Virus record (IMG/VR): IMGVR_UViG_3300037189_002681
Coordinates: 1 to 25,527 of that record
Source of the DNA: a virus
Strand: one strand, 5' to 3'
Length of the DNA stretch: 25,527 nt
Shown here: positions 1 to 25,527 of the stretch, piece by piece
Position numbering within the stretch: the stretch's first letter is position 1
How the letters are laid out: every line of letters begins with the position of its first letter
The notes under the pieces: model-generated
Told to the model about the DNA's origin: nothing
Database searches by the model: none
What the model saw: only the letters and a program-made list of their open reading frames with translations
Made by a program: the position numbers and the translations under genes

Positions 1-476
1 CTCTTATGGCTATTGCTCCTGTGGAAAGCAGTAGCGTGGTTATTAATTCTACCAATGGTATTGAGCTTCCGATGAGTTTGATTAGTACTAAGGAAAGCAA
101 AGCAGGTTCATTTACACAAGTGGTTCCTGAATATAATAAATTAAAGAACAAGTATCAGTTAATGTGGGAGCAAACTGATTGCACAGCCTACTTAAAGACT
201 GCGGCAGTACTAGCGGCCTATGTAGATCAAAGTATCAGCACTAACACATTTTACAATCCAGCACATTTCCCGGATCGTAAAGTTCCTACCACACTCATTG
301 CTAAGAATCTAATGCAAGCTCATATGTGGGGGTTGAAGACATTCTACTACAGCTTGATCAATAAGGCAGGTAGCAAACAGAATGCTGAGCCTACACCAGA
401 AGTACACTACAACGGATTTTATGAAAGAGAAAATGAAACTTCTATCGAAGAAGATTGTGAGGCATGCAAACTATGA
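1..476 (+). CDS. nrdA: Ribonucleoside-diphosphate reductase class I, alpha subunit, C-terminal part (5' truncated by window)
   Basis: The large subunit of class Ia ribonucleotide reductase reduces NDPs to dNDPs and feeds phage DNA synthesis. Only the last ~158 residues are present; codons run in frame from base 3 (CTT) before the first ATG at base 6, so the true start lies upstream of the window. The visible segment matches the C-terminal barrel of NrdA: an LMAIAP...SSxVxNSTNGIELP stretch, then DQSISTNTFYNP, and a tail ending CEACKL. The two tail cysteines (CxxC) are the redox pair that re-reduces the active site and is itself recharged by a glutaredoxin, which is encoded two genes downstream. 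It ends with TGA and overlaps nrdB by 4 bases (ATGA) if nrdB starts at 473. Family assignment is firm; the cofactor allostery domain cannot be judged here. Confidence 0.95.
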   Translation, partial: LMAIAPVESSSVVINSTNGIELPMSLISTKESKAGSFTQVVPEYNKLKNKYQLMWEQTDCTAYLKTAAVLAAYVDQSISTNTFYNPAHFPDRKVPTTLIAKNLMQAHMWGLKTFYYSLINKAGSKQNAEPTPEVHYNGFYERENETSIEEDCEACKL

Positions 477-1573
477 GCAAAGCTCAATATAACTTAAACA
501 CAAAGACAGACTATCTATCACGTAAGATGTTTCTGGACCCAGCTGGCCCAGTTACTATCCAGAGATTCGAAGAAGTTAAGTATAAGAAGATTGCAGATTT
601 CGAAACAACTGCACGTGGATTCTTCTGGGTGCCAGAAGAGATTAGCCTAAGCAAAGATGCCAATGACTTCAAAGATGCCAGCGATGCTATCAAGCATATC
701 TTTACTAGTAACTTGCTACGTCAGACGGCATTAGACAGTTTGCAAGGACGTGGGCCTAGCCAAGTGTTTGCACCTGTTGTTAGTTTGCCAGAATTAGAAG
801 CACTGGTTTATAACTGGACATTCTTTGAAACTAATATCCATAGTCGTAGCTACAGCCATATCATTCGTAATATCTATAACGTGCCTAAGGAAGTGTTTAA
901 CACTATCCACGATACGAATGAAATCATCAGCATGGCCAGTAATGTGGGAGACTACTATGACAAATTGCATGTCATTAATTGTCGAAAAGAATTAGGCGAG
1001 ACGATCGACGAGAAGGAACATATCAAAGCAATATGGCTTGCACTACACGCAAGTTACGCACTTGAAGCACTACGTTTCATGGTATCGTTTGCTACGAGTC
1101 TTGCAATGGTAGAGAACAAGATCTTTATCGGTAATGGCAATATCATCAGTTTGATCCTACAGGACGAACTAGGTCATAAAGATTGGACTGCTTATATCAT
1201 CAATCAAGTGGTTAAGGAAGATCCTCGCTTTGCACAAGCCAAGCAAGAATGCGAAGCAGAAGTTTATCAGTTATATATGGATGTCATACGCGAAGAAAAA
1301 GATTGGGCAAACTATCTGTTCCAGAAAGGACCAGTCATTGGACTTAACGCAAACATCCTAAAAGATTTCGTAGATTATACAGCCGCAGATGCACTAAAAC
1401 AGATTGGTATCAAGTACGGACAGCCTGCTCCTAAGAGCACACCAATTCCTTGGTTCAATAAACATAGTGATACTAGCAAGAAACAAACTGCCTTGCAGGA
1501 AAGCGAAAGCACTAACTATGTTATCGGCGTCATGAGCGACGTGTTAGATTACGAACAATTACCAGTATTATAA
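473..1573 (+). CDS. nrdB: Ribonucleoside-diphosphate reductase class I, beta subunit (R2)
   Basis: R2 holds the di-iron centre and tyrosyl radical that NrdA needs. From 473 the protein has 366 residues, close to E. coli R2 (376). An upstream in-frame ATG at 464 is less likely because GAGG at 457-461 is too close to it but about 10 bases from 473. Conserved ligands are visible: D in the TALDSLQGR helix, E119 and H123 before the radical tyrosine Y127 (HSRSY), E in LEALRF, and E and H in DELGH. One oddity: E119 and H123 are separated by three residues (ETNIH), where E. coli R2 has two (ETIH). It is followed by glutaredoxin after 9 bases, forming a complete dNDP-producing operon as in many T4-like phages. 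Confidence 0.96.
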   Translation: MSKAQYNLNTKTDYLSRKMFLDPAGPVTIQRFEEVKYKKIADFETTARGFFWVPEEISLSKDANDFKDASDAIKHIFTSNLLRQTALDSLQGRGPSQVFAPVVSLPELEALVYNWTFFETNIHSRSYSHIIRNIYNVPKEVFNTIHDTNEIISMASNVGDYYDKLHVINCRKELGETIDEKEHIKAIWLALHASYALEALRFMVSFATSLAMVENKIFIGNGNIISLILQDELGHKDWTAYIINQVVKEDPRFAQAKQECEAEVYQLYMDVIREEKDWANYLFQKGPVIGLNANILKDFVDYTAADALKQIGIKYGQPAPKSTPIPWFNKHSDTSKKQTALQESESTNYVIGVMSDVLDYEQLPVL

Positions 1574-1582
1574 GGAAAGAAT

Positions 1583-1822
1583 ATGAAAGCTATCGTGTGG
1601 AGTAAGAACGATTGCCCCTATTGCGTCCAAGCTAAGAAACTGCTTGAAATGAAGGGGGTTGAATTTGAAGAAAGAAATATCAACAGCGGATGGGATCGAG
1701 AAGATCTATTAGCCGCAGTTCCTGGAGTCAGGAGTGTCCCGCAGATTTTTTTAGATGATAAATTAGTAGGCGGGTTCACAGAACTCAAGAAATATTTCGA
1801 AAAGGAAAATCATGTTAATTAA
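1583..1822 (+). CDS. Glutaredoxin
   Basis: A 79-residue thioredoxin-fold reductant. The active-site CPYC is at residues 11-14, followed by the cis-proline segment SVPQIF and the glutathione-binding GGFTEL. Length and motifs are those of a classical dithiol glutaredoxin (E. coli Grx1/Grx3 are 82-85 aa). It is preceded by AAGGAA at 1573-1578 and sits directly after nrdB, so its obvious job is to recharge the C-terminal cysteine pair of the phage NrdA. It overlaps the next gene by 11 bases. T4 has the equivalent gene nrdC, but assignment to that exact ortholog is not made here. Confidence 0.94.
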   Translation: MKAIVWSKNDCPYCVQAKKLLEMKGVEFEERNINSGWDREDLLAAVPGVRSVPQIFLDDKLVGGFTELKKYFEKENHVN

Positions 1823-2102
1823 TAAAGGTGTCACACCAGGCGAAGTAGTAACAATTAAAACAACTGCGGGCGAGGAAATTGTCGCTAAACTAGTAGAAGA
1901 AAATCCATTGGGCATTACCGTAAGTAAACCTTTGGTTCTAACCGCAAGTGCAAAAGGCATAGCTTTAGTTCCCTTCTTGTTCACTACAGATCCAGATGCT
2001 AATATTAACATCAGCAAAGGCACTGTAATGGTGATCGCTCCGACTCATAAGGATGCGTCAGACACCTACATCCAAAATACCACTGGTATTAAACTAGCAT
2101 AA
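1812..2102 (+). CDS. Conserved-type phage hypothetical protein, small beta-rich
   Basis: A 96-residue protein of unknown function. The N-terminal half alternates hydrophobic residues with Val/Thr-rich strands (GEVVTIKTTAGEEIVAKLVEE), a pattern reminiscent of Sm/LSm or SH3-like small barrels, but no signature is decisive. There is no signal peptide or membrane segment. Its start lies inside the glutaredoxin gene (11-base overlap), so it belongs to the nrd operon by translation coupling, and its stop codon overlaps a late promoter motif (2098-2105). It could be an RNA-binding regulator or a structural protein; I cannot decide. Confidence 0.8.
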   Translation: MLINKGVTPGEVVTIKTTAGEEIVAKLVEENPLGITVSKPLVLTASAKGIALVPFLFTTDPDANINISKGTVMVIAPTHKDASDTYIQNTTGIKLA

Positions 2103-2105
2103 ATA
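2098..2105 (+). promoter_or_regulatory. T4-type late promoter CATAAATA
   Basis: CATAAATA differs from the T4 late consensus TATAAATA at the first base only. It lies 20 bases before the start of the gene at 2125, with AGGAG at 2112-2116 between. The motif sits in the loop of a short stem: AAACTA (2091-2096) pairs with TAGTTT (2106-2111). Confidence 0.7.
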
Positions 2106-2124
2106 TAGTTTTAGGAGATATGTA

Positions 2125-2916
2125 ATGCCAGGAGGATCGTGGACCCCACCCGTAACAACAGTAATAGCTATTCCCAAAGCAACACCTATGGGGGCTACTG
2201 GTGGTTCTGGAGTTTTTACTGCATTTGATAATTCTCCAGCCATAGCTGGTTTAACGGTACAAGTATCGGATATATCATATTTTGTCACAGGAGCCAACGG
2301 CGCCGCGGCAAAGATTCCAGGATCAATGACAAATCTGATGGCCGGTCAAGTAAATGCCCTCAACTCGATACAATCTACGTTGACGTCGATAGCTGATAAG
2401 GTTACCGGAAATGCCACCAGCATGACCGATGCTGCCGCTAGTATACAACAGGCTATCAGCACATTATCAGGTGTATTAACTGAACTTGCTGTGCAACACG
2501 CCTTGCAAGTAGCTGATCAGGTAGAACACAATGAGTTTCAACAAACTGCTACTAATGTTGCTAGAAAAGAAGCTGGGAAAGAGAAGATCGAAGTACCACC
2601 GGCTGATTATAAAGAAAAAGTAAAAAAGGGTGTTTCAAACATAACAACTATTCAAGGTGTTGCTAAAGTTGCAGGAACTGCCAATAGTATCATCACAAAT
2701 GTTGCAGGAACTGCCCAGAGCTTCATAACAAGTTATCTCGCAGATACTGGCATCGGCAAGTATGTTCTAGAGAAAATTGCCAAAACAAAATTATGGATGA
2801 AACAGTCGGAAGCAGAAGCAAAAGCTAAAATTAAGGCTATCGAAGATAAAGCCAAAGCTGATCAAGCTAAGACTGGTGAAACTCCTGGCCCAACTGGAGC
2901 GCCAACAGCAGGATAA
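2125..2916 (+). CDS. Putative late structural protein, Ala/Thr-rich with charged C-terminal coil
   Basis: A 263-residue protein of unknown function. The first ~60 residues are Gly/Pro/Val-rich (begins MPGGSWTPP and contains GGSGVFTAFDNSPA), faintly like the glycine turns of PAAR spike-tip proteins, but the resemblance is weak. Residues ~70-140 are predicted helical and rich in Ala/Ser/Thr; residues ~220-250 are a Lys/Glu/Ala coiled coil (SEAEAKAKIKAIEDKAKADQ). The end is a PG/T-rich tail. A late promoter motif lies 20 bases upstream, with SD AGGAG. The next gene starts 2 bases after the stop. Late expression and position suggest a virion or tail component; this is inference. Confidence 0.75.
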   Translation: MPGGSWTPPVTTVIAIPKATPMGATGGSGVFTAFDNSPAIAGLTVQVSDISYFVTGANGAAAKIPGSMTNLMAGQVNALNSIQSTLTSIADKVTGNATSMTDAAASIQQAISTLSGVLTELAVQHALQVADQVEHNEFQQTATNVARKEAGKEKIEVPPADYKEKVKKGVSNITTIQGVAKVAGTANSIITNVAGTAQSFITSYLADTGIGKYVLEKIAKTKLWMKQSEAEAKAKIKAIEDKAKADQAKTGETPGPTGAPTAG

Positions 2917-2917
2917 T

Positions 2918-3169
2918 ATGACAGCTAAAATATCCGTAGCTCGTGCCAATCTTGATATCGCAAATGGATTGTTAGAGACTGGAGCAAAAACAGTAATCAC
3001 TAACGATTATCAAACAGCATATCTGACAACAGTTGATGCTGGCGGCGCCAATGTTGTCCAAGCATCTACAGAAGTATTCGCTGAAAATCTAGGAGTAGCC
3101 AGAGAAGCTGATCCTATGTCAAATGGTGTGCTGATAGAGTCTGGTAGCGACAACGTTTTTGCTGGTTAA
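2918..3169 (+). CDS. Small hypothetical protein, possible PAAR-like end
   Basis: An 83-residue protein. The frame stays open back to an ATG at 2876, but 2918 is preferred because it follows the previous stop by one base (TAATATG) and avoids a 41-base overlap with a coding sequence. The C-terminus reads SNGVLIESGSDNVFAG, which resembles the 'GG.I..GS.NVF.NG' turn of PAAR-repeat proteins that cap phage and type VI secretion spikes. The rest has no recognised domain. If the resemblance is real, it and the previous gene would be tail-spike accessory proteins. Otherwise it is simply a late hypothetical. Confidence 0.7.
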   Translation: MTAKISVARANLDIANGLLETGAKTVITNDYQTAYLTTVDAGGANVVQASTEVFAENLGVAREADPMSNGVLIESGSDNVFAG

Positions 3170-3178
3170 TCAAGACTG

Positions 3179-3207
3179 TTGACAACATCCTTTATATCTG
3201 CTAAATT
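3179..3207 (+). promoter_or_regulatory. Sigma70-type (early/middle) promoter TTGACA-17-TAAATT
   Basis: The -35 TTGACA is at 3179-3184, with a 17-base spacer and -10 TAAATT at 3202-3207. It lies just before the histone-like gene at 3235. The -10 lies partly in the loop of the hairpin described at 3188-3228. Confidence 0.75.
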
Positions 3208-3228
3208 ATAGTAGATATTTCACAAGGA
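3188..3228 (+). promoter_or_regulatory. Hairpin spanning promoter -10 and the ribosome binding site of the H1-like gene
   Basis: ATATCTGCTA (3194-3203) pairs with TAGTAGATAT (3209-3218), 10 bp including one G-U, with a 5-base loop. Outside it, TCCTT (3188-3192) pairs with AAGGA (3224-3228), which is the Shine-Dalgarno sequence of the gene at 3235. A transcript coming from upstream would fold and hide the SD. A transcript started at the local promoter would lack the left arm. Confidence 0.55.
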
Positions 3229-3234
3229 GACGTT

Positions 3235-3426
3235 ATGAGTACAAAATATCAAGAATTTACAGCCCTAGTTGAGGGTATGCAAGCTGACTTTGAAAAGTTT
3301 TACGACAAAGAAGTTAGTGCCGCAGGAACCCGTGTTCGCAAGCACTTACAAGAGTTAGCCAAGCTATGCAAGGAAACTCGTAACGATGTTACTGCGGTTA
3401 AGACAGCCCGTAAAGAGGCCAAATAA
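3235..3426 (+). CDS. Histone H1-like protein, Hc1 family
   Basis: A 63-residue, lysine-rich, wholly helical protein. The segment FYDKEVSAAGTRVRKHLQELAKLCKETRNDV closely follows the pattern of bacterial Hc1/histone-H1-like proteins (chlamydial Hc1 N-domain and Bacteroidetes homologs), whose core is ...FY.KG..AAGTRVRK..Q.LK.LA...R..V. These are small basic DNA-binding proteins that compact chromatin. The Lys/Ala/Pro-rich tail of chlamydial Hc1 is missing here, so only the helical domain is encoded. It has its own sigma70-type promoter and SD AAGGAG, with both embedded in a hairpin. A likely role is binding host or phage DNA early or in packaging; the exact function is unknown. Confidence 0.82.
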   Translation: MSTKYQEFTALVEGMQADFEKFYDKEVSAAGTRVRKHLQELAKLCKETRNDVTAVKTARKEAK

Positions 3427-3428
3427 CC

Positions 3429-3436
3429 GATAAATA
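3429..3436 (+). promoter_or_regulatory. T4-type late promoter GATAAATA
   Basis: GATAAATA lies 18 bases before the ATG at 3454, between the H1-like stop codon and SD AAAGGAG (3440-3446). It matches seven of eight bases of TATAAATA. Confidence 0.7.
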
Positions 3437-3453
3437 CTGCAAAGGAGCACATT

Positions 3454-3789
3454 ATGAAGAGCAAATTTATATTCACTTTGGTATTCGGATCTATTCTAGC
3501 AATGAGTACCTTATTTGCTACGATGAGTGATGCTCGTGCAGATGGATGGAGACATGGTCCAAGACCCAATCATTATCACGGTGGCGGTTATGGTTGGGTT
3601 GCACCTTTGGTGTTAGGTGGAGTAGTTGGTTATGCTATTGCTCAACCTAGGCCTGTTCCTCCTCCTCCCGTAGTTTATGTTAATCCACAGCCCGTATACG
3701 GGCCTTATGTGCCACCGTATGGTTATCACTGGGAGAACGTCCTAGATGCTAACTGTAATTGTTATAGAACAGTATTGGTGCAGAATTAA
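3454..3789 (+). CDS. Secreted His/Gly/Pro-rich small protein
   Basis: A 111-residue protein with a clear Sec signal peptide (MKSKFIFTLVFGSILAMS..., likely cleavage after ARA at ~30). The mature part starts with a His/Gly-rich segment (DGWRHGPRPNHYHGGG), a short Gly/Val/Ala hydrophobic stretch (VAPLVLGGVVGYAIA, ~49-64), a Pro/Val/Tyr-rich segment, and a C-terminal DANCNCYRTV with two cysteines. It resembles small periplasmic or OM proteins of proteobacteria with HGxG and PPPPVVY segments. The function is unknown; the His-rich start might bind metal. A late promoter lies upstream, and the next gene overlaps by one base (TAATG). Confidence 0.8.
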   Translation: MKSKFIFTLVFGSILAMSTLFATMSDARADGWRHGPRPNHYHGGGYGWVAPLVLGGVVGYAIAQPRPVPPPPVVYVNPQPVYGPYVPPYGYHWENVLDANCNCYRTVLVQN

Positions 3790-3980
3790 TGATAGTAAAA
3801 GTAGCAAATTCAATCGGCCGAGCTCATGGTAAATTTTTTACGTGGCTAGGACAAAAAGCAGAAACTAACCCATGGTGGGCAGTTGCCTTAACTGCATGGG
3901 CATTATATGAAATCGGAGAACACATTGCCGGGCCTATACTCGCAGTACTTTGGGCTACCGGACATGTTACAATACAGTAA
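3789..3980 (+). CDS. Small single-pass membrane protein
   Basis: A 63-residue protein that starts at the TAATG junction with the previous gene and ends at another TAATG junction with iscU. Residues ~29-58 (WWAVALTAWALYEIGEHIAGPILAVLWATG) form one or two short hydrophobic segments, interrupted by a GEHIAG turn. The N-terminus is basic. No family is recognised. Its place in a late transcript with a secreted protein suggests an envelope role, for example in lysis or protecting the membrane, but nothing proves it. Confidence 0.7.
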   Translation: MIVKVANSIGRAHGKFFTWLGQKAETNPWWAVALTAWALYEIGEHIAGPILAVLWATGHVTIQ

Positions 3981-4363
3981 TGGCTTATAGTGACAAAGTT
4001 ATCGATCACTACGAAAACCCTAGAAACGTTGGCAGCTTTGACAAGTCTGACCCTAGTATTGGTACTGGTATGGTGGGCGCACCAGCTTGTGGAGATGTAA
4101 TGAAATTACAAATCAAAGTCAATGAACAAGGTATTATTGAAGATGCTAAATTCAAAACTTACGGGTGCGGGTCGGCAATTGCGTCTAGCTCTCTTGTTAC
4201 AGAATGGCTTAAAGGTAAGACTCTTGACGAAGCAGGAAGCATCAAGAATTCTGCGATTGCAGAAGAACTCGCCCTGCCTCCGGTCAAAATACATTGTAGC
4301 ATACTGGCAGAAGATGCGATTAAGGCGGCAGTAAATGATTACCGTAACCGACAAAGCTCGTAA
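3980..4363 (+). CDS. iscU: Fe-S cluster assembly scaffold IscU
   Basis: A 127-residue protein that matches the full length of bacterial IscU (128 in E. coli). The start is at the TAATG junction; an upstream in-frame ATG at 3950 would add a non-homologous leader. Cluster ligands are all present: C37 and D39 in ACGD, C63 in YGCGSA, H105 and C106 in KIHCS. The LPPVK motif (99-103), which the Hsp70 HscA recognises to promote cluster transfer, is intact. IscU receives sulfur from the desulfurase IscS, for which no gene is seen here, so the host enzyme is probably used. It overlaps iscA by 29 bases. Phage-encoded IscU is unusual, and the phage also encodes an Hsp70 (12869-14776). Confidence 0.97.
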   Translation: MAYSDKVIDHYENPRNVGSFDKSDPSIGTGMVGAPACGDVMKLQIKVNEQGIIEDAKFKTYGCGSAIASSSLVTEWLKGKTLDEAGSIKNSAIAEELALPPVKIHCSILAEDAIKAAVNDYRNRQSS

Positions 4364-4661
4364 AAAAGTAAAAGAGTTTTTAGAAAAGAGAGGCAAAGGT
4401 GTTGGCATCCGACTTGGTGTCAAGACTAGCGGTTGCAGTGGACTCAAGTATACACTAGAGTATGTAGATGAGTACACAGCAGAACCCAATGTAATCAATT
4501 ATGCACAACCCGAGTTTGTAGTGTTAGTTGATCAAAAGCACGAAGTATACATGTTTGGCATGGAGATCGATTGGGTTAAAAACGGACTCAATGAAGGATT
4601 TGATTTTAAGAATCCAAACGAAACAGCACGTTGCGGCTGTGGCGAAAGCTTCAAAGTATAA
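4335..4661 (+). CDS. iscA: Fe-S cluster A-type carrier IscA
   Basis: A 108-residue protein that aligns along its full length with E. coli IscA (107). The three conserved cysteines are C34 (TSGCSGL), C100 and C102 (CGCGESF). It carries Fe-S clusters from the scaffold to apoproteins. The start lies within the end of iscU (29-base overlap, +1 relative frame), and the N-terminal MITVTDKARKKV matches the normal IscA start, so the overlap looks real. Candidate recipients are not evident in the window; the ferredoxin that serves the bilin reductase would be one, but that is speculative. A-type carriers alone occur in several T4-like marine phages; pairing with IscU is rarer. Confidence 0.96.
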   Translation: MITVTDKARKKVKEFLEKRGKGVGIRLGVKTSGCSGLKYTLEYVDEYTAEPNVINYAQPEFVVLVDQKHEVYMFGMEIDWVKNGLNEGFDFKNPNETARCGCGESFKV

Positions 4662-4672
4662 TTCAAAAGTAG

Positions 4673-4701
4673 TTGACATTCTCCAAAAGTGACAGTATAA
4701 T
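4673..4701 (+). promoter_or_regulatory. Perfect sigma70-type promoter TTGACA-17-TATAAT
   Basis: Consensus -35 (4673-4678) and -10 (4696-4701) with a 17-base spacer. The expected start of transcription is near 4708, in the loop of the long dyad at 4675-4732, upstream of the gene at 4734. Confidence 0.88.
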
Positions 4702-4732
4702 AAGAGTATTACTGTTAATTTTGGAGAATGTC
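4675..4732 (+). promoter_or_regulatory. Long inverted repeat enclosing the promoter and hiding the RBS
   Basis: GACATTCTCCAAAA (4675-4688) is the exact reverse complement of TTTTGGAGAATGTC (4719-4732). After one mismatch the pairing continues (4690-4697 with 4710-4717, one G-U), which gives a ~22-bp stem with a 12-base loop. The left arm contains most of the -35, the apex the -10, and the right arm the SD GGAG (4723-4726). A read-through RNA would bury the SD; an RNA begun at ~4708 would not. A DNA-level operator is the alternative. Confidence 0.75.
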
Positions 4733-4733
4733 T

Positions 4734-5126
4734 ATGAGTATGCATCTTGAAGGCCCGTGGCTCTCAACCACTAGCTCTAAGAAACGCAAGAATGTAAAAT
4801 TCAAAAGCGCAGAACACAAAGCCAAATTTCTTGCTTCTCAAAAAGAGTGGGAAGCATTACTTAAGAAGCATAAGATCGATCAAGAGGATCGACGTAAGAC
4901 TCGCGCAATGTCTGCTGATACTTTCAAACCAGCCGAGACATATCGCAGAGAAACTAAACACTATCCTAGTTTGAACAGTGAACATACTTGCGGTGTTGCG
5001 GCTAAGGCCGAACCAAAAGTTTATACCGGTACATTGATTAAAGGCATCGCGACCATGCATAAAAGCAATGCTGTGCCTGTTTTTAATAATGAGCAAGCAG
5101 AAGAAATCGCTCGTATGAGGCGATAA
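4734..5126 (+). CDS. Conserved T4-like phage hypothetical protein
   Basis: A 130-residue soluble, strongly basic protein (many Lys/Arg, KKRKNVKFKSAEHKAKF near the N-terminus). Two earlier in-frame possibilities exist; the ATG at 4734 is chosen because SD GGAG at 4723-4726 lies 7 bases from it, while the ATG at 4728 is too close. The C-terminal GIATMHKSNAVPVFNNEQA...ARMRR is, from memory, strongly conserved in a protein of unknown function found across marine T4-like phages. It contains no enzyme motif. It has an early-type promoter within a large hairpin, so it is likely made early and blocked from translation on read-through RNA. Confidence 0.85.
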   Translation: MSMHLEGPWLSTTSSKKRKNVKFKSAEHKAKFLASQKEWEALLKKHKIDQEDRRKTRAMSADTFKPAETYRRETKHYPSLNSEHTCGVAAKAEPKVYTGTLIKGIATMHKSNAVPVFNNEQAEEIARMRR

Positions 5127-5129
5127 AGC

Positions 5130-5297
5130 ATGATCACTGAAAATAATAGTATATTACCTTCTCATGCAGGTGATAACTATATATTAGCCCCAAACGGTTT
5201 GGGTGCTAAAATGGCTAACCAAAGGGAGAAATTCAAACAGCCTAGTGTGTTTAACGATGGTGGTAGCGACACCTCATCCAGCGTAAAGGAGAATAAA
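5130..5297 (+). other. Open in-frame extension or leader upstream of the cell wall hydrolase
   Basis: ATG at 5130 opens a 56-codon stretch in the same frame as the hydrolase at 5298, with no stop between. It encodes a soluble segment (LAPNGLGAKMANQREKF...) that would sit before the signal peptide and spoil it. It also contains a stem (AGC-CCCAA with TTGGG-T-GCT, about 5187-5208). It may be a separate N-terminally extended isoform, a decayed gene, or simply untranslated leader. Confidence 0.45.
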
Positions 5298-5828
5298 ATG
5301 ATACGCATTATCAAAATAGTATTAAACTGTTTTGTCCTAGTGGCATTAACAGTTACAGCACAATCTGCTGTAGAAAAGAAGTTCGATAGATTGAGAGAGG
5401 CTAGAGAAAATCCAAGCCCAATCACTGCACAATTAAGACAGAAGCAATTAGATTGTCTAGCACGTAATATCTATCACGAAGCAGGCTACGAACCTTTTGA
5501 AGGTAAAGTAGCGGTTGCACAAGTAACCATCAATAGAACCGAAAGCGGACAGTTCCCAAGCGACATCTGCCAAGTAGTATACCAAAAAAATGTTGTATAT
5601 GAAAAAGTTCTATGCCAGTTTAGTTGGTATTGCTCGACAGCAAGCTCACAGAAACCAATGAATGGCCCAGTTTACACAGAGAGTATGGAAGTAGCTAAAA
5701 AAGTACTACTCGAAGGATTTAGGATCCGAGATCTAGATCAGGCATTGTATTATCATGCAGACTATGTAAATCCTAAATGGGGCAAAAAGCCCATTGTTAA
5801 AATTGGCCGACATATCTTTTACAAATAA
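5298..5828 (+). CDS. SleB-type cell wall hydrolase (Hydrolase_2 family)
   Basis: A 176-residue protein starting at ATG 5298, which has an excellent SD (AAAGGAG, 5285-5291) and a signal sequence or signal anchor (MIRIIKIVLNCFVLVALTV, ~1-22). The catalytic domain covers residues ~48-176 and has the family core LARNIYHEAGYEPFEGKVAV with the presumed catalytic Glu61, then NR...FP..IC.V, FSW and a final Tyr/His-rich HADYVNPKW. The family cleaves peptidoglycan (SleB/CwlJ lytic transglycosylase type). Next to it is a three-helix membrane protein, so a lysis function (signal-anchor endolysin with a holin) is plausible, as in related marine myophages. An in-frame ATG at 5130 gives a 232-residue alternative. 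Confidence 0.88.
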   Translation: MIRIIKIVLNCFVLVALTVTAQSAVEKKFDRLREARENPSPITAQLRQKQLDCLARNIYHEAGYEPFEGKVAVAQVTINRTESGQFPSDICQVVYQKNVVYEKVLCQFSWYCSTASSQKPMNGPVYTESMEVAKKVLLEGFRIRDLDQALYYHADYVNPKWGKKPIVKIGRHIFYK

Positions 5829-5836
5829 GGAAATTT

Positions 5837-6184
5837 ATGACTACAAATGAATTTTTTGCTGTGGCAAAACAAAGCATCTCTGACTTTTTTAATCTAGATA
5901 ATTGGGTTAAGAATATCAAAGAACATGCTCCGCATATAAGCGCAGAGACTATGGGCTGGGTAGCAGTGATTTTAATGCACTTGGCTACTATTCCTACTCT
6001 ATTGGCAGTTCTTACAGGACTAACTGAAAAGATGCCTCCTGTAGATCTAGTGCTTTTTGCATGGACTGGATTGTTTTGCTTCTTTATTAAAGCTACTATC
6101 CAGAAAGATATACTCAATATCGTAACTATCGGATTGGGATTTTTCGTACAAGCCGCATTGATGGCCATGATTATCTTTAAGTAA
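5837..6184 (+). CDS. Small polytopic membrane protein, holin candidate
   Basis: A 115-residue protein with three hydrophobic helices (about 40-60, 68-86 and 92-114) after a charged amphipathic N-terminus (residues 1-38). The size and topology suit a class I holin, and it lies 8 bases downstream of the cell wall hydrolase, with SD AAGGAA. No sequence family is recognised, so holin is an inference from topology and neighbourhood. It could instead be an immunity or membrane-protection protein. Confidence 0.78.
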   Translation: MTTNEFFAVAKQSISDFFNLDNWVKNIKEHAPHISAETMGWVAVILMHLATIPTLLAVLTGLTEKMPPVDLVLFAWTGLFCFFIKATIQKDILNIVTIGLGFFVQAALMAMIIFK

Positions 6185-6193
6185 CCAAACGAT

Positions 6194-6222
6194 TTGACTG
6201 TACTTTCCCTCTAGCGTATTAT
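6194..6222 (+). promoter_or_regulatory. Sigma70-type promoter TTGACT-17-TATTAT overlapping a stem-loop
   Basis: -35 TTGACT at 6194-6199, 17-base spacer, -10 TATTAT at 6217-6222. The -10 forms the loop of the perfect 9-bp stem at 6207-6234, so either a promoter or a terminator reading is possible. Confidence 0.5.
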
Positions 6223-6234
6223 TGTGCTAGAGGG
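6207..6234 (+). terminator. Perfect 9-bp stem-loop in the intergenic region (terminator or promoter hairpin)
   Basis: CCCTCTAGC (6207-6215) pairs with GCTAGAGGG (6226-6234) around a 10-base loop, 22 bases after the preceding stop codon. No T-run follows (TATTTACTG), so a classic rho-independent terminator is not certain. The core CTAGC-GTATTATT-...-GCTAG recurs, inverted, in the stem-loop at 19049-19084. Confidence 0.5.
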
Positions 6235-6242
6235 TATTTACT

Positions 6243-6250
6243 GATAAATA
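6243..6250 (+). promoter_or_regulatory. T4-type late promoter GATAAATA
   Basis: GATAAATA lies 26 bases before the ATG at 6276, which also has AGGAG at 6262-6266. Together with the upstream stem-loop it marks a new late transcription unit. Confidence 0.7.
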
Positions 6251-6275
6251 TCTTATAAACTAGGAGCCCAAAAAC

Positions 6276-6884
6276 ATGGCATCAGGATACCAACAAGATT
6301 CAAATCAACTAACACCAGGATATTATCGTGTGGTGTGGACAGCTAGCACGGCAACATATCCAACAGCCGACGGTAATACCAACGGAGCATTGAACCCATA
6401 TAATTGGGATACTTATGCTGTTAAACCTACTAGCCAAGCGAACTCAAACCGTGTAACTCGCGGAAATATTCGTTGGGCTCATGTGCTAGAAAATCTGTCA
6501 TTGCTCTCAGACTGCCGCATCGAAAACGTGGTTGTAACTAGCTCAGGCAACACAGCCGCAGATAATCAACCAACTGGTGTTGCATTCACAGTAGTATATG
6601 ATAGAGATTCTTTCGTATTACCAGGCTTGCAAAAACTGAATACAACAAGCTACGATGGAAGCACTGCAACATCGACCTACACTACTACCGCACAGGCTAT
6701 TAGAGAACTAGTAACTCGTGGTTTTATATTTGGTGGATCAAGTGGTGAGACACGTTCTGCTAGAGTTTGGAATCTCCAGAACGTAGAAGATCAACAATTA
6801 ACATTCACAGTCGCACAACCAGACACACCAGCCAAGATTTGGGCAGACATTGGTGTAACTCAAATTTCTGGTACGACATTGTAA
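6276..6884 (+). CDS. Putative phage structural protein
   Basis: A 202-residue soluble protein with no signal peptide. It begins MASGYQQDSNQLTPGYYRVVW and is rich in Thr, Ser, Asn and aromatic residues in alternating strand patterns, typical of beta-sandwich virion proteins. It is read from a T4-type late promoter with SD AGGAG. I recall similar 'MASGYQQDSNQL' proteins in marine T4-like phages but no function for them. A head or tail decoration or fibre-adaptor role is a guess from composition and late expression. Confidence 0.8.
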   Translation: MASGYQQDSNQLTPGYYRVVWTASTATYPTADGNTNGALNPYNWDTYAVKPTSQANSNRVTRGNIRWAHVLENLSLLSDCRIENVVVTSSGNTAADNQPTGVAFTVVYDRDSFVLPGLQKLNTTSYDGSTATSTYTTTAQAIRELVTRGFIFGGSSGETRSARVWNLQNVEDQQLTFTVAQPDTPAKIWADIGVTQISGTTL

Positions 6885-6891
6885 GGAAACA

Positions 6892-8121
6892 ATGATACTG
6901 GCTTACCTGTTACTACTAACTGGTTTAACAATTTCAGCGGTCGCAATTTACTACTCTGTAGTTGGTTTGACCGCTATTTTTTCAGCGGCCGCAGTTCCTA
7001 TTATAGTTATGGGTTCGGCATTAGAAATAGCCAAACTAGTATGTGCTAGTTGGTTAAAAGCTAATTGGGAACGTGCTCCACGTTTCATGAAACTATACAT
7101 GACTACCGCAGTGGTTGTGTTGATGCTTATAACTAGTATGGGCATATTTGGTTTCCTTTCTAAAGCACACAATGATCAAAGCCTAGTTACAGGAGATGTT
7201 CAGGCTAAGATTGCTGTATTTGATGAAAAGATACGAGTAGAGAAAGACACTATCGCAACTGATCGCAAAGCACTCAAGCAGATGGATGAGGCTGTTGATC
7301 AGATCATGTCTCGTAGTAATGACGAGAAAGGTGCTAGTAAGGCATCGGCATTGAGACAGAGCCAAGCCAAAGAACGCACAAGACTACTAGCAGAGATCGA
7401 CAAGTCTAATAAAGCTATATCTGTATTAAACGAGCAACGTGCTCCTATTGCCGCAGAGAACAGAAAAGTCGAAGCAGAAGTCGGACCAATCAAATATATC
7501 GCTAAATTTATCTACGGTGATCACGGCGCTGATGAAAACATGCTCGAAAAATCAGTCACTTGGATTATTATACTAATTGTAGTAGTATTTGATCCATTGG
7601 CAGTTATCATGTTACTGGCCGCACAGATGACGATTGGTTGGCACAGAAAGCCTATAGTCGAAGAAGAGCCTTTAGTACACAAGACTGTTCCAGTGGTTGA
7701 AACTCCAGTTGAACCCGTAACTAAACCAATTCCAGCTGTAGTTGTACCTGAACCCGATGACGAACTTAGCCAAGAAGATATTAAACGTATTGCTGAAGCA
7801 GTTCGACAAGTAAAACCTAAACTAGCTGAAAAGATTAATGAGCTAGTCGAACACGAAGAAACAGATCCGCCAATGCCGATAGAGCAATGGAACCAAATGA
7901 TTGCTGAAGCTGAGAAAGTTGCTGAAGCTGAGAAAGAGAAGAAGTTCCAGATACTTCCAGAATTACAAGAACACTTAGACACAGTAGAAGAACGAGTAGC
8001 CCGAGGTGATAGTTATATCGATACTGAGGGCAAAGAAGTAACCCTTGACGAAGAATCAAAAAAAAAGACTTACATGATCAAGGACAGCCTGGGCAGGACA
8101 GTAATACAGAACCGGGAGTAA
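6892..8121 (+). CDS. Membrane protein with long periplasmic or cytoplasmic coiled coil, zero-frame product
   Basis: A 409-residue protein. Two transmembrane helices lie at ~3-45, a third at ~68-88 (VVVLMLITSMGIFGFLS), a charged coiled coil at ~105-200, and a fourth helix at ~222-246 (WIIILIVVVFDPLAVIMLLAA). The remainder is a long Glu/Lys/Pro-rich tail. It is a conserved protein of unknown function in T4-like cyanophages and pelagiphages, as far as I recall, and those homologs carry a C-terminal YVQNxEQ...LW motif. Here that motif occurs in the -1 frame (see 8049-8405), so this stop at 8119-8121 may not be the only end. SD AAGGAAAC precedes the ATG. It overlaps nothing upstream (7-base gap). 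Confidence 0.85.
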   Translation: MILAYLLLLTGLTISAVAIYYSVVGLTAIFSAAAVPIIVMGSALEIAKLVCASWLKANWERAPRFMKLYMTTAVVVLMLITSMGIFGFLSKAHNDQSLVTGDVQAKIAVFDEKIRVEKDTIATDRKALKQMDEAVDQIMSRSNDEKGASKASALRQSQAKERTRLLAEIDKSNKAISVLNEQRAPIAAENRKVEAEVGPIKYIAKFIYGDHGADENMLEKSVTWIIILIVVVFDPLAVIMLLAAQMTIGWHRKPIVEEEPLVHKTVPVVETPVEPVTKPIPAVVVPEPDDELSQEDIKRIAEAVRQVKPKLAEKINELVEHEETDPPMPIEQWNQMIAEAEKVAEAEKEKKFQILPELQEHLDTVEERVARGDSYIDTEGKEVTLDEESKKKTYMIKDSLGRTVIQNRE

Positions 8122-8405
8122 ATGAATATGTACAGAATGCAGAACAAGGCAACGGAACACTTTGGTCTAGGATTGTTGCAAGGCCAGGCCATTCACCAAT
8201 CGATCAATTATATGTGGAGTACAACGCTCATCAGTTTAGCGATGTTATCGTCGATCCAACAACAGAACCGGACCTTTATCAATTCGTTGAGAACGTTAAA
8301 TTAAATGGGCCCAGATTCACTGATTACCCAGAAGAGAAACTTGCACAATACGAAGAACGAATCCATGAGCTTAGGAAAAATCAACTTAATAACACCGCCG
8401 GATAA
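8049..8405 (+). CDS. -1 frame C-terminal extension of the membrane/coiled-coil protein (frameshift product or split gene)
   Basis: The -1 frame is open from 8049 to the TAA at 8403-8405 but has no ATG; its only plausible start is GTG 8214, with no SD. It reads NEYVQNAEQGNGTLWSRI..., the kind of segment that follows the zero-frame part in related phage proteins (memory, unchecked). The junction must fall between 8049 and the zero-frame stop at 8121. That interval contains A-AAA-AAG at 8061-8067, the dnaX-type -1 slippery heptamer, inside a run of nine A (8058-8066). A shift there would give a ~504-residue protein. A homopolymer sequencing error or a true split gene are the alternatives. It overlaps the next gene by 41 bases. 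Confidence 0.6.
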   Translation, partial: RRIKKKDLHDQGQPGQDSNTEPGVNEYVQNAEQGNGTLWSRIVARPGHSPIDQLYVEYNAHQFSDVIVDPTTEPDLYQFVENVKLNGPRFTDYPEEKLAQYEERIHELRKNQLNNTAG

Positions 8406-8781
8406 ACTATTCAATTTGAATATGGGATATCTGTTAATAAAGCCTTCGCTATATGTGAAGCAACAGTTTCAAACTATTTTGAGCCACAATATAGAAGAAA
8501 TTAATGTGTTCATCTACGATGACAATGAGCACGATGTAGATTGGCTACTTAGTGTAGCTAACCAATGCGATATTACCATTATCGATATTGACAACTGCGA
8601 TCCTACTACTAAATTATTTGTAACTTATCTTCTTGCTCAACCTAATACACACTATATAACTAATGATGAAATCACTCCTTATGGATTGATTAGTAAGAAC
8701 AGAATTTATAACTTAGACTGGATCGTGGCGCAGGTCACGGACGATGATGGAGAAGAAGACGAAAATGACACAGAGGGATAA
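8365..8781 (+). CDS. Conserved T4-like phage hypothetical protein
   Basis: A 138-residue acidic protein. The frame is open from 8305, but ATG 8365 is chosen because [17 protein letters not shown] is where, from memory, homologs in marine T4-like phages begin. Alternating strand/helix blocks ([47 protein letters not shown]) suggest a Rossmann-like alpha/beta fold of the toprim or response-regulator size, but I see no catalytic signature. The end is very acidic ([13 protein letters not shown]) and overlaps the bS21 gene by 17 bases. T4 counterparts near regulators of late transcription are possible but not claimed. Confidence 0.82.
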
Positions 8782-9004
8782 ACGTTTCGACGGTAACCGT
8801 GTAACTCTCAGGGAAGGTGAGAACATGAACCAAGCCTTGAGACGTTTCAAGAGAAAAATTGAAGACAGTGGCATCATGGATGAACTACGACGCAAAGAGT
8901 TCTACGAAAAGCCCACTACTGAACGCAAGCGCAAGAAGGCCGCGGCGATCAATCGATACAAAAAGAAGCTGGCGAAAGAGCAACTTCCACCAAAATTGTA
9001 TTGA
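8765..9004 (+). CDS. rpsU: Ribosomal protein bS21 (phage-encoded)
   Basis: A 79-residue basic protein. The core [26 protein letters not shown]...[28 protein letters not shown] matches bS21 across its full length, including the near-invariant [15 protein letters not shown]. bS21 sits on the 30S platform near the anti-Shine-Dalgarno end of 16S rRNA and helps translation initiation, so a phage copy could bias ribosomes toward phage mRNA. Starts at 8744 and 8747 are also in frame; 8765 is chosen because GGAG at 8749-8752 precedes it. It ends in TGA, overlapped by the -35 of the tRNA promoter. Phage bS21 homologs are known in large phages. Confidence 0.95.
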
Positions 9005-9029
9005 CATACTAATCAACATCTACTATAAT
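9001..9029 (+). promoter_or_regulatory. Perfect sigma70-type promoter for the tRNA, TTGACA-17-TATAAT
   Basis: -35 TTGACA at 9001-9006, 17-base spacer and -10 TATAAT at 9024-9029. The expected start near 9036 lies just before the mature tRNA 5' end at 9039, so the tRNA would be made as an almost leaderless precursor. Confidence 0.88.
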
Positions 9030-9038
9030 AGAGACAAT

Positions 9039-9113
9039 GCGCTTAAGAACCTGCGGAAGGTAAGGAGACTCTAAATCTCTGTTTGGTGGGTTCGACTCCC
9101 ACTAAGCGCACCA
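9039..9113 (+). tRNA. tRNA with anticodon CUA (amber suppressor type)
   Basis: A clear cloverleaf with encoded CCA. The acceptor stem GCGCTTA (9039-9045) pairs fully with TAAGCGC (9103-9109), then A73 and CCA (9111-9113). The T arm is GTGGG/CCCAC with loop TTCGACT. The anticodon stem GGAGA (9064-9068)/TCTCT (9076-9080) encloses CTCTAAA, with U33 and anticodon CTA at 9071-9073, which reads UAG. The variable loop is 5 bases, so it is not a class II tRNA. The D arm is weak (three pairs, ACC/GGT, loop TGCGGAA with GG), and positions 8 and 14 are A and U rather than the usual U and A. Amino-acid identity cannot be told; G1-C72 with A73 does not fit E. coli tRNA-Gln. Confidence 0.9.
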
Positions 9114-9146
9114 CACTACGTTTTAAACCCAAACCTAACAAGGTAG

Positions 9147-10226
9147 ATGATGACATACTTTCTGAAGCAAGGAAACACATACAGAGTATCAAAGAAGGAA
9201 GCACTCGACATCCGCGAGCAACTTCCAGCTGGGAACTATGTGATTAAGAAGAATGAAATGACTGGTGAGTTGTTTCTCGAAGGTGTTGACGCCTTCGACA
9301 TCAAGGGCAAAGTCTATGGAGATACGCACAAACGTGCAGAACGTATCCTCTATGCTTTCGAAGACCGTCCAAGCTCTACCGGTGTAATGCTTACTGGTGA
9401 AAAAGGATCTGGTAAGACTCTTTTGGCTAAGATGCTATCTTTCAAAGGATACGACAAGGGTTATCCGACTATCGTAATCAATCAGCCATGGTGCGGAGAA
9501 GCGTTCAATGCTTTTATCCAGAGCATCGAGCAACCTGCAATCGTAGTGTTCGACGAGTTCGAAAAGATCTACGATAGCGACGATCAAGAAGCTATGCTAA
9601 CCTTGCTAGATGGAGTATATCCTAGCAAGAAGTTGTTCGTTCTTACTTGTAATGACAAATACCGTGTTAATCAGCACATGAAGAATCGTCCAGGACGAAT
9701 CTTCTACTCATTGGAGTACAACGGTCTTGAATCGGAATTTATCCGCGAGTACTGCGAAGATAATCTTAAGGCCAAGGAACATATCGATCGTATCATCGGT
9801 ATCGCTGGAACGTTTGATCAGTTTAACTTTGATATGCTTAAGGCATTGGTCGAAGAGATGAACCGATTTAACGAGTCTCCTCAGGAAGCTATGACTATGC
9901 TGAATGCCAAGCCTGAGTATGGTAATGATGGGCGTTACAAGGTCAAGCTAATGGTCAATGGTGAAGAAGTCGGCGACGCTGATTTCGAATCAAAGGAGTG
10001 GCACGGTAATCCGCTTAACAAGCGTGTAAATGTCAGCTACAGGTCTTACAGCCAAGAAGAAGATGCTGACGGCGATTGGGATTGGGAACAAATGACTTTT
10101 GAGCCTGCCCATCTGAAGAAGATCGATGATAATGGCAACAAGTATGTTTTTGTTGGTTCTAACGGAAACACTCTTGTGCTTACTAAAGTGAAAGAACAAG
10201 GCTACCGTTACTGGGATGCCTTTTAA
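9147..10226 (+). CDS. AAA-family ATPase
   Basis: A 359-residue protein. An N-terminal ~60 residues precede a single AAA module: Walker A GEKGSGKT (84-91), Walker B IVVFDEFE (132-139), sensor-1 FVLTCND (164-170) and arginine-finger candidates R181 and R184 (NRPGR). The C-terminal ~95 residues are beta-rich (KVKLMVNGEEVGDADF...) and form a separate domain that I do not recognise. ATG 9150 is an alternative start; AAGG at 9140-9143 serves either. Phage AAA proteins of this type may act as remodelling or clamp-loading factors or in virion assembly; the substrate is unknown. The gene follows the tRNA with no obvious promoter of its own. Confidence 0.88.
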   Translation: MMTYFLKQGNTYRVSKKEALDIREQLPAGNYVIKKNEMTGELFLEGVDAFDIKGKVYGDTHKRAERILYAFEDRPSSTGVMLTGEKGSGKTLLAKMLSFKGYDKGYPTIVINQPWCGEAFNAFIQSIEQPAIVVFDEFEKIYDSDDQEAMLTLLDGVYPSKKLFVLTCNDKYRVNQHMKNRPGRIFYSLEYNGLESEFIREYCEDNLKAKEHIDRIIGIAGTFDQFNFDMLKALVEEMNRFNESPQEAMTMLNAKPEYGNDGRYKVKLMVNGEEVGDADFESKEWHGNPLNKRVNVSYRSYSQEEDADGDWDWEQMTFEPAHLKKIDDNGNKYVFVGSNGNTLVLTKVKEQGYRYWDAF

Positions 10227-10238
10227 CCAAGGAACTAT

Positions 10239-10466
10239 ATGGACATGGATCAAGCGGCCGTCTTTTTAGCCGGCAGCATCTTAACTATGTTAGGATTTGT
10301 TGTTGTAGTCGCGGCTATCGTGGCTATCAACAACATCCTACACAAATACTGGAAACCTGTTACTATCTTTAGTAAGGATAGTTGGCATTTGAATCCTCCA
10401 GAGCGATTTGCTCACGAGGAAGAACTTGCCAGGATCGCTCCTCACTTAGAGGAAACTAAAAAGTGA
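10239..10466 (+). CDS. Small single-pass membrane protein
   Basis: A 75-residue protein with one long hydrophobic helix (~7-33, FLAGSILTMLGFVVVVAAIVA) followed by a charged cytoplasmic-type tail. SD AAGGAA lies 7 bases before the start. It overlaps the next small gene by 4 bases (GTGA), so the two are translationally coupled. The family is unknown; such short membrane proteins are typical of the accessory gene stacks of T4-like phages. Confidence 0.75.
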   Translation: MDMDQAAVFLAGSILTMLGFVVVVAAIVAINNILHKYWKPVTIFSKDSWHLNPPERFAHEEELARIAPHLEETKK

Positions 10467-10591
10467 TAGCATACTGGGTAGTAGCAGGTTTCTTTACAGC
10501 GTTTGGTTGGCACTACGGTGAAAAGTTCATCGTTACATATATAGATAAACCAGAAGTAAAGATAGAACAGAAAGCTGAGGAAAAGAAATGA
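10463..10591 (+). CDS. Tiny membrane protein (42 aa), GTG start
   Basis: A 42-residue ORF begins at GTG 10463, inside the stop of the previous gene (GTGA), and ends with TGA overlapping the next ATG (ATGA at 10588-10591). Its N-terminus is hydrophobic (IAYWVVAGFFTAFGWHYG) and is followed by a Lys/Glu-rich tail. The exact 4-base overlaps at both ends and the absence of any other gene in the 121-base gap between its neighbours make it a real gene. I recall similar tiny 'AYWVVAGFF' proteins in marine T4-like phages. Confidence 0.75.
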   Translation: MIAYWVVAGFFTAFGWHYGEKFIVTYIDKPEVKIEQKAEEKK

Positions 10592-10812
10592 CAAATTCTG
10601 TTATTTGGGAATCTACTTTAGATAATCAGTTTGAATGTAAGGTTCTCCGAGAAGAAGCTCGTGTTGGTGTTTTGATAATCACGGACAATACTACCGGTGA
10701 AGATATCTTCACCCGCCCTGTGTCGTTAAGTTATGGCGCACAGTTTGGACCTGATATCGACGATGTTCAATTGTGGCAACATTTATGTGTAGAGGCTATT
10801 GACAATCGATGA
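10588..10812 (+). CDS. Small conserved phage hypothetical protein
   Basis: A 74-residue soluble acidic protein with no signal peptide or membrane helix. Alternating strands (VIWESTLDNQFECKV, VGVLIITDNTTGE) and the end AQFGPDIDDVQLWQHLCVEAIDN match, as far as I recall, a small hypothetical family in marine T4-like phages. It starts in a 4-base overlap with the preceding tiny membrane protein and ends in a 4-base overlap with the next gene, so it is within a coupled cluster. The function is unknown. Confidence 0.78.
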   Translation: MTNSVIWESTLDNQFECKVLREEARVGVLIITDNTTGEDIFTRPVSLSYGAQFGPDIDDVQLWQHLCVEAIDNR

Positions 10813-11261
10813 CTGTACAGACTGTAAAAGTAGTCAAGATCTATCCTACCGAAATTTGGTATGAAAAAGACCTCATGGGCACTGTGCATATCAAGATGCA
10901 ACACGAGGGCATGCATGAACATACTATGGTATTATTACAGTATAACTATGCGTATACGTCTAATGCCCATCAGCACGAACTTACTAAGAAGATCGGCAAG
11001 TTGTTAGGCGAAGAAGATATACAACAACGTCCTTGGACCATGCCCGAAAGCTGGAAGGCTAAGAATGATAACAGCACTGAAGACCAGTGTGGTTGTTATA
11101 ACTGCATGAGCGAACGTAAAGACAGCCGAGGCTGGCCTTTAACTATGAGTATGCTCGTCGTTTGCCCTGAATGTGGAAACAAGCGTTGCCCCCGGGCAAC
11201 AGATCATAATTTGGCCTGCACGGGCTCAAATGAACCAGGACAACCTGGAAGTCGTTATTAA
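10809..11261 (+). CDS. Hypothetical protein with C-terminal zinc-ribbon-like cysteines
   Basis: A 150-residue protein. The N-terminal ~75 residues are a strand-rich domain. The C-terminal half carries CGCYNC (residues ~94-99), then CPECGNKRCPRATDHNLAC, which gives seven cysteines and one histidine that could bind one or two zinc ions. It ends GSNEPGQPGSRY. The CPECGNKRCP...H...C pattern recurs in phage proteins of unknown function that I recall from T4-like genomes. Nucleic-acid binding is the default inference for such a motif but is not shown. It is coupled to the preceding gene by a 4-base overlap (ATGA). Confidence 0.8.
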   Translation: MTVQTVKVVKIYPTEIWYEKDLMGTVHIKMQHEGMHEHTMVLLQYNYAYTSNAHQHELTKKIGKLLGEEDIQQRPWTMPESWKAKNDNSTEDQCGCYNCMSERKDSRGWPLTMSMLVVCPECGNKRCPRATDHNLACTGSNEPGQPGSRY

Positions 11262-11289
11262 ATACAATGTGAACTTAAAGGAGAAAAAA

Positions 11290-11865
11290 ATGTCACAACA
11301 ATAGATTGAATATGCTTGCAGAGATGTAGTTTTCCATTTCAACAAGAAACACTTAGAAGACGAGACCATTCCAATGTGGGTCTTAAAATTTCATGGAGAG
11401 ACGTTATACGTCAATCATGTAGACTGTCAGCTATCCTGGAGTACTAAGGAAACGCCTGATAACAGTCATACCAAAGGTAGCATCAAAGTTAAAAACGCAT
11501 TGTTGCGTATTAGTGATAGCAACGAAGCTACACTCACAGAACTTACTATCTACGATAAGTTCCGTTTAAGAAATCAAAAGCTAGGCATAGTTCGCATCAT
11601 GGCTCCGTATGGCGGTGCCATGCACAAGGCTTTATTGGCTAATGAATACAAACATGCACCGATTAAAACTATTCGAGGCGCCTGTTCTAGTTCATTCATT
11701 GTGTGTGACTTGCTTAGTAAGAATGAAGTGTTACTGGCTAAGATCAAATATGTCGACTGGCGCGAGCTTAAACCCAACGAAGGCTATTACCAGGATTACG
11801 ATAACTTTAAAGGAGACATCCCAGTGGATTATGGACATCCTAGTACCCCATATGAATACAGTTAA
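11290..11865 (+). CDS. Hypothetical protein with in-frame amber codon (TAG at codon 5), candidate recoded gene
   Basis: ATG 11290 follows a strong SD (AAAGGAG, 11278-11283) at the right distance. Translation runs M-S-Q-Q, then TAG (11302-11304), then IEYACRDVVFHFNKKHLEDETIP straight into the open frame whose first ATG is 11374. With the amber read through, the product has 191 residues. Without it, translation would need a start at 11374, which has no convincing SD. The codon before the TAG is CAA, and CAG is one mutation from TAG, so Gln is a natural candidate. The phage carries a CUA tRNA 2.2 kb upstream. No domain is recognised. It could also be a sequencing error or a recent nonsense mutation. 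Confidence 0.82.
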
Positions 11866-11868
11866 CGG

Positions 11869-11897
11869 TTGACACCTGTACAGAACTATGTTAAAAT
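11869..11897 (+). promoter_or_regulatory. Sigma70-type promoter TTGACA-17-TAAAAT
   Basis: -35 TTGACA at 11869-11874, 17-base spacer, -10 TAAAAT at 11892-11897, 32 bases before the exonuclease start at 11929. Confidence 0.78.
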
Positions 11898-11928
11898 GTA
11901 AAATCAAACATAAAGAGAAAGTAAACTA

Positions 11929-12513
11929 ATGGCTAATACAGATGTAATGATTGACTTAGAAACGCTAGCAACATCTACTGATGCGGCTATCCTAACTATC
12001 GGTGCAGTAAAGTTCGACCCTATGGGTATGGATATCGAAGAACCCGCAATGGACAGCTTTTATGTCCGAGTGGATCAAGATAGTTGCGATCAGTTAGGAC
12101 TGCGAGTCATGGATGATACTGTAGCATGGTGGGCCAATCAAAGTAAAGAAGCTCAAGACGAAGCGTTCGGAACAGAAGGTCGTATACATATACGTGATGC
12201 ATTTGACCAACTGTACAAGTTTTGCTGGGGTGCAAAGCGTGTATGGTCGAACGGCAGTGTATTTGACATCATGATCTGCGAACATGTTTTCCGTAAACTG
12301 GACAAGGCGAATCCTTGGCAGTTTTGGCAAGTGCGTGACGTCAGAACTCTTTTCGATATCGGTATCGATCCTAAGCGTCCTCCGGTGCTAGCACACCATG
12401 CATTGCAGGATGCTTGGAATCAAGCAGTCGGTGTACAAAATGTCTATAATACATTGCGCACTAGTACTAAGTTGAATGGGCATCATATCACACCATTTTA
12501 TAACGAAAGATAA
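11929..12513 (+). CDS. DEDD-type 3'-5' exonuclease (DnaQ fold)
   Basis: A 194-residue protein. The four acidic residues and the histidine of the DEDDh class are present: D9 and E11 (MIDLETL), D113 (GSVFDI), and H156 with D161 (HHALQDA, spacing HxxxxD). The family includes Rv2179c-type exoribonucleases and small phage exonucleases that trim RNA or DNA. The WAxQ...W segment (~67-72) and the WSNGSVFD motif match that subfamily as I recall it. It is driven by a sigma70-type promoter and followed by MazG after 3 bases, which gives a small nucleotide-metabolism operon. The substrate (RNA or DNA) cannot be told. Confidence 0.9.
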   Translation: MANTDVMIDLETLATSTDAAILTIGAVKFDPMGMDIEEPAMDSFYVRVDQDSCDQLGLRVMDDTVAWWANQSKEAQDEAFGTEGRIHIRDAFDQLYKFCWGAKRVWSNGSVFDIMICEHVFRKLDKANPWQFWQVRDVRTLFDIGIDPKRPPVLAHHALQDAWNQAVGVQNVYNTLRTSTKLNGHHITPFYNER

Positions 12514-12516
12514 TAT

Positions 12517-12807
12517 ATGGACTCACAAACCAAAGAAGTAATGGATATCCTCCAAGAGGAATGTGCTGAAGTAATCCAAGCAGTCAGCAAGATTAGTCGT
12601 TTCGGGCTGGATAACCTCAAGCCCGGAAAACCTAAGACTAATAGAGAACACCTGGAAGAAGAACTGGGTGATTTGCAAGCTATGGTAGATATACTGCAAG
12701 AGCTAGATATCGTTAGTTTTACAAATATTGAACGTGCCGCAGAAGCCAAGCGTGAAAAGCTAAAAATCTGGTCAAATATTTTCAAAGATCAGATTCATCA
12801 GGCATAA
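12517..12807 (+). CDS. mazG: MazG-like nucleoside triphosphate pyrophosphohydrolase
   Basis: A 96-residue all-alpha NTP pyrophosphohydrolase. The metal-binding EExxE is at 14-18 (EECAE), and ExxD is at 49-52 (ELGD), followed by the typical helix LQAMVDILQELD. This is the compact MazG form found in many marine phages, where it may lower ppGpp-like alarmones or hydrolyse dNTP/NTPs; the role is debated. It lies 3 bases after the exonuclease gene. Its stop codon overlaps a late promoter motif that reads into dnaK. Confidence 0.86.
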   Translation: MDSQTKEVMDILQEECAEVIQAVSKISRFGLDNLKPGKPKTNREHLEEELGDLQAMVDILQELDIVSFTNIERAAEAKREKLKIWSNIFKDQIHQA

Positions 12808-12810
12808 ATA
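12803..12810 (+). promoter_or_regulatory. T4-type late promoter CATAAATA before dnaK
   Basis: CATAAATA overlaps the mazG stop. The expected transcription start near 12817 lies in the left arm of the leader hairpin at 12811-12843. Confidence 0.7.
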
Positions 12811-12861
12811 AATTTGTAGAGCGCCGTAAAGGGCCTACAAATTCTTGCTTAATTAAAGGAG
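12811..12861 (+). promoter_or_regulatory. dnaK leader element: hairpin plus conserved TTCTTGCTTAAT-SD block
   Basis: AATTTGTAG (12811-12819) pairs with CTACAAATT (12835-12843); GCC/GGC pairs inside. Then comes TTCTTGCTTAAT and SD AAAGGAG (12855-12861). The block is nearly identical to the one before hsp20. UUCUU (12842-12846) could pair with AAGGA (12856-12860) with one G-U, a weak SD-blocking stem like those of RNA thermometers. The hairpin lies close to the predicted mRNA 5' end. Confidence 0.5.
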
Positions 12862-12868
12862 AAAAATT

Positions 12869-14776
12869 ATGAGCAAAATCATCGGTATCGACTTAGGTAC
12901 AACAAATAGCTGTGTAGCTATCCTAGAAAACGGAAAAGCTAAGGTAATCGAAAACAGCGAAGGTGCTAGAACAACACCGTCAATCATTGCATACACTACA
13001 GACGAGATCCTAGTAGGTGCAACAGCAAAGCGACAAGCAGTCACAAACCCAAAGAATACAATTTATGCGGCAAAGCGTTTAATCGGACGTAAGTTCGAAG
13101 AGCAGGCTGTACAGAAAGATATTGACTTGATGCCTTACAGTATCATCAAGGCAGAAAACGGTGACGCTTGGATCGAAGCAAATGGCGAGAAATTGGCTCC
13201 GCCGCAAGTTTCAGCCGAAGTACTTCGTAAGATGAAAAAGACAGCAGAGGACTATTTGGGTACAACAGTTACTCAAGCAGTTATCACCGTGCCTGCTTAC
13301 TTTAACGACAGTCAACGTCAAGCAACTAAGGATGCAGGACGTATTGCTGGACTCGAAGTACTTCGCATTATCAACGAACCAACTGCGGCTGCTCTAGCCT
13401 ATGGCGTAGATAAAGAAGATAAGAAGGATCGTAAGGTAGCTGTATACGATCTAGGTGGTGGTACATTCGACGTGTCCATTATCGAGATTGCCAATATCGA
13501 TGGCGACAAGCAGATTGAAGTGTTGTCAACTAATGGTGATACATTCCTAGGCGGTGAAGACTTTGACCAAGTTATCATGGACTATCTAGTAGATGAGTTC
13601 AAGAAAGAGTCTGGCATCGACCTTAAGAAGGATCAGTTGGCACTACAACGTCTAAAGGATTCAGCTGAAAAGGCCAAGATTGAATTGTCTAGCGCCGCAC
13701 AGACTGAAGTCAACTTGCCATACATCACAGCAGACGCAAGCGGTCCTAAGCATTTGATCGTCAAGATTACACGTAGCAAGTTTGAACAGATGGTAGATGT
13801 ATTGATCCAGCGTTCAATTGAACCATGTAAGGTTGCTATGAAAGATGCAGGTGTTACTGCCGCTGACATCGACGAAGTTATCCTTGTTGGTGGACAGACA
13901 CGCATGCCTAAGGTACAAGAAGCAGTTGAGAAACTGTTTGGCAAGGCTCCACGTAAGGACGTCAACCCAGACGAAGCAGTTGCCGCAGGCGCCGCAATCC
14001 AAGGTGCTGTTCTAGCAGGCGATAAGACAGACGTTCTGTTGCTAGACGTTACTCCATTGTCATTAGGTATCGAAACAATGGGCGGTATCTTTACCAAGCT
14101 GATCCAGAAGAACACAACTATTCCAACTAAACACACTCAGACATTCAGCACAGCTGAAGACAATCAGCCTGCTGTCACTATTAAGGTAGGACAGGGCGAG
14201 CGTGAACTAATGCAACACAACAAGTTGTTGGGCGAATTTAACCTAGAAGGTATTGCTCCAGCAATGCGTGGTGTTCCCCAGATCGAGGTCACACTAGATC
14301 TTGATGCTAATGGTATCTTGAATGTAAGTGCCAAGGATAAGAATACTGGCAAAGAAAACAAGATTACTATTAAATCTGATTCAGGTCTATCTGAAGCAGA
14401 AATACAACGCATGGTTAAGGAAGCAGAGGAAAATGCCGAAGCTGATAAGAAGCTGAAGGAATTGATCGAAGCTCGTAACAATGCGGAAGGTGCAACACAT
14501 ACTGTGAAGAAAGATTTTGAACAGTACAAAGACAAGCTAACAGAAGACGACAAGACAGCATTTGAAACCGCCCTGGCCGACGTTGACAAATCAGTACTTG
14601 GCGACGATCCAGAAGCTATCCAAAAGTCTGTCCAAACGTTGTTTGAAAAAGCACAACCAATCTTTACTGCTAAACAGACAGCAGAACAAGCTCCTCCAGA
14701 AGCTCCTGCGGCTGAACCAGAGCCTGCTGTAGTAGATGCAGAGTTCACAGAGGTTGACACTAAGGATAAGAAGTAA
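12869..14776 (+). CDS. dnaK: Full-length Hsp70 chaperone DnaK
   Basis: A 635-residue protein that matches bacterial DnaK (638 in E. coli) end to end. The ATPase domain (~1-380) has [10 protein letters not shown], the [17 protein letters not shown] segment, [21 protein letters not shown] and GGQTRMP; the linker [15 protein letters not shown] and substrate-binding domain (~390-500) follow, then the helical lid and a C-terminal EVDTKDKK-type tail. It appears functional, with no gap. It is of proteobacterial type and was probably taken from a host, though codon use is not visibly different. No DnaJ or GrpE is seen nearby, so host co-chaperones would serve. Full-length Hsp70 in a phage is uncommon; possible clients are virion proteins, curli subunits and the phage IscU (LPPVK). 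Confidence 0.97.
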
Positions 14777-14782
14777 TATAAT
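14754..14782 (+). promoter_or_regulatory. Perfect sigma70-type promoter for hsp20, TTGACA-17-TATAAT
   Basis: -35 TTGACA at 14754-14759 lies inside the dnaK 3' end, with a 17-base spacer and -10 TATAAT at 14777-14782, directly after the dnaK stop. The expected start (~14789) is the first base of the GTAGGGC hairpin arm, so the mRNA would begin in a hairpin. Confidence 0.85.
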
Positions 14783-14788
14783 AAAATC

Positions 14789-14837
14789 GTAGGGCGCCGA
14801 TGGTCGGGCCCTACAAAGTTCTTGCTTAATAAAGGAG
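14789..14837 (+). promoter_or_regulatory. hsp20 leader element: 5'-terminal hairpin plus TTCTTGCTTAAT-SD block
   Basis: GTAGGGC (14789-14795) pairs with GCCCTAC (14808-14814); inside, CCGA pairs with TCGG around loop TGG, with one bulged G. It is followed by TTCTTGCTTAAT (14819-14830) and SD AAAGGAG (14831-14837), as in the dnaK leader. UUCUU (14819-14823) can pair with AAGGA (14832-14836). Confidence 0.55.
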
Positions 14838-14844
14838 AAACAAA

Positions 14845-15267
14845 ATGAACCAACTAAGAACTATTGATGCTAATGCTCTAGCACAAATCAACAGAGCACT
14901 TGTAGGATTTGATCGTTACTTTAACAATCAATTCGCTAATGTAAACGGCAACTATCCTCCACACAACATTGTCAAATACGCTGACAACAAGTATGGAATC
15001 GAAGTAGCAGTAGCAGGTTTTACCAAAGATGAAATCACTGTAGAAGTTGATCAAGATCAGCTAATGATTACAGGTAAACGAGCTAATGCCGCAGAAGGTG
15101 TGGAATATTTGCATCGTGGATTAGCCGCTCGTGATTTTGAGCAGACATTTACCCTAGCTGAATATATGGAAGTCAAGGGTGCTGAAGTTAAGGATGGTAT
15201 GCTTAAGATTGAAATTGAGCGTATCGTTCCAGAAGCATTAAAACCACGTTCGATCACTATTAAATGA
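14845..15267 (+). CDS. Small heat-shock protein Hsp20 (IbpA type)
   Basis: A 140-residue protein. The N-terminal ~37 residues have the IbpA-like FDRYFNNQF; the alpha-crystallin domain spans ~40-130, with the strand motifs YGIEVAVAGFTKDEI, LMITGKR and GMLKIEIERIVPE; the C-terminal I-x-I anchor is ITI. It holds unfolding proteins for refolding by DnaK, which lies directly upstream, so the phage encodes a coupled holdase/foldase pair. Hsp20 is common in T4-like marine phages, where it is thought to help virion assembly. It has its own sigma70-type promoter and the same leader element as dnaK. Confidence 0.95.
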   Translation: MNQLRTIDANALAQINRALVGFDRYFNNQFANVNGNYPPHNIVKYADNKYGIEVAVAGFTKDEITVEVDQDQLMITGKRANAAEGVEYLHRGLAARDFEQTFTLAEYMEVKGAEVKDGMLKIEIERIVPEALKPRSITIK

Positions 15268-15275
15268 AGTAAATA
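15268..15275 (+). promoter_or_regulatory. Late-promoter-like AGTAAATA before clpS
   Basis: AGTAAATA matches TATAAATA at six of eight bases. It lies directly after the hsp20 stop. The expected start near 15281 is in the left arm of the hairpin at 15278-15305. Confidence 0.45.
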
Positions 15276-15277
15276 AT

Positions 15278-15305
15278 AGTGTAGGGAAGGCAACTTCCCT
15301 ACACT
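15278..15305 (+). promoter_or_regulatory. 12-bp GNRA hairpin upstream of clpS
   Basis: AGTGTAGGGAAG (15278-15289) pairs perfectly with CTTCCCTACACT (15294-15305) around the stable tetraloop GCAA. It follows the hsp20 stop by 10 bases and has no U-tract, so it may be a 5' stabilising or processing hairpin of the clpS transcript rather than a terminator. It shares GTAGGG with the hsp20 leader stem. Confidence 0.7.
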
Positions 15306-15326
15306 TAACCCTAAGAGAGTAAGAAG

Positions 15327-15629
15327 ATGCCAGGAACCGATATTCAACTAGACGAAAAGATCAAAGTAACCGTATCAGAGCCAAAACGTTGGAAGGTTAT
15401 CTTCCTAAACGATGACGCTACTCCTATGGACTTTGTTGTTGGTATATTAATCGAAATATTCCATCACTCAGACACAACTGCTCGTGACATCATGGTCACA
15501 GTACACGAAAGTGGTAGTGCAATAGCTGGCGTTTACAGTTTTGAAATCGCTGAAGCTAAGGCAGTCGAAGCAACCACAGTAGCTCGAGCAAATGGATTTC
15601 CATTGCAGATCAAATTGGAGGAAGAATGA
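15327..15629 (+). CDS. clpS: ClpS-type N-end rule adaptor
   Basis: A 100-residue protein of usual ClpS length (106 in E. coli). The core WKVIFLNDDATPMDFVVGILIEIFHH matches the ClpS Y.V.L.NDD.TPM..V...L, and the second half AIAGVYSFEIAEAKAVEATTVARANGFPL matches the G...EIAE.K...V...A...G.PL region. ClpS binds N-degrons and directs them to ClpAP; a phage copy could redirect host proteolysis. The segment from clpS to the bilin reductase is coupled by 4- to 8-base overlaps. Phage ClpS is known but uncommon. Confidence 0.93.
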   Translation: MPGTDIQLDEKIKVTVSEPKRWKVIFLNDDATPMDFVVGILIEIFHHSDTTARDIMVTVHESGSAIAGVYSFEIAEAKAVEATTVARANGFPLQIKLEEE

Positions 15630-16180
15630 GCTTACGCGAGTTAACACATGAGGCACATAAAAATGCCGAGAGACAAGAGTTTGTGAAGATCCTGTTTTCG
15701 GGTAAGATCAATCCAAAGCTATATGCAACATTTTTAAAAAACCAACATCCTACTTATGAGATTCTAGAAGTATGTGCTATGCCACATCAGCTTTTACATG
15801 GGCTACCTGATATCCGCCGAGCACCTTCGATCCTAGCAGATTTTGAAGAACTATGGAATGATGAAGAAGACGGCATTCCTAAGATCATGCCTACTACTGA
15901 AAAGTATATTAAACACATACTGAGCATCAAGGATGATCCTAAGAAACTAATGGCACACATCTATGTTCGACACATGGGCGACCTTGCAGGCGGTCAGATG
16001 ATTAGTAAGAAGGTTCCAGGATCCGGACGTATGTATCAATTTGCAGAACCTGATGCACTCAAAGCTGCCATACGGGAACGTATCAGCGATGACATGGCCG
16101 ACGAAGCTAACATCTGTTTTTCGTTTGCTACAGATCTATTTAGAGACATGTTAGAATTAGTAGAATATGTAGATGAGTAA
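15626..16180 (+). CDS. Heme oxygenase (HO-1 family)
   Basis: A 184-residue all-helical protein. The proximal haem ligand is H11 in the EAHKNAE segment (as in HO-1 EVHTQAE), and the distal-helix motif is HMGDLAGGQM (116-125). The length is typical of short bacterial or phage heme oxygenases. It opens haem to biliverdin IX-alpha, iron and CO, with electrons from ferredoxin or a cytochrome reductase. The bilin reductase two genes downstream is the natural next step. It overlaps clpS by 4 bases and the next gene by 8 bases (ATGAGTAA). The released iron might also be useful to the Fe-S genes here, but that is speculative. Confidence 0.95.
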   Translation: MSLRELTHEAHKNAERQEFVKILFSGKINPKLYATFLKNQHPTYEILEVCAMPHQLLHGLPDIRRAPSILADFEELWNDEEDGIPKIMPTTEKYIKHILSIKDDPKKLMAHIYVRHMGDLAGGQMISKKVPGSGRMYQFAEPDALKAAIRERISDDMADEANICFSFATDLFRDMLELVEYVDE

Positions 16181-16811
16181 TCATTTTGAAATCTTTCCAA
16201 CAGTTATAGGAAGGTATGCATATTCTAATAACGATAATTTAAAAAATATAGTACAGCGTATGATGGATACAACAAACGAAGTACGCAGGATTCAAGATGC
16301 TAATCATTACTTCGAGTATACAGGAAGTTTCTTAAATCAGGATGACATGTCAGATTTTAAAAACTTCCTCGAAGAATCCGTCAATGATTATGCAAACAAT
16401 TTATTAAACCTAGACACAGATATGTTTGTGAGTTTGAGTTGGATAAACCAGACTCACAGAAACTGTGTGATGGGTAAACACAATCATGGTAATTCTTATT
16501 TTAGTGGAACATACTATCTAAATTACGATAACGAAATACATCAACCATTGTATTTCTCAAAAGAACTTGAGTTGAATTCACTCAGTCCTTATATGAGTAT
16601 ATACCCTAGGGATTACAACTATCTGAATGCTTCTACATTCAGGGTACATGACATTACAGAAGGAACATTGCTAATATGGCCATCGAACCTAGTTCATGGT
16701 CACGAACCTAACTTAGGTGATAACCGAATCAGCATCTCGATGAATTTTTTACCTAAAAGATTACATAACGGTGTTTATAGTTTTAAGATTAGTAGGATAG
16801 ATAATGAGTAA
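16173..16811 (+). CDS. 2-oxoglutarate/Fe(II)-dependent oxygenase (putative)
   Basis: A 212-residue jelly-roll protein. Iron-binding candidates are H103 and/or H105 (KHNHGNSYFSGTYYL) and H175 or H177 (NLVHGHEPN), with R185 (NRISISMNF) likely to bind the 2-oxoglutarate carboxylate. This is the layout of the 2OG-Fe(II) oxygenase family common in T4-like cyanophages and pelagiphages. The substrate is unknown. Its position between heme oxygenase and bilin reductase, coupled on both sides by ATGAGTAA overlaps, suggests either a role with the tetrapyrrole product or insertion of an independent gene. Neither is proved by sequence. Confidence 0.85.
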   Translation: MSNHFEIFPTVIGRYAYSNNDNLKNIVQRMMDTTNEVRRIQDANHYFEYTGSFLNQDDMSDFKNFLEESVNDYANNLLNLDTDMFVSLSWINQTHRNCVMGKHNHGNSYFSGTYYLNYDNEIHQPLYFSKELELNSLSPYMSIYPRDYNYLNASTFRVHDITEGTLLIWPSNLVHGHEPNLGDNRISISMNFLPKRLHNGVYSFKISRIDNE

Positions 16812-17484
16812 TGCTTGGGAAACATTGATCAAAGTCGAACAGTACTTTGAATCTAAATTTTATGCAACAGGTAGTATTATAGAAGAGCCCGGAATGGATC
16901 GGTTCAATCAACCGGGCTGGGTTAACAAAGTGTGGCAAAGTAGTCGTTATCGTAGGGCACATATCGATGTTGTTGATGCTCGTGAAACAAAAAGTTTATG
17001 GATGATGCATTGCTGTATCTTTCCGTATACACACAACCCTGCACCCATTTTTGGGTTCGACGTTATAGCCGGTAAGAATAAGATCACCGGCTGTTTCTAC
17101 GATTATAGTCCTGCAGGAGATAAGGATCATCCGATGCTAGAATGGTTTGCCAATGAGACTTCTAGTTTGCAATGGAAAAAGACTAGAGCACTTCCAGATT
17201 GGGCCGAACGTATTTTTAGCCAGAATATGATTGCCGCAAGTAATGTACAAACCGAAGAAGAAATAGCTCAAATATATGAGATGGCCAAGCGAGGGGTAGA
17301 TCATTATCTAGATGCTGTTTGGGAAACAAATAATACTGTTGTAGATACAACAGAAGAACAGAACTATTATGCATTTAATCAGAAACAGAATCCGCACACT
17401 CCTAGGGTAATGGCTAGTTTAGGGCTAGACGAAGAGGATGTACGTGTATTCATTCAGGAATGCTTGTTCCCTGATATCAAATAA
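16804..17484 (+). CDS. Ferredoxin-dependent bilin reductase (PcyX/PebS-like)
   Basis: A 226-residue FDBR. Typical motifs are RRAHIDVVDAR...SLWMMHCCIFP (51-74), then NPAPIFGFDVIAG (78-90), with D86 as the conserved catalytic Asp, and GCFYDYSP (96-103). The C-terminal PHTPRVMASLGLDEEDVR...LFPDI matches the family end. It reduces biliverdin IX-alpha, made by the co-encoded heme oxygenase, to a coloured bilin (phycocyanobilin, phycoerythrobilin or similar; the regiospecificity cannot be told). FDBRs named PcyX were described from marine virus metagenomes together with ho1, and this resembles that type more than cyanophage PebS. The role in a non-photosynthetic host is unexplained. Confidence 0.9.
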   Translation: MSNAWETLIKVEQYFESKFYATGSIIEEPGMDRFNQPGWVNKVWQSSRYRRAHIDVVDARETKSLWMMHCCIFPYTHNPAPIFGFDVIAGKNKITGCFYDYSPAGDKDHPMLEWFANETSSLQWKKTRALPDWAERIFSQNMIAASNVQTEEEIAQIYEMAKRGVDHYLDAVWETNNTVVDTTEEQNYYAFNQKQNPHTPRVMASLGLDEEDVRVFIQECLFPDIK

Positions 17485-17487
17485 ATA
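17480..17487 (+). promoter_or_regulatory. T4-type late promoter AATAAATA, 4 bases before the next ATG
   Basis: AATAAATA overlaps the bilin reductase stop. The expected start (~17493) falls at or just after ATG 17492, so transcripts from here would be leaderless or miss the start. No SD is seen. Confidence 0.5.
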
Positions 17488-17491
17488 CTAG

Positions 17492-19054
17492 ATGCAATTA
17501 TTAGATCTAGTAGAAAACACCCGTATTTTAAACGAAGCCAGCATCTTTTCTCGTGAAGGAGCATACAGCTACGGGCATAAGGTAAAGTTATCCACATCGG
17601 TTAAGGGAGAAGCTCTATTACGAGCAATACAGAAAGAACTCCCAGAATTCGACCCTACACAAGAATTAACGTGGACTGACCCAGAACATGTAGATATAGA
17701 AAGCATACCTTTAGTTCATATAGGTAAGGGCAAGAACTACAGAGTGTTTACAACACCTGAAGGAGAACAGTTTGCCATCGTTGGTGCAGATAGTAGTATA
17801 GAAACAGGGCTAATACATGCTAACCGTTTTAACAAAGGCGACATCGCAGAAGCCGCACTAGGCGCCGCGATCACAGCAAAACTAATACTACGTAACGGCT
17901 CTTCGATAGGGGATGTTACCGTCGATGATCTACAAGATATACTAAACAGATCATTCAAAACAAACGGATCATCATTAGTAATCAAAGCTAAAGATCAAAA
18001 CAGTAAGATAAGTGATAAGATTGTATTCAGTCTAAGATTACCAGCTGGAAGCCAGGAAGCATTGGAAAAGGTAGAAAACTGGAAACAGTTTGAAAATATC
18101 TTTGCATCAGCGGTACACTATGCTAACAGTCCAGATGCTGAACGTTATAGCAATTATTTTTATAAGAACGGCAAAGTAGATGAAGTTCGCATCATCAGCG
18201 ACGGTGTTACTAGCCAGAAAGGCACAAAGACAGACGTTAAGGCGTTGGTAACTACTACTGATCCAGAAACAGGTGAAGTTAAAGAACGCACACTCAAGAA
18301 CGTAGATATCAGTTTAAAAGCCGACAGTGTTAAGTATGGACAGAGTACTTCAGGCGGACTACTGGGCGGTCCTGAGACTTGGTTGGCTTCTGCCAAGAGG
18401 ACGTTTGAACCCTTGGGCATTACACTAGACATGCCTGCAAGAGGCAAGAATGACATACTTAAATTTTTTACAGCTATCTATAAACAGGTAGTAGAAAAAT
18501 TAAACACCGAATTAGCCAACGCTAGTTTTGCTGGTGAAACTATCTTTATAGAAAAGATAGCAGATTTAATAAATTTCCATGGATCAGGCGGCGGAAAGAC
18601 TCTGCGTATTGTAAGTTTCGATAAAGGATCTAGCACTATACACAGCTTCCATGTTGTTAAAGCTAAGTTAAAGGAACGCAATATCGATCTTCGTTGTAAA
18701 CTAAGCATAGGTGCTAGAAGCAATAAACCAACTATACATATCTACGATGCGCACGATCCTACTGGTAAGGGTCTATTGACTAACATTCGTTTCTATCTAA
18801 CAGAGAAGGCATCTACTAACTATTTTGAAAAAGGTCCTCTTCTGCACGAACTTACACGTATAGAAAAGAAACCTGCTGTAGTTACAAAACAAGGTCCAGC
18901 AAAAGCATCTATGACTGCTGTGCCTGCAACACCTAAGCCACAAGCAAACAAACCGGTAGTACCCACAACACCCCAACCATCCAATGTACAAATAGATCAT
19001 CCTAGTTCTCATATTGGAATGGATTCTCCAGAACAACCCGAATATACCAATTAA
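17492..19054 (+). CDS. Large phage protein, possible PD-(D/E)XK nuclease core
   Basis: A 520-residue protein. The N-terminus MQLLDLVENTRILNEASIFSREGAY resembles leaders of several marine T4-like phage proteins. Residues ~108-125 (FNKGDIAEAALGAAI) and then GTKTDVKAL (~245) followed by VDISLKA (~270) give the D-(n)-xxSLK pattern of PD-(D/E)XK endonucleases and a GDIAE helix seen in many of them; assignment is tentative. The C-terminal ~60 residues are Pro/Thr/Ala/Lys-rich and probably disordered. It has no SD; its ATG is 7 bases after the previous stop (17482-17484), so re-initiation or leaderless translation is needed. A hairpin (17487-17493 with 17505-17511) covers the start. Confidence 0.7.
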   Translation: MQLLDLVENTRILNEASIFSREGAYSYGHKVKLSTSVKGEALLRAIQKELPEFDPTQELTWTDPEHVDIESIPLVHIGKGKNYRVFTTPEGEQFAIVGADSSIETGLIHANRFNKGDIAEAALGAAITAKLILRNGSSIGDVTVDDLQDILNRSFKTNGSSLVIKAKDQNSKISDKIVFSLRLPAGSQEALEKVENWKQFENIFASAVHYANSPDAERYSNYFYKNGKVDEVRIISDGVTSQKGTKTDVKALVTTTDPETGEVKERTLKNVDISLKADSVKYGQSTSGGLLGGPETWLASAKRTFEPLGITLDMPARGKNDILKFFTAIYKQVVEKLNTELANASFAGETIFIEKIADLINFHGSGGGKTLRIVSFDKGSSTIHSFHVVKAKLKERNIDLRCKLSIGARSNKPTIHIYDAHDPTGKGLLTNIRFYLTEKASTNYFEKGPLLHELTRIEKKPAVVTKQGPAKASMTAVPATPKPQANKPVVPTTPQPSNVQIDHPSSHIGMDSPEQPEYTN

Positions 19055-19084
19055 ACTAGCATTTAATAATACGCTAGTTTAATT
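19049..19084 (+). terminator. Perfect 12-bp inverted repeat after the 17492 gene
   Basis: AATTAAACTAGC (19049-19060) pairs with GCTAGTTTAATT (19073-19084) around a 12-base loop, and includes the stop codon. The right arm has a U-rich end (UUUAAUUCU), so it can serve as a terminator. It precedes the curli module. Its inverted core CTAGC-GTATTATT-...-GCTAG recurs at 6211-6230. Confidence 0.6.
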
Positions 19085-19097
19085 CTACTGCCACGAG

Positions 19098-19105
19098 GTT
19101 AAATA
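19098..19105 (+). promoter_or_regulatory. Late-promoter-like GTTAAATA before the curli module
   Basis: GTTAAATA lies 30 bases before the csgF start at 19135 and after the 19049-19084 stem-loop. It matches TATAAATA at six of eight bases. Confidence 0.4.
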
Positions 19106-19134
19106 ACTAACAAGAGGCCTAGTGGGAGCATAAA

Positions 19135-19584
19135 ATGGTGAAAAAGTTAATATTCTGCTTGTTAATCTGCCCGGCAATAGCAATGGCAGCACCTCTCCAA
19201 GACTATCAATTTAAGAGCCCAAGCTTCAATGGCAGTGGATATAGCAGTCATGTGCTTACTATAGAAAATCAAGAATTTACACGTAGGGCGCAGTTACAAA
19301 AAGATATTCAAGCGGCATTAGACAAAGCAAAAGCAGATGCATCTAATACCAACATAGCCAAGTTCATGAACAACTTGGAGTCACGTATATACGCACAGAT
19401 TAGCCAAAATTTAGCTACTGCTATGTTTGCTAATGGTGGCACAAATTCAGGCACACTAAATTTTGAAGGTAATACTATATTCTGGACTAAGGATAGTTCT
19501 AGCGTTACCTTACAAGTTACAGACAGTGTCGGCAATCAGACTACTGTAGTTGTCCCATTAGGACAATTCCAGTTTGGAAACTAA
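19135..19584 (+). CDS. csgF: CsgF-like curli assembly factor
   Basis: A 149-residue protein with a Sec signal peptide (MVKKLIFCLLICPAIAMA, cleavage near AMA-APL). The mature N-terminus LQDYQFKSPSFNGSG matches CsgF, whose start (F.F.NP.FGG) inserts into the CsgG pore. The C-terminal region (TNSGTLNFEGNTIFWTKDSSSVTLQVTD) keeps the beta-rich end. CsgF sits at the outer membrane face and helps the nucleator attach. SD GGGAG (19124-19128). It is 1 base before CsgG, the same pair as in bacterial curli operons. No CsgE, CsgC or CsgD is seen. Confidence 0.92.
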   Translation: MVKKLIFCLLICPAIAMAAPLQDYQFKSPSFNGSGYSSHVLTIENQEFTRRAQLQKDIQAALDKAKADASNTNIAKFMNNLESRIYAQISQNLATAMFANGGTNSGTLNFEGNTIFWTKDSSSVTLQVTDSVGNQTTVVVPLGQFQFGN

Positions 19585-19585
19585 T

Positions 19586-20863
19586 ATGAAGAATGTATTA
19601 CTACCGACATTAATTGCTTTAAGCCTTGCTGGGTGTGCGTCAATCCAGAGTACCGGATTGACTGAGACTAAACCAGAAGTAACTAAAGTTATGATGCAGA
19701 AGGAGTTTGATACTATACCTCCTCCATCCAGTAACAAGCCAGTTAGTGTAGCAGTATACAGTTTTATGGACAAGACAGGACAGCGCAGGCCGCAAGCTAA
19801 TGTGGCAAGTTTAAGTACTGCGGTTACTCAAGGTGCAGAAGCATTCCTTATCAAAGCATTGCAGGATGTAGGTAAAGGTACATGGTTCGATGTTGTAGAG
19901 CGTGTTGGTATCGACAACCTGACCAAGGAGCGTACAATCATACGCCAGATGCGCGAAGCATATGAAGGTGCTAATGCAAAACCTTTGATGCCTATGCAGT
20001 TTGCTGGATTGATTATGGAAGGTGGAATAGTAGGCTACGATACTAGCACGACTAGCGGCGGCGCTGGCGCAAGAATATTTGGAATAGGATCACAGACACA
20101 ATGGAGCACTGATACAGTTACGGTGAGTCTACGTGCAGTCAGTGTAAACACAGGTAAAGTCTTGGCAAGTGTTACTGTACAGAAAACTATAATGAGTACA
20201 GCAGACAGTGCCACAGCATTGAAATTCTTTGATGCTGGTACGAAGAGTTTTGAAGCAGAAGCAGGCTTAACTATCAATGAGCCAGGTACTTATGCTGTTA
20301 AATCAGCAGTAGAAATGGCAGTGGTAGAATTAATCAAAGAAGGCGCAAAGAAAGGCATATGGGATTTTAAGTACCCTATGGTTGAAGCTAAGAGATACTT
20401 GTTGGGCGGCGGAGGTTTTGAACCCGAGCCTAAGAAAGTAGAAGCTCCTGTAGAAGTTAAACAAGAGGAGAAGAAAGATGTCGTGGTTCAATCACAAACC
20501 CCCGAAACACCCGCCCCAACCCCCGCACCTGACACCGCACCACAACAGTCCAGCGACAGTGAAGATACTAAAAGAGACGAAGGAAAGGGTGAGGCCAGCA
20601 AGGCAGAAGAAAAAATAGTAAAACCAGCGGCAAAAGCAGAAGTAAAACCAATAGCACCAAGGCCGCTGTTTGGACAACGTAAATTAAAAGAAGATGCATA
20701 CTTGTTTACAGAAGCTGACACGGCAAGTACTAAGAAATGGCTCTTCAAGAAAGGCACAGAAGTTAAAGTTGTACAGCCAGGGAGTGAAGGTTGGCTGAGA
20801 GTCGTAGACGGCGAAAACAAAGGCGGATGGATTCGCACAGAGGTATTAGAGCAGTTAAAATAA
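19586..20863 (+). CDS. csgG: CsgG curli secretion channel with C-terminal SH3 domain
   Basis: A 425-residue protein starting at ATG 19586; a TTG at 19574 is rejected because the lipoprotein signal peptide begins at 19586. The lipobox LAGC has Cys17, so the protein is an outer membrane lipoprotein. Residues ~17-270 match CsgG (VAVYSFMDKTGQRRP, SLSTAVTQGAEAFLIKAL, FDVVERVGIDNLTKERTIIRQMREAY). E. coli CsgG stops at 277 residues; here an E/K/P-rich linker (~275-355) leads to a bacterial SH3-like domain (~360-425), ending WLRVVDGENKGGWIRTEVLEQL. The pore exports curlin subunits; the SH3 part would lie in the periplasm, where such domains often bind peptidoglycan (inference). Confidence 0.92.
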   Translation: MKNVLLPTLIALSLAGCASIQSTGLTETKPEVTKVMMQKEFDTIPPPSSNKPVSVAVYSFMDKTGQRRPQANVASLSTAVTQGAEAFLIKALQDVGKGTWFDVVERVGIDNLTKERTIIRQMREAYEGANAKPLMPMQFAGLIMEGGIVGYDTSTTSGGAGARIFGIGSQTQWSTDTVTVSLRAVSVNTGKVLASVTVQKTIMSTADSATALKFFDAGTKSFEAEAGLTINEPGTYAVKSAVEMAVVELIKEGAKKGIWDFKYPMVEAKRYLLGGGGFEPEPKKVEAPVEVKQEEKKDVVVQSQTPETPAPTPAPDTAPQQSSDSEDTKRDEGKGEASKAEEKIVKPAAKAEVKPIAPRPLFGQRKLKEDAYLFTEADTASTKKWLFKKGTEVKVVQPGSEGWLRVVDGENKGGWIRTEVLEQLK

Positions 20864-20884
20864 AGTAGTACAATAACAATTAAC

Positions 20885-20926
20885 GGGGCCCAGCCCCAAG
20901 GAGCGTATTGCCTTAAGAAAGCAATA
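20885..20926 (+). promoter_or_regulatory. Two stem-loops flanking the SD of the first curlin gene
   Basis: GGGGC (20885-20889) pairs with GCCCC (20893-20897). The SD AAGGAG (20898-20903) follows. Then TATTGC (20906-20911) pairs with GCAATA (20921-20926). The SD is 33 bases from the ATG at 20937, but the second stem-loop would bring it to an effective ~12. T4 genes 25 and 38 use hairpins of this type. Confidence 0.5.
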
Positions 20927-20936
20927 TTGGAATCAT

Positions 20937-21839
20937 ATGGAACAGAGCATCAAAGGCGATGGTAAGTTGTCGAGAAAATTACTTACAATACTGATTTCAA
21001 CTGCAATGTTGACATCGGGAGGCTTTGCTATGGCCGCGGACAATAGCATATTCATCGATCAAGCAGGTGATAATAACCAAATAGTAGTAAATCAGAAAGG
21101 TAGCGGCAACGCTATTGGCGGCACTAACGGGATACCTAGTGCTAGCAACAGAGCAGGAATTAATGGTACTAGCAACGGTGTAGTGATCGATCAAGTGGGT
21201 ACAAGCAACAAGCTGGCACTCAGTTTTAATAACGATGACGGTGGCCCTAGCTCAGGAAGGACTATGACATTTCCAGCTAATCCTTATACTGGTGTTGTAG
21301 GTAGCACTTCGGCACCATTAAGTTTCTTGTATCAGATAGAAGGTTCTAACAACGCAGGCACGATTAACGTAGGAAATCCTAATTCAAAATTAACTAATAC
21401 ACAAGTGCAAGTTAATGGCAATGGTAGCAACAACGCTATCGGTATCAATGTACAAACTGGTAACGATAATACTGTGATTGCTACACTAGGCAGTGGGTTT
21501 GGATCTGGTACTAGTGGCGCTGTAGACAACAGTAATATCACTTCAGTAGTTAATGGTACTGGCAACACTACCGGTATCAATCTAACAGCAAATTCTAACA
21601 CAGTAAGTACACAGCAAACAGGCGATTATAACAGTATTAGTATTGCCGCATCAGGAGTTAGTAATACGTTCAATGTAGCACAGGACAGCACTGCTGTAAC
21701 TGGACATACATTCGCGGCTAACGTAACTGGGTCTGGCAATGATATTGGTGTTGTACAGGCAGGAATAGCAAATAGCACTATTAACGTGAATGTTGCAGGT
21801 AGCAACAACACATTAAGATTAAACAGTAATAAGCCTTAA
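20937..21839 (+). CDS. Curlin-repeat protein 1
   Basis: A 300-residue exported protein. The signal peptide is about residues 12-34 (LLTILISTAMLTSGGFAMA). The mature protein has curlin-like repeats of about 20-25 residues of the form xxxxQxGxxNxxxxxQxG: IFIDQAGDNNQIVVNQKGSGNA, GVVIDQVGTSNKLAL, and more degenerate ones with GSNNA, GNDNT, GTGNTT and TGDYNSI. The Asn/Gln/Gly/Ser ladder with alternating Ile/Val is the amyloid core of CsgA/CsgB. No cysteines. It follows CsgG and is the probable secreted fibre subunit or nucleator; which of the two cannot be told. Confidence 0.9.
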   Translation: MEQSIKGDGKLSRKLLTILISTAMLTSGGFAMAADNSIFIDQAGDNNQIVVNQKGSGNAIGGTNGIPSASNRAGINGTSNGVVIDQVGTSNKLALSFNNDDGGPSSGRTMTFPANPYTGVVGSTSAPLSFLYQIEGSNNAGTINVGNPNSKLTNTQVQVNGNGSNNAIGINVQTGNDNTVIATLGSGFGSGTSGAVDNSNITSVVNGTGNTTGINLTANSNTVSTQQTGDYNSISIAASGVSNTFNVAQDSTAVTGHTFAANVTGSGNDIGVVQAGIANSTINVNVAGSNNTLRLNSNKP

Positions 21840-21840
21840 T

Positions 21841-22629
21841 ATGTTAAAACGCATCATAGCATCACTACTATGTATTGGTGCTGTTGAAGCTTATGCGGCA
21901 GATAACAGCACCTACATAGACCAATCGGGCGATAACGCAACAGTGTTAATCGTACAGGATGGTGCCGGTAATCGAGTTCGGGGATTACCAGGCAGTGGAA
22001 CTAGTGATGAAACCCCGGCTATAATGTATGGAGATAGTAACCAGATAACTATCAGCCAAGTGGGTTCAGGCAACACGATGAAATTTGGTGCTCAGACAAA
22101 ATTGCCATCGGAATTAGACATTGCTGGATACAGTGGTAATATCTTTTACTACAACGTAAAAGGTAATAGTAATAATGCCGTCATAGATAGCAATGGCAAT
22201 GGCAAAGATATCAGCAAAGGCAACAGCATCATACTAACACAGACCGGTAATGGCAACAACGCTGAAGTTAAGATGACGGGTACTGCTAATAATCTAACAG
22301 CTACTACCAGCGGCGGTAACTCTAACGGAGTTATTTCGTTAACCGCAGGAGATAGAAATTTACAGCAAATCACAGTATCTAGCGGTAGTAATAATACAGT
22401 TAACATATCCCAAACAGGAAACAATAACTCAGTAATAGGAACAGCAGTAGGTTCTGGAAACAATGTAAACATGTCTCAAGACGGTTTTGGACACACTGCT
22501 ACATTTGATATCATAGGAAATTCTAATACCGTGAAGACTTCACAGCTGGGTATTGGAGATGTTACACCTTTGAACATAGTTATGAAGGGCAGTAACAACG
22601 TCATAGTTGTAGCCAACGGAGGCAAATAA
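21841..22629 (+). CDS. Curlin-repeat protein 2
   Basis: A 262-residue exported protein with signal peptide MLKRIIASLLCIGAVEAYA (cleavage ~20). The first repeat STYIDQSGDNATVLIVQDGAGN and later ones (NSIILTQTGNGNNAEVKMTG, NNTVNISQTGNNNSVIGTAVG, NNVNMSQDGFGHTATFDIIG, NSNTVKTSQLGIG) give a regular Q-G-N ladder, like curlin 1 but more regular, at residues ~130-255. It starts 2 bases after the curlin 1 stop, with no good SD, so it depends on coupling. It overlaps the FecR-domain gene by 1 base (TAATG). Confidence 0.9.
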   Translation: MLKRIIASLLCIGAVEAYAADNSTYIDQSGDNATVLIVQDGAGNRVRGLPGSGTSDETPAIMYGDSNQITISQVGSGNTMKFGAQTKLPSELDIAGYSGNIFYYNVKGNSNNAVIDSNGNGKDISKGNSIILTQTGNGNNAEVKMTGTANNLTATTSGGNSNGVISLTAGDRNLQQITVSSGSNNTVNISQTGNNNSVIGTAVGSGNNVNMSQDGFGHTATFDIIGNSNTVKTSQLGIGDVTPLNIVMKGSNNVIVVANGGK

Positions 22630-23768
22630 TGAGAAGTCTAGCAGTTTGCCTTATAATACTATGCTCACCTGCCTATGCAGAAATTGGATCTGTGACAGAA
22701 CAGCTAAATTCCGTTCCCGTGATACAGAGACAAAATCAAACACTACAAGCTCCTACCGGAACTAAAGTTGAGATGATGGATGCTGTTCGCACTACACAGG
22801 GTAAGATTGGTATTACGTTCGAAGATAAGAGCCGTGTGCAGGTTAACGAAAACAGTAAACTTGTCATCGATGATTTTGTGTACAGTCCTAAAAACAAAGC
22901 AGGTCAAGCGGCAATGAAAGTAGCATATGGTACTGTTAGATTCGCTAGCGGAGATATAGCACATAACAATAAAGACAAAGTGGCTATCAATACACCTAGT
23001 GCTAGTATCAGTGTGCGCGGCACAGATTTTACAGCAACAGTAGATGAAACTGGAGCCAGCACTGTAGTTCTGTTACCCACTTGTCCAGGCTGGCGCGGCA
23101 GCAGAACTGCTACGGATATCGAACCCGATTGTACAGTAGGTGCTATTACAGTATCCAATGATGCAGGGTCTGTAGTATTGAATAAACCATTCCAAGCTAC
23201 TAGGGTTGAAAATAGAAGCGTACAGCCTAGTCCTCCTGTGATATTAAAACTTAGCGAATTTGCCATGAACAACATGTTAATTGTTGCTCCTCCTAGAGAA
23301 TTAGAAGCCAAACAAGATGACAATCGTAAGGAGATGAAAGGCATATTAGATGTTAACTTCTTGAAAGAAACAGGACTGGCTAATGCTCTGGATGCAGAAC
23401 AAAAAGACATGTTCGTTGACAAGTTGAGCCGTAATTTCCTAGATCAAGATTTTCTAGCCAATGTTCTAGATATCATTAATGCGCAGATGGCCGCGCAGGT
23501 TAATTTGCTGAACAGCACTAAATCAGGGCTGTTACCCGATTACAATGCTGTTACAGGAGTAGTAGCTGAAGTTGACGATACATCTGTTACACTGAGTCGT
23601 AGTGATGGTAGCAATAGACAAAGCATTACTACTCCTAAAAATCAAAACTCAACTCTAGTTCAGACGCAAGGAAGTATCGAAGTTAAAAACCGTGTAAATA
23701 ATGGTGGCGGTACAACTATCACAGTAGTACAAGACAATTCGGCAATAGTGACGGCTCCAAGAAAATGA
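22629..23768 (+). CDS. FecR-domain secreted protein in the curli operon
   Basis: A 379-residue protein with signal peptide (MRSLAVCLIILCSPAYA). Residues ~20-140 match the FecR beta-domain: VGSVTEQLNSV...GTKVEMMDAVRTTQGKIGITFEDKSRVQVNENSKLVIDDFVY, then AAMKVAYGTVRFASGDI and VAINTPSASISVRGTDF. Two cysteines (~150, ~168) and a helical region (~225-300), then a Thr/Ser/Asn-rich end (~305-379) follow. In the host, FecR domains sense or bind at the cell surface. Lying between curlins 2 and 3, it could anchor the fibre to the cell or chaperone subunits. It overlaps curlin 3 by 4 bases (ATGA). No cognate ECF sigma is seen. Confidence 0.85.
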   Translation: MRSLAVCLIILCSPAYAEIGSVTEQLNSVPVIQRQNQTLQAPTGTKVEMMDAVRTTQGKIGITFEDKSRVQVNENSKLVIDDFVYSPKNKAGQAAMKVAYGTVRFASGDIAHNNKDKVAINTPSASISVRGTDFTATVDETGASTVVLLPTCPGWRGSRTATDIEPDCTVGAITVSNDAGSVVLNKPFQATRVENRSVQPSPPVILKLSEFAMNNMLIVAPPRELEAKQDDNRKEMKGILDVNFLKETGLANALDAEQKDMFVDKLSRNFLDQDFLANVLDIINAQMAAQVNLLNSTKSGLLPDYNAVTGVVAEVDDTSVTLSRSDGSNRQSITTPKNQNSTLVQTQGSIEVKNRVNNGGGTTITVVQDNSAIVTAPRK

Positions 23769-24376
23769 AACTAATAGCAATATTCCTAATGATCATATCA
23801 CTAGCTGGGCTTAGATGCACTGATGTAAAAGCCCAATCTACTAGCGATAATACCATTTACATAGATCAAGTAGGAAGCAACAATTCTATCTCCATAGACC
23901 AAACAGGTAACGGACATTCTGCTACAGTTAGCCTGGGCAATAATAATGGTAGCAGTAATGTAGATTACACTACTATAGCTATAATACAACAAGGTGCTCC
24001 TAAGACTGCTAGTGTAGAAATTAAAGCAGGCAGTAACAATTCTGTAAGCATACAACAAGATGGTTCAGGTAATCATACTGCGGCTATTCAAAATCTAAAT
24101 GGTAGCGGTAATCAATTCAACATAACACAAAGTGGTAATGGTAAACATGAATTTACAGTAACTAATACTGCGGGCAGTACCAACGATGCTAATGTATTAA
24201 ACGCACAACAGACTGGCGGAGTTGGTGCTGAAAAAACATTTAATGTTTGGTTGAATGGTGCAACTGGAGCTAATATTTCTGTACAACAAACTAATCCCAC
24301 AACTGCCAGCCAAGGCAGTATGAGCATACAGTGTATGCCAGGCACATGTGGTAATTGGTCTTATATCCGTAATTAA
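23765..24376 (+). CDS. Curlin-repeat protein 3
   Basis: A 203-residue exported protein (signal peptide ~1-24, MKLIAIFLMIISLAGLRC...VKAQ; the LAGLRC does not form a clear lipobox). Curlin repeats: NTIYIDQVGSNNSISIDQTGNGHSA, SNVDYTTIAIIQQGAPKTASVEI, NSVSIQQDGSGNHTAAIQNL, and NQFNITQSGNGKHEFTVTN. The last ~50 residues are less regular and contain two cysteines (CMPGTC) near the C-terminus, which is unlike typical curlins; they may cap the fibre or form a surface loop. It ends the translationally coupled curlin2-FecR-curlin3 run. Confidence 0.9.
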   Translation: MKLIAIFLMIISLAGLRCTDVKAQSTSDNTIYIDQVGSNNSISIDQTGNGHSATVSLGNNNGSSNVDYTTIAIIQQGAPKTASVEIKAGSNNSVSIQQDGSGNHTAAIQNLNGSGNQFNITQSGNGKHEFTVTNTAGSTNDANVLNAQQTGGVGAEKTFNVWLNGATGANISVQQTNPTTASQGSMSIQCMPGTCGNWSYIRN

Positions 24377-24391
24377 ACACTAGGTTAAAGC

Positions 24392-24431
24392 CTCCGTTAC
24401 TAGTAGTAAATACTATTGGACTTAACGGGAG
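24392..24431 (+). promoter_or_regulatory. Hairpin with late-promoter-like AGTAAATA in the middle and SD in the 3' arm
   Basis: CTCCGTTA (24392-24399) pairs with TAACGG-G-AG (24423-24431, one bulge), which includes the SD GGGAG of the adhesin gene. An inner stem, TAGTA (24401-24405)/TACTA (24411-24415), surrounds part of AGTAAATA (24405-24412), a six-of-eight match to TATAAATA. Read-through RNA would hide the SD; RNA begun at ~24418 would not. Confidence 0.45.
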
Positions 24432-24437
24432 CGAACC

Positions 24438-25527
24438 ATGAAAGTTTTCAAACGCAATCTCTTGGCCACCGCCATGAGTATAATTTTTAGTACGTCTGCT
24501 ATAGCAGATGGTCTCGATCTAGGATTTACCACAAGTGGATTAACAGGTTGGACACTTAGCCCTAGTACTGGGGCACAATTACCAACACAATGGAATAGCC
24601 AAGGAAAAGGTGCTAACATTGTTAGTGCTATGACTAACTATACACCAGGTGGCGGACTAACATGGAACATCACACCATACAGTGGTGAATATATGGCTAG
24701 TTTACAACCGACAGGCAGTACTATGTATACTGCTATGGCTAGCAGTTTTGGACTAAGCACTAGTGATAAAGCATCTATACAAAGCTTCTTAGTAGCAAAA
24801 GCCGCTGGAGGACAAACTACTCCAACTAATGCGTCATATATGTACTACAGTGGATTAAATCTAACCGCAGGTACAAAATTTACCTTAGCTTGGAACTTCG
24901 TAGCAACAGACTACACACCTTGGAACGATACTAGTATCACATCTCTAGTAGCAACAACTGGTGGCGCGACGCCTAAGATTAACGGATATACTCAGAATTA
25001 TAGTGTATTAGGTGCTATTAACACAGGCGCAGGTAACTGGTCAACAGGCAGTTATGGGTCAACAGGTTGGCAAGTGGCGTCTTATGAAGTAACAGCAGAC
25101 GGCACTTACACTTTAGGTATTGGTGACTTTAACCTAGGTGACACGGCCCTAAGTCCGATCTTATTAGTCAGTGGAGCACCAGGCGTTACATTGAAGAACG
25201 GTGTAGCATTTGGGCCTATCACTTCTAACGATCCTACGATACAAGCAGCCGTAGATGCAGTAGTAACACCAACACCTACTCCGACCCCTACTCCGAGCGG
25301 TCCTATAGATGTTACTAATACATCTGGAACAACAGCTACCAATCCAAGTGGAACTACAGTATTAACAGTTACCAATGCTGGTACATATACTAATGCGGGT
25401 ACTGCTGGCAACGTAGCTAACACTGGTATTTTTAACAACAGTGGAACAGCAGGTGCTATCACTAACACCAGTGGTACATTTACTAACACAGGAACAACGG
25501 GCACAGTAACTAACGCTGGAACATTTA
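24438..25527 (+). CDS. Secreted repeat adhesin-like protein (3' truncated by window)
   Basis: The gene opens at ATG 24438 (SD GGGAG at 24427-24431) and has no stop through base 25527, so at least 363 residues are encoded. Residues 1-24 are a Sec signal peptide (KVFKRNLLATAMSIIFSTSAIA). Residues ~25-275 form a beta-rich domain (LGFTTSGLTGWTLS...NLTAGTKFTLAWNFVATDY) like jelly-roll lectin or carbohydrate-binding modules. A Thr-Pro linker (TPTPTPTPTPSGP) follows. From ~295 on there are tandem ~20-residue repeats with the theme TNxGTxTNxGT, as in beta-helical adhesins or hemagglutinins. It follows the curli cluster and could be the attached adhesin, but the link is positional only. Confidence 0.85.
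   Translation, partial: MKVFKRNLLATAMSIIFSTSAIADGLDLGFTTSGLTGWTLSPSTGAQLPTQWNSQGKGANIVSAMTNYTPGGGLTWNITPYSGEYMASLQPTGSTMYTAMASSFGLSTSDKASIQSFLVAKAAGGQTTPTNASYMYYSGLNLTAGTKFTLAWNFVATDYTPWNDTSITSLVATTGGATPKINGYTQNYSVLGAINTGAGNWSTGSYGSTGWQVASYEVTADGTYTLGIGDFNLGDTALSPILLVSGAPGVTLKNGVAFGPITSNDPTIQAAVDAVVTPTPTPTPTPSGPIDVTNTSGTTATNPSGTTVLTVTNAGTYTNAGTAGNVANTGIFNNSGTAGAITNTSGTFTNTGTTGTVTNAGTF

Follow-up and report, generated by a model that had tools for sequence, protein, structure and literature searches.

Amber-decoding tRNAs with a CUA anticodon have been annotated in several cultured jumbo phages, namely XacN1, RAS14, CBB, GAP32 and Phosso. In jumbo phages that use the standard code, suppressor tRNAs have previously been reported genome by genome, and a target was never found: none was identified for those of XacN1 (PMC5852040), for the similar suppressor of Summit (PMC9022506), or for that of RsoM2USA, a phage-borne tRNA that we compare through its paper alone (PMC8504454). 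Phages that use genetic code 15 (crAss-like, Lak and phAss-1) also encode a CUA tRNA, and many of their genes contain in-frame UAG codons. The same anticodon is found in tRNA-Pyl of methanogens, the anticodon loop of which is CUCUAAA. Outside phages, amber suppressors made from host tRNAs create non-stop complexes that are handled by tmRNA/SsrA (Ueda 2002, as cited in PMC3985003).

The DNA analysed here is a virus record of 25.5 kb (hereafter, the window). ARAGORN found a single tRNA in it, at 9039–9113 on the plus strand with anticodon CTA. The gene and its immediate surroundings are:

8744–9004, plus strand: bS21 ribosomal protein gene (Pfam PF01165, 1e-19), just upstream of the tRNA
9001–9029, plus strand: sigma-70 promoter of the tRNA, TTGACA-17-TATAAT, 12 of 12 positions matching
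9039–9113, plus strand: amber-decoding tRNA gene with anticodon CUA, A73 and an encoded CCA (ARAGORN, RF00005, covariation and the R1 model described below)
9147–10226, plus strand: AAA+ ATPase gene (Pfam PF00004), starting 33 nt downstream of the tRNA

A whole-window run of the Rfam model RF00005 with fast filters missed the tRNA, and a search of the short stretch alone recovered it at 39.3 bits, where the gathering score is 29. The acceptor stem has seven pairs (GCGCUUA/UAAGCGC), the seven-base anticodon loop is CUCUAAA with U33 present, and a standard T arm with the loop UUCGACU is followed by A73 and the encoded CCA. The central part of the molecule is less regular. Position 8 is an A and position 14 a U, positions 10 and 25 form an A.A mismatch, and the classical D stem consists of three pairs (11-24, 12-23 and 13-22), to which an energy model adds U14-A21; the usual, although not obligatory, U8-A14 pair and four-pair D stem are both absent. 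ARAGORN labels the gene tRNA-Pyl because of its CUA anticodon alone. Besides this label, the window tRNA shares the CUCUAAA loop with tRNA-Pyl, but differs from it in having two bases between the acceptor and D stems and a five-base variable loop. We considered a pyrrolysine system and rejected it, as we found no PylS in 34 contigs; these all come from relatives, the window genome being itself a fragment.

The initial annotation had described an intact cloverleaf with a CUA anticodon, U33 and an encoded CCA, preceded by a perfect promoter. The cloverleaf is borne out by the RF00005 score and by stems that covary across 47 relatives, and the ARAGORN call agrees with the sequence on the anticodon. 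Judged from sequence, window 9039–9113 is confirmed as a genuine tRNA gene that would decode UAG. The promoter also stood up. Its -35 box (9001–9006) overlaps the TGA stop codon of the bS21 gene, and a 17-bp spacer separates it from the -10 box (9024–9029), with 9 nt between the latter and the tRNA. In 23 of 46 relatives, a sigma-70 site with 10 or more of 12 matching positions lies just 5' of the tRNA, compared to 1.8% of shuffled sequences, so this placement recurs in half of the family. We saw no terminator by eye between the tRNA and the AAA+ ATPase gene. The ATPase gene is present in 16 of the 50 tRNA-carrying contigs; in relatives it is frequently, though not invariably, close to the tRNA.

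An exact search pattern for the tRNA matched 68 stretches when run on 2.9 million virus contigs; on 84,980 prokaryote species genomes it matched nothing. The initial annotation was right about the phage origin of the window tRNA. Together with earlier loci, the matches gave 47 distinct family sequences. Since the anticodon loop, the CCA end and most of the T arm were prescribed by this pattern, their invariance is partly by construction; positions 8, 31 and 39 were left untouched. In the 47-member alignment, 91.6% of stem cells are paired, and the observed covariation was reached by none of 500 shuffles. Pair 31-39, in the anticodon stem, is mismatched in 40 of the 47 members, compared to three of a control set of 280 other tRNAs from the same phages. 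The mismatches are C.A (27), A.C (8), C.C (4) and U.C (1), and with C.A and A.C both represented, the mismatch has persisted through base changes at either position. U8, which is present in 260 of the 280 control tRNAs, is often replaced in the family. The A8/U14 arrangement and the three-pair D stem remarked on in the initial annotation are thus real features; A8/U14 is not a peculiarity of this copy, since its relatives have commonly lost U8 too.

We define this family, R1, by an acceptor stem starting with GCG, a YUCUAAA loop, A73-CCA, and a high score with the R1 model together with a CUA anticodon; the model scores range from 72 to 94 bits in 50 contigs. The window copy fits R1 by construction, because it sits in the seed alignment. 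It lacks the broken 31-39 pair, a common but not obligatory feature of R1, and is one of two family members with A31-U39; since the window copy is among the few to retain this pair, the mark was invisible when the window was read by itself. The amber tRNA mostly lies outside the phages' tRNA arrays; in six genomes, the nearest other tRNA is 5 to 106 kb away. We also looked for a parent among the elongator tRNAs of these phages, and no clear one emerged. As far as sequence can tell, the tRNA is securely placed in a structurally odd, widespread family of huge phages without UAG recoding.

Cultured phages share parts of this signature. The CUA tRNAs of XacN1 and RAS14 have the C31.A39 mismatch, as do many R1 members. 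In contrast to R1, the acceptor stems of the XacN1, CBB, GAP32 and Phosso tRNAs are other than GCGC, and unlike most R1 members, those of GAP32, CBB and Phosso keep U31-A39. XacN1 has two CUA tRNAs with the same body and different acceptor stems and discriminators. A CUA tRNA of Salmonella phage Arash (L236:4994-5068) is annotated as tRNA-Phe; ARAGORN reads its anticodon as CUA, and it too has the C31.A39 mismatch. The publications consulted do not describe the family, the broken 31-39 pair or the tmRNA link presented below.

Megablast of the window found no close relative among annotated phages. Relatives of the window ATPase number 76, in virus contigs that reach 424 kb, which indicates huge phages. 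Among the genome contigs listed, the window DnaK is nearest to betaproteobacterial DnaK (about 70–73%), and the tmRNAs of the window's relatives match the betaproteobacterial tmRNA family in Rfam (permuted, beta-type). From the DnaK affinity and the tmRNA type, we infer that the hosts are likely betaproteobacterial.

We then considered how these phages use UAG. All 40 complete open reading frames of the window are readable in the standard code, and none requires UAG as a sense codon: 33 stop at UAA, seven at UGA and none at UAG. This zero is unexceptional for the clade (for the 45 conserved genes of the sister contig, zero has a probability of about 0.13). In larger relatives, UAG ends a few percent of genes, coding density is barely higher when UAG is read as sense, and true proteins are terminated by UAG, IscA of two relatives being one case. 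Overall, UAG stops account for 92 of 2069 conserved genes in these phages (4.4%). The fraction is 59 of 1357 (4.3%) in phages with the tRNA and 33 of 712 (4.6%) in those without (p = 0.82). UAG avoidance as a response to the tRNA can therefore be rejected; the scarcity of UAG is a clade trait rather than an adaptation to the tRNA.

We also searched 392 UAG extensions against the proteins of nine genomes and no protein ran on through an in-frame UAG. The extension matches were neighbouring genes that share a frame by chance, or stretches of tRNA arrays, and programmed readthrough of particular phage genes was rejected on this basis. At G003:104576-106045, a small conserved gene ends in UAG and another, separate conserved gene lies in frame behind it, so that readthrough would fuse the two; we judge this arrangement to be a coincidence. 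No nearby backup stops were found after UAG-ending genes in tRNA carriers. Since conserved genes stop at UAG and no protein was found to span one, these phages do not recode UAG.

Permuted tmRNA genes were found recurrently near the amber tRNA, and at locus L205 the two adjoin. A tmRNA scored above the cut-off in 34 of the 50 tRNA-carrying contigs. In the 19 contigs of at least 70 kb that carry both genes, the two lie within 7 kb of each other in 12, compared to 1.7 expected, a comparison that treats genome fragments as they are and ignores kinship; 100,000 simulations placed at most nine contigs within this distance. The two genes are a median of 5.5 kb apart in the same contigs, where 48 kb would be expected. 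The genes are on the same strand in 17 of the 19, in an order that varies by lineage, and two contigs are clear exceptions, with the genes 41 and 178 kb apart on opposite strands. tmRNA genes also occur in relatives without the amber tRNA, and none was found in the window or in the 36-kb sister contig, both of which are genome fragments. In GAP32, CBB and Phosso, the 10 kb on either side of the CUA tRNA contain no tmRNA, so the link is not universal. XacN1 does contain a permuted, unannotated tmRNA gene (L231:7066-7486; AP018399 37201-37621), approximately 1 kb from its two CUA tRNAs.

The tag reading frames of the tmRNAs stop at UAA or UGA in 22 of 22 cases, never at UAG. We noted that the tags predicted for the tmRNA genes of L022, L168, L184, L199, L205 and L216 are unusually long, at 23–30 residues. 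SmpB was found in none of 32 contigs, so host SmpB would be needed. A phage glutamyl/glutaminyl synthetase, considered as a means of charging the tRNA, was likewise found in none of 34 contigs.

Among contigs of at least 100 kb, proteins with an RF-1 domain are encoded in nine of 18 with the tRNA and in none of 11 without it (p = 0.005, kinship ignored). The examined proteins of 187–201 amino acids are RF1-type, with PxT (PPT) and GGQ motifs and without domain 1; three further RF-1 domain proteins have 139–142 amino acids. Three genes for RF1-type factors without domain 1, each with PPT and GGQ motifs and in the 187–201 amino acid range, are:

L059:3855-4418, plus strand
L089:11207-11776, minus strand
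L121:15002-15607, plus strand

The proximity of the amber tRNA to tmRNA points to an unexplained tampering with translation stops. The reading we tentatively prefer is that the tRNA is an early, probably weak UAG suppressor that would act with ribosome rescue, mainly on host genes ending in UAG. It would be transcribed early by host RNA polymerase, be charged by a host synthetase, and compete, probably weakly, with RF1 at UAG. Host genes would bear the main effect, as UAG stops are commoner in host-like bacteria than in the phages: 154 of 868 genes, or 21 of 184 at a GC content below 52%, a range of 11–18% against the 4.4% given above, in a sample drawn from the dnaK neighbourhood, where some of the genes are orthologs of one another. 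Ribosomes reading through the stop and off the end of the mRNA would be rescued by the phage's tmRNA (together with the RF1-like factor). Host protein output would thereby be disturbed, and most phage genes, which stop at UAA or UGA, would be spared.

The suppressors covered by the Ueda citation likewise paired readthrough with tmRNA, although in that account the suppressors were not phage genes, whereas here the tRNA and the tmRNA are both phage-encoded (PMC3985003). This known route, the excess of UAG stops in host-like genes, and the phage tmRNA and RF1-like factor together favour an early effect on host termination; the equal scarcity of UAG in relatives without the tRNA weakens it. A stronger version, which we think rather unlikely, would have the early amber tRNA with its weakened anticodon stem, the phage's own tmRNA and sometimes the RF1-type factor without domain 1 form a termination-control kit, with UAG separating host from phage messages and ribosomes diverted at host UAG stops and then recycled.

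An unlikely, yet still credible, alternative is that the phage itself gains from a weak suppressor, which would rescue amber mutations across its very large genome or yield low levels of extended forms of a few of its proteins. Weak suppression is consistent with carriers still using UAG to end about 4% of their conserved genes, and the target-less suppressors of XacN1 and Summit are similar, but conserved sequence after UAG stops is absent, and the linkage to tmRNA and the RF1-like factor would be left unexplained. It is quite improbable that the molecule does not decode at all and instead acts as a tRNA-shaped decoy, or as a regulator, by binding the ribosome or the host's tRNA enzymes. The loss of U8 and the broken 31-39 pair do set the family apart from other tRNAs of the same phages; however, every stem covaries, and a normal acceptor, anticodon loop, A73 and CCA are retained, the loop and CCA partly through the way the search was built.

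RelE-type toxins cut mRNA in the ribosomal A site, with a preference for UAG. The tRNA could accordingly be a counter-defence that fills the A site at UAG and shields the message, with tmRNA recovering complexes that have been cut. We regard this as very doubtful: the linkage with tmRNA would fit, as would the rarity of UAG in all of these phages with or without the tRNA, but where UAG is already rare there is little to shield. Lastly, the proposal in the initial annotation that the tRNA marks a TAG-recoding phage is almost certainly wrong, since the CUA anticodon and a 36-nt stretch resembling the phAss-1 suppressor are what the window shares with code-15 phages, whereas its open reading frames are standard and without the in-frame UAG codons of those phages, its relatives stop conserved genes at UAG, and the gain in coding density is small.

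Viewed as a family, these suppressor tRNAs gain a structural signature, a partner in the genome and a hypothesis that can be tested. Were the mechanism true, it would represent a host shut-off exerted when translation terminates, and the broken 31-39 pair would illustrate the tuning of a natural nonsense suppressor.

Elsewhere, the window carries host-type genes for IscU, IscA, DnaK, Hsp20, ClpS and heme oxygenase (3950–4661 and 12869–16180). Host ClpS diverts ClpAP from SsrA-tagged proteins, and the ClpS gene (15327–15629) may be relevant in a phage clade that has its own tmRNA. Further downstream (19574–24376), genes for a CsgG-like export protein, a curlin-repeat protein and a FecR-domain protein possibly constitute a phage-borne curli-like set.

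Follow-up and report, generated by a model that had tools for sequence, protein, structure and literature searches.

An early in-frame stop codon controls gene expression in bacterial prfB, where a UGA passed by a +1 frameshift senses RF2. In phages that use genetic code 15 (crAss-like and Lak phages; PMC9523058, PMC10607447), as in the case proposed below, a phage suppressor tRNA reads UAG inside genes. Orphan suppressor tRNAs with a CUA or UCA anticodon have also been reported from the phages XacN1 (PMC5852040), Summit (PMC9022506), and Atu_ph07 (UCA, opal; PMC6102473). The authors describing XacN1 and Summit searched for genes extended by readthrough at their 3' ends without identifying a target, and those describing Atu_ph07 merely suggested genes ending in UGA as targets. 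Man-made counterparts include a synthetic feed-forward loop based on a suppressor tRNA (PMC7969014) and circuits engineered with suppressor tRNAs (PMC13276491).

Here, we describe a locus in the virus record IMGVR_UViG_3300037189_002681. The whole stretch of DNA that was analyzed (25,527 nucleotides) is referred to as the window. In the window, an amber codon interrupts the beginning of an otherwise open gene, designated gene X, where the strand reads TTAAAGGAGAAAAAA ATG TCA CAA CAA TAG ATT GAA TAT. The relevant features are as follows.

9039 to 9113, + strand: suppressor tRNA gene with anticodon CUA and an encoded CCA (G1-C72, A73)
11277 to 11283, + strand: Shine-Dalgarno (SD) sequence AAAGGAG, 6 nt 5' of ATG 11290
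11290 to 11301, + strand: gene X leader, start codon plus three codons (ATG TCA CAA CAA), with equivalents in relatives
11302 to 11304, + strand: in-frame amber TAG, codon 5 of the gene X frame, found in 36/36 first-round relatives and 58 distinct X loci
11305 to 11865, + strand: gene X, the open frame after the TAG, 186 codons plus TAA (11863 to 11865)
about 11305 to 11544, + strand: conserved N-domain of gene X, an ~80-aa stand-alone protein in several relatives
11374 to 11376, + strand: first in-frame start codon (ATG) downstream of the TAG, not the true start of gene X

The initial annotation of the window had called attention to a TAG at codon 5 of a well-led gene, and this description holds: ATG 11290 is followed by the TAG at 11302 to 11304 and by 186 open codons. 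The strong SD that it placed before ATG 11290 is present as well, starting at 11277 and not at 11278 as had been given. The CUA tRNA gene, on the same strand as gene X, is the only tRNA gene in the window. ARAGORN names it tRNA-Pyl; a phage-encoded pyrrolysine system was rejected, with PylS above the TIGR02367 cutoff in 0 of 18 phage records. A leader-pattern scan of the window revealed no second gene in which an SD-led start is soon interrupted by TAG and a long ORF continues behind it.

Homolog alignment, set beforehand as the test of the early amber, showed the TAG to be conserved. Using the post-TAG X protein as the query, we recovered 36 first-round loci from IMG/VR (49 to 100% identical), and SD-ATG-(1 to 8 codons)-TAG precedes the X protein in all 36. 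A second scan, seeded with the X homolog of Rhizobium phage RHph_I1_18, yielded 62 loci (partly first-round contigs again), the majority of which were amber-led at X. With duplicates removed, there were 58 distinct TAG-led leaders for X and 34 for a Pth2-like gene that precedes X in an operon. When 0.97 Mb of loci was scanned for the pattern SD-ATG-(1 to 10 codons)-stop-long ORF, the stop was TAG in 86 cases, TGA in 4, and TAA in 3; the TAA and TGA counts serve as an internal control because the scanned loci had been picked by X homology. The TAG is preceded by 28 different leader strings, which encode 1 to 9 variable residues, so it is the stop that is conserved and not the leader peptide. 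At most loci, the leader is 2 to 5 codons long. The X protein had no match when compared with plasmids. Directly before gated X at three loci (L037:5311, L071:3119, and L072:3304) lies a GIY-YIG/NUMOD3 homing-endonuclease-like ORF in which the amber leader is repeated (ATG TCG/GCA TAG ATT GAA TAT).

Among wider relatives, the stop leads either X or the upstream Pth2-like gene of the same operon. Scoring left 27 X copies without a leading stop, of which 25 were in Pth2-like/X operon loci, the exceptions being L044, in which X is amber-led with an ATG shortly after the TAG, and L179, an incomplete locus. At the operon loci, the upstream Pth2-like gene was stop-led wherever the operon start was visible. 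We rejected the view of L080-type loci as TAG-free X without tRNA-CUA: their upstream Pth2-like genes are gated (ATG ACT TAG ATT AAC, ATG AAG TAG, and ATG ACA CAT TAG), and a tRNA-CUA without an encoded CCA lies about 60 to 260 nt upstream of the amber-led gene. The TAG has been lost from X in L070, an X sister, where the upstream Pth2-like gene reads ATG GCA TAG. In Sinorhizobium phage Phosso the Pth2-like leader is ATG AAG TAT TAG and X lies further downstream, and metagenomic relatives are arranged likewise. At L077, both genes are amber-led. No early stop was found in the Pth2-like genes of Lak-A1 and L183 (IMGVR_UViG_3300028797_000137) or in the canonical Pth2 genes of XacN1, RAS14, SCTP-2, and phiM12, which have ordinary starts; in Lak-A1, a code 15 phage, this is expected where TAG is already a sense codon. 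In L183, a UCA-anticodon tRNA is located ~150 nt downstream of the Pth2-like gene.

The matching tRNA usually lies close to the gated gene. A tRNA-CUA occurs in the examined flank of 50 of the 58 TAG-led X loci, at a median distance of 590 nt. It was not found in the examined flank at 8 X and 11 Pth2-like TAG-led loci, some of which are incomplete, and some of the loci without a flanking copy have a tRNA-CUA elsewhere on the contig. The 68 distinct suppressor tRNAs differ by lineage in acceptor stem and discriminator base, with most X-clade members carrying GCG..CGC-A73 and others differing, but all retain a suppressor anticodon. This variability is what would be expected if any amino acid sufficed at the gate; the sequences did not point to one amino-acid identity for these tRNAs.

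In two phages, Atu_ph07 and the metagenomic L160, the leader stop is TGA. No tRNA-CUA was found in either, and both have a tRNA-UCA. The Pth2-like gene of Atu_ph07 begins ATG ATT GGC GAA CAC TTT TGA ATT (its Phosso counterpart has TAG), with the tRNA-UCA at 430713 to 430787; CUA-like matches there are other tRNAs. The L160 leader reads ATG AAA CAT CTC GAT CAT AGG TGA GTG, the tRNA-UCA is on the same contig, and the sole CUA-like match is tRNA-Arg(UCU); its sister L159 has a TAG leader and a tRNA-CUA. Stop codon and anticodon thus appear to change together (TAG/CUA and TGA/UCA), as judged from a small sample of two matched switches. Several tRNA genes of Atu_ph07 (L145, L148), namely, those for Tyr, Ser or similar, and Lys, contain intron-like anticodon-loop insertions of 26 to 48 nt. 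Scans of XacN1, in which a tRNA-CUA is present, and of Stenotrophomonas phage DLP_5 revealed no clear stop-led gene in the former and no convincing gated long ORF in either. DLP_5 (NC_042082, L218:1939) does contain an SD-led 8-codon mini-ORF (ATG AAG TAG GTC TAC AAG CCG CCC TAA) ~400 nt upstream of its tRNA-Sup-CTA, a single case that is possibly a leader-peptide version of the gate.

The pattern is also present in cultured phages, including RHph_I1_18, Phosso, Tenacibaculum phage pT24, and mycobacteriophages I3, LRRHood, Cane17, and Myrna. In RHph_I1_18, gene X (ATG AGT GAG TTC ATG TAG AAC GAA TCG...) is unannotated, and the tRNA-CUA begins shortly 3' of it. The pT24 Pth2-like leader is ATG AAA TAG, in a genome with an annotated tRNA-Sup. 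Of 193 Mycobacterium phage records listed by tblastn as having the Pth2-like gene, we inspected seven. The leader is ATG TAG GTG ACA in I3, LRRHood, Blubba, and Cane17 and GTG TAG GTG in Myrna, Phabba, and ScoobyDoobyDoo, and a tRNA-CUA lies just downstream of the gene in all seven. The start codon-TAG-GTG string is located ~6 nt past a -10-like box (L137, L185, L186, L190, and L198 to L200), suggesting, from this promoter-like element, that the mRNAs may be leaderless. In every inspected mycobacteriophage of the gated type, the annotated start is the GTG after the TAG, and the true start probably lies two codons earlier. The gated genes of Phosso and pT24 are likewise annotated with a late start. 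If the reading proposed below is true, stop-led genes are being missed (RHph_I1_18) or given a wrong start. The mycobacteriophage Pth2-like protein, used as a query against genome contigs, gave no match. Amber-led Pth2-like genes were also found in the huge uncultured phages LR756500, LR756501, LR756502, LR756504, and LR745206. The gene in LR756501 (L135) contains a second in-frame TAG 34 codons farther on, a hint that this phage (735 kb) may decode TAG more widely.

The Pth2-like gene matched PF01981 in Phosso (3e-20) and L080 (2.5e-5), with a value below the Pfam cutoff in L070 (0.016), and its profile matched the archaeal Pth2 structure PDB 2zv3 (1.5e-8). In the clade-A profile, the active-site loop MGKGK is shorter; the Phosso type retains AGKLASQ. 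Gene X could be assigned to no family in Pfam, PHROG, NCBIfam, or PDB, including any PTH2 profile, and its predicted model, although confident (pLDDT, 86), matched no PDB fold below an E value of 0.001. Its C-terminal domain is variable. Elsewhere in the window, positions 19135 to 25526 hold a curli-like cluster with a CsgG homolog (19574), a curlin-repeat protein (20937), and a FecR-like protein (22629), near a DnaK gene (12869); such curli-like cargo is unusual in a phage.

Whether the codons behind the TAG are translated was evaluated for 14 codons from the HFNK motif, upstream of the window's first post-TAG ATG, in 64 sequences. Per codon, the sequences showed 0.18 differences at the first position, 0.14 at the second, and 0.46 at the third. 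This third-position excess indicates protein-coding selection, so that translation either passes through the TAG or starts right behind it. The residues between the TAG and ATG 11374 are conserved, which argues against ATG 11374 as the true start, and homologs beginning there, named in the initial annotation as the refuting case, were not seen. As in programmed stop-codon readthrough, the in-frame stop is conserved and coding selection continues downstream of it. The frame is the same before and after the stop, with no prfB-type frameshift. A functional short product combined with a leaky stop read by ordinary tRNAs does not fit, given that the leader residues vary and that the phages encode a cognate tRNA of their own for this stop.

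If the upstream ATG-TAG were noise, a start behind it, either at ATT as a non-AUG codon or at a later ATG or GTG, would account for the codon following the TAG being ATT, ATC, or ATA in 36, 8, and 2 of the 64 sequences and for the use of the GTG behind the TAG in mycobacteriophage annotations. We consider it highly improbable. Elsewhere that codon is ACT, AAA, GTA, GTC, GTT, or AAC, so a non-AUG start at this position does not suit all loci, and ATT was ruled out as the start codon; SD spacing fits the ATG before the TAG, coding is conserved 5' of the first ATG, and TAG conservation and the stop/anticodon switches would be left unexplained. Minigenes such as those of lambda bar act by termination or peptidyl-tRNA drop-off. 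Very short leaders and strong SDs would suit an attenuator of this kind, with reinitiation downstream and an incidental tRNA-CUA, but the preference for TAG over TAA and TGA, the occurrence of TGA solely alongside tRNA-UCA, and the lack of a start codon close behind the stop at most loci make it quite improbable. Sequencing error or a pseudogene, for which the stop codon itself is the only argument, has a negligible likelihood, since some 90 distinct loci of varied origin, cultured phages among them, have the stop at the equivalent place.

The initial annotation had also raised amber reassignment, which found no support. A phage-encoded CUA tRNA is indeed present, as in code 15 phages, and 0 of the 27 long ORFs in the window end in TAG. 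However, TAG still terminates ORFs in RHph_I1_18 (12/164), in sampled Phosso (23/198), and across the loci (63/753), so that neither TAG avoidance as a terminator nor many genes with in-frame TAG were found; RHph_I1_18 has only one credible amber-led gene, and the code 15 phage Lak-A1 lacks the gate. Genome-wide reassignment is thus extremely improbable and was rejected.

The best-supported reading is the one that the initial annotation had proposed, namely, that gene X is conditional on suppressor supply. Given the near-invariant leader stop and the usually nearby matching tRNA, the gene is probably made only with a working phage suppressor tRNA, and its dependence on readthrough is very likely. 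More broadly, we propose, with a probability of about 0.82, a suppressor-tRNA gate in which the phage tRNA-CUA would be a dedicated trans-acting switch for a small translation-related operon. Ribosomes would load at the strong SD, initiate at ATG 11290 (or its equivalents), and reach the UAG after 1 to 9 codons. Where the suppressor tRNA is missing, host RF1 would terminate at the UAG and gene X would be off; once the phage tRNA-CUA is transcribed, matured, and charged, the UAG would be read, some amino acid would be inserted near the N terminus, and X would be made. The same gate would act on X alone or on the Pth2-like gene as the first gene of the Pth2-like/X operon. The evidence for the gate comes from comparison of genomes, in the form of the conserved leader stop, coding selection downstream, linkage to the matching tRNA, and the two co-switches, from which we infer tRNA charging and production of the protein by readthrough.

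As to purpose, we tentatively favor coupling to the phage's own tRNA supply: phages with private tRNAs would make the operon, as a support for translation, only when those tRNAs have become functional. A possible requirement for rescue factors during tRNA array expression is noted in PMC5966550. The main rival on this point, which leaves the gate itself unchanged, is a prfB-like negative-feedback sensor in which the early UAG gauges tRNA-CUA against RF1 and the Pth2-like/X products lower suppression or clear the peptidyl-tRNAs that arise from it. That the gated gene is Pth2-like in many lineages would fit, as would the release-factor genes of some gated phages, which suggest that these phages manage stop decoding themselves. 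We regard the sensor as doubtful, as X is often gated alone and there is no sign that the X or Pth2-like product acts on suppression.

RF1-type release-factor genes (VPPTE/IPPTE, PF00472 plus PCRF) in L219, L221, L222, and L223, which are the phage contigs of L080, L066, L046, and LR756501, themselves have in-frame TGA codons in PCRF (codons 53, 35, 37, and 38 plus 51, respectively), and the frame is coding before and after them. No tRNA-UCA turned up in these four records in a pattern scan. These genes possibly represent a second class of stop-gated gene.

The suppressor-tRNA gate resembles prfB in that a near-start stop turns decoding competition into gene control. It differs in mechanism: prfB uses a +1 frameshift and no dedicated tRNA, whereas gene X has a continuous frame and an encoded cognate suppressor tRNA. 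In code 15 phages TAG is sense in many genes, whereas in gated phages it remains a stop, and recoding is confined to the leader of a single small operon; if the reading is true, the gate may be a stepping stone toward whole-genome stop reassignment in phages. In contrast to the gene ends considered for XacN1, Summit, and Atu_ph07, the stop targeted here is close to the beginning of the gene, and the target in Atu_ph07 would be the Pth2-like gene. Many orphan phage suppressor tRNAs would thereby be explained, and those left without a target (PMC5852040, PMC9022506) gain a specific, testable one. The predicted target can be checked in cultured phages, namely, I3 or LRRHood (Mycobacterium smegmatis), Phosso, and pT24. 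In mycobacteriophage tRNA arrays (PMC5966550), the same Pth2-like gene stands beside an array that includes a CUA tRNA; the accessible part of that paper does not describe an amber ahead of the annotated start or its link to the tRNA. Searches of an open-access full-text library revealed no description of such a gate and no named target for phage suppressor tRNAs, and novelty is provisional within that scope. The gate seems to be an on-switch made out of the genetic code and, as such, undescribed in nature. There is a good chance that it is a natural, ancient device of phages of several bacterial phyla, in which a suppressor tRNA licenses a single stop-led operon and stop and anticodon coevolve. 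As far as the accessible parts of PMC7969014 and PMC13276491 show, the synthetic circuits combine, as here, an amber-led gene and a coencoded suppressor tRNA into low-leak AND logic. Those circuits are man-made, whereas the phage gate is natural and widespread; if the reading is true, a genetic-code element private to the phage would control a gene, as the natural counterpart to engineered suppressor-tRNA logic gates.

Follow-up and report, generated by a model that had tools for sequence, protein, structure and literature searches.

The curli gene set carried by marine phages has already been published, for Pelagibacter phage HTVC008M (NC_020484) and Methylophilales phage Melnitz (MZ577097), and in both the genes follow the order csgF-csgG-curlin-fecR-curlin-adenylate cyclase. 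Phage modules of this kind occur widely. Those of pelagiphages are expressed in metatranscriptomes, according to Wittmers et al. (PMC9599517). For Melnitz, the fibre genes were treated as missing in the published discussion, and a pinholin or secretin-like role in lysis timing was proposed for the pore (PMC9004378). Elsewhere in the published discussion, the FecR protein has been taken as an iron regulator. The curli systems of Alphaproteobacteria generally lack csgE, and csgC, csgD and csgE are absent in the class (PMC3521004).

The window, that is, the whole stretch of 25,527 nucleotides analyzed here, carries a csgF-csgG-curlin-curlin-fecR-curlin gene set at positions 19135-24376, with all genes on the plus strand and almost touching. 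The features of the locus are as follows:

19049..19084, no strand: 12-bp perfect inverted repeat, arms 19049-19060 and 19073-19084, from direct sequence reading
19135..19584, plus: csgF, PF10614 CsgF at 53.4 bits (curated cut-off 25.8)
19586..20863, plus: csgG, PF03783 CsgG at 168.7 bits (curated cut-off 20.8)
20937..21839, plus: curlin 1, 300 aa, PF07012 Curlin_rpt at 26.2 bits (curated cut-off 20.7)
21841..22629, plus: curlin 2, 262 aa, PF07012 at 60.3 bits in 5 stretches (cut-off 20.7)
22629..23768, plus: fecR, secreted FecR-domain protein, PF04773 FecR at 47.8 bits (cut-off 24)
23765..24376, plus: curlin 3 or "curlin B", PF07012 at 45.9 bits (cut-off 20.7)
24438..25526, plus: start of a putative adhesin ORF that runs off the contig end, with an 81%-identical relative at L022:12474-15212

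This gene order agrees with the initial annotation, each ORF lying where it had been placed. CsgF, CsgG, the curlin repeat and FecR all scored above the Pfam curated cut-offs, and these matches bear out its description of a pore, a pore adaptor and several fibre subunits as a phage-borne type VIII set. Together with the profile matches to solved structures given below, these scores lie well outside the range of chance. The genes had been called nearly all overlapping, which holds for most of them but not for curlin 1, which is preceded by a 73-nt gap. The precedent in pelagiphages that it mentioned is real, in HTVC008M and Melnitz.

The locus was compared with its relatives in a set of 84 loci, comprising 80 fetched from IMG/VR, the window and reference phages; a scan of bacterial genomes provided 80 loci for the bacterial comparison. 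The csgF-csgG-curlin-fecR-curlin order was conserved in the IMG/VR relatives and in both reference phages, and the CsgG of the window fell into one viral clade with those of the marine phages (SH-aLRT 99). Gene order and CsgG clade are common to the type VIII modules of pelagimyophages, HTVC023P-type pelagiphages and Melnitz. The FecR protein of the window is 37-40% identical to those of HTVC008M/Melnitz-type phages over 86-97% of its length. Unlike the modules of these phages, the window has an extra curlin and an SH3-like tail on CsgG, and its last curlin is followed by what appears to be the start of an autotransporter-type adhesin, whereas a CHASE2 cyclase follows in the HTVC008M/Melnitz-type phages. 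Some relatives of the window are T4-like contigs of more than 300 kb. T4-type major capsid and portal genes were present in relatives of 329 and 353 kb; they were not detected in nearer relatives such as a 265-kb contig, where a terminase was found.

The curli loci of Alphaproteobacteria (Sphingomonadales and others) have csgF-csgG followed by several curlins, with CsgG proteins 38-54% identical to that of the window. Three curlins plus FecR in one operon had been named initially as worth comparing; the combination is not unusual in kind, since fecR with two curlins is the norm in this phage family and a bacterial curli locus often has between two and five curlins. The third curlin of the window is a minor addition, common to one relative only (L013). 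The 73 bacterial loci outside the viral CsgG clade have neither fecR nor a CHASE2 cyclase. Among the scanned bacterial loci, L090 (Hyphomonas sp. TMED17) alone has both on a clearly bacterial contig, joined in one csgF-csgG-curlin-fecR-cyclase operon. With the csgBAC-csgDEFG system of E. coli the window has in common the CsgG family (3e-71), the N-terminal motif of CsgF and the curlin repeats. It differs from E. coli curli in its longer curlins, its FecR protein and the adhesive heads of its relatives, as well as in CsgE: in line with the initial annotation, PF10627 was not found in the records of 12 relatives, some of them incomplete.

CsgF of the window is secreted and carries a conserved N-terminal F-x-(N/S)-P-x-F-x-G motif (here FKSPSFNG), which recurs in 66 of the 68 distinct CsgFs from phages and is predicted to form the pore-binding N-terminal peptide. 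A phmmer search of the PDB with CsgF alone gave no match, though the Pfam profile was clear. In E. coli CsgF, the same motif falls within the pore-binding N-terminal part. For csgG, the ATG at 19586 yields a normal lipoprotein signal; an alternative start, the listed TTG at 19574, lies further upstream. The protein consists of a lipoprotein pore (residues 1-262) with the lipobox LAGC at its N-terminus, a low-complexity linker and a C-terminal SH3-like domain (~371-421). A lipobox is present in 75 of the 84 phage loci, and a profile of CsgG relatives matched solved CsgG structures in the PDB at 3e-71. The tail of the window protein reached 19.7 bits for SH3_4, which by itself is under the cut-off; SH3 families reached 1e-8 in relatives. 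With a profile of its own, the tail was detected in 52 of the 84 phage loci, window included, and in none of the 80 loci of the bacterial scan. Both this tail and the truncated ORF at 24438-25526 were missed in the initial annotation. The pore residue equivalent to F56 was considered as a phage peculiarity and rejected, being mostly Leu in phage and bacterial CsgG alike.

All curlins have signal-like N-termini, with a signal peptide in curlin 1 and curlin 2. Autocorrelation showed a 22-residue period that peaked in curlin 1 and was present in curlin 2; the repeats of curlin 3 are irregular, as are those of curlin 1 despite its peak. The AF2 model of curlin 2 is a beta-solenoid (pLDDT 84.7, pTM 0.80) with strands about every 11 residues, and a profile of its relatives matched PDB 8c50 (a curlin-repeat protein, 3e-24) and CsgA 8enq (2e-5). 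A Foldseek search of the PDB with the curlin model returned nothing at E <= 0.001 and general beta-helix proteins only, so that the curlin assignment rests on sequence profiles. Curlin 3 is a short, head-less form with a C-terminal cysteine pair, C190 and C195, invariant in all 52 members of the curlin-B alignment. Among these members, F5/8C heads occur in seven and PA14 heads in three. Judged by domain content, the curlin after fecR would in many relatives be a modular adhesin, with PA14 or F5/8C heads joined to a curlin tail. The "hypothetical" gp018 of HTVC008M is such a curlin-B protein with a PA14 head; curlin B of Melnitz has no recognised head. Comparison with relatives revealed strong purifying selection on csgG, fecR and curlin 3 (pN 0.14-0.29 vs pS about 0.7-0.8).

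The FecR protein comprises a signal peptide, a FecR beta domain (18-193), a helical linker and a C-terminal beta domain (311-368). In the window, a signal-type helix spans residues 2-10, the FecR domain starts at residue 18 and no internal transmembrane segment is found. An N-terminal hydrophobic signal was present in 66 of 70 FecR proteins, and a transmembrane-like stretch in one of the 70 (L046), whose ORF is longer at its start. The AF2 model of the FecR domain (pLDDT about 95 over most of the domain) resembles the PupR signalling domain 6ovk (Z 15, rmsd 2.8, 136 residues); the C-terminal domain gave weak Ig-like structural matches alone (Z about 4 or below), and the FecR profile had no significant match among PDB sequences. 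The fold is thus shared with the FecR/PupR cell-surface signalling regulators, whereas the phage protein is secreted. A role as a FecR/PupR-type anti-sigma regulator in the membrane was rejected, as the protein is secreted and has neither a transmembrane helix nor a cytoplasmic anti-sigma segment. A pore plug or anchor is a lead only, from 5ix9 ("cell surface anchoring domain"; Z 6.6, 73 residues, 22% identity). Of 51 testable phage loci, 43 encode a CHASE2 cyclase no more than 5 kb away. None is visible in the window, L022 or L013; the window stops 1151 nt past curlin 3, where another gene is under way. FecR and CHASE2 genes are often neighbours in Alphaproteobacteria: of 82 FecR matches retrieved there, 30 have a CHASE2 gene at a distance of 6 kb or less, and these 30 come from 26 of 46 genomes.

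Upstream of the operon, the inverted repeat overlaps the stop of a 520-aa gene and is a candidate terminator or hairpin; a pattern scan for terminators did not recover it. Promoter-like sites occurred at chance level (26 vs 26.7 expected), and the T4-type late promoter octamer was not enriched (34 vs 47 expected). Downstream, the truncated ORF at 24438-25526 is probably the first part of an autotransporter-like adhesin: its L022 relative has 912 aa and a C-terminal autotransporter beta-barrel (PF03797, 3.6e-19). Besides the window, L022 and L013 carry this ORF, and their contigs stop shortly after it. A search with the ORF returned only the already known L022 contig, so the adhesin is not a general component of the module.

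We hypothesize, with a probability of roughly 0.6, that these phage genes make up a type VIII (curli) module like those of Alphaproteobacteria, by which the infected cell is coated with adhesive, predicted amyloid-type fibres. The curlins and the FecR protein would leave via the host Sec pathway, as their signal peptides suggest. CsgG would form the outer-membrane pore, with CsgF docking through its conserved N-terminal peptide, and the SH3-like tail should face the periplasm, where it probably tethers the pore to peptidoglycan. Curlins 1 and 2 would build the fibre. Curlin 3 may be a display or tip subunit, given the PA14 or discoidin-type heads of relatives and the invariant cysteine pair; its head-less form in the window counts against this. 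The FecR protein would act as an accessory in the periplasm and would most likely pair with the CHASE2 adenylate cyclase encoded close by in the majority of relatives, and the two may link the state of the envelope or fibre to cAMP. The autotransporter-type adhesin would fit the same surface programme, and the phage could benefit by cell-cell capture or by masking against superinfection. The surface remodelling and adhesion suggested initially gain indirect support from the lectin-like heads on relatives' curlins and the autotransporter-type gene next to the operon.

Against a fibre coat, Buchholz et al. (PMC9004378) examined cells infected with Melnitz by cytometry and TEM and observed no clumps. 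The irregular repeats of curlins 1 and 3, and the lack of a visible cyclase and of a promoter or late-gene signal in the window, also count against the hypothesis. The missing clumps would suit a module whose main point is the pore, with the CsgG/CsgF channel serving uptake or pinholin/secretin-like lysis timing and the fibre genes incidental, as would the missing CsgE gate in the 12 records searched. However, csgE is generally missing from alphaproteobacterial curli systems (PMC3521004), and the Melnitz paper assumed that there were no fibre subunits, although in the record of Melnitz fecR is flanked on either side by annotated curlin-repeat proteins. Purifying selection acts on the fibre subunits, which are conserved; CsgG is a lipoprotein of the outer membrane, while pinholins work in the inner one; and the window has a separate endolysin gene at 5130-5828. 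We consider a pore-centered role improbable, and on the same evidence the gated pore for lysis of the initial annotation is not supported.

Slightly less improbable, though still unlikely, is a signalling device in which the secreted FecR protein and the CHASE2 adenylate cyclase raise cAMP in the infected cell as the envelope or fibre changes state, and the fibre serves as sensor input. The frequent cyclase in phage loci, the FecR-CHASE2 linkage in bacteria, the L090 operon and a Burkholderia biofilm operon with FecR-LysM and a CHASE2 kinase (PMC5192318) all agree with it. Yet export and fibre genes make up most of the module, the variable binding heads are located on the curlin and the window shows no cyclase. 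That the products are virion or tail-fibre parts seems very improbable: the module adjoins tail and baseplate genes in HTVC008M and Melnitz, but these neighbours lie on the other strand, and the signals on FecR, CsgG and the curlins indicate that the products are exported.

Beyond the fibre coat itself, we tentatively suggest that large phages have a curli variant of their own, with a peptidoglycan-tethered CsgG-SH3 pore, exchangeable glycan-binding fibre tips and reporting from FecR to CHASE2, by which the cell may become a sticky trap or shield. What is added here to the published gene set is the CsgG-SH3 fusion, the modular curlin-B adhesins, the secreted FecR protein near a CHASE2 cyclase and the putative adhesin start after the operon. 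In the relatives, the second curlin often appears to be a modular adhesin with differing heads, and FecR appears to go together with a sensor cyclase of the periplasm. In place of a loosely defined "curli gene cluster", there may thereby be specific claims, namely ligands for the heads, binding of peptidoglycan by the SH3 tail and a rise of cAMP in infected cells.

The 25.5-kb virus record from IMG/VR carries a six-gene curli-like operon, followed by an open reading frame (ORF) cut off by the contig end:

19135-24376, + strand: csgF, csgG, curlin, curlin, FecR-domain gene and third curlin; six adjacent genes, all above the Pfam cut-offs
From 24438: ORF running off the contig end, with a relative in L022, a fetched viral locus

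Each gene identity proposed in the initial annotation was thus confirmed. The genes had also been described as nearly all overlapping; they are indeed almost contiguous, except for 73 nt separating csgG from curlin 1. This spacing suggests a single transcription unit; sequence scans of the window revealed no promoter signal above chance for the operon. The G+C content is 41.7% in the operon versus 41.3% upstream, so that by composition the operon is not a recent foreign insert. A 12-bp perfect inverted repeat (19049-19084) spans the stop of the 520-aa gene immediately before csgF. Elsewhere, the window encodes a cell-wall hydrolase-type endolysin (PF07486, 5130-5828), separate from the curli operon, and a full-length Hsp70/DnaK (PF00012, 854 bits, 12869-14776), with similar genes present in very large uncultured phage records.

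The operon is a real, functional-looking phage module of a kind already described, here in a new variant. A tblastn search with CsgG matched 12 of 50,697 phage records. Methylophilales phage Melnitz (MZ577097) and Pelagibacter phage HTVC008M (NC_020484) scored best, the others including distant Brevundimonas phages and a short Salmonella phage record that lacks annotation; a FecR match was found in the first two only. Both encode csgF-csgG-curlin-FecR-curlin-cyclase, with fecR and the second curlin annotated as “hypothetical” in HTVC008M. The cluster has been described in pelagimyophages, with “sibling capture” proposed (Zaragoza-Solas et al. 2020, PMC7029224). CsgA/B-type repeats, FecR, cyclase and histidine kinase were identified in podo- and myophages, and phage curli genes were expressed in metatranscriptomes (Wittmers et al. 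2022, PMC9599517). Melnitz was said to lack csgA and csgB, no clumping was seen, and a pinholin or secretin role was proposed for its genes (Buchholz et al. 2022, PMC9004378). The pelagiphage precedent named in the initial annotation therefore holds, and the central finding had already been published.

Searched with the window CsgG as a single-sequence query, IMG/VR yielded 95 relatives; 80 of these were fetched. With the two reference phages and the window, which is counted twice (also as L001), they make up 84 loci, counts from which are not independent, as near-identical contigs occur among the 80. Gene maps revealed the same module in the relatives, whose largest contig measures 353 kb. 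This contig and one of 329 kb carry T4-type capsid, portal and terminase genes, and a 265-kb contig a terminase. Upstream of the operon, the window has consecutive genes for heme oxygenase, 2OG-Fe(II) oxygenase and ferredoxin-dependent bilin reductase (15626-17484); relatives of the bilin reductase are present in 49 of the 84 loci, usually 1-2 kb ahead of csgF. The analysis shows common descent for CsgG and purifying selection on csgG, fecR and curlin 3. In a CsgG tree built with a quick method, the viral sequences group in a single clade (SH-aLRT 99), with L022 as the window's sister (96). This clade also holds six contigs filed under bacterial genomes (L084-L087, L089 and L094) and the bacterial locus L090, whose position is unsure because of its long branch. 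The six contigs carry phage-like curli modules, filed under Rhodobacteraceae, Pirellulales, Flavobacteriaceae and Ca. Pelagibacter assemblies, and are probably mis-binned phage DNA. L090 (Hyphomonas sp. TMED17) lies on a 705-kb contig with ordinary bacterial neighbour genes:

L090:9459-15482: csgF-csgG-curlin-fecR-CHASE2 cyclase, the phage module's bacterial equivalent

The combination is therefore not confined to viruses, which contradicts a published statement placing these genes outside bacterial curli operons (PMC9599517). Scanning bacterial genomes with the alignment of phage CsgG sequences retrieved 80 loci, almost all of them alphaproteobacterial. In those outside the viral clade, csgG is accompanied by curlins, in most cases by csgF plus two to five curlins, and by neither fecR nor cyclase. 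As csgC/D/E are generally absent from Alphaproteobacteria (PMC3521004), their lack here is no sign of an incomplete system.

The lipobox is retained in CsgG, and 66 of 68 distinct phage CsgFs, the window's among them, share the F-x-(N/S)-P-x-F-x-G motif of E. coli CsgF, which speaks against a proposal that phage CsgF has lost docking to CsgG. In the window CsgG, a linker joins the pore to an SH3-like domain at the C-terminus (SH3_4, 19.7 bits, under the cut-off of 24.1); SH3 matches in relatives are as strong as 1e-8. A family profile built from the phage CsgG tails themselves detected this tail in 52/84 phage loci and 0/80 bacterial-scan loci. From known CsgG topology the tail would be periplasmic. 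Bacterial SH3 domains often bind peptidoglycan, and the tail may tether the pore to it.

In the FecR protein, a signal-type N-terminal helix is followed by a FecR domain, a helical linker and, at the C-terminus, a beta domain; structure prediction was good for the FecR domain, which matches the PupR signalling domain (Z 15), and weak for the linker. Because an N-terminal hydrophobic stretch occurs in 66 of 70 relatives and an internal TM-like stretch in only one (L046, whose ORF is longer at its start), the protein is most likely secreted, unlike the FecR-type membrane anti-sigma regulators with which it shares its domain. Of the 51 testable phage loci, 43 encode a CHASE2 cyclase within 5 kb. 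Across 142 alphaproteobacterial genomes, a CHASE2 gene is present within 6 kb of 30 of the 82 FecR matches listed (a rough figure), and in a Burkholderia biofilm operon a FecR-LysM protein adjoins a CHASE2 kinase (PMC5192318). FecR and CHASE2 are best read as a putative sensor pair that would signal. The cyclase was not seen in the window, L022 or L013, another fetched locus; all three stop not far downstream. The L022 relative of the truncated ORF after the operon (81% identical, 912 aa) has an autotransporter barrel at its C-terminus (PF03797, 3.6e-19), and that in L013 is weaker and has no Pfam match. In locus L009, three extra genes, by reading putatively metallophosphoesterase-, ATP-grasp- and glycosyltransferase-like, lie between the curlin after fecR (curlin B) and the cyclase (12535-15159).

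Curlin 2 was predicted by AlphaFold2 to be a beta-solenoid (pLDDT 84.7, pTM 0.80). Curlin B was aligned across 52 members, including the window and both reference phages. Lengths among relatives range from 186 to 852 aa, the window's curlin 3 being a short form, and two C-terminal cysteines are common to all 52. Domains have been added in some: F5/8C in 7/52 and PA14 in 3/52, as in HTVC008M gp018 (L003:10561-11886; annotated hypothetical), which combines PA14 with curlin repeats; other members have long N-terminal regions without an assigned domain. A constant fibre tail bearing variable, putatively binding heads is expected of an adhesive display subunit, and the curlins would be exported and form fibres, presumably to the benefit of the phage.
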